DNA from: Flammeovirgaceae bacterium SG7u.111
GTDB lineage: Bacteria; Bacteroidota; Bacteroidia; Cytophagales; Flammeovirgaceae
NCBI GenBank assembly: GCA_034044135.1
Contig: CP139021.1
Coordinates: forward strand, 4,603,635-4,667,634
Length of the DNA stretch: 64,000 bases
Direction of reading: 5' to 3'
Part shown: positions 1-64,000 of the stretch, piece by piece
Numbering within the stretch: the stretch's first letter is position 1
How the letters are laid out: every line of letters starts with the position of its first letter
Notes under the pieces: generated by a model
What the model was told of the DNA's origin: nothing
The model's database searches: none
The model's input: the letters and a program-made list of their open reading frames with translations, nothing else
Translations under genes and position numbers: made by a program

Positions 1-1527
1 ATTGCATTGCTCATCTTAGTGATCGCCTGCATCAATTACATCAATCTATCCACGGCTAGGGCTACCGAAAGAGCCAGAGAAGTAGGCGTTAGAAAAGTAT
101 TGGGTGCGCACAAAAGCCAGTTGTTTTTCCAGTTTTTCTCCGAAGCATTGTTGATCGTGCTCTTTAGCTTTGCACTTGCCATATTCCTCGTTTGGAACTT
201 GCTCCCTTCGCTCAATAGCCTCATTGACAAACAGCTTAGTTTTCCTGCATTTTTCAACCTAGAAAATTCTCTTTGGATTGCGGGTGGACTTTTGGGCATT
301 TCCTTACTTTCGGGAGCATACCCATCGCTATTACTGACTTCCTTTCGCCCTCTCGTAATCATGAAAAAGAATTACAAGGCTTCCAAATCGGGGGTGATCC
401 TTCGGAAATCATTGGTAACGGTGCAGTTTGCCGCCTCGGTGTTCTTGTTACTCGCCACGTTCACGGTGGGAAGGCAATTGGCGTACATCCAAGAGAAAAA
501 CTTGGGTTTCGATAAGCAAGTATTCAGCCACTATTACCAATCTTCTACAATGGGTAGCCGCGATGCATTCAGAAATCAACTCAGCAATATTTCTGGGGTA
601 AACAAGGTCTCTTTCGCTTCAAATACTCCCGAAAGTATTTCTTCGGTGTGGGATATGAGAACTGGGTCCACTGATGACGACTGGGCGCCAGTGTATTTAG
701 CACGGATCGATGAATATTATTTGGAAACTTGTAAAGTAAAGTTATTGGAGGGCAGAAATTTCACGAAATCTAGTAGTATATTCCGAGATGATGACGATGA
801 AGGACTTACGGAGTATATCATTAACCGTCCCGCCATGGAAAAACTGGGCTATACTCTCGAAAACGTTCTGGGACAAACGATAGCAGTTTCCGAAGAACGG
901 GGAACTGTTATTGGTGTGGTGTCTGACTTCCATTTTGCGAATCTGAAAAAGGAAATAGAACCTTTGATATTTGCTTACAACCCTGAGGATACATGGCGAG
1001 TACTGGTGAGCATGAATGAAAACCAAGCGGCCGAAATCCTACCAAAAATAGAAGAGGTTTTTGCAGAACTTGCCCCCAACTATCCTTTCGACTACAGCTT
1101 TTTGAGCGACTCGTTTGAAAAACGGTACAGGCTTGAAAGCCAACTTGGCACTATCAGCAGCATACTTTCGGGAATAGCCATTATTGTTGCCTGCCTCGGG
1201 CTCATCGGCTTAACGTCTTTCACCACCCATCAGCGTTCGAAGGAAGTCAGTATTAGGAAAGTGCTTGGGGCTTCTATTCCAGATATTATTGTACTGCTTT
1301 CCCGTGAGCTTTTCTGGTTGTTGGTCGTTTCCATCGTGCTCGCCATACCGCTGGCATGGATGTACATGGATAATTGGCTCAATGAATACGCCTTCCATAT
1401 AGAGCTTTCTTGGTGGATGGCTCTGCTGCCAGTAACTATGATTGTGCTGTTCACCTTTTCTACCGTGGGCTACATGCTCCTGAGGTCAGCAAACCAGAAC
1501 CCAGCGAATAATTTAAGGTCGGAGTAA
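1..1527 (+). CDS. MacB/FtsX-type ABC transporter permease, 5' end missing
   Basis: The reading frame is open to the first base, so this is the C-terminal part (about 508 residues) of a permease that is usually near 800 residues in Bacteroidota. The fragment begins inside the first FtsX domain (motif ATERAREVGVRKVLGA), crosses a periplasmic region, and ends with a second FtsX domain (QRSKEVSIRKVLGAS) carrying three hydrophobic segments. This twofold FtsX layout marks MacB-like permeases that export or mechanically couple substrates across the envelope with a separate ATPase, which is not in view. The substrate cannot be told. The stop lies 20 bases from the stop of the convergent gene at 1548. 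Confidence 0.9.
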   Translation: MALLILVIACINYINLSTARATERAREVGVRKVLGAHKSQLFFQFFSEALLIVLFSFALAIFLVWNLLPSLNSLIDKQLSFPAFFNLENSLWIAGGLLGISLLSGAYPSLLLTSFRPLVIMKKNYKASKSGVILRKSLVTVQFAASVFLLLATFTVGRQLAYIQEKNLGFDKQVFSHYYQSSTMGSRDAFRNQLSNISGVNKVSFASNTPESISSVWDMRTGSTDDDWAPVYLARIDEYYLETCKVKLLEGRNFTKSSSIFRDDDDEGLTEYIINRPAMEKLGYTLENVLGQTIAVSEERGTVIGVVSDFHFANLKKEIEPLIFAYNPEDTWRVLVSMNENQAAEILPKIEEVFAELAPNYPFDYSFLSDSFEKRYRLESQLGTISSILSGIAIIVACLGLIGLTSFTTHQRSKEVSIRKVLGASIPDIIVLLSRELFWLLVVSIVLAIPLAWMYMDNWLNEYAFHIELSWWMALLPVTMIVLFTFSTVGYMLLRSANQNPANNLRSE

Positions 1528-1547
1528 AACTCCTAAGTGCGGAATAA

Positions 1548-2747
1548 TTAAAGTATTTTCTCTTTTTTGAGACGAATTAGAATTGGTTTGTTATTTCGAA
1601 TCAATTCTAATTCAATATACTCGGAATTTGGGACTCGGAATCCCTCTATAAACCCACAATAGCTGGAGAAGTTATATTCCTTGCCATTAACCTTACCGAT
1701 GGCATCTCCTGCCTTTATTCCTTTTGTAAAAGCTGTACTTGGCTCATAAACATAGCCTATCACTACTTTTCTGTCTTTATAATCGAAACTAAAACCATAA
1801 GAATAAATCGCATGATCTTGATCTCTAAAATTGGCAATTGCTTCGAAATACATCGCATTCTCTGAAAGGTCAAACAAGACTTTATATCTTTCAAAAATTT
1901 TACTGCCTAACAAATTACTAGATGCATTTTGCCTAGACTCCGCTACAACATTGTTTAATACCAAACCATTTACATCTACATTGTTCACCTTTATCAATTT
2001 GGAATCCGAAAATGTAACGCTGTTTCCCGCATTGCTTCTATTACCAACTTTGGTGACAGATAAAAGTGTATCAAAGGAAGAGATTCCCGAAACGTTTTGC
2101 AGGCCTAAAAACCCATTGAATCCAGAATCGAAACCTAGTGTACTGTTGAATGAGCCTATGCTAAAATCAATACTTGGTTTGTAAACATTATCAGTTTTTA
2201 TCTCGACCTTTATGCCTTTTGATAGGATTGGAAGCCGAGTTCTGTTATCAGTAAAAACAAGTTTTTTCGCTTCATTATCAAATAACCAAAGGCATTCTTT
2301 CATGATGTTGGGACCTAAAGTCCCGTCAATCCCTAAACATTTAAACCATTCCGATTCGGTAAATCCAATTTTCGCAAAGCCAACATCCGCAAATGAAATA
2401 TCACCAATTTCAAGCTTGTTTACTGTATAAGTTTGTATTCTTTTAGTTACACTATTTCCGTCCTTTACATCTATGTAACTCATTTTCCGAACATCCTTTA
2501 AAGAATTGACGAGTTCTTCGGAAAAGACCGTATATCCACCAGTATCGAACATAAAACGATATACGTTGCCTTCAATAGTCACATCGAATAACTGTAAGTT
2601 CGATACGACTTCATAATCGATTTCTTCATAAAAATCAGATGCTTCAATACTTGCCCGCACCAAGATGTTATTAGACCTGACCCGATGATAGGTAGCACAA
2701 TTTGTTGTGCAAAACACCAACAAAACGATTTGGAATATTCTTTTCAT
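1548..2747 (-). CDS. Retropepsin-like aspartic protease with C-terminal PDZ domain
   Basis: About 399 residues. I chose the ATG at 2747 (MKRIFQIVLLVF) because it starts a hydrophobic signal segment; a longer frame to 2843 adds a charged stretch that overlaps the next gene's end. Two aspartyl motifs are visible: FDTGG near residue 88 and FDSGF near residue 204, arranged as in the pepsin/retropepsin-like family (Asp_protease_2) common in Bacteroidota. The last 90 residues resemble a PDZ domain (GIKAGDAIGKVNGKEY). The protein is probably exported to the envelope, perhaps as a lipoprotein (Cys in the FCTTNC stretch), but the lipobox is poor. Substrate unknown. Confidence 0.75.
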   Translation of the reverse strand: MKRIFQIVLLVFCTTNCATYHRVRSNNILVRASIEASDFYEEIDYEVVSNLQLFDVTIEGNVYRFMFDTGGYTVFSEELVNSLKDVRKMSYIDVKDGNSVTKRIQTYTVNKLEIGDISFADVGFAKIGFTESEWFKCLGIDGTLGPNIMKECLWLFDNEAKKLVFTDNRTRLPILSKGIKVEIKTDNVYKPSIDFSIGSFNSTLGFDSGFNGFLGLQNVSGISSFDTLLSVTKVGNRSNAGNSVTFSDSKLIKVNNVDVNGLVLNNVVAESRQNASSNLLGSKIFERYKVLFDLSENAMYFEAIANFRDQDHAIYSYGFSFDYKDRKVVIGYVYEPSTAFTKGIKAGDAIGKVNGKEYNFSSYCGFIEGFRVPNSEYIELELIRNNKPILIRLKKEKIL

Positions 2748-2821
2748 ATGAAGTATTTTAACTAGCTTCGATTCAAGCCACCCTCTTCTTGTCCCATAAA
2801 ATATTTTAATGACTTCCCTCC

Positions 2822-4069
2822 TCACCCCACAATCTCGCCGCATAATTCCTCACTCAAATTTTCCTCGGCCATTTTTCTGGCTATCTCCTCTGCTTTTTCC
2901 TTGTAAGAAGGGTTGTTTATCAGCCCCAACAGCAAGGGCTCAAGTAGCTTCTTGGAAACCTTTCCTATCTTAATACCCAAAGGGCCTGCCCCAAGTTTAC
3001 TAATAAGTTTGTTCCACAAGAATTGGTCAATGATATGGGGAATAATAAGCGTAGCGCATCCGTGTTTGAGTGCCATATGTGTAGTTCCTGACCCACCATG
3101 ATGGACTATAGCGGACACTTTAGGAAATACCCAATCGTAGGGGATTCGATCTACGAAATGAACCAACTCTTTATCATAAAAAGCAGGTTCTGCCAAACCT
3201 CCTGCAGCGGTATTGATGATTGCAGGAATTTTATGTTTGGTAAGAATATCCAAAATGATCTTTGTCTTTTCCCCAGGTTTGGGGTTGGTCATGCTCCCAA
3301 AGGTGATAAAAAGAGGCGTCGGATGTTTTTCCAAAAATGCAAGCAATTCTTTACTTGGCGTCCAGTTCACCGTCTTGTTCCGTTCGTGGTAGCCCAGTAC
3401 GTTGAGGTTAGGTTTCCAATACTCTGGTCTTGGGTAAAGTTGAGGTGAAATGGTATATATGACTTTGTGGTTGGCAATTACTTCCTTGATCTGCTGCTTC
3501 TTTATATTGGAAATGCCAAGCAATTTCAAAGAACTCATGATGGTTTTTATCAAACCCCAGTCGGCTATTTTAAAAGTGAGTTTGTTTAAGAACTCACCAT
3601 AATTGCTATTGAAAGCCAAGTGTGTATTCCCTTTTACATAGTGTAAATTGGGAACAGGGCTTACGAATATAGTTTTATCTGGATGGGTTACATCCCAAAT
3701 TACTGGGTACATCGCTTTGCCGTTGTGGACTATTCTGTCAGGTTTTTCCCTTGTGGCCACCTCTTGCTGTAGCTTTACCAAAAGCTTATTGTTCTTCGAC
3801 TGGATCTTAGCTAGCTTCGTGTAGGCTAGTATCTTTTTCCATTGCGAACCACCACCGCCCAAAGCTGCTTTGCCTGCATCGCTTTCAAGCATTTCAATGA
3901 ATTTAGTTCCTAGCGAGGCAAATCTCATGTTTGAATCTTCCACAAGATCCCTGAACTGTTCTGGAAATAAGCAAACAACATCATGCCCTTTCTGTTCCAG
4001 CATTTCGCCAATAGCCAAAAAAGGCTCCATATCTCCGCGTGTACCTATGGAAGTTAAAAGTATTTTCAT
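2822..4069 (-). CDS. GT1-family (UDP-glycosyltransferase-like) glycosyltransferase
   Basis: 415 residues with the two Rossmann halves of the UGT/sterol-glucosyltransferase type (GT-B fold). The N-terminus reads SIGTRGDMEPFLAIGEML, the usual acceptor-domain start. The C-terminal donor site has VHHGGSGTTHMALKHGCA followed by IPHIIDQ, the family signature. Such enzymes transfer a sugar from a nucleotide donor to a lipid or small hydrophobic acceptor; the acceptor here is unknown. It lies 43 bases downstream of the DUF1572 gene on the same strand and 74 bases upstream of the protease gene, so co-transcription is possible. Confidence 0.85.
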   Translation of the reverse strand: MKILLTSIGTRGDMEPFLAIGEMLEQKGHDVVCLFPEQFRDLVEDSNMRFASLGTKFIEMLESDAGKAALGGGGSQWKKILAYTKLAKIQSKNNKLLVKLQQEVATREKPDRIVHNGKAMYPVIWDVTHPDKTIFVSPVPNLHYVKGNTHLAFNSNYGEFLNKLTFKIADWGLIKTIMSSLKLLGISNIKKQQIKEVIANHKVIYTISPQLYPRPEYWKPNLNVLGYHERNKTVNWTPSKELLAFLEKHPTPLFITFGSMTNPKPGEKTKIILDILTKHKIPAIINTAAGGLAEPAFYDKELVHFVDRIPYDWVFPKVSAIVHHGGSGTTHMALKHGCATLIIPHIIDQFLWNKLISKLGAGPLGIKIGKVSKKLLEPLLLGLINNPSYKEKAEEIARKMAEENLSEELCGEIVG

Positions 4070-4112
4070 TTTAAGAATCCAATTAGATTGACATTTAAAT
4101 GCAACAACTTTA

Positions 4113-4670
4113 TTATTTCAGATCATCTGAAAAATGACCTCCATGCTTTCCCTTTGCAAATTTGGCTTTATTAAATTCCGACGATCCCCCTTTTGGGATT
4201 GACAAACTCTGCCATTTGCTACCTTTTATCATTCTACCGATAAATATGATTTGACCAATATGGCTGGAATAGTGAGCCAATTGGCGGTTGATTGCATCAA
4301 CAATGGTATGAGATTGATTTCTTATATAAACTTCTGTTCCAAAATTTTCTTTGTTTACAGAATCAAGGGCATCGAACAGGCACTTCCAGCCCTCATCCCA
4401 CTTAGCCAGAAGTTCTTCTTTCGTTTTAATTATTGATTCAAATTCCTGGTCACGGTTTCGCCATTCTTTTTCCCCGTCGGCAATCAGGAAATCAGTCCAG
4501 CGCGATTTCATATTACCCCAAAGATGATTGACGATGATCGCGATCGAATTTGATTCTCCATTGTACTGCCAAAACAACTCCTCCTCATTGAGCTGATCAA
4601 AAGTCCGCTCTCCGAGAGATTTGTAATAGTCAAATTGCTTTTTGACGCTATAAAGATAGGTTGATTCCAT
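4113..4670 (-). CDS. DUF1572 / DinB-like protein
   Basis: 185 residues. The four-helix DinB/YfiT-like pattern shows conserved histidines at IVNHLWGNM and AHYSSHIGQI, which in this superfamily hold a metal ion. The C-terminal SIPKGGSSEFN motif is typical of the DUF1572 branch. Members of the superfamily include thiol-dependent transferases and hydrolases, but DUF1572 proteins have no established reaction. Starts at ATG 4670 next to a short AT-rich leader. Confidence 0.75.
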   Translation of the reverse strand: MESTYLYSVKKQFDYYKSLGERTFDQLNEEELFWQYNGESNSIAIIVNHLWGNMKSRWTDFLIADGEKEWRNRDQEFESIIKTKEELLAKWDEGWKCLFDALDSVNKENFGTEVYIRNQSHTIVDAINRQLAHYSSHIGQIIFIGRMIKGSKWQSLSIPKGGSSEFNKAKFAKGKHGGHFSDDLK

Positions 4671-4764
4671 GCTTCGTTTTTATCTAAAAAAGGTAGTAAA
4701 AATTAAATTCACAATGGAGGGAAGTGTATATTGAAGAAAAACCCGAATATTTTATACCCTTAAT

Positions 4765-5289
4765 TCACACGTACTTCCTATTAAACCACGCCATCGGAAT
4801 ATCCGCTTCAAAGGTGTCGGTTTTGTTATCGATCCTCCTTTCAAAACGACCTTCTATTTTGAAGCCTAACTTTTTATAAAAAGCAATCGCTTTCTGGTTG
4901 CTTTCCCTTGCAATAAGTTCTACCCGCAAAATATCAGGGCGATGCTGTTCGATGTGCGTGAGCAAAGTCGAAAACAACTCTTTTCCCAAGCCTTGACCCT
5001 GATAGCTAGGGTGTACGGCAATGGTAAGCTCGGAAAGAACATGATCGAACACCCTTGGGGTTAGTTTGTAGCAATGAATCTCTGCGACCAACTCCTCTCC
5101 ATTGGAAAGTTCCACTACGTAGCTTACTCCATTCTTCAGTGAATTGGTGAGATTCTGTATTATATATTCTTGTGATATTTCATCTTCTTCTCGCGCCATG
5201 CCACCAACGGTTTTGGCTACTTCCTTGTATAGCTGTAAGAGTTTATGCGCATCTGATAGAAGAGCTGGTCTGATGATGTGGTAAGCCAT
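4765..5289 (-). CDS. GNAT-family N-acetyltransferase
   Basis: 174 residues. The acetyl-CoA pyrophosphate-binding loop is clear: VHPSYQGQGLGKELF near residue 90. The following helix and the ESNQKAIAFYKKLGFKIEGRFER segment are the usual motifs A/B of GNAT enzymes. The acceptor cannot be predicted; the ending, with Arg-rich EGRFERRIDN, resembles small-molecule or ribosomal-protein acetyltransferases. It stands 94 bases downstream of the DUF1572 start and may be an independent unit. Confidence 0.85.
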   Translation of the reverse strand: MAYHIIRPALLSDAHKLLQLYKEVAKTVGGMAREEDEISQEYIIQNLTNSLKNGVSYVVELSNGEELVAEIHCYKLTPRVFDHVLSELTIAVHPSYQGQGLGKELFSTLLTHIEQHRPDILRVELIARESNQKAIAFYKKLGFKIEGRFERRIDNKTDTFEADIPMAWFNRKYV

Positions 5290-5352
5290 AAAAAAGAGAG
5301 TACTTAATCAATACAATTTCTTAAAATATTGCTTTTAGAATGATTATTAAAG

Positions 5353-5889
5353 TTACCCATTTCGCTGCAAATACACATTCTCTATCCTATCAATATGATG
5401 TAAATCGTGTCCAAGAATATGATACCCTAAAGCTCGTACACTAGCCTGGTTACCATTGGCAACCCCTTTTCTTCTGAGAGCTACTTCAGAAAACCCTTCG
5501 TATAATTTAATAGTAGAAATTCTCAGCGCTTCATATTCCTCCATTATGTTTTCAATTGTTCGCTCAGCTGCCCCCGAATTTGTATTATAATCCTCTTGCT
5601 CAAATCCCGGCAAGTTAGTTTTATCATTTCTTGCAAAGGCAAGGGCTCTATACCCATAGATTCGCTCATCATCAATAATATGAACCAATAGCTCTTTTAT
5701 TGACCATTTATCTTTAGCGTAACTGAAATCCAATTCTTCATCGGTTAAAGAACCGATCAACTCTTTTGTTTTCTCTAAACTTTTTTTGAATTGCTTTAAA
5801 AGGCTCCCGTCTTTTTTGTACCATTTCATATACATTTCTGCATAGCTTGGATACTCTTCTTTCGATGGAAACCCAATATGTGTGCTCAT
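5353..5889 (-). CDS. DinB-family protein (DinB_2 type)
   Basis: About 178 residues from the ATG at 5889 (MSTHIGFPSKEEY); an in-frame ATG at 5925 would add 12 residues with no family resemblance. The metal-binding histidines of the DinB fold appear at LLVHIIDDERIYGYR, and near the end at GYHILGHDLHHIDRIENVYL. Proteins of this type are often stress-induced or act as metal-dependent thiol transferases; no specific reaction can be given. It is the second DinB-fold gene within 1.8 kb, but sequence similarity to the DUF1572 gene is low, so a recent duplication is unlikely. Confidence 0.8.
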   Translation of the reverse strand: MSTHIGFPSKEEYPSYAEMYMKWYKKDGSLLKQFKKSLEKTKELIGSLTDEELDFSYAKDKWSIKELLVHIIDDERIYGYRALAFARNDKTNLPGFEQEDYNTNSGAAERTIENIMEEYEALRISTIKLYEGFSEVALRRKGVANGNQASVRALGYHILGHDLHHIDRIENVYLQRNG

Positions 5890-5945
5890 AGTTATTTTAG
5901 TGGTTTTAATATGTACTCCGAACAAAACAACCGTATTGGCAGCAG

Positions 5946-6269
5946 TTAATCGACAAATGTCTCTCGGATAACTGCTTTAGTCTGGTTGATTTCCTTAGGA
6001 CTCAAGCTGTTGTAAACCTCTACAATCCGCTGCTTATCTATGGTCCTAATTTGATCGATAGCCGCCCAGCCTTTTTGATTTTTGTGCTTCACCTCTACCC
6101 TTGTAGGGTAATTCTTGTTTTTGGTGGTCATAGGTGCAACCACTACCGTTTTGAGGTGCTTGTTCATTTCATTGGGGGAAATTACTACACAGGGGCGCGT
6201 CTTTTTGATTTCACTACCCACCGTAGGGTCAAGGTTGACAAGAACTATTTCGTACTGGCTTACTTCCAT
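5946..6269 (-). CDS. mazF: MazF/PemK-family toxin (endoribonuclease)
   Basis: 107 residues with the MazF fold landmarks: YEIVLVNLDPTVGSEIKKTRPCVVISPNEMN at the N-terminus (Arg in KTRP is a catalytic residue in the family), VAPMTT in the middle, and GWAAIDQIRTIDKQRI towards the end. MazF proteins cut mRNA at short motifs and stop growth under stress. Its start overlaps the end of the antitoxin gene by 10 bases, the normal arrangement in which the antitoxin is translated first. Confidence 0.92.
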   Translation of the reverse strand: MEVSQYEIVLVNLDPTVGSEIKKTRPCVVISPNEMNKHLKTVVVAPMTTKNKNYPTRVEVKHKNQKGWAAIDQIRTIDKQRIVEVYNSLSPKEINQTKAVIRETFVD

Positions 6270-6505
6270 TCTCCAAACTCTTCATCTTCAAACACATCGC
6301 CCATTAATAACTCGTCATCGCCATTATCATGCATTTTCTTGAATGCTGTATCCCAACCCTTGCGAGGCTCAGCTTTTGGCTTGATAATAATAAATCCTTT
6401 TTCGAGTACAAGCTCAGCCGTGTCTTTAAAATTATACTTTTCTAGTACGGTCTTGCTCAACCTAATCCCTTTCGAGTTTCCTATTTTCACTATTGAAACA
6501 TCCAT
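6260..6505 (-). CDS. mazE: MazE-like AbrB/SpoVT-family antitoxin
   Basis: 81 residues. The swapped-hairpin AbrB DNA-binding domain is visible at the N-terminus (VSIVKIGNSKGIRLSKTVLEKY), with an acidic C-terminal tail (DNGDDELLMGDVFEDEEFGEW) of the kind that blocks the MazF active site. The antitoxin dimer normally represses its own promoter together with the toxin. It is first in a two-gene unit with the overlapping mazF. Confidence 0.9.
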   Translation of the reverse strand: MDVSIVKIGNSKGIRLSKTVLEKYNFKDTAELVLEKGFIIIKPKAEPRKGWDTAFKKMHDNGDDELLMGDVFEDEEFGEWK

Positions 6506-6558
6506 AATTTATTCTTTGTGTAATTACAAAGTTAATACAAAATACAATTGGATTAAGT

Positions 6559-6795
6559 TCACTTTTTAAGATTCTTGATAAGGATGGCCTCTAAGAAGAT
6601 TAAACCTAATGAAAGCACATACACACAAATCTTCAATGACAAACTTAGGGTAATAAAATAAGCAGTCGGGCCATCTGCCGCACCAATTACTCCCATTGAA
6701 AAAGAAGACCCGAATAAAAGATAACCTGAAATTGTCAACACAACCAGAAGTAACAATGAATTAACAACCAATACAATTATACTCAATAGCTTCAT
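6559..6795 (-). CDS. Small two-helix membrane protein with an OadB-like GAADGPT motif
   Basis: 78 residues from the ATG at 6795 (MKLLSIIVLVVNS); a GTG at 6819 would add eight residues. Two hydrophobic segments (about residues 3-25 and 44-70) flank the loop SFSMGVIGAADGPTAYFI. The string GVIGAADGPTA closely matches the membrane motif of the beta subunit of sodium-pumping decarboxylases (OadB family), a protein about five times longer. Nothing else of that enzyme is nearby. It may be a short OadB-derived or convergent membrane protein; function unknown. It lies 54 bases downstream of the mazE end in the opposite transcription order, so it is upstream of mazEF on the same strand. Confidence 0.6.
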   Translation of the reverse strand: MKLLSIIVLVVNSLLLLVVLTISGYLLFGSSFSMGVIGAADGPTAYFITLSLSLKICVYVLSLGLIFLEAILIKNLKK

Positions 6796-6909
6796 AGACC
6801 CTAAAAATAACTTCCGCACTGCTCAATAGCATAATTGCTATTGAGAAAAGTAGATATATCATTATATTAGATTTCATAGCATAACCAATCTACATTTGAC
6901 CAAACACAT

Positions 6910-7443
6910 ATGAGACAATTAATCTATTACGTAGCGATCTCCCTCGATGGGTTTATTGCCAGACTAGACGAGGATATTTCAGGCTTTGTGCAAGGCGGAA
7001 ATGGCGTTGAAAAATACATGAACGATCTCAAGGATTTTGATACGGTAATAATGGGCAGAAAGACCTACGAATTTGGGTATAAATATGGGCTACAGCCCGG
7101 GCAACCTGCCTATCCGCACATGAAACATTATATTTTCTCCACCTCTTTGTCTTTTGAAAACCAATACGAGCAGGTTCAGGTTTGCCCGCTAGATTTGAAG
7201 ATTATCAAGGATTTGAAGGCGGAGGGAGGCTCGCCTATTTACCTCTGCGGCGGTGGCGAATTTGCCGGCTGGCTCTTGGAAAACCAACTGATAGACCAAC
7301 TGAAAGTCAAACTCAACCCTCTGCTGATTGGGGAGGGAATCCCACTTTTTGGTTCTTCCAAAAAGCAGTATAAATTGGAGTTGCTAGAAGGGCAAGCGTA
7401 TGAAAATGGGCTTCAAATCCTGACTTATGAAATCGGATATTGA
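6910..7443 (+). CDS. RibD C-terminal / dihydrofolate-reductase-like protein
   Basis: 177 residues with the DHFR-like fold of the RibD_C family: the start MRQLIYYVAISLDGFIA, then DTVIMGRKTYEFG, then GGSPIYLCGGGEFAGWLLENQLIDQLKV, and finally NPLLIGEGIPLF. In Bacillus these are the YwjB/YyaP-type proteins, believed to be NADPH-dependent reductases, but their substrate is not settled. A sequence TACATTTG at about 6891, just before the ATG, matches the Bacteroidota -7 box, implying a very short leader. Confidence 0.85.
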   Translation: MRQLIYYVAISLDGFIARLDEDISGFVQGGNGVEKYMNDLKDFDTVIMGRKTYEFGYKYGLQPGQPAYPHMKHYIFSTSLSFENQYEQVQVCPLDLKIIKDLKAEGGSPIYLCGGGEFAGWLLENQLIDQLKVKLNPLLIGEGIPLFGSSKKQYKLELLEGQAYENGLQILTYEIGY

Positions 7444-7453
7444 AAAATTCAAC

Positions 7454-7496
7454 ACCCATCTTCGCCCAATGAGAAAACTGCTGTACGAAGATGGGT
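7454..7496. terminator. Inverted repeat between convergent genes
   Basis: Perfect 11-bp arms (ACCCATCTTCG and its complement) separated by 21 bases between the convergent ends of the RibD-like and phnA genes. There is no T-tract, so it may be a weak terminator or an mRNA-end stabilizer. Confidence 0.35.
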
Positions 7497-7506
7497 AATC
7501 GCCCAA

Positions 7507-8085
7507 TTACGATTTCTTCACGAACTTGGTAAGGATCACGATCTGCTGCCCATTCACTTTCCCCTCAATATGCTCAGGGTTATCGGCTACAAGGGAAATA
7601 CCCCTCACGGCAGTTCCTCTTTTTGCTGTAAAGCCCGCACCTTTCACATTCAAATCTTTAATAAGCACTACGCTATCGCCCGCTTGTAGCTCGGTTCCAT
7701 TGCTATCGATGTGTTTTACTCTGTCTTCTTCGGCGATTCCTTCACCCGTAGCTTTTGCCCATTCCAAAGTTTCCTCATCGAGGTAGAGCATGTCCAGCAA
7801 ATCTGCCGGCCAGCCTTCGGTGCGCAACCTACTCAGCATTCGCCAAGCCACTACCTGCACAGCGGGAACGGTACTCCACATACTGTCGTTGAGGCACCTC
7901 CAATGGTTCGGGTCCATTTTAGAAGCATCTTCTATTTGCTCTAGGCACACTCCACAAGCCATCAGGTTTTCGTAGTCATTCCCATTTTCTTTTGGAGGCA
8001 CTTCGTATATTTTTAAGTCGTCTGCTCCACCACACAGCTCACATTTCGAGCCACTTCGCTCCATAATTTCTTTTTCTAAACTCAT
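7507..8085 (-). CDS. PhnA/YjdM family zinc-ribbon protein
   Basis: 192 residues. The N-terminal zinc ribbon has two Cys pairs (CELCGG at residue 15 and CGVC at residue 44), and the C-terminal PhnA domain shows GTELQAGDSVVLIKDLNVKGAGFTAKRGTAVRGI. The family was named after the E. coli phosphonate region but is not phosphonoacetate hydrolase and has no proven role. The middle has an extra segment (WRCLNDSMWSTVPAVQVVAWRMLSRL) found in the longer members of the family. Confidence 0.88.
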   Translation of the reverse strand: MSLEKEIMERSGSKCELCGGADDLKIYEVPPKENGNDYENLMACGVCLEQIEDASKMDPNHWRCLNDSMWSTVPAVQVVAWRMLSRLRTEGWPADLLDMLYLDEETLEWAKATGEGIAEEDRVKHIDSNGTELQAGDSVVLIKDLNVKGAGFTAKRGTAVRGISLVADNPEHIEGKVNGQQIVILTKFVKKS

Positions 8086-8252
8086 CTTGGTTTTCTATTT
8101 TGTGTCAATTGGTTGCCAAAAATAGCCATTTATTTACTGAACTGAAGCGAGACTGAGAGCGTGTTTAAAATTTAAGTTTTCCGAAGTGTCGGTTCGGTAA
8201 AAAATTTTCTTTTGAAGATACATTTCCAAACAGCGAACTGATTTAAACTTTT

Positions 8253-8294
8253 GGCTAAAGCCTCTTTTAATTAGGTCGAAAATGTACGACCTAA
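8253..8294. repeat. Pair of short palindromes, possible repeat-element remnant
   Basis: The stretch between phnA and the marR gene holds GGCTAAAGCC (8253-8262) followed by an 8-bp hairpin TTAGGTCG/CGACCTAA (8271-8278 and 8287-8294). GGCTAAAGCC also occurs in the arm of the cruciform element at 28.7 kb, which suggests a shared repeat family. Confidence 0.4.
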
Positions 8295-8324
8295 AGGTCG
8301 CACCTATTTATAAAAAAGAAGCAA

Positions 8325-8780
8325 TTAACTAGCTTTCTCTTTGAACATGTTCAACATTTTGGAAAGCGTTGATCGAAACGCAACTACTTCATCCATACTC
8401 ATATCTTCCGAATTAAATTCATTGATGATCATGGAAGGAATACATTCAGCCTCTTTTTTCAAGTCTTTTCCTTGTTCGGTAAGCGAAATCATCACCTTTC
8501 TTTCATCTTCAACAGATCGTTTTCGTTCTACCAATTGTTTTTCTTCCATCCGTTTGAGCAAAGGGGTCAGCGTATTGGATTCCAAAAACAATACTTCGCT
8601 CAATTCACTAACAGTTTGCTGCTCCCGTTCCCATAACACCAACAATACTAAATACTGTGGATAGGTAATATTTAACTTTTGAAGGAAAGGGCCGTATAGC
8701 TTTGTAATGAACCTAGATACGGCATATACTGGAAAACAAATCTGGTTTTCTAGCAACAGAGCTTGGTTGTCTTTATCCAT
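8325..8780 (-). CDS. ohrR: OhrR-like MarR-family peroxide sensor
   Basis: 151 residues. The N-terminus has LENQICFPVYAVSRFITKLYGPFLQKLNITYPQYLVLLVLWE, which matches OhrR proteins; Cys15 is at the place of the reactive peroxide-sensing cysteine. A second Cys (AECIPS, near residue 137) would allow a two-cysteine mechanism as in Xanthomonas OhrR. The winged helix follows (VSELSEVLFLESNTLTPLLKRMEEKQLVERKRS). Its ATG overlaps the stop of the glutathione peroxidase gene (TAATG), so it is the last gene of a three-gene peroxide-defence operon that it probably represses. Confidence 0.88.
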   Translation of the reverse strand: MDKDNQALLLENQICFPVYAVSRFITKLYGPFLQKLNITYPQYLVLLVLWEREQQTVSELSEVLFLESNTLTPLLKRMEEKQLVERKRSVEDERKVMISLTEQGKDLKKEAECIPSMIINEFNSEDMSMDEVVAFRSTLSKMLNMFKEKAS

Positions 8781-9265
8781 TATGCAATCAATTTTTCCAA
8801 ATATACATCTATCTTTTCCGGCTTGTCCGTAGGGGCAAACCTTTTGATGGGCTCACCATTTTTGTCGATAAGGAATTTGGTGAAATTCCATTTTATTCTG
8901 CTCACAAGCGTTCCTTTTTGCTTACTTTTCAGGTATTTGTAAATGGGATGGGCATTTTTACCGTTCACATCAACCTTTGCAAACATAGGAAAAGTAACAC
9001 CATAATTTATGCGGCAACCTTGCTCAATGGAGTCTGCATCGCCAGGTTCTTGGTTGGCAAATTGGTTAGAAGGAAATCCAAGTACCACGAAGCCCTTATC
9101 CTTGTATTTCTGATACAACTTTTCCAATCCATCGAACTGAGGAGTTAGCCCACATTTACTAGCGGTATTCACCACCAACACAGTTTTTCCCTCAAAGTCG
9201 CTCATTTTAACATTGCTTCCTCTTAAATCAGAAGCTTCAAAATCATAAAACCGTTCGTCTTTCAT
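8780..9265 (-). CDS. Glutathione peroxidase family (thiol peroxidase)
   Basis: 161 residues, the usual length for bacterial Cys-type GPx. The active-site Cys is in NTASKCGLTPQFDGL; the partner Gln (GFPSNQFANQEPG) and Trp/Asn (IKWNFTKFL) of the catalytic tetrad are present. It reduces hydrogen or organic peroxides, most likely with thioredoxin as donor. Start overlaps the stop of the doxX gene and its stop overlaps the ohrR start, so translation of the three genes is coupled. Confidence 0.93.
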   Translation of the reverse strand: MKDERFYDFEASDLRGSNVKMSDFEGKTVLVVNTASKCGLTPQFDGLEKLYQKYKDKGFVVLGFPSNQFANQEPGDADSIEQGCRINYGVTFPMFAKVDVNGKNAHPIYKYLKSKQKGTLVSRIKWNFTKFLIDKNGEPIKRFAPTDKPEKIDVYLEKLIA

Positions 9266-9687
9266 TACGCTTTATTTTTTTTAAGTAAATAACCAAGAGC
9301 ACCGCTTGACCACAATGCCCAAAGAATAAGTATAGGCTGGAAAAACAGTCGGATTAGTCGAGCCTTGTCTGTATCTAGCCCAAACGCATCCGTCCCGTTG
9401 AGGTATTGGGCAATATTCCCAGGGAAAATCAACACATAAAAAATAGCTAGTGCCAAACCTACCCGCACTTTTTGTTTCGTCCAAAAAACCATCCCAAGTC
9501 CCAATGAAATCTCAGCTATCCCAGATAGGATAACTACTAAGTCTTTGCTCAAAGGCAACCAATTAGGCACCTGGGCTTGAAATTCTGCGCGCTGAAACGT
9601 GAAATGCCCTATGGCAGCCATAACCATAAAGAGCCCTAAAACAATTCTTAAAATATTCTGGATGATATTTGTTTTTGGATTATTCAT
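9265..9687 (-). CDS. DoxX-family membrane protein
   Basis: About 140 residues from ATG 9687 (MNNPKTNIIQN). The upstream ATG at 9726 falls at the predicted transcription start, so it is unlikely to be used. Four hydrophobic helices are visible, with the DoxX-like pattern RIVLGLFMVMAAIGHFTF and ILSGIAEISLGLGMVFW. DoxX-type proteins sit in oxidative-stress membrane complexes in some bacteria; here the operon with Gpx and OhrR supports a stress role. Exact function unknown. Confidence 0.85.
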   Translation of the reverse strand: MNNPKTNIIQNILRIVLGLFMVMAAIGHFTFQRAEFQAQVPNWLPLSKDLVVILSGIAEISLGLGMVFWTKQKVRVGLALAIFYVLIFPGNIAQYLNGTDAFGLDTDKARLIRLFFQPILILWALWSSGALGYLLKKNKA

Positions 9688-9717
9688 TACAAAAACATTT
9701 AAATCTTTATCGATTAT

Positions 9718-9729
9718 ATCGTGCACGAT
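9718..9729. promoter_or_regulatory. 12-bp palindrome over the predicted start site, candidate OhrR operator
   Basis: ATCGTGCACGAT is a perfect palindrome. It lies directly downstream of the -7 box and covers the predicted transcription start of the operon that encodes the OhrR-like repressor, the place where a repressor would block initiation. Confidence 0.5.
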
Positions 9730-9730
9730 T

Positions 9731-9761
9731 CAAAATTATGAAACTAATCTGTCACATCCAA
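9731..9761 (-). promoter_or_regulatory. Promoter of the doxX-gpx-ohrR operon
   Basis: On the minus strand TAATTTTG (9731-9738) matches the Bacteroidota -7 box TAnnTTTG, and a TTG at 9759-9761 lies 20 bases upstream, within the normal -33/-7 spacing. Transcription should start near 9727. Confidence 0.6.
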
Positions 9762-10031
9762 GAAATGAGACAAGAGCATTTTAAAAACTTTGCCATTTAC
9801 TTACCGTTGATAAGCCTAATACTTTACGATTTACAGCTCATTTTGAGTAGTATATTCAGGAAGTATTTGAGCTTCCTGAAGAATGATGTATTTTCACAAA
9901 TGGACAATTGAAAGAAGAAATTGAAATTGCATACAACCTTACGAAGATAGGGGTTGTCTTGCTCTTAATCGATAGCTTATTTTTACCGTGAAGGCTTCGA
10001 TAAACCGGCGTTAACCTAAAGAATTGCACTT
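9739..10031. other. Intergenic region upstream of the TonB-dependent receptor
   Basis: About 290 bases between the divergent doxX operon and the receptor. A 57-codon frame (9738-9911, +) is present but resembles nothing I recognise. No clear -7 box for the receptor was found. Confidence 0.3.
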
Positions 10032-12680
10032 TTGGACACAACTAAAACTATAACCATTAACATTTTTTCTGCCGCACTACTAACTTTTATTTTTCTGTTT
10101 ACTAGCCAGCTCGAAGCACAGTTGCTTCTAAAACAGCGGGTAAATGTAAATTGGGAAAAGAAGCCGTATTCGGAGGCTTTGGAAGAGCTTAGAGATGTTT
10201 ATGGTTTTAGTTTTGTTTATAGCGATGATCAGCTCCCTTCCCGCTTACTCTCCTATCAGGTGCAAAATATGCCTTTGGAATATGTTCTTCTCCAGATGTT
10301 CAAAAACTCTAAAAATAACTTTAAGGAAATAAATGGGGAGATCATTATTTCCCATTACATACCCGGTAATCCTATACCCAAATACACCATTAATGGTAAA
10401 GTGACGGAGACTATTTCTGGAGAAGAACTAATAGGTGTGACGATTTGGCTCAAGGGAACTCCCGAGGGCGCAATCAGTAACTTTTACGGGTTTTATTCCC
10501 TCACTTTGCCTGAGGGCATTTATGAATTGGAATTTTCTTACCTTGGCTACAAAGACATTGTAGTGCCCATTCAGCTTGATAGTAACATAACGCTCGACAT
10601 GGAAATGAAAGAGTCGGAAATCCAGCTAGAAGAGGTAGAAGTAGTTGGGAAAGAGCTGGAAGAGGATGTTAATATAAAGCAGGCTCAAATGAGTATTTTC
10701 AGGATGAATGCCAAAGTGCTGAAAGAAGTTCCTGTATTTTTCGGCGAGCCCGATGTTATCCGTACTATCCAGCTTCTTCCTGGGGTTCAATCTATTGCCG
10801 AAGGCAGTACGGGGATTTTCGTAAGAGGTGGGACGGCTAGTCAAAATCTGCTCCTTATAGATGAAGCCCCTGTTTTCAATGCCTCACACTTTGGGTTATT
10901 TTCAATATTCAATCCTGATGCGGTAAAAGAAATAGAGTTTGCCAAAGGTTCTATCCCTGCAAGTTATGGAGGAAGGCTTTCGTCTGTGTTGGATGTAAGG
11001 ATGAAGGAAGGGAACTTTGAAAAACCCGTTTTTACGGGAGGAGTTGGGACACTTTCTACCCGACTTTCTTTTGAAGCCCCTCTCAAAAAAGATAAAGGTT
11101 CTTTCTTTGTGGCCGGCAGAAGGAGCTATGCAGATTTTTTCCTCAATAGCTTCCCTAGTCAAAGTTTTGGAGGTGGCAACACCCTGTATTTTTATGATCT
11201 TAATGGACGGTTTGACTATCGGTTCAATCTCAAAAACAAGGTTTCCGTTTCAGGTTATTTGGGAAGGGATAGGCTCGGATTCGATGACCTTTATGGGGTT
11301 TCTTGGGGCAATCAAAGTATTTCAGCTAGGTGGAACCACATTTTTAATCCCAAGCTTTTTTCCAACCTCACCTTCTATACCAGCTCTTTTCAAAACAGAA
11401 ACATTGTCGACTTGGTGCAAGATTTTGGTTATGTTTCTCGCTCGAATATAAGGCATACGGGAATCAAGCAGGATTTTTCTTATTTCATCAATCCCAGCAC
11501 TCAACTAGATTTTGGGTACGATATCAACAGGCATCGTTACTTCTTTGGAGAGGTAACACCCACAAACGAAACTTCGGTAATCCAAGAAGAATTCATAGAC
11601 CCTTCCTTTGCCATCGAAACTTCGGTTTATGTAGGTTTCGAAAAAAACATTGGAGATAGGATAGACATCTACGCTGGACTACGCTACTCCCGCTTCGACA
11701 ATGTAGGGCCAGGCAGAAAGTATATCTACGACACAGAAGATGTACTATCACCTGAAACTTCTGAAGAAAATATTATAGATTCTGTATCCTACGACTGGGG
11801 AGAAATTATCAATACATACCAAGGGCTAGAACCTCGGTTTTCACTCAGGTATTCTTTCAATAACAACACCTCGGCAAAGGTTTCTTATAACCGAACTAGG
11901 CAATATCTCAACCAAATGAGCAATACCAACACCCCTTCCCCTGTGGATATGTGGGCGCCAGTCAACAGCTATATCCCTCCTCAAATTGGTGACCAAATAG
12001 CGCTTGGTCTATTTAAAAATTTTGATGATAATACATTTGAAACTTCCATAGAGGGGTATTACAAGTTTATGGACAACCAAGTCGAGTTTAAACCTTTGGC
12101 AAACCTATTGCTCAACGACCACCTCGAAACAGAGGTGCTATTGGGGACGGGGATTTCTTACGGAGCAGAGGTTTTTATACGGAAGAAAAAGGGCAGGTTC
12201 ACGGGCTGGACGGGATATACCCTTTCTAATACTACACGCGAAACACCCGGGATCAACCTTGGCGAACCTTACCCCGCTTCGCATGATAGGCGACATGATT
12301 TTTCTATAGTAGGAAATTACAAATTCAATGAGCTAATAAGCGTATCTGCCAATTGGGTTTACTCTTCTGGAGTTGCCTATACCTTCCCCGTAGGGAAATA
12401 TGAGAAAGATGGCTTCCTGGTACCCTATTACAGTACTAGAAACGGATTTCGCTTACCTCCTACCCACCGGCTAGATATCTCGGCTACTTTCTTTAGGAAA
12501 ATGAGCCCCGAGAAAAAGAACGAAAGCAGCTTCAATTTTTCTATTTACAATGTGTATAACAGAAAAAACACTTATGCATACATCTTCAGGCAAAACCAAG
12601 AAGACCGTTCTCAAACCGAAGTTGTCAAGATTTACCTCTTTAGTATTATCCCATCTTTCACCTATAATTTTAAATTCTAG
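10032..12680 (+). CDS. TonB-dependent receptor with N-terminal STN and carboxypeptidase-like domains
   Basis: 882 residues starting at a TTG; a TAA lies five codons upstream and no in-frame ATG occurs before residue 70, so TTG is the only sensible start and precedes a signal peptide ending near EAQ. Domains in order: an STN (secretin/TonB short N-terminal) domain (residues 35-110), a carboxypeptidase-regulatory-like repeat (118-200), the plug (240-330, with GIFVRGGTASQNLLLIDEAPVF) and the outer-membrane barrel ending in an aromatic residue (PSFTYNFKF). STN domains often pass signals to an anti-sigma factor, but none is adjacent. Ligand unknown; no SusD partner follows, so it is not a typical glycan importer. 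Confidence 0.9.
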   Translation: MDTTKTITINIFSAALLTFIFLFTSQLEAQLLLKQRVNVNWEKKPYSEALEELRDVYGFSFVYSDDQLPSRLLSYQVQNMPLEYVLLQMFKNSKNNFKEINGEIIISHYIPGNPIPKYTINGKVTETISGEELIGVTIWLKGTPEGAISNFYGFYSLTLPEGIYELEFSYLGYKDIVVPIQLDSNITLDMEMKESEIQLEEVEVVGKELEEDVNIKQAQMSIFRMNAKVLKEVPVFFGEPDVIRTIQLLPGVQSIAEGSTGIFVRGGTASQNLLLIDEAPVFNASHFGLFSIFNPDAVKEIEFAKGSIPASYGGRLSSVLDVRMKEGNFEKPVFTGGVGTLSTRLSFEAPLKKDKGSFFVAGRRSYADFFLNSFPSQSFGGGNTLYFYDLNGRFDYRFNLKNKVSVSGYLGRDRLGFDDLYGVSWGNQSISARWNHIFNPKLFSNLTFYTSSFQNRNIVDLVQDFGYVSRSNIRHTGIKQDFSYFINPSTQLDFGYDINRHRYFFGEVTPTNETSVIQEEFIDPSFAIETSVYVGFEKNIGDRIDIYAGLRYSRFDNVGPGRKYIYDTEDVLSPETSEENIIDSVSYDWGEIINTYQGLEPRFSLRYSFNNNTSAKVSYNRTRQYLNQMSNTNTPSPVDMWAPVNSYIPPQIGDQIALGLFKNFDDNTFETSIEGYYKFMDNQVEFKPLANLLLNDHLETEVLLGTGISYGAEVFIRKKKGRFTGWTGYTLSNTTRETPGINLGEPYPASHDRRHDFSIVGNYKFNELISVSANWVYSSGVAYTFPVGKYEKDGFLVPYYSTRNGFRLPPTHRLDISATFFRKMSPEKKNESSFNFSIYNVYNRKNTYAYIFRQNQEDRSQTEVVKIYLFSIIPSFTYNFKF

Positions 12681-12684
12681 GCAC

Positions 12685-12720
12685 AAAAAAAGTGACCATT
12701 GCTGGTCACTTTTCTTTAAT
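12685..12720. terminator. Bidirectional terminator between convergent genes
   Basis: Stem AAAAGTGACCA with its complement, loop TTGC, and A- and T-rich flanks on both sides; it can serve the receptor gene and the OmpA gene. Confidence 0.75.
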
Positions 12721-12751
12721 TTTCCAAAACTTCGGCTTTCAGACCAATAAA

Positions 12752-15646
12752 CTATTTATCTGTCACTGTTGACAGACCACTATTGAGTTTCTTCTTTTCT
12801 TTGGCGTAATCCATCCTCATTACTTTAAACTCACAACGCCTGTTTTTAACCCTTCCTTCTTGCGTATCGTTATCGTAGCGAGGCGCATCTTCACCATAAG
12901 CCTTCACAAAGAAACGGTCAGAAGTGACACCTTTTTTCAGCATTTCCCTAGCGACTACTTCTGCTCTCTTTTTAGAAAGTCGTGCATTAAATTCGGCTGC
13001 ACCACTGCTATCACTATGCCCACCTATTTCAATATATAAGCCAGGGTGTTTATCAAGGATTTTACAGGCTTCATTTATTATTTCATAACCAGAAGTAGAG
13101 ATATCGAAGGAGTTGATATTGAAGAATACGATTGGCTTCAACCTTTTCCCTGGCATCAAATCTTCAAAAGGGATAATATTAGCTTCTTGCGCCAATAACT
13201 CATCTATTCTTCTTCTCATATCATCTTCAGGGTTCAATAATTTGAATTGCACCCTTAAGTTCTGGAGGTTTTCCGTATTACCGCCATCTGCAATCAGCTC
13301 CGAATCACCATAACCTTTGATAATGATCCTATCTTTAGAGATCCCATTGTAGATAAGCTTTTGAGCTACCAAACTTGCTAAACGGTAAGAAAGACTATCT
13401 TTAAAAACCTTATCCCCTTTGGCCATCGTGTGTCCACCTACTTCCACTTTCATTAATGGGTTTTCATCCATTAGCGTGACTAACTCCCTAATAGCCAACT
13501 CTGCTTCTAAATCCAAGATGTTCGCACCTGTTTTGAAACTAACCGAGTTTTGAAGTAAAATCTCATCGCCAATAGTGTTGATGGCAGTAGGCTCTTTATC
13601 CAAAAGAGCCGGGTCAATTGCCAACTGCGCATAGATTTTGGCATAATCAAATGAAGGAGTATCTTCTGTTATTTTCCTAAATACATATTCAACCCTTTTA
13701 TTCTGCTTTCTACCAAGGTTTGTTTTGTTCGATGCCAGTGGAAAGGCAGAACCATACCCATGGCCTTTAGCTTCCAACCTGTCACCAGCAGAGCCTAAGC
13801 TTACCAATTCGGTTACCAAAGCTTCAGCTCTTGCTTTGGTTTTGTACAAATTCAATAGACTGTCTTCAGAGTTGGCTGAGTGAACAACCATTTCCACCCT
13901 GTATCCATCGTTATTATCCATCAGATCTTTCAAGGCTTGCAACTCTGGGAAACTACTTGGCAATACTTCTATTCCATCTCCCTCGGAGAAGAAAATATTC
14001 TCTAGCTCAACCACTTGGTAATCGCCAACCTCTTTCATTTGAAAGTCTTCCTTGATTTCCAAGTACTCAAACTGGTCTGATACATTTATATTTCTGGAGG
14101 CAAACAAATAGCCCTTGCGCTTCACCCTTACTCCATAATTCTTGTTAGGCTTGAGGTAAGCGGCATATTTGCCATTGAACCCATTACTATTGACAATATT
14201 TACAATTTTCTGAGTTTCGTTGTCTATAATTTCGATAGTAGCGGCCAAGGCTTTACCAGTTTTATCATCTACTACCTTACCCTTCAGTACAATCATTTTT
14301 TTGCGCACCTCAGGCAACATGATGATGTACAAATCTTGGTCACCATAGCTATCCGACTTATTGGTAGAAAAATACCCACGTGTCCCATCGGTTGACCAGG
14401 TCACAAAAATATCATCGTTAGATGTATTTACAGGATAACCCATATTCACAGGCTTCGACCATTTATTCTCTCGCTCATTATATTTTGAATAGAAAATATC
14501 ATATCCACCCATTCCGTCATGCCCTTTTGAGCTAAAATACAAGGTTTTTCCATCGGCAGTAATATAAGGAGAGTCCTCATCGTAAGGTGTATTGATCACA
14601 TCTCCTAAGTTTTCAGGCTCAGCCCAAGTAAGATCTGGCAACCTTCTCACAATATAAATATCTTTTCCCCCGAAGCTATTCTCGACAGTTCTATCACTAC
14701 TGATAAACAGCACTTGTTCATCGGCCATAATTGCCGCATGTGTTTCCTGAGCCCTAGAATTCACTCCTTTCTGCATCATCTCAGGAGCAGACCATTGTTG
14801 ATTTTTGAACACTGAAGAATAAATATTTCCTGAACTTTGCCCACCCATGGCCAAAGCACTTCTATAGATAAAAAGCTCATCACCATCTGGAGCCAAGCCA
14901 ATAGATGCGTCGTGGTCAGGCGTATTGATTTCAGTCATATTCACAGGCTTTCCCCACTTTCCATCCTTGCCTTTTTCAGAAATATACACGTCCTCATATG
15001 GCAAATTATCTACAGGATCAAGCTCTGGGTTTTCATTGCTTGGCCTTCTTGAAGTAAAGATCAACCGGGATTCGTCTGCCGAAATTACCGGGGCAAAATC
15101 TGGATAAGGGCTATTAATATGATCGCCCAAATTATATATTTCAACATTTTTAGGTCTTGCCATCAAGCTCTTTCCAGTCTTACACTGGGCTATCAAATAC
15201 GTGACTTCTTTTTCCCCTGCCTCTTCCTTCGCCAAGCTCTCTTGGTAATAATAGATAGCAGAATCGAATTGATGTGTACGATGAAAAGCAGTACCCAAGT
15301 AATAATGGATATTTTCGAAAGAACTATCTTTACTATAGGAGTACCTCAGCTTAGAAAAAGCCATCTGCTCCTCGCCAGTTTTCAAATAAATCACCCCTAG
15401 GAGGTAGTGGCACAAAGCATCGTTAGGAAGTTGGCTGTCGTACTTTTTGAGCTGAGGAAGGGCATAGTCAAATTCACCTACTCTCACAAGCTCTTCAGCA
15501 TCGGCCAGCATGCGCTTAGCTTGTGCTAATTCTTTTTTAGATAGCTCCTGAGCTTGCAGCTGCGAAAGCTGTAAAAGGAATAGGCATCCTATAAATAATA
15601 AAGTACCTAATTTGAGTGTAAATCTGCTTGATGATGACATGGTCAT
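12752..15646 (-). CDS. OmpA-family envelope protein with TPR, PD40 repeats and three OmpA-like domains
   Basis: About 964 residues from ATG 15646 (MTMSSSSRFTLK); a second ATG at 15640 is equally good, and the frame upstream lacks a signal sequence. After the signal peptide come TPR-like helices (residues 35-155), WD40-like PD40 repeats (YPDFAPVISADESRLIFTSRR, SPYITADGKTLYFSSKG; 175-455), a carboxypeptidase-regulatory-like fold (470-550), and three OmpA_C modules (about 555-670, 695-800, 835-945). Only the last has the full peptidoglycan-binding set: GHSD, LSKKRAEVV and NRRCEF; the first two lack the Asp. The protein probably anchors an envelope complex to peptidoglycan; PorE-like proteins of the type IX system have a related build, but with one OmpA domain. 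Confidence 0.87.
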   Translation of the reverse strand: MTMSSSSRFTLKLGTLLFIGCLFLLQLSQLQAQELSKKELAQAKRMLADAEELVRVGEFDYALPQLKKYDSQLPNDALCHYLLGVIYLKTGEEQMAFSKLRYSYSKDSSFENIHYYLGTAFHRTHQFDSAIYYYQESLAKEEAGEKEVTYLIAQCKTGKSLMARPKNVEIYNLGDHINSPYPDFAPVISADESRLIFTSRRPSNENPELDPVDNLPYEDVYISEKGKDGKWGKPVNMTEINTPDHDASIGLAPDGDELFIYRSALAMGGQSSGNIYSSVFKNQQWSAPEMMQKGVNSRAQETHAAIMADEQVLFISSDRTVENSFGGKDIYIVRRLPDLTWAEPENLGDVINTPYDEDSPYITADGKTLYFSSKGHDGMGGYDIFYSKYNERENKWSKPVNMGYPVNTSNDDIFVTWSTDGTRGYFSTNKSDSYGDQDLYIIMLPEVRKKMIVLKGKVVDDKTGKALAATIEIIDNETQKIVNIVNSNGFNGKYAAYLKPNKNYGVRVKRKGYLFASRNINVSDQFEYLEIKEDFQMKEVGDYQVVELENIFFSEGDGIEVLPSSFPELQALKDLMDNNDGYRVEMVVHSANSEDSLLNLYKTKARAEALVTELVSLGSAGDRLEAKGHGYGSAFPLASNKTNLGRKQNKRVEYVFRKITEDTPSFDYAKIYAQLAIDPALLDKEPTAINTIGDEILLQNSVSFKTGANILDLEAELAIRELVTLMDENPLMKVEVGGHTMAKGDKVFKDSLSYRLASLVAQKLIYNGISKDRIIIKGYGDSELIADGGNTENLQNLRVQFKLLNPEDDMRRRIDELLAQEANIIPFEDLMPGKRLKPIVFFNINSFDISTSGYEIINEACKILDKHPGLYIEIGGHSDSSGAAEFNARLSKKRAEVVAREMLKKGVTSDRFFVKAYGEDAPRYDNDTQEGRVKNRRCEFKVMRMDYAKEKKKLNSGLSTVTDK

Positions 15647-16067
15647 TTTTTCGTTTGTATTTTGAAAGTCGTCTGTTGTTAGTTTCGTAGTTTTTGCCAG
15701 TTTGCAGCACAGCAAAAGGTCAATTACTCATTTCTCTTTCAGATAACTGTGGATCAATAGGAGGTATTGTAAGGTTTCGGTAAAAAACACACGAAAACCA
15801 GACCTACTTGCATATGTTAACAGAGATGTTTTAAGACTTAAATTCCATTCAATTGTACTTTTCCGACAATTAACCAAACATACAGCCTACGGGTCTTGGT
15901 TAAGAAACCTTTTTATATTTTGCCATATACACAAAAAGCCCAGCATTTCTACTGGACTTTTCAAACAACACTTACTTTTTATACTAATACCTTACACTTA
16001 CAACCTGTATTGGCTTCACCTCAAGTCAAAAACTCAGTTTCACCTATGCAAGATTCTGAAGAAATTG
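15647..16067. other. Intergenic region between the OmpA gene and the suf operon
   Basis: 420 bases holding the OmpA leader and the terminator at 15930-15965. I see no gene and no clear TAnnTTTG box for the OmpA gene. Confidence 0.4.
15930..15965 (-). terminator. Terminator after the suf-bacilliredoxin operon
   Basis: On the minus strand AAAAGTCCAG pairs with CTGGGCTTTT (one mismatch) and ends in T5, about 100 bases after the bacilliredoxin stop. Confidence 0.6.
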
Positions 16068-16484
16068 TTAGCAATATTCTTCGAAAACAGCTACCAAATG
16101 TCCTCCGATCATGTCAGCCGAACGACCTTCTATGTGGTGTCTTTCTACAAAGTGTATCAATTCTGACCCTTTGAAAAGAGCAATAGAAGGAGAAGAAGGA
16201 GGGTAAGGCAGCATAAACTCACGAGCTTTAGCAGTTGCTTCCTTATCTACCCCAGCAAATACAGTAGCTAACTTATCTGGCTTCTTTGAAGAGTGCTGAA
16301 CCGCCAACTTCACTCCTGGGCGGCAAGTTCCCGCTGCACAGCCACACACAGAGTTTACCACCAATAGCAAAGTTCCTTCATTATTCTCGATAAGTTCAGT
16401 TACTTCCTCTGCCGTTTTCAAATCGGCAAATCCAGAAGAAACCAAGTCTTCTTTCATAGGTATTGTCAAATGCTCTGGATACAT
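16068..16484 (-). CDS. Bacilliredoxin (BrxA/BrxB, YphP/YqiW family)
   Basis: 138 residues, the family's normal length, with a thioredoxin-like fold and the CGC motif in VVNSVCGCAAGTCRPGV, plus LPYPPSSPSIALFKG and RHHIEGRSADMIGGHL. In Bacillus, BrxA/B remove bacillithiol from oxidised proteins. Here it follows sufS-sufE-DUF59 by 47 bases on the same strand, which suggests a link between thiol redox repair and iron-sulfur assembly. It is also a plausible hint that this organism makes bacillithiol, but no biosynthetic gene is in the window. Confidence 0.9.
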   Translation of the reverse strand: MYPEHLTIPMKEDLVSSGFADLKTAEEVTELIENNEGTLLLVVNSVCGCAAGTCRPGVKLAVQHSSKKPDKLATVFAGVDKEATAKAREFMLPYPPSSPSIALFKGSELIHFVERHHIEGRSADMIGGHLVAVFEEYC

Positions 16485-16531
16485 ATTCGTCTATTTATAA
16501 ATTTTAGATTAAATTATTCGCAATCACACTA

Positions 16532-16843
16532 TTACATAAAGCCTAGTTCAAGCTTTGCCGCCTCAGACATCATATCAGAAGTATAAGGAGGATCAAACGT
16601 AAGCTCTACTGTTACATCATTCACCCCATCTACTTCACGTATCTTCTGCTCAATCTCTCCCGGGATTTGCTCGGCAGAAGGGCATGAAGGCGAGGTAAGT
16701 GTCATGAGCACATAAACATTGTTTACAGGAAAAACATTCACTTCGTAAATCAGTCCTAGCTCGTAAACATCTACCGGTATCTCTGGGTCGTACACAAGCT
16801 TTATGGCTTCAACCACATTCTCTTTAAGTTCTCTATCGGTCAT
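16532..16843 (-). CDS. SUF-associated DUF59/MIP18-family iron-sulfur assembly protein
   Basis: 103 residues. The DUF59 signature DPEIPVDVYELGLIY and the conserved cysteine in LTSPSCPSAEQIPGEI are both visible. Proteins of this kind (SufT/PaaD-like, related to MIP18/CIA2) help mature Fe-S proteins and are often encoded in suf operons. It lies 46 bases downstream of sufE. Confidence 0.9.
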   Translation of the reverse strand: MTDRELKENVVEAIKLVYDPEIPVDVYELGLIYEVNVFPVNNVYVLMTLTSPSCPSAEQIPGEIEQKIREVDGVNDVTVELTFDPPYTSDMMSEAAKLELGFM

Positions 16844-16889
16844 TTTAATATGAAATTAGAATCAATACCATGTTTTATCGAACGGGGAA

Positions 16890-17324
16890 TTAACTTCCCG
16901 CATCTATCTTAGCTTTATAAGCAACAGCAAACAGCCTCATTTGCTTCACCATGGCCGCCAAGCCATTGGAACGCTGCGAGCCAATTACATTTTGCAAACC
17001 TATTTTTTTGAGGAAATAAAGATCTGCATCTAATATTTCCGCTGGTTTGCGCCCTGACAACACCCTGATAAGTAGCTGAATGAGGCCTTTAGTCAATGCT
17101 GTATTACTATCAGCCTCAAACTTAATTTTATCCCCTTCAAGCTCCGTTATCAACCACACTTTCGACTGGCAACCTTTAATGATATTGTCATCTATCAAGT
17201 GTTCTTCAGGCAATGAAGCGGCTTTCTCTCCTATTTCCATGATATAAAATATCATGCTCTCACGGTCATCACCTAGTATTTCAAACTCGCTAACTATTTC
17301 GTCTTGTACTTCGTTAATGCTCAT
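16890..17324 (-). CDS. sufE: SufE, cysteine desulfuration protein
   Basis: 144 residues. The sulfur-acceptor cysteine is in DDNIIKGCQSKVWL, and the C-terminus has the family helices (LYFLKKIGLQNVIGSQRSNGLAAMVKQM). SufE takes persulfide sulfur from SufS and passes it to the SufBCD scaffold. The gene begins 23 bases after the sufS stop. Confidence 0.95.
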   Translation of the reverse strand: MSINEVQDEIVSEFEILGDDRESMIFYIMEIGEKAASLPEEHLIDDNIIKGCQSKVWLITELEGDKIKFEADSNTALTKGLIQLLIRVLSGRKPAEILDADLYFLKKIGLQNVIGSQRSNGLAAMVKQMRLFAVAYKAKIDAGS

Positions 17325-17347
17325 TCAACTAGCTCTAAAAAAATCTA

Positions 17348-18586
17348 TTAAACACTTATTTTTGTTCTAAACCTCGAGGCAATTCTATCGAGGGATTTCC
17401 CCACTCTTTCCACTTCCTCTTTGGTATTATACACCGCAAAAGAAGCCCTTGCCGTACCTTCTATACCAAACCTTTCCATCAGCGGTTGGGCACAATGGTG
17501 GCCAGTCCGGATGGCAATGCCTGTAGCATCCAATGCCATCCCTATGTCATAAGCATGGATTCCGTCGATAAGGAACGAGAGGACACTTACCTTTTCTTTT
17601 GCCTGCCCTACTATTCTTAAGCCATCTATGCTTTCAAATATTTCAGTAGCATAAGTGAGCAAGTCATTTTCATGGTCTGCAATATTTTGTTTACCGATCT
17701 GGTTCACATAATCAAAAGCCTTTTTCATGGCAATGGTATCGGCGATGTTGGGCGTACCTGCTTCAAACTTGAAAGGCAATTCATTGAACGTAGTCCCTTT
17801 AAAGCTTACCTCTTTTATCATTTCCCCACCACCTATAAATGGAGGCATTGCTTCTAGCAAAGCTTTTTTACCATAAAGCACTCCCATACCCGTAGGGCCA
17901 TATACTTTATGAGAAGAGAACACATAAAAATCGCAGTCCATTTTCTGAACGTCAACATCGAAATGGGGGCTTGATTGTGCTCCGTCTACCAATACAGGCA
18001 CATCTAGTTTGTGGGCTGCTTCTATAATCCTTTCCACAGGGTTGATAGTGCCCAAGGCATTGGACACATGCACCACAGCCACCAACTTGGTCTTTTCGGA
18101 AAGTAACTTTTCAAACTCTTCAAAAATGATTTCTCCCTCATCGGTAATCGGAATCACCTTCAAGATTGCGCCCTTTTCTTCACACAACATCTGCCAAGGA
18201 ACAATATTGGAGTGATGCTCCATGGTGCTGATGATAATCTCATCGCCTTTTTGGATTTGGCTTCGACCAAAAGAATAAGCTACGAGGTTAATTCCCTCCG
18301 TAGTTCCTTTGGTAAAAATAACCTCTTCTGTGCTAGAAGCATTGATAAATTGCCTTGCTGCCTCTCGCGTATCTTCAAACTGACCAGTAGCAATATCGGC
18401 CAGCGTATGTGCCCCCCGGTGAACATTAGAATTCACACCAGTATAATAACTGTTGAGCGCATCAATAACCACTTTAGGTTTTTGAGAGGTAGCAGCATTA
18501 TCGAAATAGACTAGCGGAAAGCCGTTTACTTCTTGCTGTAGGATCGGAAAATCTTCTCGTATCTTGTTTATATCAAACATATTCAA
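17348..18586 (-). CDS. sufS: SufS, PLP-dependent cysteine desulfurase (group II)
   Basis: 412 residues. The PLP lysine is in DFYVFSSHKVYGPTGMGVLYG and the catalytic Cys is in IRTGHHCAQPLMERFG, the RxGHHCA motif of SufS rather than IscS. The N-terminus (DFPILQQEVNGFPLVYFDNAATSQKP) is canonical. The enzyme converts L-cysteine to alanine and a bound persulfide. It heads the operon with sufE, the DUF59 gene and bacilliredoxin; sufBCD are not in the window, so the SUF system is split or only its second part is seen. ATG at 18586 or 18580 are both possible. Confidence 0.96.
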   Translation of the reverse strand: MNMFDINKIREDFPILQQEVNGFPLVYFDNAATSQKPKVVIDALNSYYTGVNSNVHRGAHTLADIATGQFEDTREAARQFINASSTEEVIFTKGTTEGINLVAYSFGRSQIQKGDEIIISTMEHHSNIVPWQMLCEEKGAILKVIPITDEGEIIFEEFEKLLSEKTKLVAVVHVSNALGTINPVERIIEAAHKLDVPVLVDGAQSSPHFDVDVQKMDCDFYVFSSHKVYGPTGMGVLYGKKALLEAMPPFIGGGEMIKEVSFKGTTFNELPFKFEAGTPNIADTIAMKKAFDYVNQIGKQNIADHENDLLTYATEIFESIDGLRIVGQAKEKVSVLSFLIDGIHAYDIGMALDATGIAIRTGHHCAQPLMERFGIEGTARASFAVYNTKEEVERVGKSLDRIASRFRTKISV

Positions 18587-18817
18587 AATCTGTCTATCGT
18601 TTCTTCCAGCCGAAAGGCATACAAAATTAGGGAATAATCGAACACTCTTTGCCGTTTATTTAAACTTTTTCTAAATAAACCAAGTACCAAGAAGATAGTT
18701 CAATAGATTTTCAATTTGATTCTCCTAAAAGACTTATGCATAGAAGTGATTAAGCAAATCGACTATACTCACCATTATTTTACTTTTCCATGAATTATTC
18801 TTTTAGCAAAGATGTTA

Positions 18818-18832
18818 TGCAACAAGGTTGCA
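18818..18832. promoter_or_regulatory. Inverted repeat TGCAAC-N3-GTTGCA before merC
   Basis: A perfect 6-3-6 dyad (spacer AAG) 51 bases upstream of the merC ATG. Its size and symmetry fit a metal-responsive Fur/Zur-family operator, though no such regulator gene is nearby. Confidence 0.45.
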
Positions 18833-18883
18833 AAAAAGACGTAATAACTGTAATATTGCACAAGAATTTGATTTTGGAGACAA

Positions 18884-19297
18884 ATGAAGGAAAGGTTACT
18901 AAAATATGCTGATTTAATAGGGATTTCAGGCTCCGTACTATGCCTAATACACTGCTTGGCCGTGCCCATCATAGCCCTTTTTAGCGCTGGTCTCACTTCT
19001 GCCCACCAGCACCTTGGAGTTGGCAATGATATTATTTTCATGTTTGTTTGCCTAGTAGCTGTATATTTCGCTGTACGTACTGCTGCATCCAGTAGTATCA
19101 AAATTGCCCTTTGGGTATTCATGGGCACATTTTTTATTTCCATGTCTTTGGGAAGAAACTTTCATGAATTAGAATGGATGGAATACTTAGCCCACATTTC
19201 TACATTAGGACTAATCATCACCCACATCGTCAATATTAAAGAAAAGAAAAAGACGGTTCATTGCAAAATCCCCATGAGGCAGGTGGAGAAAGTATAA
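18884..19297 (+). CDS. MerC-domain membrane protein
   Basis: 137 residues with four hydrophobic segments. The motif SVLCLIHCLAVPII holds the paired Cys (CLIHC) in the first helix, which is where MerC binds its metal. A good ribosome site (GGAG, five bases before the ATG) supports the start. MerC proteins import mercury in resistance operons, but Bacteroidota carry chromosomal MerC-like proteins without mer genes, which are more likely linked to zinc or other metal uptake; no mer gene is here. The MFS gene starts 42 bases downstream. Confidence 0.85.
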   Translation: MKERLLKYADLIGISGSVLCLIHCLAVPIIALFSAGLTSAHQHLGVGNDIIFMFVCLVAVYFAVRTAASSSIKIALWVFMGTFFISMSLGRNFHELEWMEYLAHISTLGLIITHIVNIKEKKKTVHCKIPMRQVEKV

Positions 19298-19339
19298 GCT
19301 CTAGATATATTCCCCCAAGCATTCAGGTACCACCAAACC

Positions 19340-20845
19340 ATGATGGAAGAAAAAGAATTACAATCAACTTTGCGTCATTGTTGGATCGTCACATCTGTAG
19401 AAAGTCACATACAGGGCTTTTGGGAGCTTGAAACAGAATCATTCGATTTTCAAGAGTTAAAACTGGAAAAGGACGCTGTAGAAGGGGACTGGTTTTTAAG
19501 TAAACTCAACACACAGTTTATCATAGGAGTAAAAGGAAATGAATCCTATTACACAATCAACAAAATAGGAAAGGGCGATTTGAACTTAACCAGCTACTAC
19601 AAGAGTCCTCAAAAAGAAGTAGGTTTGATAAAACTTGCCACCTTTTCTCTATCTTATAACATGAACCCCATCCCCAAACGAATACTTCCCATCATCGTTA
19701 TTTCCCAGTTTTGCTGCACCTCGCTTTGGTTTGCTGGCAACGGGGTTATGGGCGACATAGTCCGTGAATTTGGCTTAGCCGAAAATGCCCTTGCCCACCT
19801 TACTTCATCGGTGCAGTTTGGCTTTATAAGCGGCACTTTGGTCTTCGCCTTTCTTTCCATAGCCGACCGGTTTTCTCCCTCCAAGGTGTTTTTCACTTGT
19901 GCATTGCTAGGTGCAATTTTCAATGCCGCTTTTGTATGGAAAGGAAATACATTTCCAACTTTGCTACTGCTCCGCTTCCTCACAGGCTTCTTTTTGGCAG
20001 GAATTTACCCAGTTGGAATGAAAATAGCAGCCGATTATTATGAGAAAGGTCTGGGCAAATCGTTAGGTTTTTTGGTGGGGGCATTAGTAATAGGTACAGG
20101 TTTTCCCCACTTGCTCACGAGCGTGGGCAGTTCCTTTTCCTGGACTGCCACTCTGTTTAGCACCTCCAGTCTCGCAGCTTTGGGGGGCTTGCTCATGGTC
20201 AGCTTCGTACCCGACGGTCCACATAGAAAACCCGCGCAGTCGCTCGACTTTTCCGCCATGTTCAACATCTTTGGAAACAAAGAATTCCGCTCTGCCGCTT
20301 TTGGTTACTTTGGGCACATGTGGGAACTTTATGCTTTTTGGGCTTTTGTCCCCATCATACTCCAGACCTACGCCAACTTACACCCGCAGGCAACATTGAA
20401 CATACCCCTTTGGTCATTCGCCATTATCGGAATTGGCAGCCTTGCCTGCGTGCTTGGCGGCTACCTTTCCGAAGCGTTCGGCACAAAGCGAGTAGCCTTC
20501 ATTTCCTTGCTACTATCCGGAATACTTTGCCTCGCATCTCCCCTTCTCTTCTCCATAACCAGCCCATTCATTTTTCTTGCTCTCCTTCTTCTTTGGGGGA
20601 TGGCGGTCATTGCCGATTCCCCTCTTTTCTCCACTTTGGTAGCTCAAAACGCTTCCCCTCAGATAAAAGGAACTGCCCTCACCATTGTCAACTGCATAGG
20701 ATTTTCCATCACCATCTTTAGCATCCAACTCCTCTCCTATTTGCTCCAATCCTTTAATCCCACCTTAATCTATCTCAGCTTGGCAGCTGGACCAGCCCTA
20801 GGCTTAGCAGCATTGCTGAGGGGAGGAAATCAATCTTTTAAATAA
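19340..20845 (+). CDS. MFS transporter with an unusual 107-residue N-terminal extension
   Basis: 501 residues. From residue 108 (MNPIPKRILPIIVISQFCCTSLWF) it is a standard 12-helix major facilitator with the loop-2/3 region FLSIADRFSPSK and the second half beginning near residue 300. The first 107 residues are soluble, beta-rich (HIQGFWELETESFDFQELKL) and not part of the MFS fold. No stop separates them from the transporter, and the internal ATG at 19661 would start a normal-length MFS. The options are a genuine fusion, a misread start, or a lost stop codon. Substrate unknown. The 3' end overlaps the convergent DUF4173 gene by 16 bases. Confidence 0.8.
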   Translation: MMEEKELQSTLRHCWIVTSVESHIQGFWELETESFDFQELKLEKDAVEGDWFLSKLNTQFIIGVKGNESYYTINKIGKGDLNLTSYYKSPQKEVGLIKLATFSLSYNMNPIPKRILPIIVISQFCCTSLWFAGNGVMGDIVREFGLAENALAHLTSSVQFGFISGTLVFAFLSIADRFSPSKVFFTCALLGAIFNAAFVWKGNTFPTLLLLRFLTGFFLAGIYPVGMKIAADYYEKGLGKSLGFLVGALVIGTGFPHLLTSVGSSFSWTATLFSTSSLAALGGLLMVSFVPDGPHRKPAQSLDFSAMFNIFGNKEFRSAAFGYFGHMWELYAFWAFVPIILQTYANLHPQATLNIPLWSFAIIGIGSLACVLGGYLSEAFGTKRVAFISLLLSGILCLASPLLFSITSPFIFLALLLLWGMAVIADSPLFSTLVAQNASPQIKGTALTIVNCIGFSITIFSIQLLSYLLQSFNPTLIYLSLAAGPALGLAALLRGGNQSFK

Positions 20846-22209
20846 CTCGATAAATACATATTCCAACTTTGCCATTTGCCCTCTTTTGCTTGTTCATTTA
20901 ATTCCAGAATTTTAGCCTCCGACTTGTAGTAAAGTACGGTATATTTCTGTCCCGATTTTTCAAGATACCTCTTTACCTCCTTTAAGTCAGCATGGTTTAG
21001 CTTTAGCAAATATGCAATATCCTTTGTTTGGGAATACTTAAGGTTATACTCTGTAATGATATGATCAAAAGGCACTATAGAAATCACAACCGAACAGATA
21101 AAAGCATAAAAAGCTACTCTATTGAAATATAACCAATTGGTTGAAGGAATTTTTATCTTACGAAAAGAAAGCAGCAACCCGATTAGTGTACAAGCCAAAC
21201 ATAGAAATACAGCAACCCGCTTATAAGTTAAACCATAGACTTCCACATAAATCATGTTTTTATATGCAGTAAGCATAGCTAAGGCTATATTTTGAGAAAT
21301 CCATACATAACTTGCCAACCTTAACTTTTGAATATTTTCCATAAAATTTAACTGATTACGGAAGAAGTAAACAATCAAACCAATAGCCAAACTCAATGAG
21401 AGGATCAGTATGTTAAACCCTTGATGGACATATTCTGAATAAGTCATGTTTTCAGGAAGCTTTCCTCCAAATAGGACTACAATATCCATCGTATTCACCA
21501 CACACAATACCCCTGCAATAATCCAGATACTCAAATTGGCAATATTAAACTCTCGCTTCTCTTTTTCGGTAACTTTAGTAAAAAGCAAGGTTGTAGATTT
21601 CCGATTCCAGCCAACTACATCTTCATTGATCTTTATGAAAACCAAGCCAATCAGAAGTATAAAAATTGCAACAGCAGTAAAAAAGTATCCAAAATCGATG
21701 TAAGATAAATCTATATGGGAAAGTAAATTAGCAAATACAGGATTACCACTTGAATACAACAGGGTAAAACCAAATACGATCAGTGAAGTGATACCATAGG
21801 TAAACAGACGATCTTTCTTAGCTTTTCCTCTTGATTTAAAACCTTCACTATTCTTATATTTCTTCAGTATAAAAACTGGACTTTCTACCATAGAGAATAT
21901 CCCTTGCAAAGGGAGCAACAGCGGTTGTAGTCTCAAAGGAACAGCACTCCACATCACTAAATAACTTATGAGCCAAACTGCATAAGTAAGACCTTGAGGA
22001 TAAAAAACCAGCAGTAGAGCAGATGTTAATGGCGGTAAAACGGCTAATAATCGCCTATCCAAAGGCTTCGTTTTAGAGTTATAAAGCGCAAAAAGAGACG
22101 ATAGCAATGTAAATATGAAGTAGTTGACCCCTACGCCCTGATTGTAAAATAAATAGCTACCAAAAGCTGCCAACGCACAAGTGATTCCCAGTTTAAAAGA
22201 CATGTTCAT
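20830..22209 (-). CDS. DUF4173 polytopic membrane protein
   Basis: 459 residues with about ten to eleven hydrophobic helices; FGYFFTAVAIFILLIGLVFI, EYVHQGFNILILSLSLAIGLIVYF and the loop VYGLTYKRVAVFLCL are typical of DUF4173 proteins. The C-terminal 90 residues are soluble (YNLKYSQTKDIAYLLKLNHADLKEVKRYLE). Function is unknown. Two identical dyad sites lie 40 and 118 bases before its start, which suggests that it is tightly regulated. Confidence 0.8.
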   Translation of the reverse strand: MNMSFKLGITCALAAFGSYLFYNQGVGVNYFIFTLLSSLFALYNSKTKPLDRRLLAVLPPLTSALLLVFYPQGLTYAVWLISYLVMWSAVPLRLQPLLLPLQGIFSMVESPVFILKKYKNSEGFKSRGKAKKDRLFTYGITSLIVFGFTLLYSSGNPVFANLLSHIDLSYIDFGYFFTAVAIFILLIGLVFIKINEDVVGWNRKSTTLLFTKVTEKEKREFNIANLSIWIIAGVLCVVNTMDIVVLFGGKLPENMTYSEYVHQGFNILILSLSLAIGLIVYFFRNQLNFMENIQKLRLASYVWISQNIALAMLTAYKNMIYVEVYGLTYKRVAVFLCLACTLIGLLLSFRKIKIPSTNWLYFNRVAFYAFICSVVISIVPFDHIITEYNLKYSQTKDIAYLLKLNHADLKEVKRYLEKSGQKYTVLYYKSEAKILELNEQAKEGKWQSWNMYLSSYLKD

Positions 22210-22249
22210 GATCTATTGTTTTAAGTTAGCTAAGAAATAAATACAAAGC

Positions 22250-22266
22250 ACTTTGAGAAACAAAGT
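22250..22266. promoter_or_regulatory. ACTTTG-N5-CAAAGT site 1
   Basis: Perfect 6-bp dyad arms with spacer AGAAA, 41 bases upstream of the DUF4173 start. An identical architecture recurs 78 bases away. Confidence 0.5.
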
Positions 22267-22327
22267 TTTAATACAAAAAAAAGGAAGCAATCGCAGCTGC
22301 CTCAAAGAATATTGAATTATGTAAAGT

Positions 22328-22344
22328 ACTTTGAATTACAAAGT
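22328..22344. promoter_or_regulatory. ACTTTG-N5-CAAAGT site 2
   Basis: Second copy with spacer AATTA; the dyad extends to GTACTTTG/CAAAGTAC. Conserved arms with different spacers point to a protein-binding site rather than a chance hairpin. Confidence 0.5.
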
Positions 22345-22783
22345 ACGTTTTTGAAAAGAACATTTACAAGAAAAATTGAAAGATTTTACAGCAAATATCC
22401 CGAGTAAACTCAAATGACCCACGAATTAAGCTAGGGCATCACAAAAAGTCCTTCAATAGATTTTAAAATTCTCCCCAGAATTTAAAACCTTTTACCAAAA
22501 CAATGCATGGCGTTGACCATCCCTCTTTTCACTTTCGGGTTAGCAAAACACGTCCATAACAAAGAAAGAGCACAGATAATAGGACAAGCTTAATCAAGGA
22601 GGATAAAAACGAAGGTTTTCCCACTCAAAAGGTAGCGTTACCCCAAAAGCCGTTCTCCAATTTTTTCTATTAATTTAGCATCTATTGAATGCATAAAATG
22701 GAGGAGTATTGCTAATTAAACCCATAACTCCTTCTCCTTTTCTATACACTATCTAAAATTTCGCATAACATTTAACTAAGAAG
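22345..22783. other. Intergenic region upstream of the sulfatase gene
   Basis: About 440 bases with no gene I can support. It holds an imperfect AT-rich inverted repeat at 22461-22488 (TTTTAAAATTC and GAATTTAAAAC). No TAnnTTTG box could be assigned with confidence to the sulfatase gene. Confidence 0.3.
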
Positions 22784-25057
22784 ATGAAAAGATTCCGACT
22801 ACTGATTTTAGGCTTGGCCATGGCATCAAGCATCCACTCATTTGCCCAAATACCAACTCCCGAAAAAAAGCCCAATATTATATTAATAATGGCAGATGAC
22901 CTTGGTCCAGAAGCCATCGGCAGCTACGGGGGAACGTCTTACAAAACACCAAGAATTGATCAACTAGCGGAAACAGGAGCCATATTTGCGCATGGCTATG
23001 CTTACCCATTATGCACCAATACGAGGGTCAGCCTCATGACGGGCAAATACAATTTCAGGAATTGGAAGGCCTTCGGCATTCTAGATCCGAAGGAAAAAAC
23101 ATTTGGGCATCTGCTGCAAGAGCAGGGCTACAAAACCTGCATGGTAGGTAAGTGGCAACTTCAAAGTTACGACCCTATAGGCTATCCGGGTGCAGAGCTT
23201 CGCAGAGACAAAGGGATGAAGGTTGAAAATGCTGGTTTCGATGAGTACTGCATGTGGCATACCAGGCATAACGAAGATAAAGGAAGCCGATATCCCGACC
23301 CGCTGATCTACCAAAATGGAGAGTTTCTTCAAAACACAAACAGCAAATATGGCCCCGATATCTTTGTAGAATATCTCAATGATTTTGTGAAACGGAATGC
23401 GGATGATCCATTTTTCATCTACTACCCTATGGCGCTTACCCACAACCCGTTTGTTCCCACCCCCGAGAGTGGCGAATGGGCTGATCCTACCCTAAGGCAC
23501 AAAGAAGACGATAAATTCTTTGGAGATATGGTGGAATACACCGACCTAATGGTGGGCAAGATTATAGACCAACTAGATGAGCTGGGTATTAGGGAAAACA
23601 CGTTGGTGATCTTCTACAGCGATAACGGCACCCACCAAAGCATCACTTCCCAAATGGGAGGAAAAACGATTCGCGGAGGGAAAGGAAAAACCATAGACGA
23701 TGGCACCAGAGTACCGCTGATAGTTAATTGGCCGGCAAAAGTGAAGAAGCAAGTAAGCAACCAGTTTGTAGCTCCAAGTGATTTTATGCCCACCTTATTT
23801 GAGGTAATAGGACAAGAAATCCCTTCAGATAACCATACCGATGGGGAAAGCTTTTGGCCAGAGTTAGTTGGTGAAAAAGCACCACAGAGAAGGGACTGGG
23901 TGTTTATTGATTACAACCCTAAACCAGGTTGGGGGAAAGATGGTTTTACCCCCGTCAGCTTTGTAAAAGGCGAGCGCTACAAATTATACAGCGACCAGCG
24001 ATTCTATGACATCGAAAAAGATCGGTTGGAAGAAAAGCCCCTCGATGCCTCTACTCCCAAATTGAAAAGCATTAAAGAAAAATACACCCACATTTTAGAT
24101 TCGCTAAGGAGGTACAAAACCTTCGGGGAAATCCAATCCTTCGATCCTCAGTTTGATAAAATCGTGCCTCCTCATTCAAAAATTGAAATCATAGCAGAGG
24201 GTTTCAATTGGTCGGAAGGGCCTGTTTGGGTAGAATCCGAGCAATGTCTCCTCTTCTCAGATGTTCCCGAAAATACCATCTACAAATGGTCGGAAATGAA
24301 TGGAACAGAAGTATTCTTGAAAAAATCAGGATATACGGGGTCTAAGCCTCGAAAAGGGGGAAAAGGGAGCAACGGCTTAGCACTCGACCTCGATGGCAGG
24401 CTACTTCTCTGCCGACATGGTGATAGAGAAGTTGCCCGCTTGGCAAGTAGTTTTCATGAACCTGTTCCTGTTTTTGAATCGTTGATAACCAATTACCAAG
24501 GCAAAAAGCTCAACAGCCCAAATGATCTGGTGCTAGACTCCAAAGGAAACATTTACTTCACCGACCCTGAATTTGGTTTAGACAAAGACTTGCTTCCCGA
24601 AGGAAAAGAACTAAGTGTAAATGGAGTGTACCGACTAAATACCGATGGCACGCTGGACTTGTTAGTTGACAACCTCGAAAAACCAAATGGTGTGGCACTT
24701 TCTCCAGATGAACAGCTCCTTTATGTGGCAAATTCAGGACCGCAACATTGGATGGTTTATGACCTTAATAGCAAAACGCTTCCGCTAAAAGGAAAAATAT
24801 TTTTCGATGGAACAGAGCTTCATGTTGCCAGCATTAGCAAGCAAAACCCTGATGGGATGGATGTGAACAGCGAAGGGATCATATTTGCCACTGGCCCCGA
24901 TGGAGTAATGGTCTTTTCCCCAGAAGGAAAACATTTGGGGACTATTTATGTAGGAAAACATACTTCCAACTGTGTACTGAGCGACGATGAAAAAACGCTC
25001 TACGTCACCTGCGACGATTATATTTTACGGATCATTATGGGATATGAAATAAAATAG
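22784..25057 (+). CDS. Two-domain protein: S1-family sulfatase fused to SMP-30/gluconolactonase
   Basis: 757 residues with a signal peptide ending near FAQ. Residues 29-440 form an arylsulfatase-type domain (NIILIMADDLGPEAIGSYGG; FFIYYPMALTHNPF; VIFYSDNGTH). The formylglycine site reads CTNTR (Cys77), with Asn where the C-x-P/A-x-R consensus has Pro or Ala. Residues 455-755 form an SMP-30/gluconolactonase propeller with its metal-site motifs EGPVW, NSPNDLVLD, KPNGVALS and NPDGMDV. A sulfatase would free sulfate from a sugar; a lactonase would open a sugar lactone. The pairing suggests sequential steps on one sulfated sugar in the periplasm, which is inference. No maturation enzyme (anSME) is nearby. 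Confidence 0.88.
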   Translation: MKRFRLLILGLAMASSIHSFAQIPTPEKKPNIILIMADDLGPEAIGSYGGTSYKTPRIDQLAETGAIFAHGYAYPLCTNTRVSLMTGKYNFRNWKAFGILDPKEKTFGHLLQEQGYKTCMVGKWQLQSYDPIGYPGAELRRDKGMKVENAGFDEYCMWHTRHNEDKGSRYPDPLIYQNGEFLQNTNSKYGPDIFVEYLNDFVKRNADDPFFIYYPMALTHNPFVPTPESGEWADPTLRHKEDDKFFGDMVEYTDLMVGKIIDQLDELGIRENTLVIFYSDNGTHQSITSQMGGKTIRGGKGKTIDDGTRVPLIVNWPAKVKKQVSNQFVAPSDFMPTLFEVIGQEIPSDNHTDGESFWPELVGEKAPQRRDWVFIDYNPKPGWGKDGFTPVSFVKGERYKLYSDQRFYDIEKDRLEEKPLDASTPKLKSIKEKYTHILDSLRRYKTFGEIQSFDPQFDKIVPPHSKIEIIAEGFNWSEGPVWVESEQCLLFSDVPENTIYKWSEMNGTEVFLKKSGYTGSKPRKGGKGSNGLALDLDGRLLLCRHGDREVARLASSFHEPVPVFESLITNYQGKKLNSPNDLVLDSKGNIYFTDPEFGLDKDLLPEGKELSVNGVYRLNTDGTLDLLVDNLEKPNGVALSPDEQLLYVANSGPQHWMVYDLNSKTLPLKGKIFFDGTELHVASISKQNPDGMDVNSEGIIFATGPDGVMVFSPEGKHLGTIYVGKHTSNCVLSDDEKTLYVTCDDYILRIIMGYEIK

Positions 25058-25086
25058 AAGTTTCTATTTTCCATAAAAACCAAAAT

Positions 25087-25120
25087 CCCTGAAAGATGAC
25101 TCTTTCAGGGCTTAGTTTTT
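25087..25120. terminator. Terminator between the convergent sulfatase and glucan phosphorylase genes
   Basis: Perfect 10-bp stem CCCTGAAAGA/TCTTTCAGGG with loop TGAC; a T5 run follows on the plus strand, and a T4 run on the minus strand. Confidence 0.7.
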
Positions 25121-25142
25121 AATATCAAGCGTCTTTACTAGC

Positions 25143-26777
25143 CTACGCTTCATAAAGCAACGCATAATACTGATCAAGCATCCGCTTCACATCGAACGTT
25201 ATTTTTGTTTCTACAATACTCGCCTTCATCATTTCCACCCACTTATCGCGGTTATCGTAGTAAGTCGGAACAACTTCTTCAAGCAATACTTTATAAAGAG
25301 CTTTCAAATCGTGCTCATCTAATTTTTTCTCTTTTTTGTGTTCGAAGCCATCGCCAAACTGCCAGCCGGTCACGCCATGCTCGCAGGCTTCAGGCCACCA
25401 TCCGTCTAGCGTGCTAAAGTTCAACACACCATTCATCGCCGCTTTCATTCCTGAAGTTCCACTCGCTTCTTTTGGTCGGCGAGGGTTGTTGAGCCATACG
25501 TCCGAACCACGGGTGAGCATCGCCCCTATTTCCATGTCGTAGTTTTGCAAAAACACCACCGCACCAGGGTATTTCTTAGACATCTTCACCAACGTTTCCA
25601 CTATCTCCTTGCCCCCATCGTCCAGCGGGTGTGCTTTTCCAGAAAACACCAACTGCAACTTCTTCTCTTTGAGCAACGGATCAATTATTTTCTCATCGGT
25701 GAAGATAAAATTGCTCCGCTTGTAAGCCACTGCTCTTCGCGAAAAGCCAAGTGTGAGCACATTTTCGTCTAGCTCCACCCCATTTCTTTCCTTCACAAAC
25801 TTCACCAAGGCGCGCTTATTTTCCATGTGAATTCCCCACAAATCTCCGCCATTGTCCGCTGCTTCCGTCATTCTTGGGTCTACCCAAGTTGGCTGGTGGA
25901 TCGCATTGGTAATCCCAATGATTTCAGCCCGTTCATCCACTTCTTCCCACATTTTGTTTGCAGTTTTCCCATGCAACTGCGCCACGGCATTTGCCATTTT
26001 AGAAAGCCTCAAAGCCCCCACAGTCATATTGAACGGGTCTCCACCAAGAGCAACCAATCTCCTTTTCGAAATCCCGTTGTTCGCCCCCATGTACATCAAT
26101 TTATCCAGAGGATGCGATTCGTTGCCTTGTACCACCGGTGTGTGCGTGGTAAACACTACCTCTTGTTTCGTTTTTTTGAAGGCCTTGCCAAAGCTCATCC
26201 CTTCATCTTCCCGCTTTTCCCTAATCAGCTCGAAGCCAGCAAAAAGCGCATGCCCTTCATTGAAATGATAAATATCTACCTCAATACCCAAAGCACGCAA
26301 AGCTCTCACCCCTCCTATTCCCAACACCATTTCTTGGGCAATTCTTTCCTCTCCAAACCAACCGTAGAGCTGGCCCGTAATCCAAGCATCCGCATTTTCG
26401 GGAATATCTGTATCTAGCAAATAGATGGGCGCATTGCCAAAAGCATCTACTTTCCACACTTTACACTTCACCTCTGTTTTTCTGATATCCACCGATACCG
26501 TCACCCCAGTGTCTTCCAGAAAGTCATACGAATAGTTGTGGTACGTGTCGTAAGCCTTACCAGCCTCGTCCACGTATTGATCCGTATAACCTTGCTTCCA
26601 TTTTATCCCAATCCCAACTATGGGGCGGTTGTTATCCTTCGCACCTTTCATGTAGTCGCCTGCCAATATTCCCAGTCCGCCGGCATAGGTCTTAAATCGG
26701 TTGTCAAGCCCATATTCCATGCAGAAATACGCCACACGGGGCATTTTTTCAGTACTAGTCTCTGTTACGTTACTCAT
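25143..26777 (-). CDS. Alpha-glucan (glycogen/maltodextrin) phosphorylase, short type, GT35
   Basis: 544 residues, shorter than the classical ~800-residue phosphorylases, as is usual for the thermophile-type/short alpha-glucan phosphorylase branch. The N-terminus (VAYFCMEYGLDNRFKTYAGGLGILAGDYMKGA) and the PLP lysine in EASGTSGMKAAMNGVLNFST are clear. It releases glucose 1-phosphate from alpha-1,4-glucans in the cytoplasm. It stands alone, with no glycogen-cycle neighbours in view. Confidence 0.93.
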   Translation of the reverse strand: MSNVTETSTEKMPRVAYFCMEYGLDNRFKTYAGGLGILAGDYMKGAKDNNRPIVGIGIKWKQGYTDQYVDEAGKAYDTYHNYSYDFLEDTGVTVSVDIRKTEVKCKVWKVDAFGNAPIYLLDTDIPENADAWITGQLYGWFGEERIAQEMVLGIGGVRALRALGIEVDIYHFNEGHALFAGFELIREKREDEGMSFGKAFKKTKQEVVFTTHTPVVQGNESHPLDKLMYMGANNGISKRRLVALGGDPFNMTVGALRLSKMANAVAQLHGKTANKMWEEVDERAEIIGITNAIHQPTWVDPRMTEAADNGGDLWGIHMENKRALVKFVKERNGVELDENVLTLGFSRRAVAYKRSNFIFTDEKIIDPLLKEKKLQLVFSGKAHPLDDGGKEIVETLVKMSKKYPGAVVFLQNYDMEIGAMLTRGSDVWLNNPRRPKEASGTSGMKAAMNGVLNFSTLDGWWPEACEHGVTGWQFGDGFEHKKEKKLDEHDLKALYKVLLEEVVPTYYDNRDKWVEMMKASIVETKITFDVKRMLDQYYALLYEA

Positions 26778-27280
26778 TGTTGTGGAAATCGTTATTTGAT
26801 CTAAAAAAGTAATCCAAATTCTTTTGAACTGTTAGTGAGCAGCTTACAATTACCAAAAACTGCTAATACAAAAAAGGTGAAGAATGCTTGTATTCTTTGC
26901 AGCTCAAATTAGAAGAAATCTATCAACCAAACAAACAAATAGTAAGCTAATAAACCAATTAACTACTCAACCACCTCATTTGCTTTCAATTTGTTTTTCA
27001 ACACCTATGATTATCCCTAACAAGTTTTACATATAACAACTTTCTAATAAAGTAACCATTACAAGCTAAATGGATAACTTAGAAAACAGCACAAGGAATT
27101 TTAATATTAAATGTAAAAATCACATAAAAAAGAGGGTAAAATAGACTTGTTAATAGATAATTTGGTTGTAAAAAATGATTTTTTTTACGTTACGAAGGAT
27201 GTTTTTTTTACATAACACATATATAATTCCCCATTATACTGACCCGTTACGTACCTACAAACCCAACATAGCCAGGTATA
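26778..27280. other. Intergenic region between divergent genes
   Basis: About 500 AT-rich bases between the phosphorylase and the secreted protein gene. I see no gene, repeat or clear promoter box in it. Confidence 0.4.
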
Positions 27281-28579
27281 ATGAAAACATTATTAATACT
27301 GACATTTACACTAACCATTTCTTCCTTCTATTCATGTGCTCCAGCCTTTGCTCAAAAAATATTTACATCTGTAAAAACGGGCGACTGGAATGATTGTACT
27401 ACATGGAATAATGGGGCGTGCTCGGACATCTTAGGAGATACATATCCTGATGTAAACGATAATGTAATTATAGAAACGGGTCACACAGTCACTATCACGC
27501 AGCATAATGGCGAAAGACCTAGGGATTATGGCACCACCTCTTATGTAGGAGGTGATCTTGCCTTTTTACACTCAGGCAATATCACAATTAACGGAGGACT
27601 CACTACATCTACAAATGTAAAGCTACTCTTAAATGGAAATGTTGATGTATTCGGGTCATTAGCTACCGTCGGGAATACGGCAGATTTATTTGTAACTGGG
27701 AATTTATTTGTTTACAGTACAGCAAGCTCTTTTAGTGTAGGCGATGACTTTTTCATTTCTTCTTCAGGATCAGTAAATTTAGATATAGCCTCTTCCTCGG
27801 CAGACGATATTACTTTTGACGGTACAGGAGCTCAGCTTTGTGGGAGTGGGTCTTTAGACCTTAAAAATGCAACAGGTTCTGCTGATTCTGAAATTAAAGC
27901 TATTGAAGGAGCTGACCCCAATACCCAAGTTTGTGACGGGTTTGAAATTACAGGCTGCCCCTCTTCAGGTGTAACCTATACTTGCAAGTTTACCGGATCA
28001 GGGATTTTTTTATTACCTGTCGAACTACTTCATTTTTATGCTAAAAAAGGGAAGGGGAAGATAGATATGGAATGGATGACCGCTAGCGAGATCAATAACG
28101 CCTTTTTCACGGTTGAAAAATCATTGGATGGCAAGAGCTGGAAAGAGCTTGGAATTGTAGACGGGATGGGTACTAGCTATGAACCTACCAACTACCTTTT
28201 TTCGGACGAAGACCCTAACCAAGGGTTGAACTATTACCGGCTAAGGCAAAATGATTATGACGGCACTTACGCTTATTCCAAGGTTATAAATGTAATTTAC
28301 ACTGGCATTGTCATTTCCAACACTAGCCTTTTGGCTTACCCCAACCCAAGTAAAGGAAACCTGTCACTCAAGGTAACTGGGCTAGAAAGCGAAGACCTTT
28401 CACTTTCCATCACCGATGTTACTGGCAAGATAGTTTATCAAAACACCAAGGTGGAGTTCAACCCGTACAGCGAAATAGAACTTGATCTTCGAAACTTAGG
28501 CTTAAAAAATGGAATATTTTTCATAAAGCTCAACAGCCGATATAGCGAAGTAAGCGAAAAGCTCTTTTTAAACTTTTAG
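27281..28579 (+). CDS. Secreted protein with type IX secretion (T9SS type A) sorting domain
   Basis: 432 residues. A signal peptide (ending near FAQ) is followed by a WNDCTTWNNGAC...PDVNDNVIIETGHTVTI region and a Gly/Ser/Thr-rich repetitive stretch (residues 75-200) that looks like a beta-helix. Next comes a fibronectin-like module (DMEWMTASEINNAFFTVEKSLDGKSW), and then the T9SS C-terminal domain LLAYPNPSKGNLSLKV...GKIVYQNTK. Such proteins are exported through the outer membrane by the Por/Spr system and anchored or released. Biological role unknown, perhaps adhesion. Confidence 0.85.
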   Translation: MKTLLILTFTLTISSFYSCAPAFAQKIFTSVKTGDWNDCTTWNNGACSDILGDTYPDVNDNVIIETGHTVTITQHNGERPRDYGTTSYVGGDLAFLHSGNITINGGLTTSTNVKLLLNGNVDVFGSLATVGNTADLFVTGNLFVYSTASSFSVGDDFFISSSGSVNLDIASSSADDITFDGTGAQLCGSGSLDLKNATGSADSEIKAIEGADPNTQVCDGFEITGCPSSGVTYTCKFTGSGIFLLPVELLHFYAKKGKGKIDMEWMTASEINNAFFTVEKSLDGKSWKELGIVDGMGTSYEPTNYLFSDEDPNQGLNYYRLRQNDYDGTYAYSKVINVIYTGIVISNTSLLAYPNPSKGNLSLKVTGLESEDLSLSITDVTGKIVYQNTKVEFNPYSEIELDLRNLGLKNGIFFIKLNSRYSEVSEKLFLNF

Positions 28580-28601
28580 AGAAGCCTTCATCAGCACATT
28601 C

Positions 28602-28637
28602 AAAGCCTCTGCACTCCTTATGCAGAGGCTTTTTTTA
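28602..28637 (+). terminator. Rho-independent terminator of the T9SS-sorted protein gene
   Basis: Perfect stem AGCCTCTGCA/TGCAGAGGCT with a 7-base loop followed by a run of eight T. It begins about 25 bases after the stop codon. Confidence 0.88.
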
Positions 28638-28695
28638 TGATTAAACCAAAAGAAACCTAAAGAGTTACGTGTTGAATTTCTTTGCTACTGAAAGC

Positions 28696-28834
28696 TTTAG
28701 TTTAGGCTAAAGCCAAATGTACTTATTTGCTAAACGGGGCTTAAAAGCCCCGCCTATTGAGTCTTTTATCACTAGCAACGGGTTTTAACCCGTTGTAAAC
28801 CATGCTAACCAAAATGGCTTTAGCCCAAACTAAA
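28696..28834. repeat. Cruciform-forming repeat element with two nested hairpins
   Basis: Outer arms of 20 bp (28696-28715 and 28815-28834) match at 19 of 20 positions. Inside are two perfect hairpins, CGGGGCTT-AA-AAGCCCCG (28735-28752) and CAACGGGTT-TT-AACCCGTTG (28776-28795). The 139-bp unit could fold into a three-way junction. It resembles non-autonomous repeat elements (MITE or REP-like). Confidence 0.65.
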
Positions 28835-29014
28835 TACCAGTTTATTGTACGTTTTCATTTGTCCACTTACTTAAAAGCACTATACGACTTCTCAGTTTCT
28901 TTCCATTTAGACTTTCCTATATGTACCCACTCCATATCCTTATTTTCTACCTATTTCCCATTTACTTCTCTTTTTCTTCTTCTTATACAAAAACTTGGCA
29001 TATAACTTGTTTAG

Positions 29015-29039
29015 TTATATATAAAATTCTTATATATAA
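29015..29039. promoter_or_regulatory. Candidate PadR operator
   Basis: The palindromic decamer TTATATATAA occurs twice, separated by five bases, ending 11 bases before the padR ATG. PadR repressors commonly bind AT-rich dyads in their own promoters. Confidence 0.4.
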
Positions 29040-29050
29040 TTTTTAAAACA

Positions 29051-29404
29051 ATGCCGCCACCAAAAGACCTACTTAGAGGAACATTAAAGACCATCGTACT
29101 GAAACTGCTTTCGGAGCAAAAGCAGATGTATGGTTACGAAATAACCCAAAAGGTGAAAGAGCTTTCCAACGGGGAAATTGAGCTGACCTTCGGAGCGCTC
29201 TACCCTATTTTGCACAAGCTGGAAGCCGAGGGCGAGCTAATTACAGAAACCGTGTTGGTTGATAACCGAGCACGGAAATATTACCAGCTCACCTCAAAAG
29301 GCAACGAAACGGTAAAAACCAAACTCCTAGAATTTCAGCAGTTTATAGAAACTATGGGCTTGTTGCTCAACCCTTCACCTACTAAACCCTTTTCCCTGTC
29401 ATGA
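29051..29404 (+). CDS. PadR-family transcriptional regulator
   Basis: 117 residues. The winged helix is obvious: LRGTLKTIVLKLLSEQKQMYGYEITQKVKELSNGEIELTFGALYPILHKLEAEGEL, then the wing DNRARKYYQLTSKG. PadR proteins are ligand-responsive repressors. Its stop overlaps the start of the membrane-protein gene by four bases (ATGA), the typical PadR plus membrane-partner pair in Bacteroidota. Confidence 0.93.
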   Translation: MPPPKDLLRGTLKTIVLKLLSEQKQMYGYEITQKVKELSNGEIELTFGALYPILHKLEAEGELITETVLVDNRARKYYQLTSKGNETVKTKLLEFQQFIETMGLLLNPSPTKPFSLS

Positions 29405-30006
29405 GCCAACTAAGCAAAGAAGATATCGACTTTTTGCACAAAAGCTTGGTGCAGAAAGAAATTAAGTACGACCCACTAGTCGATGAGATACTCGACCATA
29501 TCTGCTGCGAGGTAGAAAGCCTGATGGAAAACGGGATGAGCTTTTCAGATGCTTATTTACGGTTTTCCAAATCACTCAAGCCAAAAGCTCTCAAACAACT
29601 TGAAGAAGAAACCATTCATTTAGTCAATTATAAATTATTTGTCATGAAAAAAGCGATTTATATCCTAGCGTCATTTACTGCATCCCTGTTTTTTATTTCC
29701 TCTATAGTGAAGATTATGCATTGGCCAGGTGCCAATCCACTTATCCAAATTGATATGATACTTTTTACTATTACTTTCCTTATTTGGGGAGCATATACCG
29801 TAAAGAAAGAGAAACTAAACAGAAGTGGAAAAGCCCTCTTTCCACTTTCGACACTATTTGTTTTTTCCGCATTGGGTGGCGCTTTTTTCAAGGTAATGCA
29901 TTGGCCGGGGGCAGGTATCCTGCTCACAGTAGGGCTAGCAGGAACAGCACTTTTCTCGGTACCCTATTTCTTCATCACTTCTTACAAAGAAACTCAGAAA
30001 GGTTAG
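29401..30006 (+). CDS. Membrane protein with duplicated GldL-like MHWPGA hairpins
   Basis: 201 residues. A soluble N-terminal region (residues 1-75, DPLVDEILDHICCEVESLMENGMSF) resembles the cytoplasmic part of DUF1700/PadR-partner proteins. Four hydrophobic helices follow in two pairs; the second half of each pair starts KIMHWPGAN (about residue 104) and KVMHWPGAG (about residue 165). KIMHWPGA is also the hallmark of GldL, the inner-membrane motor protein of gliding and type IX secretion, but GldL has it once. Function unknown; translation is coupled to padR. Confidence 0.75.
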   Translation: MSQLSKEDIDFLHKSLVQKEIKYDPLVDEILDHICCEVESLMENGMSFSDAYLRFSKSLKPKALKQLEEETIHLVNYKLFVMKKAIYILASFTASLFFISSIVKIMHWPGANPLIQIDMILFTITFLIWGAYTVKKEKLNRSGKALFPLSTLFVFSALGGAFFKVMHWPGAGILLTVGLAGTALFSVPYFFITSYKETQKG

Positions 30007-30035
30007 GCATCCTAGTGTCAAACCAATCACTTCCC

Positions 30036-30066
30036 AAGCCTTCTTTCTTTTGAAAGAGGGCTTTTT
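30036..30066 (+). terminator. Terminator after the padR-membrane protein operon
   Basis: Stem AAGCCTTCTTTC/GAAAGAGGGCTT with loop TTTT and a T5 tail, 30 bases after the stop. Confidence 0.7.
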
Positions 30067-30179
30067 GTATGTATACCCAAACAAAACACTTTGGGATTTC
30101 CCTTTACTTTCAAGCAAAAAAAGAAGTGTTTTGTAGCATGAAGAAGTAACTTTAACCAACTTCAATGAACAATTAAACG

Positions 30180-30803
30180 ATGGAAGAGCATTTATTGAAA
30201 TATTATGGAAACCTTTTCGAAAAGGAGTTACTGGAAGAGATTTCCAACGAAGGCACTTACAAAAGGATTGAAAAGGGAACAACACTGATAGAAATCGGCA
30301 ATTATATCAAAAGCATGCCCCTGCTGCTCAACGGAGCCATAAAAGTGCTGCGGGAAGATGAAAATGGTAGTGAGTTGCTGCTCTATTTCCTAGAGAAAGG
30401 AGATACCTGCGCCATGACGCTCACCTGCTGCGTAGGCAATGCCCGCAGTCAAATCCGAGCCGTAGCCGAGCTAGATACCGAGCTTTTCCTCCTCCCCAGC
30501 CAAAAAATGGAAGAGTGGCTGAAATATAAATCGTGGAGAGATTTTGTGTTTGAAAGCTACAATGCAAGACTCTACGAAATGCTCGACGCCATAGACACGT
30601 TGGCTTTCCTGAACATGAACGAGCGCCTTTACAAATACCTACAAAACAAGGTGATGGTCAAAAAAAGCAAGGAACTAACTATTTCCCACCAAGAGATCGC
30701 CTACGAGCTCAACACCTCCCGAGTGGTCATTTCCCGCCTGCTCAAACAGTTTGAAAATGAGGGTAAGGTCAAGCTGTTCAGGAATAAACTTGAGGTGGTT
30801 TAG
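30180..30803 (+). CDS. Crp/Fnr-family regulator with Cys-rich sensor
   Basis: 207 residues: a cyclic-nucleotide-binding-type beta-roll (20-130) and a C-terminal HTH (LTISHQEIAYELNTSRVVISRLLKQFENEGKVKL). The sensor carries Cys77, Cys83 and Cys84 in GDTCAMTLTCCVG, absent from Crp and not spaced like the Fnr iron-sulfur cluster ligands. Cysteines there suit redox or persulfide sensing. The genes downstream handle reduced sulfur, and two of their promoters share a near-identical dyad-like site at the class II position, so this regulator is the likely activator. The target inference rests on location. Confidence 0.88.
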   Translation: MEEHLLKYYGNLFEKELLEEISNEGTYKRIEKGTTLIEIGNYIKSMPLLLNGAIKVLREDENGSELLLYFLEKGDTCAMTLTCCVGNARSQIRAVAELDTELFLLPSQKMEEWLKYKSWRDFVFESYNARLYEMLDAIDTLAFLNMNERLYKYLQNKVMVKKSKELTISHQEIAYELNTSRVVISRLLKQFENEGKVKLFRNKLEVV

Positions 30804-30826
30804 GATTGTTTTTCTGGGTTAAACAC

Positions 30827-30848
30827 GAGCCGTTGCATGCAACGGCTC
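30827..30848. repeat. 22-bp perfect palindrome
   Basis: GAGCCGTTGCA and its exact complement abut with no spacer, 24 bases after the crp/fnr stop. It resembles the palindromic unit at 37238-37264 in its flanks (GGGTTA upstream, CTCTAC at the end), suggesting one family of intergenic repeat. Confidence 0.55.
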
Positions 30849-30907
30849 TACAACCTATTTCACTATTTCCCATCCCACCACCACTCCAGCACATCGAACC
30901 ATTTCCC

Positions 30908-30928
30908 TTATGTAACAAAAGTAACTGA
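30908..30928 (+). promoter_or_regulatory. Candidate Crp/Fnr site upstream of the uspA-pmpAB operon
   Basis: 21 bp with core ATGTAACAAAAGTAACTGA. The same sequence, 19 of 21 identical, lies at 34726-34746. Both end exactly 19 bases before a -7 box, so the site centre is near -41, where class II Crp/Fnr activators bind. Confidence 0.65.
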
Positions 30929-30947
30929 ACGGGCAAGTAGCACAATA

Positions 30948-30955
30948 TAGTTTTG
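30948..30955 (+). promoter_or_regulatory. -7 box of the uspA-pmpAB operon
   Basis: TAGTTTTG matches TAnnTTTG. There is no TTG at the -33 position, as expected for an activator-dependent promoter. Transcription should start near 30959, which excludes the in-frame ATG at 30957. Confidence 0.6.
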
Positions 30956-31004
30956 CATGGATTACGAATTATCACTAAACCGCAAAACGAAATTTAGCGA
31001 ACAA

Positions 31005-31847
31005 ATGAAAGTGCTGTTTCTTACCAAGTTTTCCGAAGTAGAAAACTTTTTACTCAATTTTACCCAGAAGATACACAAAGCGCTACCACTTGAGGTGGAT
31101 GTACTACATGTGGTAAACTCTTACCCACAAGTGCCGCTTAAACTTGACGGAACTATTATAGACAAGTGCGTAGACTATGACCTTTCGGGATTGGAAAAAC
31201 TCCAAAAAGAGGAGCAAATACTCGCCGAAGAAATAAAATCTGTCCATCCATTTATCAGTTCGGCTTCCGTAAAAATCGGAGATTTGAGGAGGATAGTAAA
31301 ATACCTGCTTATCCAAAAAGACTATGATTTTATTTTTATGGGTTCGCACAAAACTAGCCTGATAGAAGACTGGACAAACGAAACCACTATCGACCGAATT
31401 TTGGAACAGGTGGATATCCCTGTGCTCAGCCTTAAGTGCGACCAATCGCACAATGCGGGGGTCGAACGCATCGGCATCTTCCACGACTTCTCTTCTTCCA
31501 AGCAACCTAAAAAAATAGAATCGCTTAGCAAATTGGCTAAAGCTCTCAGTTCAGAAGCCCATTTGTTCAAGTTCGTAAAAGAACCACTATCGGAAGAAAA
31601 ACAGGCTGAATGGGAAAAAAGGATGAGAGCCTTTGCCACAGAAAACGAGCTGAACAACTATCAACTACATATCCTCCCGATGAAAGGTGCTAACGAAGAG
31701 GAACTTATGACCCAGCAAATAGCAGAAGAGGGTTTACAACTCATCGCCATTCCAGAGCTACACAGAAAGTCGGTGAACTGGATGTTTGGCAAAAACCTAA
31801 AGTCTAGCATAGCCGACCATGTGCTAGCCCCTTTACTCATTTACTAA
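31005..31847 (+). CDS. Universal stress protein, tandem UspA domains
   Basis: About 280 residues from ATG 31005 (MKVLFLTKFSEVEN), chosen because the earlier ATG at 30957 falls at the predicted transcription start. The first Usp half ends with the nucleotide-loop-like DYDFIFMGSHKTS...ILEQVDIPVLSL; the second half (residues 150-280) ends with SSIADHVLAPLLIY. The ATP-binding G-loop (G-2x-G-9x-GS/T) is degenerate in both, so it may not bind ATP. It is first in an operon with the PmpA/PmpB genes, 22 bases away. Confidence 0.82.
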   Translation: MKVLFLTKFSEVENFLLNFTQKIHKALPLEVDVLHVVNSYPQVPLKLDGTIIDKCVDYDLSGLEKLQKEEQILAEEIKSVHPFISSASVKIGDLRRIVKYLLIQKDYDFIFMGSHKTSLIEDWTNETTIDRILEQVDIPVLSLKCDQSHNAGVERIGIFHDFSSSKQPKKIESLSKLAKALSSEAHLFKFVKEPLSEEKQAEWEKRMRAFATENELNNYQLHILPMKGANEEELMTQQIAEEGLQLIAIPELHRKSVNWMFGKNLKSSIADHVLAPLLIY

Positions 31848-31869
31848 ATTCAACTGAACAAACTATAAA

Positions 31870-32436
31870 ATGCAAATAATAGAATTCATTTCACAACCAT
31901 GGCCATGGTATGTATCGGGTTTTGCCATTGCGCTTACCATGTTTTTATTAGTTTACGAAGGAAAAAACTTTGGCATGTCATCCAACTTGCGCACCATGTG
32001 TACCATTGGCGGAGCTGGTAAATTTGCCGATTTCTTCCGCTTCGACTGGAAATCCCAGCGCTGGAACTTGCTCGTAGTAATTGGCTCTGTAATCGGTGGG
32101 TTCATCGCTTCGCAATTCCTTACCCCCGAGCAGAGCCTCGAACTAAATACACAAACAGTGGAAGCACTTCAGGAATTAGGTTTTTCTGAGCCAAAAAACA
32201 GCTATGTGCCCCAAGAAATTTTTGCTATGGAAAACCTCATGAGCTTCAAGGGTATTTCCATCCTAGTCATTGCCGGTTTTTTGGTAGGGTTTGGTGCTCG
32301 CTATGCAGGAGGCTGTACATCGGGACATGCCATCAGTGGACTGAGCAACTTGCAGCTCCCCTCACTCGTTGCCGTTGTCGGCTTTTTCATAGGCGGTCTC
32401 ATCATGACCCATTTCCTTCTTCCAGTTATTTTCTAA
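31870..32436 (+). CDS. pmpA: YeeE/YedE-type sulfur transporter, N-terminal half (PmpA-like)
   Basis: 188 residues with four or five helices. The conserved cysteine motif is in GFGARYAGGCTSGHAISGLS. In TsuA/YeeE proteins this motif guides thiosulfate through the membrane. The fold is split over two genes here, as in PmpAB, the permease found beside persulfide dioxygenases in BigR-type operons. Likely substrate is thiosulfate or another reduced sulfur species. Confidence 0.88.
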   Translation: MQIIEFISQPWPWYVSGFAIALTMFLLVYEGKNFGMSSNLRTMCTIGGAGKFADFFRFDWKSQRWNLLVVIGSVIGGFIASQFLTPEQSLELNTQTVEALQELGFSEPKNSYVPQEIFAMENLMSFKGISILVIAGFLVGFGARYAGGCTSGHAISGLSNLQLPSLVAVVGFFIGGLIMTHFLLPVIF

Positions 32437-32457
32437 ATACAAAATCGATTTAAACAC

Positions 32458-32871
32458 ATGAAATATATAAGGTTTTTAGCAATAGGCATGTTGTTTGGTA
32501 TTGTCATGTTCAAATCACAAGCTGTTTCTTGGTACAGGATTTTCGAAATGTTCAGATTCGAATCTTTCCATATGTACGGCATTATTGGAACTGCGGTAGG
32601 CTTAGGGCTACTCATCGTGCAGGGTATCAAACGCTTCCAACTTAAAAGCAGAAAAGGTGAACAGATCCTTTTCGCACCCAAAAACAAAAGTATTCCCCGC
32701 TACTTAATAGGTGGAATTATTTTTGGGCTCGGTTGGGCACTTGCTGGCGCTTGCCCTGGCCCTATGTACGTCTTGGTAGGCAACGGTACATTTTCAATTC
32801 TAGTCGTGTTGGCCGCAGCACTGCTCGGCACCTTCACTTATGGCGTGTTCAGAGGAAAACTTCCACACTAG
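32458..32871 (+). CDS. pmpB: YeeE/YedE-type sulfur transporter, C-terminal half (PmpB-like, DUF6691)
   Basis: 137 residues with four helices and the second cysteine motif GLGWALAGACPGPMYVLVGNG. It starts 21 bases after the pmpA stop and should assemble with it into one transport unit. Confidence 0.88.
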   Translation: MKYIRFLAIGMLFGIVMFKSQAVSWYRIFEMFRFESFHMYGIIGTAVGLGLLIVQGIKRFQLKSRKGEQILFAPKNKSIPRYLIGGIIFGLGWALAGACPGPMYVLVGNGTFSILVVLAAALLGTFTYGVFRGKLPH

Positions 32872-32991
32872 CCTTTATCTGTACCACAAAAAATAAAATA
32901 CTAACAGTGTAATCTCCTCCTAATCTGTTAACTTGTAAGAAAGGTTTGGAGAAGGTTTATCACAAAACCAACAACCAAAACAATAATCACA

Positions 32992-34716
32992 ATGAAACGA
33001 TACTTACCTTTTCTCGATTGGATAAAAGGCTACGGAAAACATCAGTTAGCTGGGGATATCCCAGCGGGCCTCACCGTCGGGATTATGCTCATTCCACAGG
33101 GAATGGCCTATGCCATGATCGCTGGGCTTCCTCCTGTATATGGGCTATACGCATCGCTAATTCCCCAAATCATCTATGCTTTTTTAGGAACTTCCCGCCA
33201 GTTGGCAGTAGGGCCTGTGGCCATGGATTCTTTACTAGTGGCAGCCGGGCTAACCGTAATAGCACAAGCAGGAACGGAATACTATATTTTACTTGCTATT
33301 ACCCTCGCTTTTCTGATGGGTACTATGCAGTTTTTAATGGGTGTTTTCCGCTTAGGTTTTTTAGTCAATTTCCTTTCAAAACCTGTAATTAGCGGTTTTA
33401 CCTCCGCTGCAGCGCTCATTATCGGGCTCAATCAGTTGAAATATTTGATAGGCGTAGATATTTCAAGAAGCAACCAAATCCATTTGCTCATAGCCGATGC
33501 ATTTACAAAACTTGGCAACATCCATTGGCTCACTTTTGTTATCGGCATTGCCGGCATTGCCATCATCAAACTCGCAAAAAAATATGTCCCGAAACTGCCC
33601 GCGGCCTTGCTTGTGGTAGTATTGGGTATTTTGGCAGTAACCTTTCTCGACCTTACCGAACAGGGAATTAAAATAGTGGGCGATATCCCACAGGGTTTTC
33701 CTATTTTCAGCATGCCTATTTTACCTGCCGAGCACCTCAACGATTTGTTGCCGATTGCGCTTACGCTTTCCCTAATTGCCTTTATGGAAGCCATTTCGGT
33801 AGCCAAGGCCATTGAACAAAAACACGACGACTACAAGGTAGACGCTAACCAAGAACTGATCGCCATAGGAGCATCAAATATCGTAGGATCATTTTTCCAA
33901 TCGTACCCAACTACGGGAGGATTTTCTAGAACAGCGGTGAACGATCAAGCCGGTGCAAGAACAAGTGTAGCAGCCATTATCAGTGCGATAGTGGTCGGTC
34001 TAACGCTCTTGTTCCTCACTCCGTTGTTTTACAATTTGCCCAAAGCCGTTTTGGCTTCTATCATCATGGTAGCCGTATTTGGGCTAATAGATTTCAAGTA
34101 CCCAATTAGGCTTTGGAAAAATAGAAAAGAAGAGTTTTTCTTACTGATTTTCACCTTTGTGATCACCCTTACGGTGGGAATAAAAGAGGGAATAATCTCG
34201 GGCGTATTGCTCTCGTTGTTGATGCTGGTATACCGGACTACCAAGCCACATTTGGCTATTTTGGGACATATTCCAAACACTACTCTGTACAAAAATATCA
34301 AGCGTTTCCCACAAGCATACGAACGGGAAGATGTGCTCATTTTGAGATTTGATGCCCAGCTTTATTTTGCCAATGCCCAGTTTTTCAAAGAAAGCGTGGA
34401 AGAGCAAGTGAAGCTCCGTGGCGATGAACTAAAACTACTTGTAATCAGTGCCGAGGCCATTAATTACCTCGATTCTTCGGCAACGCATATGCTGGTGCAG
34501 CTCATAGCTGATATCAAGAAACAAGGGATTGAGATTTACCTTACCTCTGCCATAGGCCCGGTGCGGGACATCCTGAAAAAAGGCGGGCTAACAGACCTGA
34601 TTTCAGCACAAAACATGTTCAACACCATCGATGAAGCCCTTTCCAATTATGCTCATCTGGAAAAAAAGGAGAACGACGAACTCTTAAAATCGATTGCTAC
34701 CCAGAGTAATATATGA
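32992..34716 (+). CDS. SulP-family anion transporter with STAS domain
   Basis: 574 residues. The SulP core (residues 10-410) has the signatures [35 protein letters not shown] and, later, [25 protein letters not shown]-terminal STAS domain (about 435-550; [22 protein letters not shown]) follows. SulP proteins carry sulfate, bicarbonate or other anions. Its neighbours suggest sulfate, either export of the oxidation product or uptake; this is inference. The 120-base gap before it has no obvious copy of the shared Crp/Fnr site. Confidence 0.93.
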
Positions 34717-34725
34717 TCAATTCGC

Positions 34726-34746
34726 TTATGTAACAAATGTAGCTGA
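34726..34746 (+). promoter_or_regulatory. Candidate Crp/Fnr site upstream of the MBL-rhodanese gene
   Basis: Core ATGTAACAAATGTAGCTGA, 19 of 21 identical to the site at 30908. It also ends 19 bases before a -7 box, while the 19-base spacers themselves are not alike; this argues for a conserved protein-binding site. Confidence 0.65.
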
Positions 34747-34765
34747 CAGGATGACAAGCAACCTT

Positions 34766-34773
34766 TACCTTTG
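34766..34773 (+). promoter_or_regulatory. -7 box of the MBL-rhodanese gene
   Basis: TACCTTTG fits TAnnTTTG, with no -33 TTG at the usual distance. Predicted start of transcription near 34777, giving a 50-base leader. Confidence 0.6.
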
Positions 34774-34826
34774 TTGCATAATTTAAAATAGAACAACAAA
34801 ACCAACAAGTACAAAATATTTATAAG

Positions 34827-36236
34827 ATGAAAGTAGAACAGTTATATACCGGTTGTTTAGCGCAAGGCGCTTATTACATTGAAAGCAATGGTGAGGCAGC
34901 AGTTATCGACCCTTTACGAGAAGTGCAAGGATATGTGGATATGGCGGAGAAAAGAAATGCGAAAGTCAAATACATTTTTGAGACCCACTTTCACGCTGAC
35001 TTTGTAAGCGGTCATGTAACTTTATCAGAAAAAACTGGCGCCCCTATCATTTACGGACCAACGGCTAAGCCCGATTTCGAAAGCATTGTCGCTGAAGATA
35101 ACCAAGAATTCAAACTTGGAGATGTAACTATAAAAGTGCTGCACACGCCTGGGCATACCATGGAAAGCACCACGTATTTGCTGTTGGATGAAGAAGGAAA
35201 AGAGCATGCTATTTTCAGCGGCGACACCTTATTTTTAGGTGATGTGGGAAGACCTGACCTTGCCCAAAAAGCAGCCAGCATGACCCAAGAAGAGCTAGCG
35301 GCTACGCTTTTCGATAGCTTGAGAAACAAAATAATGACCTTGCCTGACGAAACAATAGTTTACCCAGGACACGGTGCAGGTTCGGCTTGTGGCAAAAACA
35401 TGAGCAAGGAAACAGTTGGAACAATTGGCGAGCAAAAAGAGACCAACTACGCTCTTCGTGCGGATATGACCAAAGAGGAGTTTGTGAAAGAAGTAACCGA
35501 TGGATTGTTGCCTCCTCCTGCTTATTTCCCGCTCAACGTCATGCTCAACAAACAAGGCTACAAAGACGTGGCAGATGTGATAGAAAAAGGCCAAACAGGC
35601 ATGAGCCCCGATGCTTTTGAAGCTGCGGCAAACGAAACTGGTGCTGTGGTGCTAGATGTCCGCCATCAGAGCGATTTTGCCAAAGGGCATGTTCCAAGGT
35701 CTATTTTTATAGGAATTGATGGAGGGTTTGCCCCTTGGGTAGGCGCGCTTATCCAAGACGTGAAGCAACCAATTTTGCTGATCGCCCCAGAAGGGAGGGT
35801 AGAAGAAACCATTATCCGACTTTCGAGGGTAGGTTTTGACAACATCATCGGCTACCTCAAAGGAGGCTTTGAAGCTTGGGAAAAAGCAGGTAAAGAATCC
35901 GATTCGGTAGAAACCATTTCAGCAGAAGATTTTGCCAAACTTCGTAACGAAGAAAATATTCATGTGTATGATGTAAGGAAAGAAAGCGAATACCTTTCGG
36001 AACATGTGATAGATGCGGCCAATACGCCACTCGATTTCCTCAACGACCACTTGGCTGAATTCAAATCGGAAGGCACAAATTATGTTCACTGTGCAGGAGG
36101 TTATCGTTCTATGATCGCCAACTCCATCCTCAAATCGAGAGGAATCCACAACTTGGTAGATGTACTTGGAGGATTCGGGGCAATCAAAAAAACAGAAGCC
36201 CCTGTTTCAGCTTATGTATGCCCATCTACGCTCTAG
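34827..36236 (+). CDS. MBL-fold persulfide-dioxygenase-like protein fused to two rhodanese domains
   Basis: 469 residues. Residues 1-250 are a metallo-beta-lactamase fold of the ETHE1/Blh type, with THFHADFVSGH (His54, His56, Asp58), HTPGHTMES and FSGDTLF as metal-site pieces. Two rhodanese-like domains follow. In the first (about 260-360) the active-site loop reads APEGRVEE and has no Cys, so it is catalytically dead. The second (about 365-465) has Cys422 in VHCAGGYRS. The enzyme would oxidise glutathione- or other thiol-persulfides to sulfite, with the rhodanese transferring sulfane sulfur. It likely belongs to the regulon of the upstream Crp/Fnr protein. Confidence 0.9.
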   Translation: MKVEQLYTGCLAQGAYYIESNGEAAVIDPLREVQGYVDMAEKRNAKVKYIFETHFHADFVSGHVTLSEKTGAPIIYGPTAKPDFESIVAEDNQEFKLGDVTIKVLHTPGHTMESTTYLLLDEEGKEHAIFSGDTLFLGDVGRPDLAQKAASMTQEELAATLFDSLRNKIMTLPDETIVYPGHGAGSACGKNMSKETVGTIGEQKETNYALRADMTKEEFVKEVTDGLLPPPAYFPLNVMLNKQGYKDVADVIEKGQTGMSPDAFEAAANETGAVVLDVRHQSDFAKGHVPRSIFIGIDGGFAPWVGALIQDVKQPILLIAPEGRVEETIIRLSRVGFDNIIGYLKGGFEAWEKAGKESDSVETISAEDFAKLRNEENIHVYDVRKESEYLSEHVIDAANTPLDFLNDHLAEFKSEGTNYVHCAGGYRSMIANSILKSRGIHNLVDVLGGFGAIKKTEAPVSAYVCPSTL

Positions 36237-36259
36237 GTAGGGGCAAGTTAAACTTTTCC

Positions 36260-36299
36260 AAAAGGGGATTGCGGCTATAGCTGCAATCCCCTTTTTTTT
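36260..36299 (+). terminator. Terminator of the MBL-rhodanese gene
   Basis: Stem GGGGATTGCGGC/GCTGCAATCCCC (one mismatch), loop TATA, followed by T8. Confidence 0.88.
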
Positions 36300-36448
36300 G
36301 AAACTGCCTAGCAGTTCCTGTTGATCGCAAGTAGCCTATTTTTTAATGTTTTTGTTGGTAGACTTGATCATTGGAATGGTGATATGAACGTTGTGAGGAG
36401 GGGAGTCGATGTTTAACGAGAGGGGTTTATTACGAAAAATAGATTCAT

Positions 36449-36970
36449 ATGGACATTAAAAACTTTCTAAAAGGAAAATACCAAGCTATAACTATTGTTT
36501 TGGACTTAGGCTATGATTCAGCCTGTCAAAAGCTTGCTCATCGCAATAATAGTAATCATGTTTATAAAATAGGTGATGATAAATTCTATTTCCAAAATGG
36601 GTTTCAGATAAAGCTGACTTACAATTCGTTAGATGTCAAGGGATTAAAAATCATCCCAACACCTTCTTATCTACTGACTCCAATTTTTGAAGGTAGTATA
36701 AATAATGAAAATGGCGCCTTGAAGTTAAACGGTCATAATAGAATAACAAAAAAAGCGTATTTTTTCAATGTTATTACATTTTTACCAGCATTAATATTCT
36801 CTATTCAAAACCTTCTTTCTTCTAGTTACTATTTAGGTACTGAAGAATTGATTTTTAGCGGGGTAATGTTAATAGTATTTACATCTTATGTCATAAAAAC
36901 CATAATTACCTCTCATTATTTAAAGAAAATAATAAAAAATGAATTAAAAATAATAATTGATACTCTTTGA
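36449..36970 (+). CDS. Hypothetical protein with two C-terminal membrane helices
   Basis: 173 residues that I do not recognise. The N-terminal 105 residues are soluble and mixed alpha/beta (VYKIGDDKFYFQNGFQIKLTYN). Two hydrophobic helices follow (about 108-130 and 138-158), and the C-terminus is Lys/Ile-rich. Composition is AT-richer than the genes on either side, and the gene lies between a strong terminator and a GC-rich hairpin tract, which fits a lone accessory gene, possibly acquired. Confidence 0.55.
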   Translation: MDIKNFLKGKYQAITIVLDLGYDSACQKLAHRNNSNHVYKIGDDKFYFQNGFQIKLTYNSLDVKGLKIIPTPSYLLTPIFEGSINNENGALKLNGHNRITKKAYFFNVITFLPALIFSIQNLLSSSYYLGTEELIFSGVMLIVFTSYVIKTIITSHYLKKIIKNELKIIIDTL

Positions 36971-37037
36971 AGTCATAAACCTCCACCTGGCCTGAGCCTC
37001 CGCTCGGGTCTTGATGGCATTGGTTATATGGCAAACC

Positions 37038-37169
37038 CGTCGTGGTCGTTTGGGACGCCCACGACGATGGATGTAGGCAAAGCGTCGGGGGCGTAAAAAA
37101 AACGACCCCGACGGGTAAGGCTTTTGCCGAGCGATGGGGTCGCTTTGAGCACCCCCATCGTTTTTTTTT
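37038..37169 (+). ncRNA. Three tandem G/C-rich hairpins, the last with a T9 tail: candidate structured RNA
   Basis: Stems: CGTCGTGG/CCACGACG (37038-37066), CGTCGGGG/CCCCGACG (37083-37113, extended by CGT/ACG across an A-rich loop), and CGATGGGG/CCCCATCG (37132-37160, extended by GCT/AGC). Nine T follow, so the third is a good Rho-independent terminator. Composition is much richer in GC than the surroundings. It could be a small RNA or the 3' UTR of the gene ending at 36970, or part of a repeat element. Confidence 0.45.
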
Positions 37170-37237
37170 GCGCCCGAACTAACGCCGTTACTTGCTTGCT
37201 AAAGGAGAGATGTTGGAGGGAAGAGAGGTTTTTGGGT

Positions 37238-37264
37238 TAGAGACGCCCTACTAGGGCATCTCTA
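37238..37264. repeat. Palindromic unit
   Basis: Arms TAGAGACGCCCTA and TAGGGCATCTCTA (12 of 13 paired) with a one-base centre. Related in layout to the 22-bp palindrome at 30827. Confidence 0.5.
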
Positions 37265-37371
37265 CGGGATGGTGGTGGGGATATGTATTTGCCATTCCCA
37301 ACCTTTTTTATTCCCAAATCTGACAAACACCCATGCTATTTTATGAATAATAGGCCTGTTTTCTGGTAACG

Positions 37372-37403
37372 TTGGCAGAAAGAAAAAGTCTTATGTATCT
37401 TTG
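37372..37403 (+). promoter_or_regulatory. Promoter of the GH3 gene
   Basis: TTG (37372-37374), 21 bases, then TATCTTTG (37396-37403), both matching the Bacteroidota -33/-7 consensus. Predicted start near 37407. Confidence 0.65.
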
Positions 37404-37420
37404 AAGCAACTATTATCAAA

Positions 37421-37444
37421 GCCTTTTACAAAAAAGGCATTTTT
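37421..37444 (+). terminator. Terminator-like hairpin in the GH3 leader
   Basis: GCCTTTT-ACAA-AAAAGGC followed by T5, between the predicted promoter and the GH3 ATG (37467). It could attenuate transcription; the weak A/T-rich stem lowers confidence. Confidence 0.4.
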
Positions 37445-37466
37445 ATAATTTACAACATTAACGAAG

Positions 37467-39815
37467 ATGCAAAAACAAAAATTAATCACACTGCTTATAG
37501 CAGTGTTAGTGGCTGGGTGCACATCTACCACAAGCCATAGCCCAGGCAATGCCCCAAAGGCAGACCCCGAAATTGAAGAGTTGATTTCCAAAATGACAGT
37601 GGAGGAAAAAGTGGGACAGATGGCACAAATCACTGTCGATGTAATCACCAAAGGACCAAACGAATTTAGTAGTGATGAGCCAATGACGTTGGATCCTGCC
37701 TTGGTTAAAAAAGCCTTGGTCGACTACAAAGTTGGTTCTATTCTCAATACCGCCAACAACCGGGCACGTACTCCCGAAAAATGGTTCGAGATCATTTCCG
37801 AACTGCAGCGAGTAGCCATGGAAGAAACCAATTTAGGTATTCCGATCATTTACGGTGTAGATGCTATCCATGGAGTTACGTACACCGCTGGGGCAACTTT
37901 TTTCCCACAGCAAATTGCGCAAGCAGCCACTTGGAATCCTGAAATAGCCAGAAAAGGTGCTGAAATCTGTGCTTACGAAACAAGGGCTTCTTCCATTCCT
38001 TGGAACTTTTCACCTGTACTAGACATTGGTCGCGACCCACGCTTCCCAAGGCTATGGGAGACCTTTGGCGAAGACATGCTACTAGCCAAAACAATGGGTG
38101 CGCAAATGATAAAAGGTTACGAAGGAGATGAAAATGATATTGGCAATCCTGAAAAAGTGGCTGCTTGCCTTAAGCACTTTTTAGGATATTCTGTACCGCA
38201 CTCGGGCAAAGACCGTACTCCTTCTTACATCCCAGAAATAGAACTGAGGGAAAGGCATTTGCCTACTTTCAGAGCTGCTGTAGAAGCTGGTTGCCATACA
38301 CTTATGGTGAACTCTGGGCTTATCAACGGCACTCCTGTACACGCTAATTATGATCTTCTCAATACATTACTGAGAAAAGAGTTGGGTTTTGAAGGTGTGA
38401 TAGTTACTGACTGGGCCGACATCGAAAACCTTCACAAAAGGGATAAAGTTGCCGCTACGCAAAAAGAAGCCGTGAAAATAGCGATCAATGCTGGCATAGA
38501 TATGTCGATGATCCCTTATAACTTCAAGTTTTGCGATTACCTAGTGGAACTGGTGAACGAAGGCGAAGTGCCTATGAGCAGAATTGACGATGCCGTTCGG
38601 CGTATTCTTGTACTAAAAAAGAAATTGAACCTTTGGGAAAAGCCCGTGACCAACTACAAAGACTATCCTAAATTTGGTAGCGAAGAGTTTGAAAATGCTG
38701 CCAGACAAGCAGCCAACGAGGCTATTACCCTATTGAAAAACGAAGACGAAACCTTGCCTCTGAAAAAAGGGAAAAAAATACTCGTAGCGGGCCCTAACTC
38801 CAACTCCATGCGCACGCTCAACGGTGGCTGGACGTACTCTTGGCAGGGAGAAAAAGTCCCTGAATTTGCCGAGGGTTACAAAACAATTTTGGAAGCCATA
38901 CAGGAAAAAGCTGGCAAAGAAAATGTAACCTATGTGGAAGGCGTTTCTTACGACCACGAGGGCAAATACTGGGAAGAGAAGGATATAGACATAGATGCTG
39001 CTGTAAAAGCTGCTGCTAATGTTGACTACATCGTCCTTTGCCTAGGTGAAAATAGTTATACCGAAAAGCCTGGTGATTTGCACGATCTTACTATTTCTCA
39101 AAACCAAATAGATTTGGCAATTGCCCTAGCCAAAACTCGAAAGGATATTATAGTGGTACTAAACGAAGGTCGCCCACGTATCATTCGTGAAATAGAACCA
39201 CACTTGGAAGGGCTTTTACATAGCTACTTGCCAGGTAACTTTGGCGGTGAGGCTATAGCCAGCGTACTTTTTGGCGATGTAAACCCAAGTGGAAAACTTC
39301 CTTATACCTACCCAATGTATAGCAATACACTTGTCACTTACGACCACAAACCTTCGGAAGAACAAGCGAAAATGGATGGTATGTACGATTATGAATCTGA
39401 TTTTGCCATCCAATATCCATTTGGCTTCGGTTTGAGCTACACGACTTTCGAGTATAGTGACCTCAAAATCAACAAAGAAACGTTCACAGCAAGCGAGGAA
39501 ATAGAACTCAGCGTCACCGTGAAAAACACAGGCAAAGTGGATGGCAAAGAAGTAGTCCAATTATACGTATCTGACATGTACGCTTCTATTACTCCAGACA
39601 TGAAACGCTTGAGGGGCTTTGAAAAAATCGATTTGAAAGCTGGCGAATCTAAAACCGTAACATTCAAGATTACCGCTGAAGACCTTGCTTTTGTAGCAGC
39701 AGACCTCAGCTCTACGGTGGAAAAAGGTGAGTTCGAAGCCGCTATTGGAGAATTAAAACAAAAATTCAGCGTAAGCGAAACCAAAAAATTCAATACGATA
39801 AAAAGCGTTTTGTAA
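37467..39815 (+). CDS. Glycoside hydrolase family 3 beta-glycosidase (lipoprotein)
   Basis: 782 residues with a lipobox near residue 18 (VLVAGC), so it is probably anchored in the periplasm. The TIM barrel (35-400) holds KHFLGY and the nucleophile Asp in GVIVTDWADIENL. The alpha/beta sandwich (420-620) and the C-terminal fibronectin-like domain (650-770) complete the GH3 layout of BglX-type enzymes. It would cut terminal beta-linked glucose or, given the locus, galactose or xylose units. It is convergent with the HTCS gene and divides the galactan locus from the sulfur cluster. Confidence 0.93.
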   Translation: MQKQKLITLLIAVLVAGCTSTTSHSPGNAPKADPEIEELISKMTVEEKVGQMAQITVDVITKGPNEFSSDEPMTLDPALVKKALVDYKVGSILNTANNRARTPEKWFEIISELQRVAMEETNLGIPIIYGVDAIHGVTYTAGATFFPQQIAQAATWNPEIARKGAEICAYETRASSIPWNFSPVLDIGRDPRFPRLWETFGEDMLLAKTMGAQMIKGYEGDENDIGNPEKVAACLKHFLGYSVPHSGKDRTPSYIPEIELRERHLPTFRAAVEAGCHTLMVNSGLINGTPVHANYDLLNTLLRKELGFEGVIVTDWADIENLHKRDKVAATQKEAVKIAINAGIDMSMIPYNFKFCDYLVELVNEGEVPMSRIDDAVRRILVLKKKLNLWEKPVTNYKDYPKFGSEEFENAARQAANEAITLLKNEDETLPLKKGKKILVAGPNSNSMRTLNGGWTYSWQGEKVPEFAEGYKTILEAIQEKAGKENVTYVEGVSYDHEGKYWEEKDIDIDAAVKAAANVDYIVLCLGENSYTEKPGDLHDLTISQNQIDLAIALAKTRKDIIVVLNEGRPRIIREIEPHLEGLLHSYLPGNFGGEAIASVLFGDVNPSGKLPYTYPMYSNTLVTYDHKPSEEQAKMDGMYDYESDFAIQYPFGFGLSYTTFEYSDLKINKETFTASEEIELSVTVKNTGKVDGKEVVQLYVSDMYASITPDMKRLRGFEKIDLKAGESKTVTFKITAEDLAFVAADLSSTVEKGEFEAAIGELKQKFSVSETKKFNTIKSVL

Positions 39816-39840
39816 CGCCAACCCCAATTTGGTTTGAACT

Positions 39841-39880
39841 ACACCGCCTCGCCTCTTCGGAAGCGAGGCGGTGTTTTTTT
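39841..39880 (+). terminator. Terminator of the GH3 gene
   Basis: Perfect 12-bp stem ACACCGCCTCGC/GCGAGGCGGTGT, loop CTCTTCGGAA, T7 tail. The tail runs into the stop of the convergent HTCS gene. Confidence 0.88.
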
Positions 39881-42800
39881 AGCTATCCTCAGCAAACTTC
39901 TCCCTTGGGTAGTCGCTGGGCAATACACCAAACTGCCTTTTGAAGCATTTGGTAAAGTAAGAAGGGGTATTGAATCCTGTTTGAAAAATAATTTCTTTTA
40001 CAGAAAGGTCTGTTTTTTCCAAAAGCTGAGCAGCCCTTTTCAGGCGAACCGTTCTTATAAACTCGCTGGAAGACAAGTCGGTAAGTGCTTTTACCTTCAA
40101 ATAAAAATGGCTTCGGCTCACCCCCATTTCATAAATAAGCGTTTCCACATTGAACTCCGAATCCGCCATATGTTTCTCCACCAAATCAACAGCTTTTTGT
40201 AGAAATACCTCATCATCTTTGGTAGCCGTTACTTCAGCTGGTTTCATTATTATTTCCTTTCTAAACCTCCGCTTCAGCTCCGCCCTCATGCTTAGCAAAT
40301 TACTGATTTGCAGCCCTAATGCTTCAATATTAAAAGGCTTCATCACATAAGCATCAGCCTTCGTTTTATAGCCTTCTATTTTAGATTCCTCATCGGTCTT
40401 GGCCGTAAGCAGTATGATAGGGATATGGCTGGTTTTATCATTATGTTTTAATTGGTGGCAAAGCTCAAACCCATCTACCTTTGGCATCATAATATCACTT
40501 ATGATTATATCTGGATGATGTTTAATAGTTTTTTGGATTCCATCTTCCCCATCCACAGCTTCTAGTATGGAATAACCTTCTCCTAAACTTTCTTTTATGA
40601 AACCTCTGATCTCTGGGTTATCATCCACTATCAGTAACTGGGGCTGTCCATTAGTCTCTGACTTTTCATTCCCTTCCCTTTCTTTCAGGTGAATATCAGC
40701 TTCTATCAGCGCGGAAATCGCCAACGTACTTACCTCTCCAAATGGAAGGCGTTCTATTCGCTTATTTTGCAAAGCTATTTTTTCATGATCCTCTTCCTTA
40801 CTTATCGAAAAGGAAACTTTGAAACTCGTCCCTTTTCCCTTTTCGCTTTCCACCGCGATATTTCCTCCCATCAGCTCAACCAAACTTTTGGTGTATGCCA
40901 TCCCTATGCCCGACCCTTCATTTTTCACACGTTCTTTGTGACCTGCTTGGTAAAATCGCTCAAAAATATAAGGAAGTTTTGATGGGGAAATCCCAACACC
41001 ATTATCGCATATTTCAATCAAAACAGCACTTTTTGATCTATCATTTACATCGTCATCCAGAAACACGTTTACTGTTACCTCACCCTCTTCTGGAGTAAAC
41101 TTAAATGCGTTTGATAATAAGTTATAAACAATTTTTTCAAGTTTATCGCTGTCAAACCAAGCCCAAAGAAGACCATTCCGAATATTTACATAGTAGTTGA
41201 TATGTTTCTTATCTGCCAACAGCTCGAAAGGCTCCGATATTTCTCTCATAAAATTCACAAACTCGCCTAGCTCTTCTCGCAACTCCATCTTACCCTGCTC
41301 TATTTTTTGGAAATCGATCAACTGATTTACCAACCTCAACAAAAACCAAGCATTGCGCTGCATGAGTCGATAATGCCTCTTTTTCTCCTTCACCCCTCCA
41401 TCTTCCTCAGATTTCAACAGCTTTTCCAAAGGACCTAAAATGAGCGTAAGCGGCGTTCTAAATTCATGAGAAATATTGGTAAAAAAACTCAATTTCATTT
41501 GATGCAAGTCATCCTCTTTTTCTTTGTTAAGATGTTCTAAAACCAAATCGTGTTTTTCTCTTACCCCAATCAACGTATAGCGTCTAAATATCCATAAGAG
41601 GAATATGACCAACATTACATAAAACCCATAAGCCCAATAAGTCCCCCAAATAGGAGGGTTCACGGTAATAGCCAACGATGTTGGTACTTCTGCCCAAACC
41701 CCATCGTTGTTGCTTGCTCTCACATAAAATCTATAATTGCCAGAGGGAATATTTGTATACGTTGCAAAGCGCCTTTTCGCAGTTGTTTTATTCCACGTTT
41801 CATCAAATCCCTCCAGCTTATATTCATATTGGTTTTGGAAAGGAGCAGCATAGTGCAGGGCGGCAAACTCAAAAGAAAAACTGTTGCTGTTATAATTTAC
41901 CGAAAGCTGTTTTTCAAAAGAGATACTTTGTTTTAGGATGACTTTATCAGCTACTTTTTGCCCCACGCCTACTGGAATATTATGAATCAAAAAGTTGGTA
42001 ATGACCACCTGAGGCTCGTAGGTATTATCGATTATATCGTTGGGATAAAACACATTAAACCCATTTACTCCACCAAAAAGCATCTCTCCATTCGCTCTTT
42101 TTAAGGCAGCCAACTCCCCAAACTCATCACTTTGGAGCCCATCGGTTTTGTCGTAATTTTTAAATGTTTCATTAATTGGGTCAAATTTAGAAAGCCCTTT
42201 ATTCGTACCGAGCCACAAGTTGCCCTCATCGTCTTCCAAAATACTTTTGATCACATTGTTGGACAGGCCGTCTTCTTCTGAATAATGGATAAAATCACTT
42301 CCTTTTTTCTGGGGTAGTTTATTAAGTCCACCACCAAACGTACCTACCCATAAATCACCCACTTTGCTTTCATAAAGCGCCAACACATAATTATGACTGA
42401 GGGAAGCCGAATCTTCAGCATTATGGAGATAAGTTTTAAACCTTGGGTGTGCCCGGTATTTATCTTCTCTTAATATCTTATTTAGTCCATTTCCAGTACC
42501 TATCCATAAGTCACCTTCCGAATCCTCAATAATATTTCTTACTATGTTGTTTGACATAGTATTCAAATAAACAGGTTCGTTTTTAAGGTTGATTTTCCTG
42601 TCATAGGGAGAGGCATCTTTTTTATCTAATCGAATCCGGTAAAGCCCCTTATTATACGTCCCTGCCCACAAAAAACCAGAAGTATCTTGATAAACAGCAA
42701 GTACAGCACCATCAACTATGATATCTCTATACAAGGAAGCTCCTTCATTTTTAAGCTCATCTTGTACAAGATAGCTCAAGCCCATAGAATCTTGCGACCC

Positions 42801-44069
42801 TAACCAAAGGTTTTTTTTACCTTCGTACACGCCTCCATCCAACGTAAATACACTTCTAGGCTCATCTAATTGGATGAAGTTGTTATTATATTGATCCACT
42901 TCGGTTGGAGGAGCATAGGAAACCCCACCCCCTTCCGTTCCTATCCATAGCCCGCCTTTGTCATCTTCATAAAACGACCGGATTTTATTGTTACTCAAAC
43001 TTCCTTTCTCCGTACCCTGCCTCACATGTCGAAACCGCTTTTTTCCTGGGTCGAACACATTCACCCCTCCACCATTTGTTCCTACCCAAATCAACCCCGT
43101 CCTATCTTTATACAATGATTCGAGCATATTCTTGCTCAAACTTTGAGTATCCATCAAATCGTTTTGAAACTTCTTGGCTATGTATGGAATACCTGCAGAA
43201 TCGTCCTTTATGAGCAATAAACCATCTGTAGAAGCAGCCCAAATTTGGTTGTAATCATCAATTACAAATCCTATAACCGTATTGTCATAAATTTTGATGG
43301 GAGCTTCTTTCTTACCTTGCCTGAGTAAAAAACAACCTTTGTTTACACCTATATACAAATTGCCTTTTTTATCTTCGATAATGCCTCTTACTCCAGTGCC
43401 TAACTCTTCAATATTCAACTTTTCGAGCATGGTCATGCCGGGATCTAGGAAGGTATATATGCCATCTGCACCTCCTACCCAAATAAGTCCTTCGCTATCT
43501 TCAAAAACACAATTGACTCCCCTGTTATCACTGAGCTTTCCTGCGGGAGTAATTCTTTCTATTGTATAAGCACCTTCTCCTTCACCTCCATCATATTTTT
43601 TTCGAATCTTGTTCAACCCTTGATCTGTTCCAACCCAAATATTCCCCTTGCTATCGCCAAAAACACAAGCCACATAATCCCCTGACAAACTCCTGTTATC
43701 CTCTTCCCTATTTCTAAAGTTGGTAAATTTTTCTGTTCTAGCGTTGTACATGCTAACCCCACTTCCCGTAGTCCCTATCCAGATATTCCCTGAAGTATCT
43801 CCTGAAATGGCAAAAATCAAATTACTGCCTATGCTCTCGTTTTTTTGAGGTTTAAAAACTGAAAAATCATAGCCATCATACTTGTTGAGCCCATCGTGTG
43901 TACCAAACCACATAAACCCTTTTTCGTCCTGAAAAATAGCATTTACATCATTCTGAGAAAGCCCATCTTCAATGTCAAGATGCTTGAATGCTACCTGATT
44001 ATTTTGGGCAAACAATCTTACGGAAGTCAACAAAAAAATGAACAATATGTATTTGGTAATTCTCATCAA
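39879..44069 (-). CDS. Hybrid two-component system sensor/regulator (HTCS)
   Basis: 1396 residues with a signal peptide. The periplasmic part (25-770) is a double beta-propeller of Reg_prop repeats (e.g. DEKGFMWFGTHDGLNKYD), closed by a Y_Y_Y domain (770-840) and one membrane helix. The cytoplasmic part has a HisKA (His in NISHEFRTPLT), HATPase (ICDNGVGISPSKL; GSGIGMAYTKSLVEL), receiver (Asp in IIISDIMMPKVDG, about 1190) and a C-terminal AraC-type HTH (1285-1396, ending GFNTPSYFTKCFKRQFGVLPSDY). HTCS proteins bind a specific oligosaccharide in the periplasm and activate the linked susC/susD locus. Here it is the likely activator at the susC promoter. Confidence 0.96.
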   Translation of the reverse strand: MMRITKYILFIFLLTSVRLFAQNNQVAFKHLDIEDGLSQNDVNAIFQDEKGFMWFGTHDGLNKYDGYDFSVFKPQKNESIGSNLIFAISGDTSGNIWIGTTGSGVSMYNARTEKFTNFRNREEDNRSLSGDYVACVFGDSKGNIWVGTDQGLNKIRKKYDGGEGEGAYTIERITPAGKLSDNRGVNCVFEDSEGLIWVGGADGIYTFLDPGMTMLEKLNIEELGTGVRGIIEDKKGNLYIGVNKGCFLLRQGKKEAPIKIYDNTVIGFVIDDYNQIWAASTDGLLLIKDDSAGIPYIAKKFQNDLMDTQSLSKNMLESLYKDRTGLIWVGTNGGGVNVFDPGKKRFRHVRQGTEKGSLSNNKIRSFYEDDKGGLWIGTEGGGVSYAPPTEVDQYNNNFIQLDEPRSVFTLDGGVYEGKKNLWLGSQDSMGLSYLVQDELKNEGASLYRDIIVDGAVLAVYQDTSGFLWAGTYNKGLYRIRLDKKDASPYDRKINLKNEPVYLNTMSNNIVRNIIEDSEGDLWIGTGNGLNKILREDKYRAHPRFKTYLHNAEDSASLSHNYVLALYESKVGDLWVGTFGGGLNKLPQKKGSDFIHYSEEDGLSNNVIKSILEDDEGNLWLGTNKGLSKFDPINETFKNYDKTDGLQSDEFGELAALKRANGEMLFGGVNGFNVFYPNDIIDNTYEPQVVITNFLIHNIPVGVGQKVADKVILKQSISFEKQLSVNYNSNSFSFEFAALHYAAPFQNQYEYKLEGFDETWNKTTAKRRFATYTNIPSGNYRFYVRASNNDGVWAEVPTSLAITVNPPIWGTYWAYGFYVMLVIFLLWIFRRYTLIGVREKHDLVLEHLNKEKEDDLHQMKLSFFTNISHEFRTPLTLILGPLEKLLKSEEDGGVKEKKRHYRLMQRNAWFLLRLVNQLIDFQKIEQGKMELREELGEFVNFMREISEPFELLADKKHINYYVNIRNGLLWAWFDSDKLEKIVYNLLSNAFKFTPEEGEVTVNVFLDDDVNDRSKSAVLIEICDNGVGISPSKLPYIFERFYQAGHKERVKNEGSGIGMAYTKSLVELMGGNIAVESEKGKGTSFKVSFSISKEEDHEKIALQNKRIERLPFGEVSTLAISALIEADIHLKEREGNEKSETNGQPQLLIVDDNPEIRGFIKESLGEGYSILEAVDGEDGIQKTIKHHPDIIISDIMMPKVDGFELCHQLKHNDKTSHIPIILLTAKTDEESKIEGYKTKADAYVMKPFNIEALGLQISNLLSMRAELKRRFRKEIIMKPAEVTATKDDEVFLQKAVDLVEKHMADSEFNVETLIYEMGVSRSHFYLKVKALTDLSSSEFIRTVRLKRAAQLLEKTDLSVKEIIFQTGFNTPSYFTKCFKRQFGVLPSDYPREKFAEDS

Positions 44070-44298
44070 GTGTTTGTAAGTGAAGGTTAGGCTTGATGAA
44101 ATTTAATTAATTATAAGATCAAGAGCCAAGTTTGGCATAATGACAGGCAGCTAAAAGAGAAAAATAGCGCTGAAAACAATGAGAAACTAAGCAAAAAATG
44201 GGGTTAAAACGGTTGAGCAAAAAAATGCCCATTCTCCCAAGGGAAAATGGGCAAATCAAAGGATTCTTCGACTTTGCTTAATGGATATGCGAAGCCAG
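44070..44298. other. Intergenic region upstream of HTCS
   Basis: Holds the terminator of the UnbV gene and the HTCS leader. A TAAATTTC with TTG 21 bases upstream (minus strand, near 44110) is a seven-of-eight match to the -7 box and may be the HTCS promoter. Confidence 0.35.
44219..44253 (-). terminator. Terminator of the susC-susD-UnbV operon
   Basis: Stem TGCCCATT/AATGGGCA with an inner TCCC/GGGA pair, followed on the minus strand by T7. It isolates HTCS from the operon. Confidence 0.78.
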
Positions 44299-47200
44299 TT
44301 ATTGAACCGAATTTTGGTCAATAGCGATAACTCGAAGAGCACCTTGGTTCACCCCCACAAGGTAGGCGGGCTTTTGGTCCGAACCAAGCTTTATTTTTCT
44401 TAGGGATTTCACATCTCCCTCTAGTAACAAGCCTGTTTCAATTGGCGATGTTGCCTCAAATCCCCCTCCACCTAAGCCTTCTAGCACCAAGCCCACGCCC
44501 GTATCGCCACGAGGAGTTTCCACTTCCGAGCCAAAAATATTTCCTGCTAGCACAAGGTCTTTTTTGCCATCTTCATTATAATCCAACACCTGAATGGAAT
44601 TGACAGAAGACAACTGCGCTCGGTTAGGAAGTTGATGGAATTCCATACCAGCTTCGCCTTTGTTTTCTATCCAATAATGGGCAAACGTATTGGCTTCGTA
44701 ATGTAGGGCTTTCGCCAAAACGGCCTCTCCGTAAATATCCGCCAAATTTGCACTGGCGTAAGCATCGAAGGTCTTGAAACGCTTGGCTATAACAGGGATT
44801 TGCTGAGAAGAGCATTCCCGACCACGCAGCGGTAGTTTTTTACCTTTTTTGGTGGTACTCAATACGATATCCATACTCCCATTTTCATCAAAATCGTGGC
44901 CATACACTTCAAAAGGAGCTTTGTCCGATGCTTTGTATTTGTAATTCAAACCCAAATTACCTGCTATCAAGTCTAGGTCGCCATCGTTATCCAAGTCGGC
45001 AACCTCTAAGCCGTACCACCAACCTTTCATGCTTTCTGTTTTATATGCTTTCGAAACATCGTCAAAAGCAGTACCGTTATTTTTGAGCAATAGAATATTC
45101 ATCCATTCTCCGGCAAGCACCAAATCGACTTTTCCGTCGGCATCTATATCTGCCCACTTAGCTGAGGTCACCAAGCCAGCCTCCTTCAAAAGTGGAGCTA
45201 CATCAGCAGTTACATCTGTAAAAACCAATTCACCATCTTTGCCACCTTCGTTCCTCAAAATATAACTGGCAGGAGGAAACGGATACTTACCGGGAATCAC
45301 CCGACCGCCCACAAACAAGTCCAAATCACCGTCAGCATCAAAATCGGCACTGGTTACGCATTGCCCGCTAATCTCCATTTTAGGCAAGGCCTTCTCACTT
45401 TTCACAAACTTCCCACCTTGGTTGAGATACAACCTATCCTGATAATAGCTCATGGGTTTTCGGTAATCATTTCCACCACTGGCCACATACAAATCCAAGT
45501 CGCCATCTTGGTCAAAATCTTCTAGCAATGCCCCTGTATCTTCTTGGTCGCTATCCTGTTCCCATGGACCAGCAACTACCTCAAATTTTCCATCAGGATT
45601 TTGCAGGTACATAGCTGATGTGAAACCAGCCCCATTTCCCACAAAAAAATCGTCCAAACCATCGCCATTTACATCGCCAACAGCTAGACCAGGTCCCCAT
45701 TGGGAGTTTTTGTGGGGCAATAATGGTTCTTTCGCAAAGTCATTGTACTTGTCTTCTTGGTGAAGAAACCCCTCCCCAAAAGCCTGTTTGGTAATGTCGG
45801 AAAAAACCACTTTTGATCCTGTTGCTTCACCAACTATTTCTTTTGCATTTTTATAATCCAACTCCAATACCTGATTGCTTTTTACCGAAGTAAGCATCTC
45901 CACTTTTAGGTCAGGCCATACCACTTTTACCTCGTTTATTTGCGCAACATTTCCCAGGCCAAAATGAAGCAACGGCTCTACGCTAGACTGAAATCCACGG
46001 GTAAGCGATAGCTCTTGCATTTGCTGCTCCCCATTTGATGTTATGAACACACGAGCACCCAAACCGTAGGTATTTTGCTCAGCTCCCTTCAGCCTAATTC
46101 TCAAATAGTTGTTTTCCGTTTGGTCAGAATGGTTTTCGATGAGAGAGAGCTCACTGTCAAGGTTGTTGATCACCACGTCCAAATCTCCATCGTTGTCCAG
46201 ATCTCCGTAAGCAAGCCCATTTGAAAAACCTTCCTCTGACAAGCCCCAATCCGATGTTGCATTTTTGAACTTGAAGTCGCCCATATTTTGGAACACATAG
46301 TTGCTAAGGGGCTGGCTAGGTAGGATAGAAAAATCCTTCTTCGCATCTCCAAAAAAGGATTCTTCCTGATATTTTACCAACACATCGTTGTTGTTCACAT
46401 CCCGTTTCATCCCGTTGGTGACTATCACATCTTTAGCTCCGTCATTGTCCAAATCGGCAAAAAGCGCCCCCCAGCTCCAATCGGTTGTAGCCATGCCAGC
46501 TATCCTCGCCATGTTCCCATAAATAGGAATCCCCTCGGTAGAAATGCCTTGGTTGAGCTGCAAACTATTTTGCATATACTGATAATGAAAGCCGAAATCC
46601 ACCCCTTCTTCAAAAGCCGAAGTGCTCATGGAAGCCATATTCGTTTTGGAACGGTAATGGTCTGCCGGGGTCATGTCCAGCTGTACAATATCTACTAATC
46701 CATCGTTGTTGAAATCTGCTGCATCTGTCCCCATCCCAAACATGGAAGTTTGGCGGGTAGCCTGCTGCAACACTTCTTTGAACGTCCCGTCTTTTTGGTT
46801 GAGGTAAAAATAATCGGGCACATTGAAATCGTTGGAAACGTACATATCTACCCAGCCATCATTGTTCAGATCAGAAGTGACTAGCCCCAGCGTAAGCCCA
46901 AAGTTCCTTACCTGCGCCTCATCGGTCACATTCTCAAACGTATTGTTGCCCTTATTTCGGTACAGATGTCCTGATTCTTCGAGACGGTTTTCATCCATTT
47001 TCAACTTATAAAAGGAGTTTCCTTGCGAAACTTTTACATTAGGATAGTTGGCGACGAACACATCGAGGTCACCGTCTTGGTCATAATCGAAAAAGGAAGC
47101 TTGGATGGATGCGCTGCCGTCGTCTAGCCCAAATTGCTTTGCCGATTCGGTAAAGGTGTTGTCTTGGTTATTGATCAACAGCTGGTTTTTTCCCGGAGTA

Positions 47201-47610
47201 TCTTTTCCCGAAGCGCAGAGGTAAATATCGAGCCAACCATCGTTGTTTACATCGGCCATGGTAACGCCTGTGTACCAGCGCATATCCCCACTGGCATTTG
47301 CTGACTCGCTAATATCTTCAAACTTCATATCACCTTTGTTGAGATACAGCTTATTGGGCACCATATTGCCCGTGACAAACACATCTGAAAGGCCATCGTT
47401 ATTGATATCGCCAATGGCCACGCCACCTCCCATGTAGAGGTAAGGGAAGGTATAATAATTCAAAGTATCATTTTCTATTATGTTGTTAGAAAATGTCATT
47501 CTAGAGCGGGTTGATGGAACTTTGGTAAGCTTTTCATTTGAAGCTTCTCTTCTTTCATGGCAAGAAAAGAGAAGGCTTATTGCGAGGATTGTAATGATAA
47601 AACGGGTCAT
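44299..47610 (-). CDS. FG-GAP/VCBS-repeat lipoprotein with ASPIC/UnbV domain
   Basis: 1103 residues with a lipobox Cys near residue 17 (SLLFSC). At least ten calcium-binding-loop repeats of the type DxNxDGxxD are visible (e.g. DINNDGLSDVFV, DFDQDGDLDLYV). The central ASPIC/UnbV domain reads LRIRLKGAEQNTYGLGARVF. These large proteins are frequently found in SusC/SusD loci, presumably as cell-surface binding or assembly factors; no enzymatic activity is known. It is 210 bases downstream of susD, with two stable hairpins between. Confidence 0.9.
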   Translation of the reverse strand: MTRFIITILAISLLFSCHERREASNEKLTKVPSTRSRMTFSNNIIENDTLNYYTFPYLYMGGGVAIGDINNDGLSDVFVTGNMVPNKLYLNKGDMKFEDISESANASGDMRWYTGVTMADVNNDGWLDIYLCASGKDTPGKNQLLINNQDNTFTESAKQFGLDDGSASIQASFFDYDQDGDLDVFVANYPNVKVSQGNSFYKLKMDENRLEESGHLYRNKGNNTFENVTDEAQVRNFGLTLGLVTSDLNNDGWVDMYVSNDFNVPDYFYLNQKDGTFKEVLQQATRQTSMFGMGTDAADFNNDGLVDIVQLDMTPADHYRSKTNMASMSTSAFEEGVDFGFHYQYMQNSLQLNQGISTEGIPIYGNMARIAGMATTDWSWGALFADLDNDGAKDVIVTNGMKRDVNNNDVLVKYQEESFFGDAKKDFSILPSQPLSNYVFQNMGDFKFKNATSDWGLSEEGFSNGLAYGDLDNDGDLDVVINNLDSELSLIENHSDQTENNYLRIRLKGAEQNTYGLGARVFITSNGEQQMQELSLTRGFQSSVEPLLHFGLGNVAQINEVKVVWPDLKVEMLTSVKSNQVLELDYKNAKEIVGEATGSKVVFSDITKQAFGEGFLHQEDKYNDFAKEPLLPHKNSQWGPGLAVGDVNGDGLDDFFVGNGAGFTSAMYLQNPDGKFEVVAGPWEQDSDQEDTGALLEDFDQDGDLDLYVASGGNDYRKPMSYYQDRLYLNQGGKFVKSEKALPKMEISGQCVTSADFDADGDLDLFVGGRVIPGKYPFPPASYILRNEGGKDGELVFTDVTADVAPLLKEAGLVTSAKWADIDADGKVDLVLAGEWMNILLLKNNGTAFDDVSKAYKTESMKGWWYGLEVADLDNDGDLDLIAGNLGLNYKYKASDKAPFEVYGHDFDENGSMDIVLSTTKKGKKLPLRGRECSSQQIPVIAKRFKTFDAYASANLADIYGEAVLAKALHYEANTFAHYWIENKGEAGMEFHQLPNRAQLSSVNSIQVLDYNEDGKKDLVLAGNIFGSEVETPRGDTGVGLVLEGLGGGGFEATSPIETGLLLEGDVKSLRKIKLGSDQKPAYLVGVNQGALRVIAIDQNSVQ

Positions 47611-47667
47611 ATAATCAAAAGAATAAGGATAAAAAAGTCGATAACTAAACGCTGGCTTTAACCCGAC

Positions 47668-47700
47668 AAATCCCTTCTAGTTCTAGGTTAGAAGGGATTT
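47668..47700 (-). other. Intercistronic hairpin 1 between susD and the UnbV gene
   Basis: Perfect 12-bp arms AAATCCCTTCTA/TAGAAGGGATTT with a nine-base loop and no T-tract. Possible mRNA processing or stability element that separates expression of susCD from the downstream gene. Confidence 0.55.
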
Positions 47701-47724
47701 ATCAGTTATCAAATAATTAAGGGA

Positions 47725-47753
47725 GAAGGAAAGCATAAAAAATGCTTTCCTTC
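47725..47753 (-). other. Intercistronic hairpin 2 between susD and the UnbV gene
   Basis: Perfect 12-bp arms GAAGGAAAGCAT/ATGCTTTCCTTC with a five-base loop. It lies just downstream of the susD stop and may protect the susCD message from 3' decay. Confidence 0.55.
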
Positions 47754-47820
47754 AAAATTTACAAATAAAAATGTCACCTATTACCTAATCATTCTATTTG
47801 CAAGAACTACGCCCAGCCTA

Positions 47821-49377
47821 CTAATAACCAGGATTATGCTTGATTTTCGGGTTGGCATCTATTTCATTTTGAGGGATATCGATATACTCTCTACCAGGCT
47901 TGTAAGCACCTGTTCCCGAGCTTTCAGATTTTAGCTCTGGTTTATTTACCAAGTACTCTTCTATTTTCCCCCATCTTAGTATATCGAAGTAGCGGGTTCT
48001 TTCCAGAGAAAGTTCTTTTACCCTTTCATCTTCAATATCTTGCATGGTGATAGAAGCAAACTCTGGCATGTTCACTCTTCTCCTCACTTCGTTGACTGCT
48101 TCAACCGCAATAGCAGATGAACCATTGAGCATAAACTCTGCTTCTGCATACATCAACAATACATCGGCGTATCTCAAAATCCTAAGGTTGTTACCAGATT
48201 GGTGCCAGCCGTTTGCTTGAGAGGAAACGTACCCTTGTTTCACATCGAGGTGTTTGCTTGCAAAAATCCGAGTATCACCTGGGAATGCATCTTGATAGCT
48301 AGCATCGAGATATGTTCTCGACTTCAATACTTTACCTTGATAGGTTGTAGAATCTTCCGTATCCCAGAAAAGTGTATAGAAAGCCCTTGGGTCAATTTGA
48401 CCATCTACAGTTCTCTCATCTAGGAACAAATCCAATACCCAATCGTTGATTCTCATACCATCTTGACCAGTAAAACCTGCTGGAGCCAAATCTGGGTGGA
48501 AACCAGCTCCTTTTCCTGCTCCTGGAGCATCTCCTCCCCAGCCATTGTTTCCGTCAGAAACGAGCTGTATCTCAAACAATGATTCCCTGTTATTTTCCGC
48601 ATCCTCCGTGAAGTTGTCACCGTAATCATCCACCAACGAATAATTTGGGTTATCAATTACTTTCTGGAAAGCAGCTTTTGCTCCTGCGTAATCTTTTCTG
48701 TACAACAGCACTTTTCCTAAAAGAGCACTTGCCGAAGCAGTTGTTACCCTTCCCAAGTCTTTATCTGCCCAAGAAGCTGGCAACATTGTTTCTGCTTTTT
48801 GCAAATCACTGATGATTTGTGTCCAAACAGCCTCAGGGTCTGCTTGTGAAACATCTCCAACGGGATCTGCTATTTCACTTATCGGCTCTGTAATGAGAGG
48901 AATATTCAGCCAGTTGTTTACCAAACCAAAGTAGTTATACGCCCTAATAAAATGAGCTTCGCCTATTATGTTATCTCTCAGTGTAGTGTTCATTTCAATA
49001 TTTGGCACGTGGTAAATCACCTCGTTAGCTCTTGTTATACACTGATACATCGTACTCCATACCCAAAATGTACCATTACCAGTTGAAATTCCATTAAAAC
49101 TCCCAATAGCCGTACGCTCAGAAGTACCATATGCATTTACCACATCGTCGCGGTAATCGGAAAGGAATATCTCGAAACGCGTGTAATACCATATATGGGT
49201 AAATGGGCTGTATGCACCTATAATCCCTTTGGTAGCATCTTCCTCACTTTTCCAGAACGAACTTGGAGTTAACGCATTTGGGTTACTCTGATTAAGAATT
49301 TCTTCGTTACACCCCATCATCGAAAGACCGATAAAGATCAGGGCTAAAGCAATCGTTTTCTTATATATTGATTTCAT
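47821..49377 (-). CDS. susD: SusD/RagB-family glycan-binding outer-membrane lipoprotein
   Basis: 518 residues, lipobox Cys near residue 23 (LSMMGCNEE). The start (NQSNPNALTPSSFWKSEEDATKGIIGAY) and the end (VNEVRRRVNMPEFASI; ELSLERTRYFDILRWGKIEEY; EYIDIPQNEIDANPKIKHNPGY) are canonical for SusD. It caps the SusC barrel and captures the oligosaccharide. The specific sugar is inferred to be an agar- or porphyran-derived oligosaccharide from the neighbouring catabolic genes. Confidence 0.96.
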   Translation of the reverse strand: MKSIYKKTIALALIFIGLSMMGCNEEILNQSNPNALTPSSFWKSEEDATKGIIGAYSPFTHIWYYTRFEIFLSDYRDDVVNAYGTSERTAIGSFNGISTGNGTFWVWSTMYQCITRANEVIYHVPNIEMNTTLRDNIIGEAHFIRAYNYFGLVNNWLNIPLITEPISEIADPVGDVSQADPEAVWTQIISDLQKAETMLPASWADKDLGRVTTASASALLGKVLLYRKDYAGAKAAFQKVIDNPNYSLVDDYGDNFTEDAENNRESLFEIQLVSDGNNGWGGDAPGAGKGAGFHPDLAPAGFTGQDGMRINDWVLDLFLDERTVDGQIDPRAFYTLFWDTEDSTTYQGKVLKSRTYLDASYQDAFPGDTRIFASKHLDVKQGYVSSQANGWHQSGNNLRILRYADVLLMYAEAEFMLNGSSAIAVEAVNEVRRRVNMPEFASITMQDIEDERVKELSLERTRYFDILRWGKIEEYLVNKPELKSESSGTGAYKPGREYIDIPQNEIDANPKIKHNPGY

Positions 49378-49410
49378 AGTTATTTTCTTTTTAAAATTTG
49401 GAGAGAATGA

Positions 49411-52400
49411 TTAGAATCCGAGCTGAACACCAATTTGCATCTGTCTTGCTGTTGGGTAAGCTCTTTCATCTACACCTGAACTAAAAATCCCTCTTGAACC
49501 TCTGGTATTTCTTCCTACTTCAGGGTAATAACCTGTATAGTTTGTAATGGTGAAGGCATTTTGGATAGAAGCATATATTCTAGCTTTTGAAATACTGGCT
49601 TTAGAAGAAATAGCACTAGGAAGCGTATAACCAATCTGGATATTTCTTAGCCTAAAATAAGCTCCACTTTCCAAGTAAAAGTCTGACATCCTCCTGTTAA
49701 ACCCTGGGTCGCTTAACGTGTTTCTTGGGATACTGCTACCTGAGTTTTCAGGAGTCCAACCATTTAAAGCATCGGCCAAATAGTTTCCTTCTGTATCAAA
49801 GTAACCACGGTATTTGTTAGCATTAAGGATATCGTTCCCATTAACTCCATTGAAGAACATTGTTAAATCAAAGTTTTTATATGACGCATTGAAATTAAAT
49901 CCGTATTCAACATTTGGAGTTGGGTTGCCCAAATACGTTTGATCATCTATATCAATATCGCCATCGCCATCTATATCTTTGAACTTGAGATCACCTGCCT
50001 GTGGGTTATTAGCATCATTAGCAGCTTCCGCTTCTGCATCTGACTGATAAATGCCTTCTACCGTGTATCCAAAGAAAGAAGAAATAGGTTCTCCTACATC
50101 CGTTTTAGTACCCTTCAGTCCGTTGGAAGTAAATTGCCCTTCAATAATCGGTGTAGCATCACCCAAAGCAGTTACCGTATTGTTTAGGATGGTCATATTT
50201 GCAGTAACATCGAATGAGAAATCACCAATTACATCACCGTAACCCAGTAAGAACTCAAATCCTTTGTTTTCCACACTTGCGGTGTTGAAAGGAACACGGT
50301 TATCAAATCCAGCATAACGTGGCACGCCAAGCTCAACCAATACGTCTTCTGAATTTTTTATGAAATAATCCATGGTAAAATCCAATTTCCCATTCAGCGC
50401 CTTAAACTCAATTCCTATATCAGTCGTCTTTGTTGTCTCCCAAGTAATATTAGAGTTTACCCCTTTTGTGATAGAATAACCTGTCGCTCTACTCTGGTCA
50501 ACTCCTATCGGGTATTCACTGAACAGGTTCAATTCTGGGTCAATAGAGTAAACGGGGACATTATTAGAACCAATTTCACCGTAACTAGCCCTTAGTTTTA
50601 AGTTGGTAATAGCCGATACATTCGACATAAATGCCTCATTACTAACATTCCAGCCCAAAGCAAAAGATGGGAACGTACCCCAACGAAGCTCTTCTCTGAA
50701 CAATGAAGAACCATCCCTACGGACTGTGGCAGTCAAAAGGTATTTGTCATCAAATACATAATTCACCCTACCGAAGTAAGATTGAATAGCAGAGGTGTTA
50801 TCTCCTGAAGGCATCTGCGCTCTTTCTTCTGCTGCTGAAGCTACTCTGATATCATTCGAAGGAAATTTCCTTGCTACTACACCCAAATATCTTGTATTAG
50901 ATTTTTGTTGTGTATAACCCGCTAGCACGTTCACAGAATGCTTGCCTGCAATTTTACTGTAGCTCAACGTATTTTCAATTAGGGATGAAAGGAAATTGGT
51001 ATTTCTTTCATTTAACTCGGCAAAAGGTTCATTTCCTACCTCAGAACTATTGAAGAAGTATTGAGGAGTGTACTTAAAATTGTTATCAGCATAAGTCTCT
51101 ATACCGAGGTTTAATTTATAAACCAAACCATCTATTATCTCAAATGAAGCATCTATATTGCCAATCAGCGCATTTCGAGTCACCGTTCTGTCTTCAATGG
51201 TTGACAATCCCAGCGAGTTTCTGATATTGCCAGGGCCATAATATCCACCTAGACTTGAATTATTTCCTTCTGGAATGTTCTGGCCTGTAAAATTGCCATC
51301 TGCATCGTAGATCGGAATAGTTGGAATCAAATCTCTCTCACTATTAAAATAAGGATTGGGGTTGTTAATGGTACGAGAAAGACCAATAGTTTCTTGAATC
51401 GTAAATTTCCCTTTCGTAAAAGAAGAGTTAGCTCTTAAATTGGTTCTTTCAAAAGAAGAGTTTTTCAAGATACCCTCTTGGTCCAGGTGGTTAGCCGAAA
51501 TACTAAAACTTGAATTTTCTCCACCACCAGAAACTCGAAGGTCGGCATTGAACACAGGCGCTGTCCTTAAACTTGCCGCTTGGATATCGCTATCTACAGT
51601 AGGATCAAACTCTGTATCATTAGCTGGGAATCGTGGGTTTCCATCGTTATCCCTTGCCCTGTTCACTATGTCGGCATATTGCCTTGCATTTGCCCAATCA
51701 AGAGTTTTGATGGCTTTTTGTGAACCATAATTCACATCAAGGTCTACACTAATCCCGCCTTTTTTAGATCCTTTCTTCGTAGTGACAATCACTACACCAT
51801 TTGCAGCCCTTGAGCCGTAAATAGCACTTGCAGAAGCATCTTTCAAAACAGTCACGCTCTCAATATCTTGCGCACTGATCATGTTCATGTTGCCAGTAAG
51901 CATACCGTCGATCACGTAAAGAGGGCCCGAATCGGAAAGTGTACCAGAACCCCTGATAGTCACAATTGGGTTCGCTCCTGGCGCGCCGCCGTTGTTTTCG
52001 ACCCTGACACCAGCCATACGCCCTTGCAGCGCTTGTGTAGCATTTGTAGCAGTGAATTTGCTCAATTCTTCGCTATCAACTGAACCTACTGAACCGGTCA
52101 TGTCACTTTTCTTTTGTGTACCGTAACCAATTACCACGACTTCTTCAAGCTGCTCTAAATCCGGCTCTAATGATAGATTGATCTCTGTTTGGTTTTCAAT
52201 TGTTATTTCTTGAGTCAAATAACCAATATAGCTAAACTGCAAAACAGATCCGGTGGGAACATCAAGCTTAAACTTACCATCAATGTCTGTGGTAGTTCCC
52301 GTTGCAGTTCCTTTAATAAGAATACTAACTCCTGGTAATGGCTGACTATCTTCGGCAGATAAAACTGTTCCTGTAATCTGGCTTTGACCGAAGGTAACAG

Positions 52401-52479
52401 TGGTATGGGAAGATAATAGAAAGAGGCAAATACAGCAAAGTATTAACTTTCTGGAAGGTAAGGATTTTTCCATAATCAT
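49411..52479 (-). CDS. susC: SusC/RagA-family TonB-dependent oligosaccharide transporter
   Basis: 1022 residues. After a signal peptide come a carboxypeptidase-regulatory-like domain (GTVLSAEDSQPLPGVSILIKGT), the conserved EEVVVIGYGTQKKSDMTGSV, the plug (residues 120-230, SASAIYGSRAANGVVIVTTKKG) and a large barrel ending QMQIGVQLGF. It imports oligosaccharides together with the SusD lipoprotein encoded 33 bases downstream. It is the first gene of an operon susC-susD-UnbV, driven by the promoter and repeats listed upstream. ATG at 52479 or 52473. Confidence 0.97.
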   Translation of the reverse strand: MIMEKSLPSRKLILCCICLFLLSSHTTVTFGQSQITGTVLSAEDSQPLPGVSILIKGTATGTTTDIDGKFKLDVPTGSVLQFSYIGYLTQEITIENQTEINLSLEPDLEQLEEVVVIGYGTQKKSDMTGSVGSVDSEELSKFTATNATQALQGRMAGVRVENNGGAPGANPIVTIRGSGTLSDSGPLYVIDGMLTGNMNMISAQDIESVTVLKDASASAIYGSRAANGVVIVTTKKGSKKGGISVDLDVNYGSQKAIKTLDWANARQYADIVNRARDNDGNPRFPANDTEFDPTVDSDIQAASLRTAPVFNADLRVSGGGENSSFSISANHLDQEGILKNSSFERTNLRANSSFTKGKFTIQETIGLSRTINNPNPYFNSERDLIPTIPIYDADGNFTGQNIPEGNNSSLGGYYGPGNIRNSLGLSTIEDRTVTRNALIGNIDASFEIIDGLVYKLNLGIETYADNNFKYTPQYFFNSSEVGNEPFAELNERNTNFLSSLIENTLSYSKIAGKHSVNVLAGYTQQKSNTRYLGVVARKFPSNDIRVASAAEERAQMPSGDNTSAIQSYFGRVNYVFDDKYLLTATVRRDGSSLFREELRWGTFPSFALGWNVSNEAFMSNVSAITNLKLRASYGEIGSNNVPVYSIDPELNLFSEYPIGVDQSRATGYSITKGVNSNITWETTKTTDIGIEFKALNGKLDFTMDYFIKNSEDVLVELGVPRYAGFDNRVPFNTASVENKGFEFLLGYGDVIGDFSFDVTANMTILNNTVTALGDATPIIEGQFTSNGLKGTKTDVGEPISSFFGYTVEGIYQSDAEAEAANDANNPQAGDLKFKDIDGDGDIDIDDQTYLGNPTPNVEYGFNFNASYKNFDLTMFFNGVNGNDILNANKYRGYFDTEGNYLADALNGWTPENSGSSIPRNTLSDPGFNRRMSDFYLESGAYFRLRNIQIGYTLPSAISSKASISKARIYASIQNAFTITNYTGYYPEVGRNTRGSRGIFSSGVDERAYPTARQMQIGVQLGF

Positions 52480-52599
52480 ATTTGTTGATTTATATTAATA
52501 ATTAATTGAATACTAAAACACGCATTGCTAATAGGAGGAGGAGTAAACTGGGGAAATCCTCATTTGATAGTATGAGTACTTTTGGGTAGGGCTGCACCA

Positions 52600-52611
52600 A
52601 GTAGTACTACT
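52600..52611. promoter_or_regulatory. 12-bp palindrome AGTAGTACTACT near the susC start site
   Basis: Perfect palindrome just downstream of the predicted -7 box and transcription start (near 52615). It may bind a repressor. Confidence 0.35.
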
Positions 52612-52618
52612 AGTCGTT

Positions 52619-52626
52619 CAAATGTA
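52619..52626 (-). promoter_or_regulatory. -7 box of the susC promoter
   Basis: TACATTTG on the minus strand, matching TAnnTTTG; no TTG occurs at the -33 distance. The leader is then about 135 bases. Confidence 0.55.
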
Positions 52627-52650
52627 TATGGAAGAAAAAGAGGAAGGGGA

Positions 52651-52684
52651 AACATATGGTTTTAAGAATAGAACATATGGTTTT
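52651..52684 (-). promoter_or_regulatory. Two identical 13-bp direct repeats, candidate HTCS (AraC-type) binding site
   Basis: AAAACCATATGTT on the minus strand occurs at 52651-52663 and 52672-52684, a 21-bp period (two helical turns). Centres are about -42 and -63 from the predicted start, the geometry of AraC-type activator half-sites. Confidence 0.6.
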
Positions 52685-52875
52685 TAACCTATAATACCAC
52701 TGATAACAAGTATGTTATATTTACAAAAAACATTAGTTGCCCAGAAACGAACCATTTAAAAACAATAAAAAGTATCCGTTTTCATTGCAAAATCACTTTT
52801 CAAAAACCTTGGAAAGCCACCATTTTGAAGGCTATTATGAAATAGAAAAAACAGTAAGATGGGTTAGTATAAACA

Positions 52876-52932
52876 CAAAAAAACCTGACCTGAAACTCCT
52901 AAACGCTTCCACTTATTCGCTTCAAATCAGGT
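52876..52932 (-). terminator. Terminator of the anhydrogalactose catabolic operon
   Basis: On the minus strand ACCTGA-TT-TGAA pairs with TTCA-GG-TCAGGT (two internal mismatches), large loop, followed by T7; 40 bases after the RhaT-like gene stop. Confidence 0.7.
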
Positions 52933-52971
52933 GAAGGCAGAACAGTAAATCCTACCGAATTCGATTACGTA

Positions 52972-53991
52972 TTACAAGCCATTTCCCACAGCTACTACCA
53001 CTACGCCTATAATCATACTAGCCAAGCCAATATAAAGGAAGCCTTTAGCTTTGCCAGAAGCTTTAACCCATTCGCCAGTAACCAAACCACTAACAATAGC
53101 TACTGCTACAGAAATGGTATTGAAAATAGCATAACCTACAGTACCACCAGCTTTGCCTAACTTAAATGCAGCGAAAGCAAATGCAGCAGAAGCAGCAAAG
53201 TTAAGCACTGCCATAATAGTTGTCATTGTTAGGTTTTTACCTAGAGGAGCCGATGAGAATTTGCCCCAAAGTCCTTTTTGAGAAAGTTGCACCACAAAGT
53301 AAGGTACAACAAACAAGCCACCTGCAACATAAATGATAAACATCACAGCCAAGGCGCTCATCCACTCAGGGTTGCCCTGGGCAACAACAGCTTCGGTAAT
53401 AATAGGAGCACCAACTGCATTAGCATAGCTAAATCCAGTAGCTAACAAGCCTCCGATAACAGCAATCAATATTCCTGTTGTCATAGAACCTTTTTCGCTG
53501 GTTGAATCGGCTTCTTTAGCCGCATTATCTTCCTCAGCTTGACGCAATAAACCCGCTTTGCCATTGGCGAAAACACCAATTAAAACAATAAAAATACCGC
53601 CCAAAATAGTAGTTAGTACGTTAGATGCTGGTAGGCCTACAACGAAGAATGGGATCAATGAACCCACTAAAATAATGGTACCTATAAATAATGAGAAACC
53701 AAGCGATAAACCGATGTGGTTAATTGCTTTACCCCACATCATTACACCAACCCCCCAAAGTAAACTTGCAATTGCCATTTTAATAAGCACATCGGTTGGG
53801 ATTGCTCCAAGTACAGCTCCAAAACCTTGAATTAAACTAAAACAAGCAATAACAGGCACAACAAAAAGTGCTGTGAAAAACATGGTTCCCCAAGTATGCT
53901 CAAATTCAAAACCTTTCGTAAACTTTTCTGGCAAGGCGTACAAGCCTAACATCACGCCTGCCATAAGTGCCCAAATAATTCCTTCTATCAT
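52972..53991 (-). CDS. RhaT-type sugar/proton symporter (GRP transporter family)
   Basis: 339 residues with ten helices arranged as in the L-rhamnose-proton symporter RhaT/glucose-rhamnose porter family: GIIWALMAGVMLGLYALPEKFTKGFEFEHTWGTMF and LLWGVGVMMWGKAINHIGLSLGFSLF. The encoded neighbours suggest 3,6-anhydro-L-galactose or galactose as the likely substrate, both transported into the cytoplasm; this is inference. Final gene of the operon, 42 bases from the epimerase gene. Confidence 0.88.
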   Translation of the reverse strand: MIEGIIWALMAGVMLGLYALPEKFTKGFEFEHTWGTMFFTALFVVPVIACFSLIQGFGAVLGAIPTDVLIKMAIASLLWGVGVMMWGKAINHIGLSLGFSLFIGTIILVGSLIPFFVVGLPASNVLTTILGGIFIVLIGVFANGKAGLLRQAEEDNAAKEADSTSEKGSMTTGILIAVIGGLLATGFSYANAVGAPIITEAVVAQGNPEWMSALAVMFIIYVAGGLFVVPYFVVQLSQKGLWGKFSSAPLGKNLTMTTIMAVLNFAASAAFAFAAFKLGKAGGTVGYAIFNTISVAVAIVSGLVTGEWVKASGKAKGFLYIGLASMIIGVVVVAVGNGL

Positions 53992-54033
53992 AGCTTTATA
54001 ATTTTGTCATTTTCAATTTTTATATAAAATTCT

Positions 54034-55065
54034 CTACCAAGAAATGGCATAAACCGTTTTGCTCGAATACGGTTTGTTGGGAGTTGTAATAGATCCCGGC
54101 GATCCTGCTATATTTGGTCCGTTAGCGTATCGGCTGGTTTCGCAGCAAAAGGCCTTGTACTTGCCAAACTGATCGCCATTTTCCCTCTTCAGTTCGTCTG
54201 AAGTGAAGTAGCCCGTGTAAAACAAGAGGCCTGGCTCATTGGAAAGCACTTCTAGCTTCCTGCCCGAAGTTGGGTGGTCGAACTCGGCTACAGTTTTTAC
54301 TTCGCCATCGGCTGGCAAGGCATAAAAATGCTCGTAACCTGTTTCCATTTCTTTGAAAAGATCTCCAAGTTTTTTGCTTGTCCTGAGATCATCTACCTCT
54401 GTAACCGCTGCTTCCTCTCCTACTGGCACACCTGTTTCGTCTGGTACCAACAGCGTATCCGAAACTATTTTTGCCAAGTGGTTTTCAATCGTTTCGGCAA
54501 AGCCCGAAAGGTTAAAATACGTATGGTTAGTGAGCGACAAAGGTGTTGCCTTGTCTGTTTCACCTTTATAGTCAATCTCTATTTTGTTGTCTTCGGTGAG
54601 GGTGAACTGAACAGAAACTTTTACGTTTCCCGGATAGCCTTCTTCCATATCGGCACTTTCCAAGCTCATTTCTACGCTATTCGGCCCTACTTCTTTCGCT
54701 TGCCACACTTTTTTATCAAAACCAACTATACCGCCGTGCAAGTGGTTAGGATCGTTGTTGGTAGCTAGGGAATATTCCTTTCCTTCCAAGGTAAACTTAC
54801 CGTCTTTTATGCGAGAAGCGAAGCGCCCAACGGTACAGCCAAAATAGGGAGCATTGGCTTTGTAGGCATCGGAAAAATAACCTTCGAGGCTATCGAACCC
54901 GCAAGCAAGTTCAACTCGTTTGTCATTTTCTCCTGGAATGGAAATAGAGGTGATAGTTGCGCCATAGGTCATAATTTTGACCTGCATACCAGCAGTGTTT
55001 TCTAATACAAATAAGTCGATATCAGCTCCGCTTACTTGCCCAAATTCTTGTTTTGTCATTTTCAT
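54034..55065 (-). CDS. Aldose 1-epimerase (galactose mutarotase)
   Basis: 343 residues. The substrate loop NHTYFNLSG (catalytic His) and HLHGGIVGFDKKVW, plus the C-terminal FCCETSRYANGPN (catalytic Glu), match GalM. It interconverts alpha and beta anomers of galactose or a related aldose. Located 14 bases after a terminator-like hairpin, so it may be expressed at a lower level than the genes before it. Confidence 0.92.
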   Translation of the reverse strand: MKMTKQEFGQVSGADIDLFVLENTAGMQVKIMTYGATITSISIPGENDKRVELACGFDSLEGYFSDAYKANAPYFGCTVGRFASRIKDGKFTLEGKEYSLATNNDPNHLHGGIVGFDKKVWQAKEVGPNSVEMSLESADMEEGYPGNVKVSVQFTLTEDNKIEIDYKGETDKATPLSLTNHTYFNLSGFAETIENHLAKIVSDTLLVPDETGVPVGEEAAVTEVDDLRTSKKLGDLFKEMETGYEHFYALPADGEVKTVAEFDHPTSGRKLEVLSNEPGLLFYTGYFTSDELKRENGDQFGKYKAFCCETSRYANGPNIAGSPGSITTPNKPYSSKTVYAISW

Positions 55066-55078
55066 TTTCTTTACTAAT

Positions 55079-55109
55079 AAAAAAGTCAGCCCACTTACAG
55101 CGGGCTGAC
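55079..55109 (-). terminator. Intra-operon terminator-like hairpin before the epimerase gene
   Basis: Stem GTCAGCCC/GGGCTGAC, nine-base loop, then T6 on the minus strand, between the cycloisomerase stop (55124) and the epimerase start (55065). Confidence 0.65.
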
Positions 55110-55123
55110 CTCCAAAAAGATAT

Positions 55124-56215
55124 TTAAACTTTGTATGGCTTCAATTTTTCCCAATCGAAAATCACGCCTACGCCCGGATAATCAGGCGCAACAGCCCTGT
55201 GGTTTTCCACCACTAGCGGACGCGTAGTATATTCGTCTATAGGGAAGCTGTGCACCTCTAGCCAGCCAGAGTTTGGCTGAGAAGAAACGAGGCTCACATG
55301 AAGCTCTTGCATGCCATGCGAACAAACGGGAAGCCTGTTTTCGTTGGCAAGCCTTGCTGCTTTTAACCAACCCGTTACACCACCACAGTTTGAAGCATCA
55401 GGCTGTACAAATGACAACTTCGATTGCTCAAAAGCATATTCAAACTCATGAATGGTGTGCAAGTTTTCACCCATAGCCAAAGGAACGCCCGTAGCATCCG
55501 CTATTTCGGCATAGCCTTTATAGTTATCGGGAATGGTAGGCTCTTCAAACCAGTAAATGTTACATTCTTTGAATGCATTCGCCGCTTTTATCGCCTTTTC
55601 CACACTCATAGAGTAGTTGGCGTCTACCATAAAGGTAACGTCGTCACCTATGAGCTTGCGAACCGCTTTTATACGTTCGATGTCCTCGTCGAGGTTTTCC
55701 CTGCCTATTTTGATCTTCACTGCATTGAAACCATTGTCCAAGTAACCTTGGATGTTGCCGAGCAGTTTTTCGAGAGGGAATTGCAAGTCGATGCCTCCGC
55801 AATATGCTTTGCAGGTATTTCCTTGCCCACCAGCGAGTTGCCAAAGCGGCTTTTCTTCCGTTTTACAACGGATATCCCAAAGGGCAATATCTACTGTAGA
55901 AATAGCAAAAGAAGCGATTCCACCCCTACCCACATAGTGGATATGCCATTCCATAAAATCGTAGATTCCATCTATGTCGCTTGCGTCTTTCCCTACCAAA
56001 GCAGGGGCAAGATCATGGTCGAGCATGGCTTTGATGGCATGGCCACCTTTTCCACCTGTGTAGGTATATCCTGTGCCTTCTCTGCCATCTGCCAAGGTGA
56101 TAGTAGTGGTCACCAACTCAAAATGAGTATGGTCGCCGTGCTTGGCATCGCTCAATACCTCGGGAAGAGGTACACTAAACAGTTGGCTTGTTACTTTAGA
56201 AATTGTATTATCCAT
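55124..56215 (-). CDS. Enolase-superfamily enzyme, probable 3,6-anhydro-L-galactonate cycloisomerase
   Basis: 363 residues with the mandelate-racemase-type barrel. The KxK base pair is in [11 protein letters not shown] (about 170), metal ligands in [19 protein letters not shown] and AMGENLHT, and the His of the His/Asp dyad in VCSHGMQEL. Length and position in a GH117/aldehyde-dehydrogenase operon fit the ACI enzyme that converts anhydrogalactonate to 2-keto-3-deoxygalactonate. Membership of the superfamily is certain; the substrate is inferred from context. The gene starts eight bases after the ALDH stop. Confidence 0.85.
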
Positions 56216-56223
56216 CTTTCAGG

Positions 56224-57672
56224 CTAGTATTTTACATAAAACGTTTTCTTCTCCATGTACTGCTCGAAGCCGTATTTTCCATCTTCTCCACCTGTTCCAC
56301 TTAGCTTGTAACCGTTGTGGAAACCTTGGTGCTGCTCACCGTGGCCACGATTTACATAGATTTCGCCAAACTCAAGCTCGTCGTTGCATTTCAAGATCGT
56401 GCCCATGTCTTTGGTGAAAATCATTGCTGCCAAACCGTAATCACAGTCGTTGGCATAGCCAATTACTTGGTCGAAATCAGAGAATTTGATTACTGGAAGA
56501 ATAGGACCGAATGACTCTTCGTGAACGATGGTCATATCCTGAGTTACCTCGGTAAGTACCGTAGGCTCAAACCAGCAGCCTTTTTCAAACTGAGCACCTT
56601 CAGGTTTTTTACCACCTATCGCTATTTTTGCACCTTCTTCTACACTTTTTGCTATCAGGTGCTCCATGTTCCCAACTTCCTTCTTGTTCACCTTAGGGCC
56701 TATGGTAGTTTCTGGGTTCAAAGGATCACCCAATTTCAACGCTTCTACTTTTGCCATGAATTTCTCCATGAACGCTTCGTAAATATCTTCGTGCACATAC
56801 ATACGCTCGTTGCACGTACAAACCTGACCGCAGTTATCGAAACGAGAATGGAAAGCAGCTTCCGCAGCCACGTCCAAATCGGCATCGGCAAAAACGATAG
56901 CAGGAGCTTTTCCACCCAATTCCAACTGAACGTGTATAAGGTTATCGGCAGCCGTTCTGAAAATCTGCTGACCTGCAGGCGTACTACCCGTCATGGTCAC
57001 CATTTTAGTGATTGGGTTAGCTACCAAAGCATTTCCAAGTACTCTGCCTTGTCCAGTTACGATGTTGAGCAAACCTTTAGGCAAACCAACTTTTTCGGCA
57101 ATAAAGCCTAATTCCAATGTAGCCAACGGAGTTTCTTGGGTAGGTTTTACCACTATACTATTTCCGGCGATAAGCGCTGGTCCTATTTTCCTGCCGGCAA
57201 GTGCCAATGGGAAGTTCCAAGCTGTGATAGCCACAACTACACCTTTAGGAATTTTGTGGATCCAGATGTGCTCCTCAGGATTGTCAGAAGGGATGATGTC
57301 ACCCTCGATGTGGCGGGCACAATCGCAGGCATATTCTATGAAAGAAGCTGTTACTTCCACTTCCATGTTGGCTACGCCAATCAATTTACCTTGCTCTCTT
57401 ACCAAAAGCTCGGCTAAGTACGCCTTATTTGCTAAGATTTCAGCGGCAAATTTTCTTAGGATATCTGCACGCTGGCGAGCAGGAACTTTTTTCCATTCCT
57501 TTTGTGCTTTTTCGGCAGCTTCAAGGGCAGCTTGTGCATCTGCCTCCACTCCCATTTGTACTGTTCCTACCACAGAGTCATCGGCAGGGCTTAAAATATC
57601 TTCGGTCTTGCCAGTAGTCGCATCTGTCCACTCGCCTCCTATAAAAAGTTGGTAATTTTTCACTTCAGCCAT
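56224..57672 (-). CDS. Aldehyde dehydrogenase, probable 3,6-anhydrogalactose dehydrogenase
   Basis: About 482 residues from ATG 57672 (MAEVKNYQLFIGGEW); the upstream frame to 57699 lacks homology. The catalytic Glu is in QLELGGKAP and the nucleophilic Cys in FDNCGQVCTCNERM; TAWNFPLALAGRKIGPAL is the usual cofactor-side motif. It would oxidise the aldehyde form of 3,6-anhydrogalactose to the acid with NAD(P)+. The cofactor preference cannot be told. Confidence 0.9.
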   Translation of the reverse strand: MAEVKNYQLFIGGEWTDATTGKTEDILSPADDSVVGTVQMGVEADAQAALEAAEKAQKEWKKVPARQRADILRKFAAEILANKAYLAELLVREQGKLIGVANMEVEVTASFIEYACDCARHIEGDIIPSDNPEEHIWIHKIPKGVVVAITAWNFPLALAGRKIGPALIAGNSIVVKPTQETPLATLELGFIAEKVGLPKGLLNIVTGQGRVLGNALVANPITKMVTMTGSTPAGQQIFRTAADNLIHVQLELGGKAPAIVFADADLDVAAEAAFHSRFDNCGQVCTCNERMYVHEDIYEAFMEKFMAKVEALKLGDPLNPETTIGPKVNKKEVGNMEHLIAKSVEEGAKIAIGGKKPEGAQFEKGCWFEPTVLTEVTQDMTIVHEESFGPILPVIKFSDFDQVIGYANDCDYGLAAMIFTKDMGTILKCNDELEFGEIYVNRGHGEQHQGFHNGYKLSGTGGEDGKYGFEQYMEKKTFYVKY

Positions 57673-57787
57673 ATTTAAAATGATTTGATTTACAAACAAG
57701 CAGAACTAGAATTAGCTTGAGCCTTCCAATTCCACTTGCATTTTGTGTAATTTAATAGAGAGAAATAGTGAAAGAAAGACAAAGGGT

Positions 57788-58558
57788 TTACCTGCCCATC
57801 CATCCACCGTCTACGAGCATGGTAGTACCATGCATATATGCCGCAGCTTCAGAACACAAGAACACTACTGGCCCTGCAAAATCTAAAGGCTCGCCCCAGC
57901 GGTTGGCAGGGATACGAGAAAGAATAGATTCTGAGCGAACAGGGTCGTTGCGCAAAGCCTCTGTGTTATCTGTATTGATATAGCCTGGAGCAATCGCATT
58001 CACGTTCACACCTTTTCCAGCCCATTCGTTAGCAAATGCCATGGTCATTTGACCAATAGCTCCTTTACTTGCTGCATAGCCAGGTACGGTGATTCCACCT
58101 TGGAACGTAAGCAATGATGCTGTGAAAACAACTTTGCCAGAACCTCTTTTAATCATTTCTTTTCCAAACTCTCTGGTAAGAATAAACTGAGAGTTTTGGT
58201 TTACTTCGATCACCTTGTCCCACATTTCATCGGGGTGCTCGGCTGCTGGAGTTCTTAAGATAGTACCCGCATTGTTCACCAAAATATCTATTTGGGGAAA
58301 GTCTTTTTTTGCTGCGGCAATGAATTCGTAAAGTGAGCTACGGTCAGAAAAATCGCACTGGTAAGCTTTGAATTTCCTACCTCTTGCCACTACTTCTTTT
58401 TCTACTTCGCTTCCGCTAAGCTCCAAAGAAGCTGAAACCCCGATGATATCTGCACCAGCTTCTGCTAAGCCTATGGCCATCGCTTTACCAATCCCTCTTT
58501 TGCAACCTGTAACTAAGGCTACTTTTCCTGCTAGTTTGAATGTATCTAAAATTCCCAT
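57788..58558 (-). CDS. KduD-like short-chain dehydrogenase
   Basis: 256 residues. Cofactor loop TGCKRGIG, NNAG motif (ILVNNAGTILRTPAAEHPDEMWDKV), catalytic Ser/Tyr/Lys in FTASLL and YAASKGAI. It strongly resembles 2-keto-3-deoxygluconate 5-dehydrogenase (KduD), an enzyme that interconverts 2,5-diketo-3-deoxygluconate and 2-keto-3-deoxygluconate. In this operon the reductive direction would complete the epimerisation of 2-keto-3-deoxy-L-galactonate to 2-keto-3-deoxy-D-gluconate. Confidence 0.9.
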   Translation of the reverse strand: MGILDTFKLAGKVALVTGCKRGIGKAMAIGLAEAGADIIGVSASLELSGSEVEKEVVARGRKFKAYQCDFSDRSSLYEFIAAAKKDFPQIDILVNNAGTILRTPAAEHPDEMWDKVIEVNQNSQFILTREFGKEMIKRGSGKVVFTASLLTFQGGITVPGYAASKGAIGQMTMAFANEWAGKGVNVNAIAPGYINTDNTEALRNDPVRSESILSRIPANRWGEPLDFAGPVVFLCSEAAAYMHGTTMLVDGGWMGR

Positions 58559-58594
58559 TGTTATATTTTTTTATGTTTTGTCAAAAAAATGGCA

Positions 58595-59614
58595 TTAAGC
58601 GCCGCAATCGATAAGGTATTTCATACCTGCTGGATTGTTGTCAATTTCCTCAAAAACTGACTGGATATTCTCTAGCGTATCTACTTTGGTGATAAGCTTT
58701 TCGAATGGGATATTTCCAGAAGCAGCAATTTTGATAGCTTCTTCGTAATCGTCTTCTTGGTAGAGCCTTGCGCCCAAAAGCTCAATTTCAGACCAGAAAA
58801 ACTTGAACAAATCAACTGGTTTTTTCTCACCGCCGTGGATAGCCACCATCACGATCCTACCTCTTGCATTTACCACTTCGGTCATGGTTGCTACGCCCGG
58901 CGCAGATCCTGAAACTTCAAAAGCACAATCGATCATGGCTTCGCCGGTAAGCTCAGATATTTTCGCCATCAAGTCTTCTTCGATAGGATTGATGGTAGTG
59001 AAACCTAGATCGTTGAGCATGGTGAGGCGAGCTTCGTTCACTTCAGAAATGAAGACATTTGCTCCTTTTTCTTTGAGCACATAGGCAATGAGCGTACCGA
59101 TAGGGCCGCCACCTATTACTAAGCAATTTTCACCTTCTACTACACGTCCGATTTTTACATCGTGGCAAGCTACTGACAATGGCTCAATAAAAGCTCCGTG
59201 CTTCAGGCTCATACCTTCAGGCAATTTGTGGAGGGTGTAAGCGGGAACAGTCCAGCTTTTTTGGAAAGCACCTGGGCTATCTATACCAATAAACTTGAGG
59301 TTTTTGCCTACGTGAGCGTTGCCTTTATCAAACGGGTGAGGTGCACCAAAGTGCAAGGGACGAACTGCTACGGTATCGCCTACTTTTACATTATCTACGC
59401 CTTCGCCAATCTCAGCTACTGTTGCAGAAGCTTCATGACCTACGGTTTGAGGCTTGTCAACCCTATGGTCCATCACCCCGTGGAAAATATGTACGTCAGT
59501 ACCACATACGCCACAATAAGCTACGTCTAATCTTACTTCATTTTTACCAGGTTTAATTGGCTCGGATTCTCCTACGGTGAATTTTCCTTTTTCGGAATAA
59601 AATGCTGCTTTCAT
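58595..59614 (-). CDS. Zinc-type medium-chain dehydrogenase, probable 2-keto-3-deoxy-L-galactonate 5-dehydrogenase
   Basis: 339 residues. The catalytic zinc motifs CGVCGTDVHIFHG and VGHEASATV are present, and the Rossmann motif is GGGPIGTLIA. The usual structural-zinc lobe with four cysteines (after GDTVAVRP) is replaced by a Cys-free stretch LHFGAPHPFDKGNAHVG. The fold resembles sorbitol/threonine/galactonate dehydrogenases. In the pathway it would oxidise C5 of 2-keto-3-deoxygalactonate, the step before the KduD-like enzyme; assignment is by context. Confidence 0.82.
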   Translation of the reverse strand: MKAAFYSEKGKFTVGESEPIKPGKNEVRLDVAYCGVCGTDVHIFHGVMDHRVDKPQTVGHEASATVAEIGEGVDNVKVGDTVAVRPLHFGAPHPFDKGNAHVGKNLKFIGIDSPGAFQKSWTVPAYTLHKLPEGMSLKHGAFIEPLSVACHDVKIGRVVEGENCLVIGGGPIGTLIAYVLKEKGANVFISEVNEARLTMLNDLGFTTINPIEEDLMAKISELTGEAMIDCAFEVSGSAPGVATMTEVVNARGRIVMVAIHGGEKKPVDLFKFFWSEIELLGARLYQEDDYEEAIKIAASGNIPFEKLITKVDTLENIQSVFEEIDNNPAGMKYLIDCGA

Positions 59615-59683
59615 AATTTTGCTTTTAAAAAAATTGGATACTAAACTTCTGTTATGTTATGGTAATAGCCTTAATCTTCATTC

Positions 59684-60892
59684 TCAGGGACTAACTGGTA
59701 CTTTGCCTACAAACCTTCTTATGTATTGGTCATCGTAGGTTACATATTGATGAGTGAGGCCCCAAAGTAGCGCATTGGTAGGTGCTCCTTCGAAATCTTC
59801 CGAAGTGATAAGCCCTGCGGCAGGAGGTCCCCATTTTATGTGCGATTTGATCTCGAAATTCACACCATCGGGCGACCACTGAATTGTGTTCCTTTCTGGG
59901 CCATCGGTGATAATGAGTGCGGCAATTCCACCATCGTATTTCCATACACATAGCTCATGCCCACTATTTGTTATCGGATTGTACTCTGATTTCACATACG
60001 GCCCTTCAAGCTTGTCTGAAATAGCTACACCCCATTTGATTTCTCTTCCACCAAATGTTTTGTGCTCGCCCATTCGCTCGCCTTTGTAGTAGAGGTAGAA
60101 CTTATCGTTGAAATGTACCAACGTTGGGTCATGCACCTTATGGCTATCAAACGAACCTTGCTTTTTCACATAAAAGCGGTTGTCTTCTTCGCCTAGCCAC
60201 TCACCATCATCGCTTGGCGACAGGATTGGCTCAGCTAGTTTTTTGAAAGGGCCTCTTGGTGAATCGGAAATAGCCATTCCCACTTGGTTTTTCACACGGT
60301 TCACATACGGGAACTTCACTGTTTGATACACTAAAATGTATTTGCCCTCGTGCACTAAAACTTGTGGGGTAAACACCGAACGGTCGTCGTAAGCACCTGC
60401 TTCGCCTCTTCCTACAGCCAAGCCTTGCTCGTCCCAGGTAATACCGTCTTTAGAAGTTGCATACCAAACTTCTGTTTTGTCCCAAGGAAACACTTTCTTT
60501 TCGGGATCGCCTGTGCCAAAGCCATATGTTTTGCCTGTGCCTTTGCTGTAGTAAACATAGTACAAGCCATCCACCATTATCACGTCGCTAGGATCTCGGC
60601 GGGTCACCCCTTCTTCAAAGGCAAAATCACCTTTCAAGTCTTGCATTTCAAATTCTATATACCACTCAGGTCCTTGAGCATAGTTTCTTTCCAAGGCTCT
60701 TTTAGATGCTGAGCTAAGCTTGCCCCCTTTGGGAATAGCCAAAAATTCGTAGACCGAATCGGGGTAGTCTTGAGTAGCTTCTGTTTCGGCAGAAGCTGGA
60801 GCTGTAGGAGGGTTTTGGTTGCAACCGACTAGGGCAACCGAAAACATTGCTACACTAAAAATAAGACTTTTAAAAGATGTCTTCATTTTCAT
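59684..60892 (-). CDS. GH117 alpha-1,3-(3,6-anhydro)-L-galactosidase (lipoprotein)
   Basis: 402 residues with a lipobox (ALVGCNQ). The N-terminal helix-swap segment [25 protein letters not shown] and the five-bladed propeller motifs ([44 protein letters not shown]) are characteristic of GH117 enzymes such as AhgA and NabH. They release 3,6-anhydro-L-galactose from the non-reducing end of neoagaro-oligosaccharides in the periplasm. This gene is the main reason to assign the locus to agar or porphyran. A related clade acts on carrageenan-derived sugars, so the specificity is probable, not proven. Confidence 0.9.
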
Positions 60893-60936
60893 AAAAGGAT
60901 ATGTTTGATTATTAATTAATTTCAGAAATGGTATTT

Positions 60937-63474
60937 TTATAATTTAAGAGAGGCTGCAGCCAGCTTACCCGATTTTGCTGAAACAACAATATTCGATTTA
61001 GCACCTTGGAGCTGAAGAAGCATGAGCGTACGCCCTTTGCTTGTCACAATTTTGTTGCTCTGAAACTTTTGAACATTGTCGGCCGCACCGTTATCTACCC
61101 CAAGTATTTTTACAGCACCTTCTGTGGCAAATTCAATCTCAACCTCTTCGTTTTTTACAGGATTTCCATTTTCATCCAATACTTGTGCGATTACATGCAC
61201 CACATCATTGGCATCAAGTGAATTTGCATCTTCCTCAACCGAAAGTTCGATAGAAGAAGGTTTGCCAGCTGTTTGGATTGTGGCAGCTATTTCAGTCCCG
61301 GCTTTTTTCCCCTTGGCTTCAAGCTTACCAGCCTCAAAAGGCACTGCCCATTTATAAATCCTGTCGGGAAAGCTCTCTAGTTTTTTTGTTCCCAGCGATT
61401 TCCCATTTAAAAAGAGCTCTACCTCTTCGCAGTTCGATAGGACTTCTACAATGGTTACTTCATTTGCTTCATAATTCCAGTGCTCATTTACATCGTGCCA
61501 AAACCATAAAGCATGTTCCCAACCGTTAGGCTTCCTCTCAACAGGTTCGCCAGTAGCTTCGTCAACCTTGAAAATAGACTTACTTTCCGTTTGAGATGAG
61601 ATGTAGATATGTGGTTCTTCCGTCCAAAGAGTTTTCATCATATGGTAAGAAGGTTTTTCAAAACCAGCCAAATCTAGCAATCCGCTTGGTGTAGCTTTTC
61701 TTGGCCACTGCTTGTTCGATTCGCCCATGTAATCGATCCCCGTCCACAAGAATGTACCAGAAATGTGTGGTCGTTCCTCTATACTTTTCCACTCATGCCA
61801 CTGCCCAAGATTTTCTGTGCCCATGATAATCTTATCAGGATAGTTCTCGTGCCCATAATCATATAAAACCCTGCGGTAGCTATACCCTACTATATCCAGC
61901 GCATCGGCATAACCAGAAATATGGCTTGCAGAAGGAAGGATACAATTGGCTATGATATACCTTGTGGTATCAAGTTCCCTTGTCCATTTTGCCAGCTTTT
62001 GAGCCGTTTTTTCTATTGCATACTTGCCTTTTGGGTTTTCCTCGTACCTCTTTTTTATTTCTTCAGGAGAAATTGGCGGCAAAGACCAAAAGTAATTGCC
62101 ATTCCAACTCATGTTGAAAAAGCCTGTCGCATGTGCATTGCTAGGATAGGTCCATTCAATTTCGTTCCCTATGCTCCATTGGAATATACTTGGGTGGTTT
62201 CTACTACGGAGCATCGTACTTTTTAGATCGCGCTCTGCCCATTCTTGAAAGTGTTCTGCATAACCTCTGGTGATATAGTCCACCGATTGTTCATTTTGGT
62301 TAAGCCTTTTGTCCTTTGGGTTGTCCCATTCGTCAAAAAACTCTTCTTGCACCAAAAAACCCATCTCATCGCAGAGTTGCAAAAACTCATCTGAGGCAGG
62401 GTTGTGAGAGACTCTTATAGCATTGCAGCCGCCTTCTTTCAATGTCTCCAACCTTCTTCTCCACACAGCTTTGGGTACTGCTGCTCCAACTAGTCCACCG
62501 TCATGATGAAGGCAAACGCCTTTTATTTTCATATTCTTTCCATTCAGGAAAAAGCCCTTGTCCTTGTCAAAATGAATAGTTCTAATTCCAAAAGGCGTCT
62601 CGTAAACGTCAATTACTTCACCGCCTTGCACTACAGATGTAACCGCCTTGTAGATGTTTGGAAATTGAATATCCCATAAAAGAGGATTGCTCACATTCAG
62701 CTTTTGAGAGAATGTACTCTGAGAGTTTTTTCCCACTTCAAACTTCTCGGTTACTTCGGCAACCAATGCACCTGAAGGATCAAAAACCTGTGTGTGTAGA
62801 TCAAATTTTTCGTCAAGCCCTTTTTTGTTTTTTACAGTAACTTTTAAAGAAACCGTAGCACTTGATTTGGTGATTTCGGGAGTGGTGATGAACGTACCCC
62901 AAACAGGAATATGCAAATCTGCCGTAGTGATAAGCTTCACATTGCGGTAGATGCCCGAACCCGAGTACCATCTGCTATCGGCATAACGTGAGTGGTCTAC
63001 CTTCACTAACAGATTGTTCCCATCAGTTTGTAGTTGATCGGTTATGTCAAAATAAAAGGGGGAATATCCGTAAGGGTGCTCGCCTAGTTTTTTTCCGTTG
63101 AGCCATACTTCTGAATTGTTATAAACCCCATCGAAATAAATATAAAACGTGTGACCAGGTTCTGGGTCGAGTTTAAACTCTTTTTGATAGAGGCCATACC
63201 CTCCTGGCAAATAACCTGTGGCTCCTTCTCCATTAATAGAATCAAAAGAAGCTTCTACGCTCCAGTCGTGCGGAAGTTGAACATTTTTCCAATTAATCGC
63301 ATTTATTTGTGGAGCTTGGAATTCATCTTTGTCTACCAAAGAAAATTTCCAGTTTGAGTTGAAATCAATTTCTCTATTATGTAAGTTATCTTTGCCAGCA
63401 GGAAAAACAAAGTACGCCCCAATGACAATAAAAAAGAAAAATGTAAATGAATAATAGTATTTTTTCATGATCAT
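60937..63474 (-). CDS. GH2 beta-galactosidase-type glycoside hydrolase
   Basis: About 845 residues from ATG 63474 ([10 protein letters not shown]); ATG 63468 is also possible, and the longer frame to 63519 starts upstream of the predicted promoter start. After a signal peptide: jelly-roll sugar-binding domain (40-190), immunoglobulin-like domain (195-300), TIM barrel (300-600) with acid/base Glu in [10 protein letters not shown] and nucleophile Glu in MGTENLGQW, then a DUF4982-type and an Ig-like C-terminal domain. It would remove terminal beta-galactose from agaro- or porphyran oligosaccharides, in turn exposing anhydrogalactose for GH117. First gene of the operon. Confidence 0.92.
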
Positions 63475-63491
63475 ATCTTGAGAAAAAAAAT

Positions 63492-63519
63492 CAAAAATAT
63501 CAGCAGCTATAAACACCAA
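63492..63519 (-). promoter_or_regulatory. Promoter of the GH2-GH117 catabolic operon
   Basis: On the minus strand TTG (63517-63519), 17 bases, then TATTTTTG (63492-63499). Start near 63488, giving a leader of about 14 bases to ATG 63474. Confidence 0.5.
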
Positions 63520-63672
63520 TTGCTACCTGACAAAAGTTGTTGAAAAATCCTTTCTTTCCTCAGAACACTACTAGACAAAAACTCAATACATATGTGTAAA
63601 ACAAAAAAATAAACTAGATTTAATATAATTAATACTAATATCGAACTCTGTTTTTCAGGTATTTATAAATCG

Positions 63673-64000
63673 ATGAACAAACAATTAATAAAAAATTCAA
63701 CTAGACACCTTATCTTTTTCTTCTTCATGGGGCTGTACATTACTGCAAATGGACAGGTTCCTGAAAACCTTTCTGTATACGAGCAAGGTGACCTAGAAAA
63801 ATTACTTAGCCAAGCAGAAAGTTTCCGACTAAAAGAGCCAAAAAAGGCAATTTCACTTTTTGAAGAATGCAAAGCCCACTATTACAGCAAGCAAGATACC
63901 TTGGGGGTTATCATTGTACTGGAAAAATTATCGAACCTTTATGCCAACCTTGCCAACTACGACAAATCCTATGACGGCTACTGGGAAGCATTGATCTTGG
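63673..64000 (+). CDS. TPR-containing exported protein, 3' end missing
   Basis: 109 codons run off the window end from ATG 63673. A signal peptide (LIFFFFMGLYITANGQ) is followed by helix-turn-helix repeats typical of TPR (DLEKLLSQAESFRLKEPKKAISLFEECKAHYYSKQDTLG; LANYDKSYDGYWEALIL). Bacteroidota sensor kinases and LuxR-type regulators often start this way, but the cytoplasmic part is not visible. It is divergent from the GH2 operon, about 200 bases away. Confidence 0.75.
   Translation, partial: MNKQLIKNSTRHLIFFFFMGLYITANGQVPENLSVYEQGDLEKLLSQAESFRLKEPKKAISLFEECKAHYYSKQDTLGVIIVLEKLSNLYANLANYDKSYDGYWEALIL

Follow-up and report, generated by a model that had tools for sequence, protein, structure and literature searches.

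A candidate Crp/Fnr-family regulator of sulfane-sulfur genes in Flammeovirgaceae bacterium SG7u.111, with predicted operators that recur in the Bacteroidota

To our knowledge, most of what is understood about the sensing of sulfide and persulfides comes from Proteobacteria, Firmicutes and Actinobacteria, and the use of a Crp-type protein ahead of sulfur-detoxification genes seems to be undescribed. Among the matches listed from the openly licensed literature, no title or abstract opening revealed a Crp/Fnr sulfane-sulfur regulator in Bacteroidota. Crp/Fnr activators of class II bind at -41.5, and for CRP this puts the dyad centre 29.5 bp from the T of the promoter box, the same distance as at the sites that we discuss. 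For CstR, SqrR and FisR, di- or tetrasulfide links between cysteines have been described (PMC9774590), and homologues of BigR/SqrR are reported to occur in Bacteroides too (PMC9774250). Within the Crp/Fnr family, HcpR2 has the reported consensus GTAACnnnnGTTAC, which is the same palindrome as the dyad of our sites (PMC1274295), and the Crp/Fnr homologues of Flavobacteriales and Saprospiraceae have been predicted to be MalR-like proteins that sense carbon availability (PMC8510549).

The locus lies in a window of 64,000 nucleotides from contig CP139021.1 of Flammeovirgaceae bacterium SG7u.111; coordinates are those of the window and all features are on the + strand. Its first gene (30180..30803) encodes a Crp/Fnr-family regulator of 207 amino acids with the Pfam domains cNMP_binding and HTH_Crp_2, and PF00027, PF13545 and PF00325 all score above their curated cut-offs, as expected of a member of the family. 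In structural comparison the fold matches CRP and 3dv8, the latter being the nearest solved relative, best in both sequence and fold and 24% identical in the structural alignment (AlphaFold2 model, mean pLDDT 86). The regulator is neither a cAMP-responsive CRP (48 bits against an equivalog cut-off of 266) nor NtcA (38 bits against 245).

Next is a gene for a universal stress protein of UspA type (31005..31847; PF00582). Its ORF opens at 30957, one base past the -7 box of the promoter discussed below, and orthologues in two other loci (L040 and L041) start where the window gene has an internal ATG, at 31005; for these reasons 31005 is probably the start, which gives a predicted transcript leader of about 45 bases. 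There follow the PmpA-like half of a YeeE/YedE sulfur permease (31870..32436), which matches the C-terminal end of the PF04143 profile, and the PmpB-like half (32458..32871; also DUF6691), which matches the N-terminal end. PmpAB is described as a split YeeE permease, two short proteins corresponding to the C- and N-terminal halves, and this is the basis for assigning the halves here, where the profile ranges agree (PMC11582611). A SulP-family anion transporter with a STAS domain (32992..34716, with SulP and STAS profile matches) precedes the last gene, for an MBL-rhodanese-rhodanese protein (34827..36236). CstB consists of an MBL domain, a pseudo-rhodanese and a rhodanese with the catalytic Cys. 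The window protein has one MBL and two rhodanese domains, is matched over nearly its full length by 3tp9 and 3r2u, and has cysteines in HCAGGYRS of the last domain and in GSACGK; as judged from its domains, it has the layout of a CstB-type persulfide dioxygenase/sulfurtransferase. The gene identities given in an earlier sequence-only reading of this DNA (Crp/Fnr, Usp, permease halves and MBL-rhodanese) all agree with the profile matches.

That reading had also picked out two 21-bp elements, here operator 1 (30908..30928, TTATGTAACAAAAGTAACTGA) and operator 2 (34726..34746, TTATGTAACAAATGTAGCTGA), and its description is borne out: the elements are identical at 19 of 21 positions, TAnnTTTG begins exactly 19 bases past each of them, the spacers between are unrelated in sequence, and there is no TTG near -33 at either window promoter. 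With up to three mismatches allowed, the 19-base core is matched twice in the window, both times exactly, against 0.18 expected, and 3 of 100 shuffles reached two matches. In the whole 7.72-Mb genome the core is matched exactly at the two operators and nowhere else, and the next best matches have two mismatches; at up to three mismatches there is no excess (22 matches against 27 in the control). Likewise the strict site-plus-box pattern has exact matches at the two window sites only, with 25 in total at up to three mismatches against 38 in the control, so that sites of this kind (V-type in what follows) are not scattered over the genome beyond control level.

We take the full operator to be a dyad and not the 21-mer as written; the right half differs between loci (GTAAC, GTAGC, GTTAC, GTCAC), and the window 21-mers are best read as weak forms of TGTAAC-N4-GTTACA. 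The dyad of operator 1, TGTAAC-N4-GTAACT, is at 30911-30926 (centre 30918.5) and that of operator 2 at 34729-34744 (centre 34736.5). The -7 boxes are TAGTTTTG at 30948..30955 and TACCTTTG at 34766..34773, with transcription starts predicted near 30960 and 34778 if the T of the box is -12. Each dyad centre is 29.5 bp upstream of that T, and thus at -41.5 by the same numbering. On these predicted starts the promoters have the arrangement of class II Crp-dependent promoters, with the dyad at -41.5 in fixed phase to the -10 box. The earlier placing of the centre near -41 stands, and the spacing is conserved in other loci.

The bare palindrome is common to HcpR2 and this regulator subfamily, and the weight of our claim is carried by the regulator and by the genes behind the sites. 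We searched regulator loci for TGTRACNNNNGTNRC followed by TAnnTTTG, counting the spacing from three bases past the core. In 60 loci from the same order plus the window there are 35 dyad-box pairs, 28 of them at a spacing of 19 and 5 at 20 bases, against one pair in the reversed control; the 60 were taken from 114 regulator matches (strongest first, then spread), with the window's own regulator another of the 114. A further 80 loci from named Bacteroidota, including Flavobacterium, Sphingobacterium, Winogradskyella, Saprospira, Spirosoma and Carboxylicivirga, gave 24 of 30 pairs at 19 and none in either control; they are the best 80 of at least 499 relatives and lean towards the window, and one (L210), which holds no pair, is on the same contig as order locus L058.

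Those loci were chosen by their regulator, whereas the genome-wide searches are independent of it. A search of 194 order genomes gave 23 matches to the strict V-type pattern, in 18 genomes (reversed control 0), and 50 matches to the palindromic pattern, also strict, in 37 genomes (reversed control 1). In a phylum sample of 296 genomes there are 72 matches in 45 genomes, against 2 in the control. All 44 order genomes with a site have the regulator subfamily, counted in the order at E <= 1e-20, compared with 94 among the full 194 (p=1.5e-17), the 70 order genomes of at least 2.5 Mb without the regulator have no site (p=7e-14), and in the phylum sample the regulator is in 43 of 45 site genomes as against 116 of 296 overall (p=5e-18), all three values overstating independence as the genomes are related. 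Outside the order the figure is 40 of 42 site genomes. No exact site was found in 50 of the 94 regulator-bearing order genomes, perhaps because the patterns are strict. The two phylum genomes with a site and no regulator (G414 and G422) are from the same genus; judged by eye, the site is followed by a DUF2492-like gene in G414 and by an Hcp-like gene in G422, and the latter fits HcpR2, given that its consensus is the same palindrome.

The recognition helix of the window regulator (residues 180-186, SRVVISR, codons 30717..30737) has V182 at the place of CRP position 181. Among 141 helix rows from the order and named sets, one of them a duplicate, the helix is mostly SR(V/E)VISR, with R181 and R186 (window numbering) in all 141 and the residue at CRP position 181 either V or E in all 141. 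This residue covaries with the site. Of the 42 sites that go with V182, 36 have A at base 4 and 38 have T or A at base 13; of the 35 that go with E182, 22 have G at base 4 and 27 have C at base 13. Fisher tests give 4e-7 for base 4 (excluding 3 sites with T) and 2e-10 for base 13 (excluding 1 with G), values which again overstate independence among related genomes.

The SG7u.111 genome has an E-type paralogue outside the window (L039), 47% identical to the window regulator, which directly precedes TGTGATTTTTATCACTGA-19-TAGTTTTG and then a rhodanese-type gene. A fourth site, TGTGAC-N4-GTCACC, lies before a YgaP-like membrane protein (L101), also outside the window. A broad pattern has exactly 4 matches in the 7.7-Mb genome, namely the two window operators and these two others, and none in the control, and each site precedes a Usp, rhodanese-type or YgaP-like gene. 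The regulon had been described as self-contained, which is half right: regulator and sites do lie together here, but a paralogous regulator with its own adjacent site, and the fourth site, are elsewhere. On these comparisons control of the sites by the Crp/Fnr regulator is well supported.

With regard to the signal, the only cysteines of the regulator are Cys77 (codon 30408..30410), Cys83 and Cys84, as had been noted, but the three-cysteine sensor proposed from them is not supported as first put. Cys77 is invariant: all 61 order proteins and all 81 of the named set have it (window counted in each), while Cys83 is in 41 and 69 and Cys84 in 36 and 73 of them respectively. Cys77 is the sole cysteine of the whole ORF in 14 of 61 order and 3 of 81 named-set regulators, and for four of the 14 (L083, L091, L094 and L096) the locus also carries intact sites. 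FisR/CstR/SqrR-type sensors have at least two conserved reactive cysteines; with Cys77 alone invariant and 14 of 61 regulators having no other cysteine, a FisR-like multi-cysteine switch is unlikely, and the cysteine data speak against the link mechanism of CstR, SqrR and FisR.

Cys77 aligns with CRP Ile70, in the region of the cyclic-nucleotide pocket, and in the alignment the CRP residues Ile70, Gly71 and Glu72 stand opposite Cys, Ala and a gap. In the AlphaFold2 model a short helix, 78-85, follows directly, at lower local confidence (block means 72 and 67). 3dv8, from Eubacterium rectale, also has a cysteine at this position, and by eye two other Crp-like proteins of the genome (L253 and L256) do not. 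For a third weak match in the genome (L257), no Crp-like ORF was seen among the two inspected. Cys77 may be a structural residue; as modelled, a lone thiol at the start of a helix suits persulfidation or the lining of a ligand pocket.

We consider it probable, on balance, that a Crp/Fnr activator at -41.5 dyads, switched by persulfide through Cys77, drives sulfane-sulfur removal. The regulator would bind TGTAAC-N4-GT(T/A)(A/G)C, a dyad with its centre at -41.5, and, we infer, replace the -33 contact, so giving transcription at both promoters. Promoter 1 is predicted to drive uspA, the PmpAB-type sulfur permease and SulP, and promoter 2 the CstB-like persulfide dioxygenase. We infer sulfane sulfur as the signal: the persulfide/polysulfide level of the cell would most likely act by modifying Cys77 in the former cyclic-nucleotide pocket, the modification would switch DNA binding, and the outcome would be that excess sulfane sulfur is removed or converted. 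The E-type paralogue would act likewise at CRP-like TGTGA(C/T) sites before the rhodanese and the YgaP-like membrane protein. A wider proposal, which we put forward tentatively and with somewhat less than even confidence, is that this Bacteroidota Crp/Fnr subfamily is a sulfane-sulfur sensor in which persulfidation of Cys77 at the mouth of the pocket turns class II promoters on, the V/E change splitting the regulons of paralogues between TGTAAC and TGTGAC.

The regulator and sites could be as described and the signal a small ligand of the pocket, such as thiosulfate, sulfite, a CoA species or a nucleotide, with Cys77 only lining the pocket. We think this rather unlikely, although it is the alternative that survives best. 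In its favour, the cNMP_binding fold is kept, and the di- or tetrasulfide links reported in CstR, SqrR and FisR (PMC9774590) cannot be made by a lone cysteine within one subunit. Against it, Cys77 is strictly conserved, CRP Gly71 is replaced by Ala and CRP Glu72 has no counterpart. Gly71 and Glu72 are cAMP contacts in CRP.

We read 61 distinct sites of the 66 from the two order-wide searches, taking as target the longest ORF starting within 350 bases of the box (within 110 bases in 53 of 61) and Pfam names from cluster representatives. The first gene is sulfur- or thiol-linked at 48 of the 61 sites: 27 rhodanese or MBL-rhodanese, 9 TauE/SafE, 5 CoA-disulfide-reductase-like (391 bits, under the family cut-off of 579), 2 YeeE halves, 2 YgaP-like transmembrane proteins, 2 peroxiredoxins and 1 OsmC. 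Five are neutral (3 Usp, and 2 the regulator gene itself), and for the other 8 a link to sulfur is not apparent (3 outer-membrane efflux proteins, 2 DUF983 proteins, a methyltransferase, a fatty-acid hydroxylase and a SnoaL protein). A rhodanese-containing protein is within five genes of the regulator in 37 of 59 loci and TauE in 23 of 59, the table being without L050 and L075, where gene picking missed the regulator. In the phylum sample an MBL-rhodanese gene, judged by eye, is behind 15 of the 28 sites read of 72. Spacing, co-occurrence, covariation and targets agree with what was first proposed in this respect, namely that a Crp/Fnr activator acts from class II sites on sulfane-sulfur genes.

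A sensor of redox state, oxygen or NO resembling FNR or HcpR, with the sulfur genes as only part of a respiratory response, would account for the Usp, peroxiredoxin and OsmC genes among the targets and for the palindrome shared with the HcpR2 consensus (PMC1274295). We regard it as improbable, as the targets are mostly rhodanese, MBL-rhodanese, TauE and CoA-disulfide-reductase-like genes, and no hcp gene was found in the 194 order genomes. FNR, the Fe-S oxygen sensor, has four cluster cysteines, three of them near the N terminus. With only three cysteines, clustered at 77-84, the window regulator has no cluster of that type and is not FNR; we also reject identity with HcpR2, since the 194 order genomes yielded no hcp and the helix residue differs. 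It is very improbable that some other regulator acts at the sites and the neighbouring Crp/Fnr gene has no part in this, for though HcpR2-type proteins can use the same dyad, the co-occurrence, the helix-to-base covariation and the occurrence in the SG7u.111 genome of both regulator types along with both types of site go against it.

We regard the finding as sound, and as larger than first read, in that the genomes point to a regulator-operator system for sulfane-sulfur genes across the phylum. A regulator-operator pair that can be read from Bacteroidota genomes would name a sulfur-stress regulon and place many unannotated genes in it, and the prediction that V182E would shift preference from TGTAAC to TGTGAC offers a one-residue test of specificity.

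With regard to known systems, NtcA and CRP have the same fold, and in the alignment NtcA also has an R-V recognition helix. Unlike CRP, the regulator carries Cys77 in its pocket and has no counterpart of Glu72, and in contrast to NtcA and CRP promoters with TATAAT, the Bacteroidota TAnnTTTG box is used here. The Eubacterium rectale protein 3dv8 is also of the Crp/Fnr family and shares the cysteine at the Cys77 position, but is from another phylum. HcpR2 is likewise a Crp/Fnr protein with specificity also set by CRP positions 180 and 181; it is reported to have Pro at 181, replaced by Ser or Gln in three species, and to control hcp, whereas here the residue is V or E and the genes are sulfur genes (PMC1274295). 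The suggestion that the regulator fills the role of BigR, CstR or FisR may hold in part: no CsoR/CstR-family protein was found in the SG7u.111 genome, but BigR/SqrR homologues are reported from Bacteroides (PMC9774250). FisR, CstR and SqrR/BigR are also cysteine-bearing regulators of sulfane-sulfur removal, and BigR and CstR control dioxygenase/sulfurtransferase genes like the predicted target here; they are however of other families (CsoR, ArsR and Fis-type) in which two or three cysteines are conserved for sensing, and CstR and BigR act as repressors, FisR as an activator of another family (PMC9774590). The window regulator differs from FisR, CstR and SqrR/BigR in its one invariant cysteine and class II site, and if the proposal is true a single-cysteine Crp-type design would join a field of multi-cysteine sensors.

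In the Usp gene, the first target after the first of the two operators, one base separates the -7 box from the opening of the longest open reading frame (30957), and within the region 30957-31005 the ATG at 31005 is probably the true start. Directly upstream of the regulator and its targets (30180-36236) are a gene for a PadR-type regulator and then one whose product is a membrane protein containing two GldL_N-like stretches (29051-30006). Downstream of the MBL-rhodanese gene is an ORF of 173 aa (36449-36970), for which a Pfam scan gave no match.

The same class II dyad also precedes TolC-like outer-membrane efflux genes at the Bacteroidota loci L237, L238 and L077, and again at L271, L273, L275 and L282, where the genes were called by eye; a profile scan underlies the TolC-like assignment for L237 only. 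At locus L056 (10841-10896) two such dyads lie back to back and divergent, with a methyltransferase gene on one side and a TauE-type gene on the other. In L244-L248, loci of genus g3 in the same family, the conserved site is followed by a gene for a CoA-disulfide-reductase-like flavoprotein, which is a candidate persulfide reductase.

In the phylum sample the genomes that have sites and no regulator homologue number two, and their loci are L258 and L259. Judged by eye, the genes after these sites are one Hcp-like and one apparently DUF2492-like, which matches expectation for HcpR2, the known Crp/Fnr regulator of hcp with the same palindrome.
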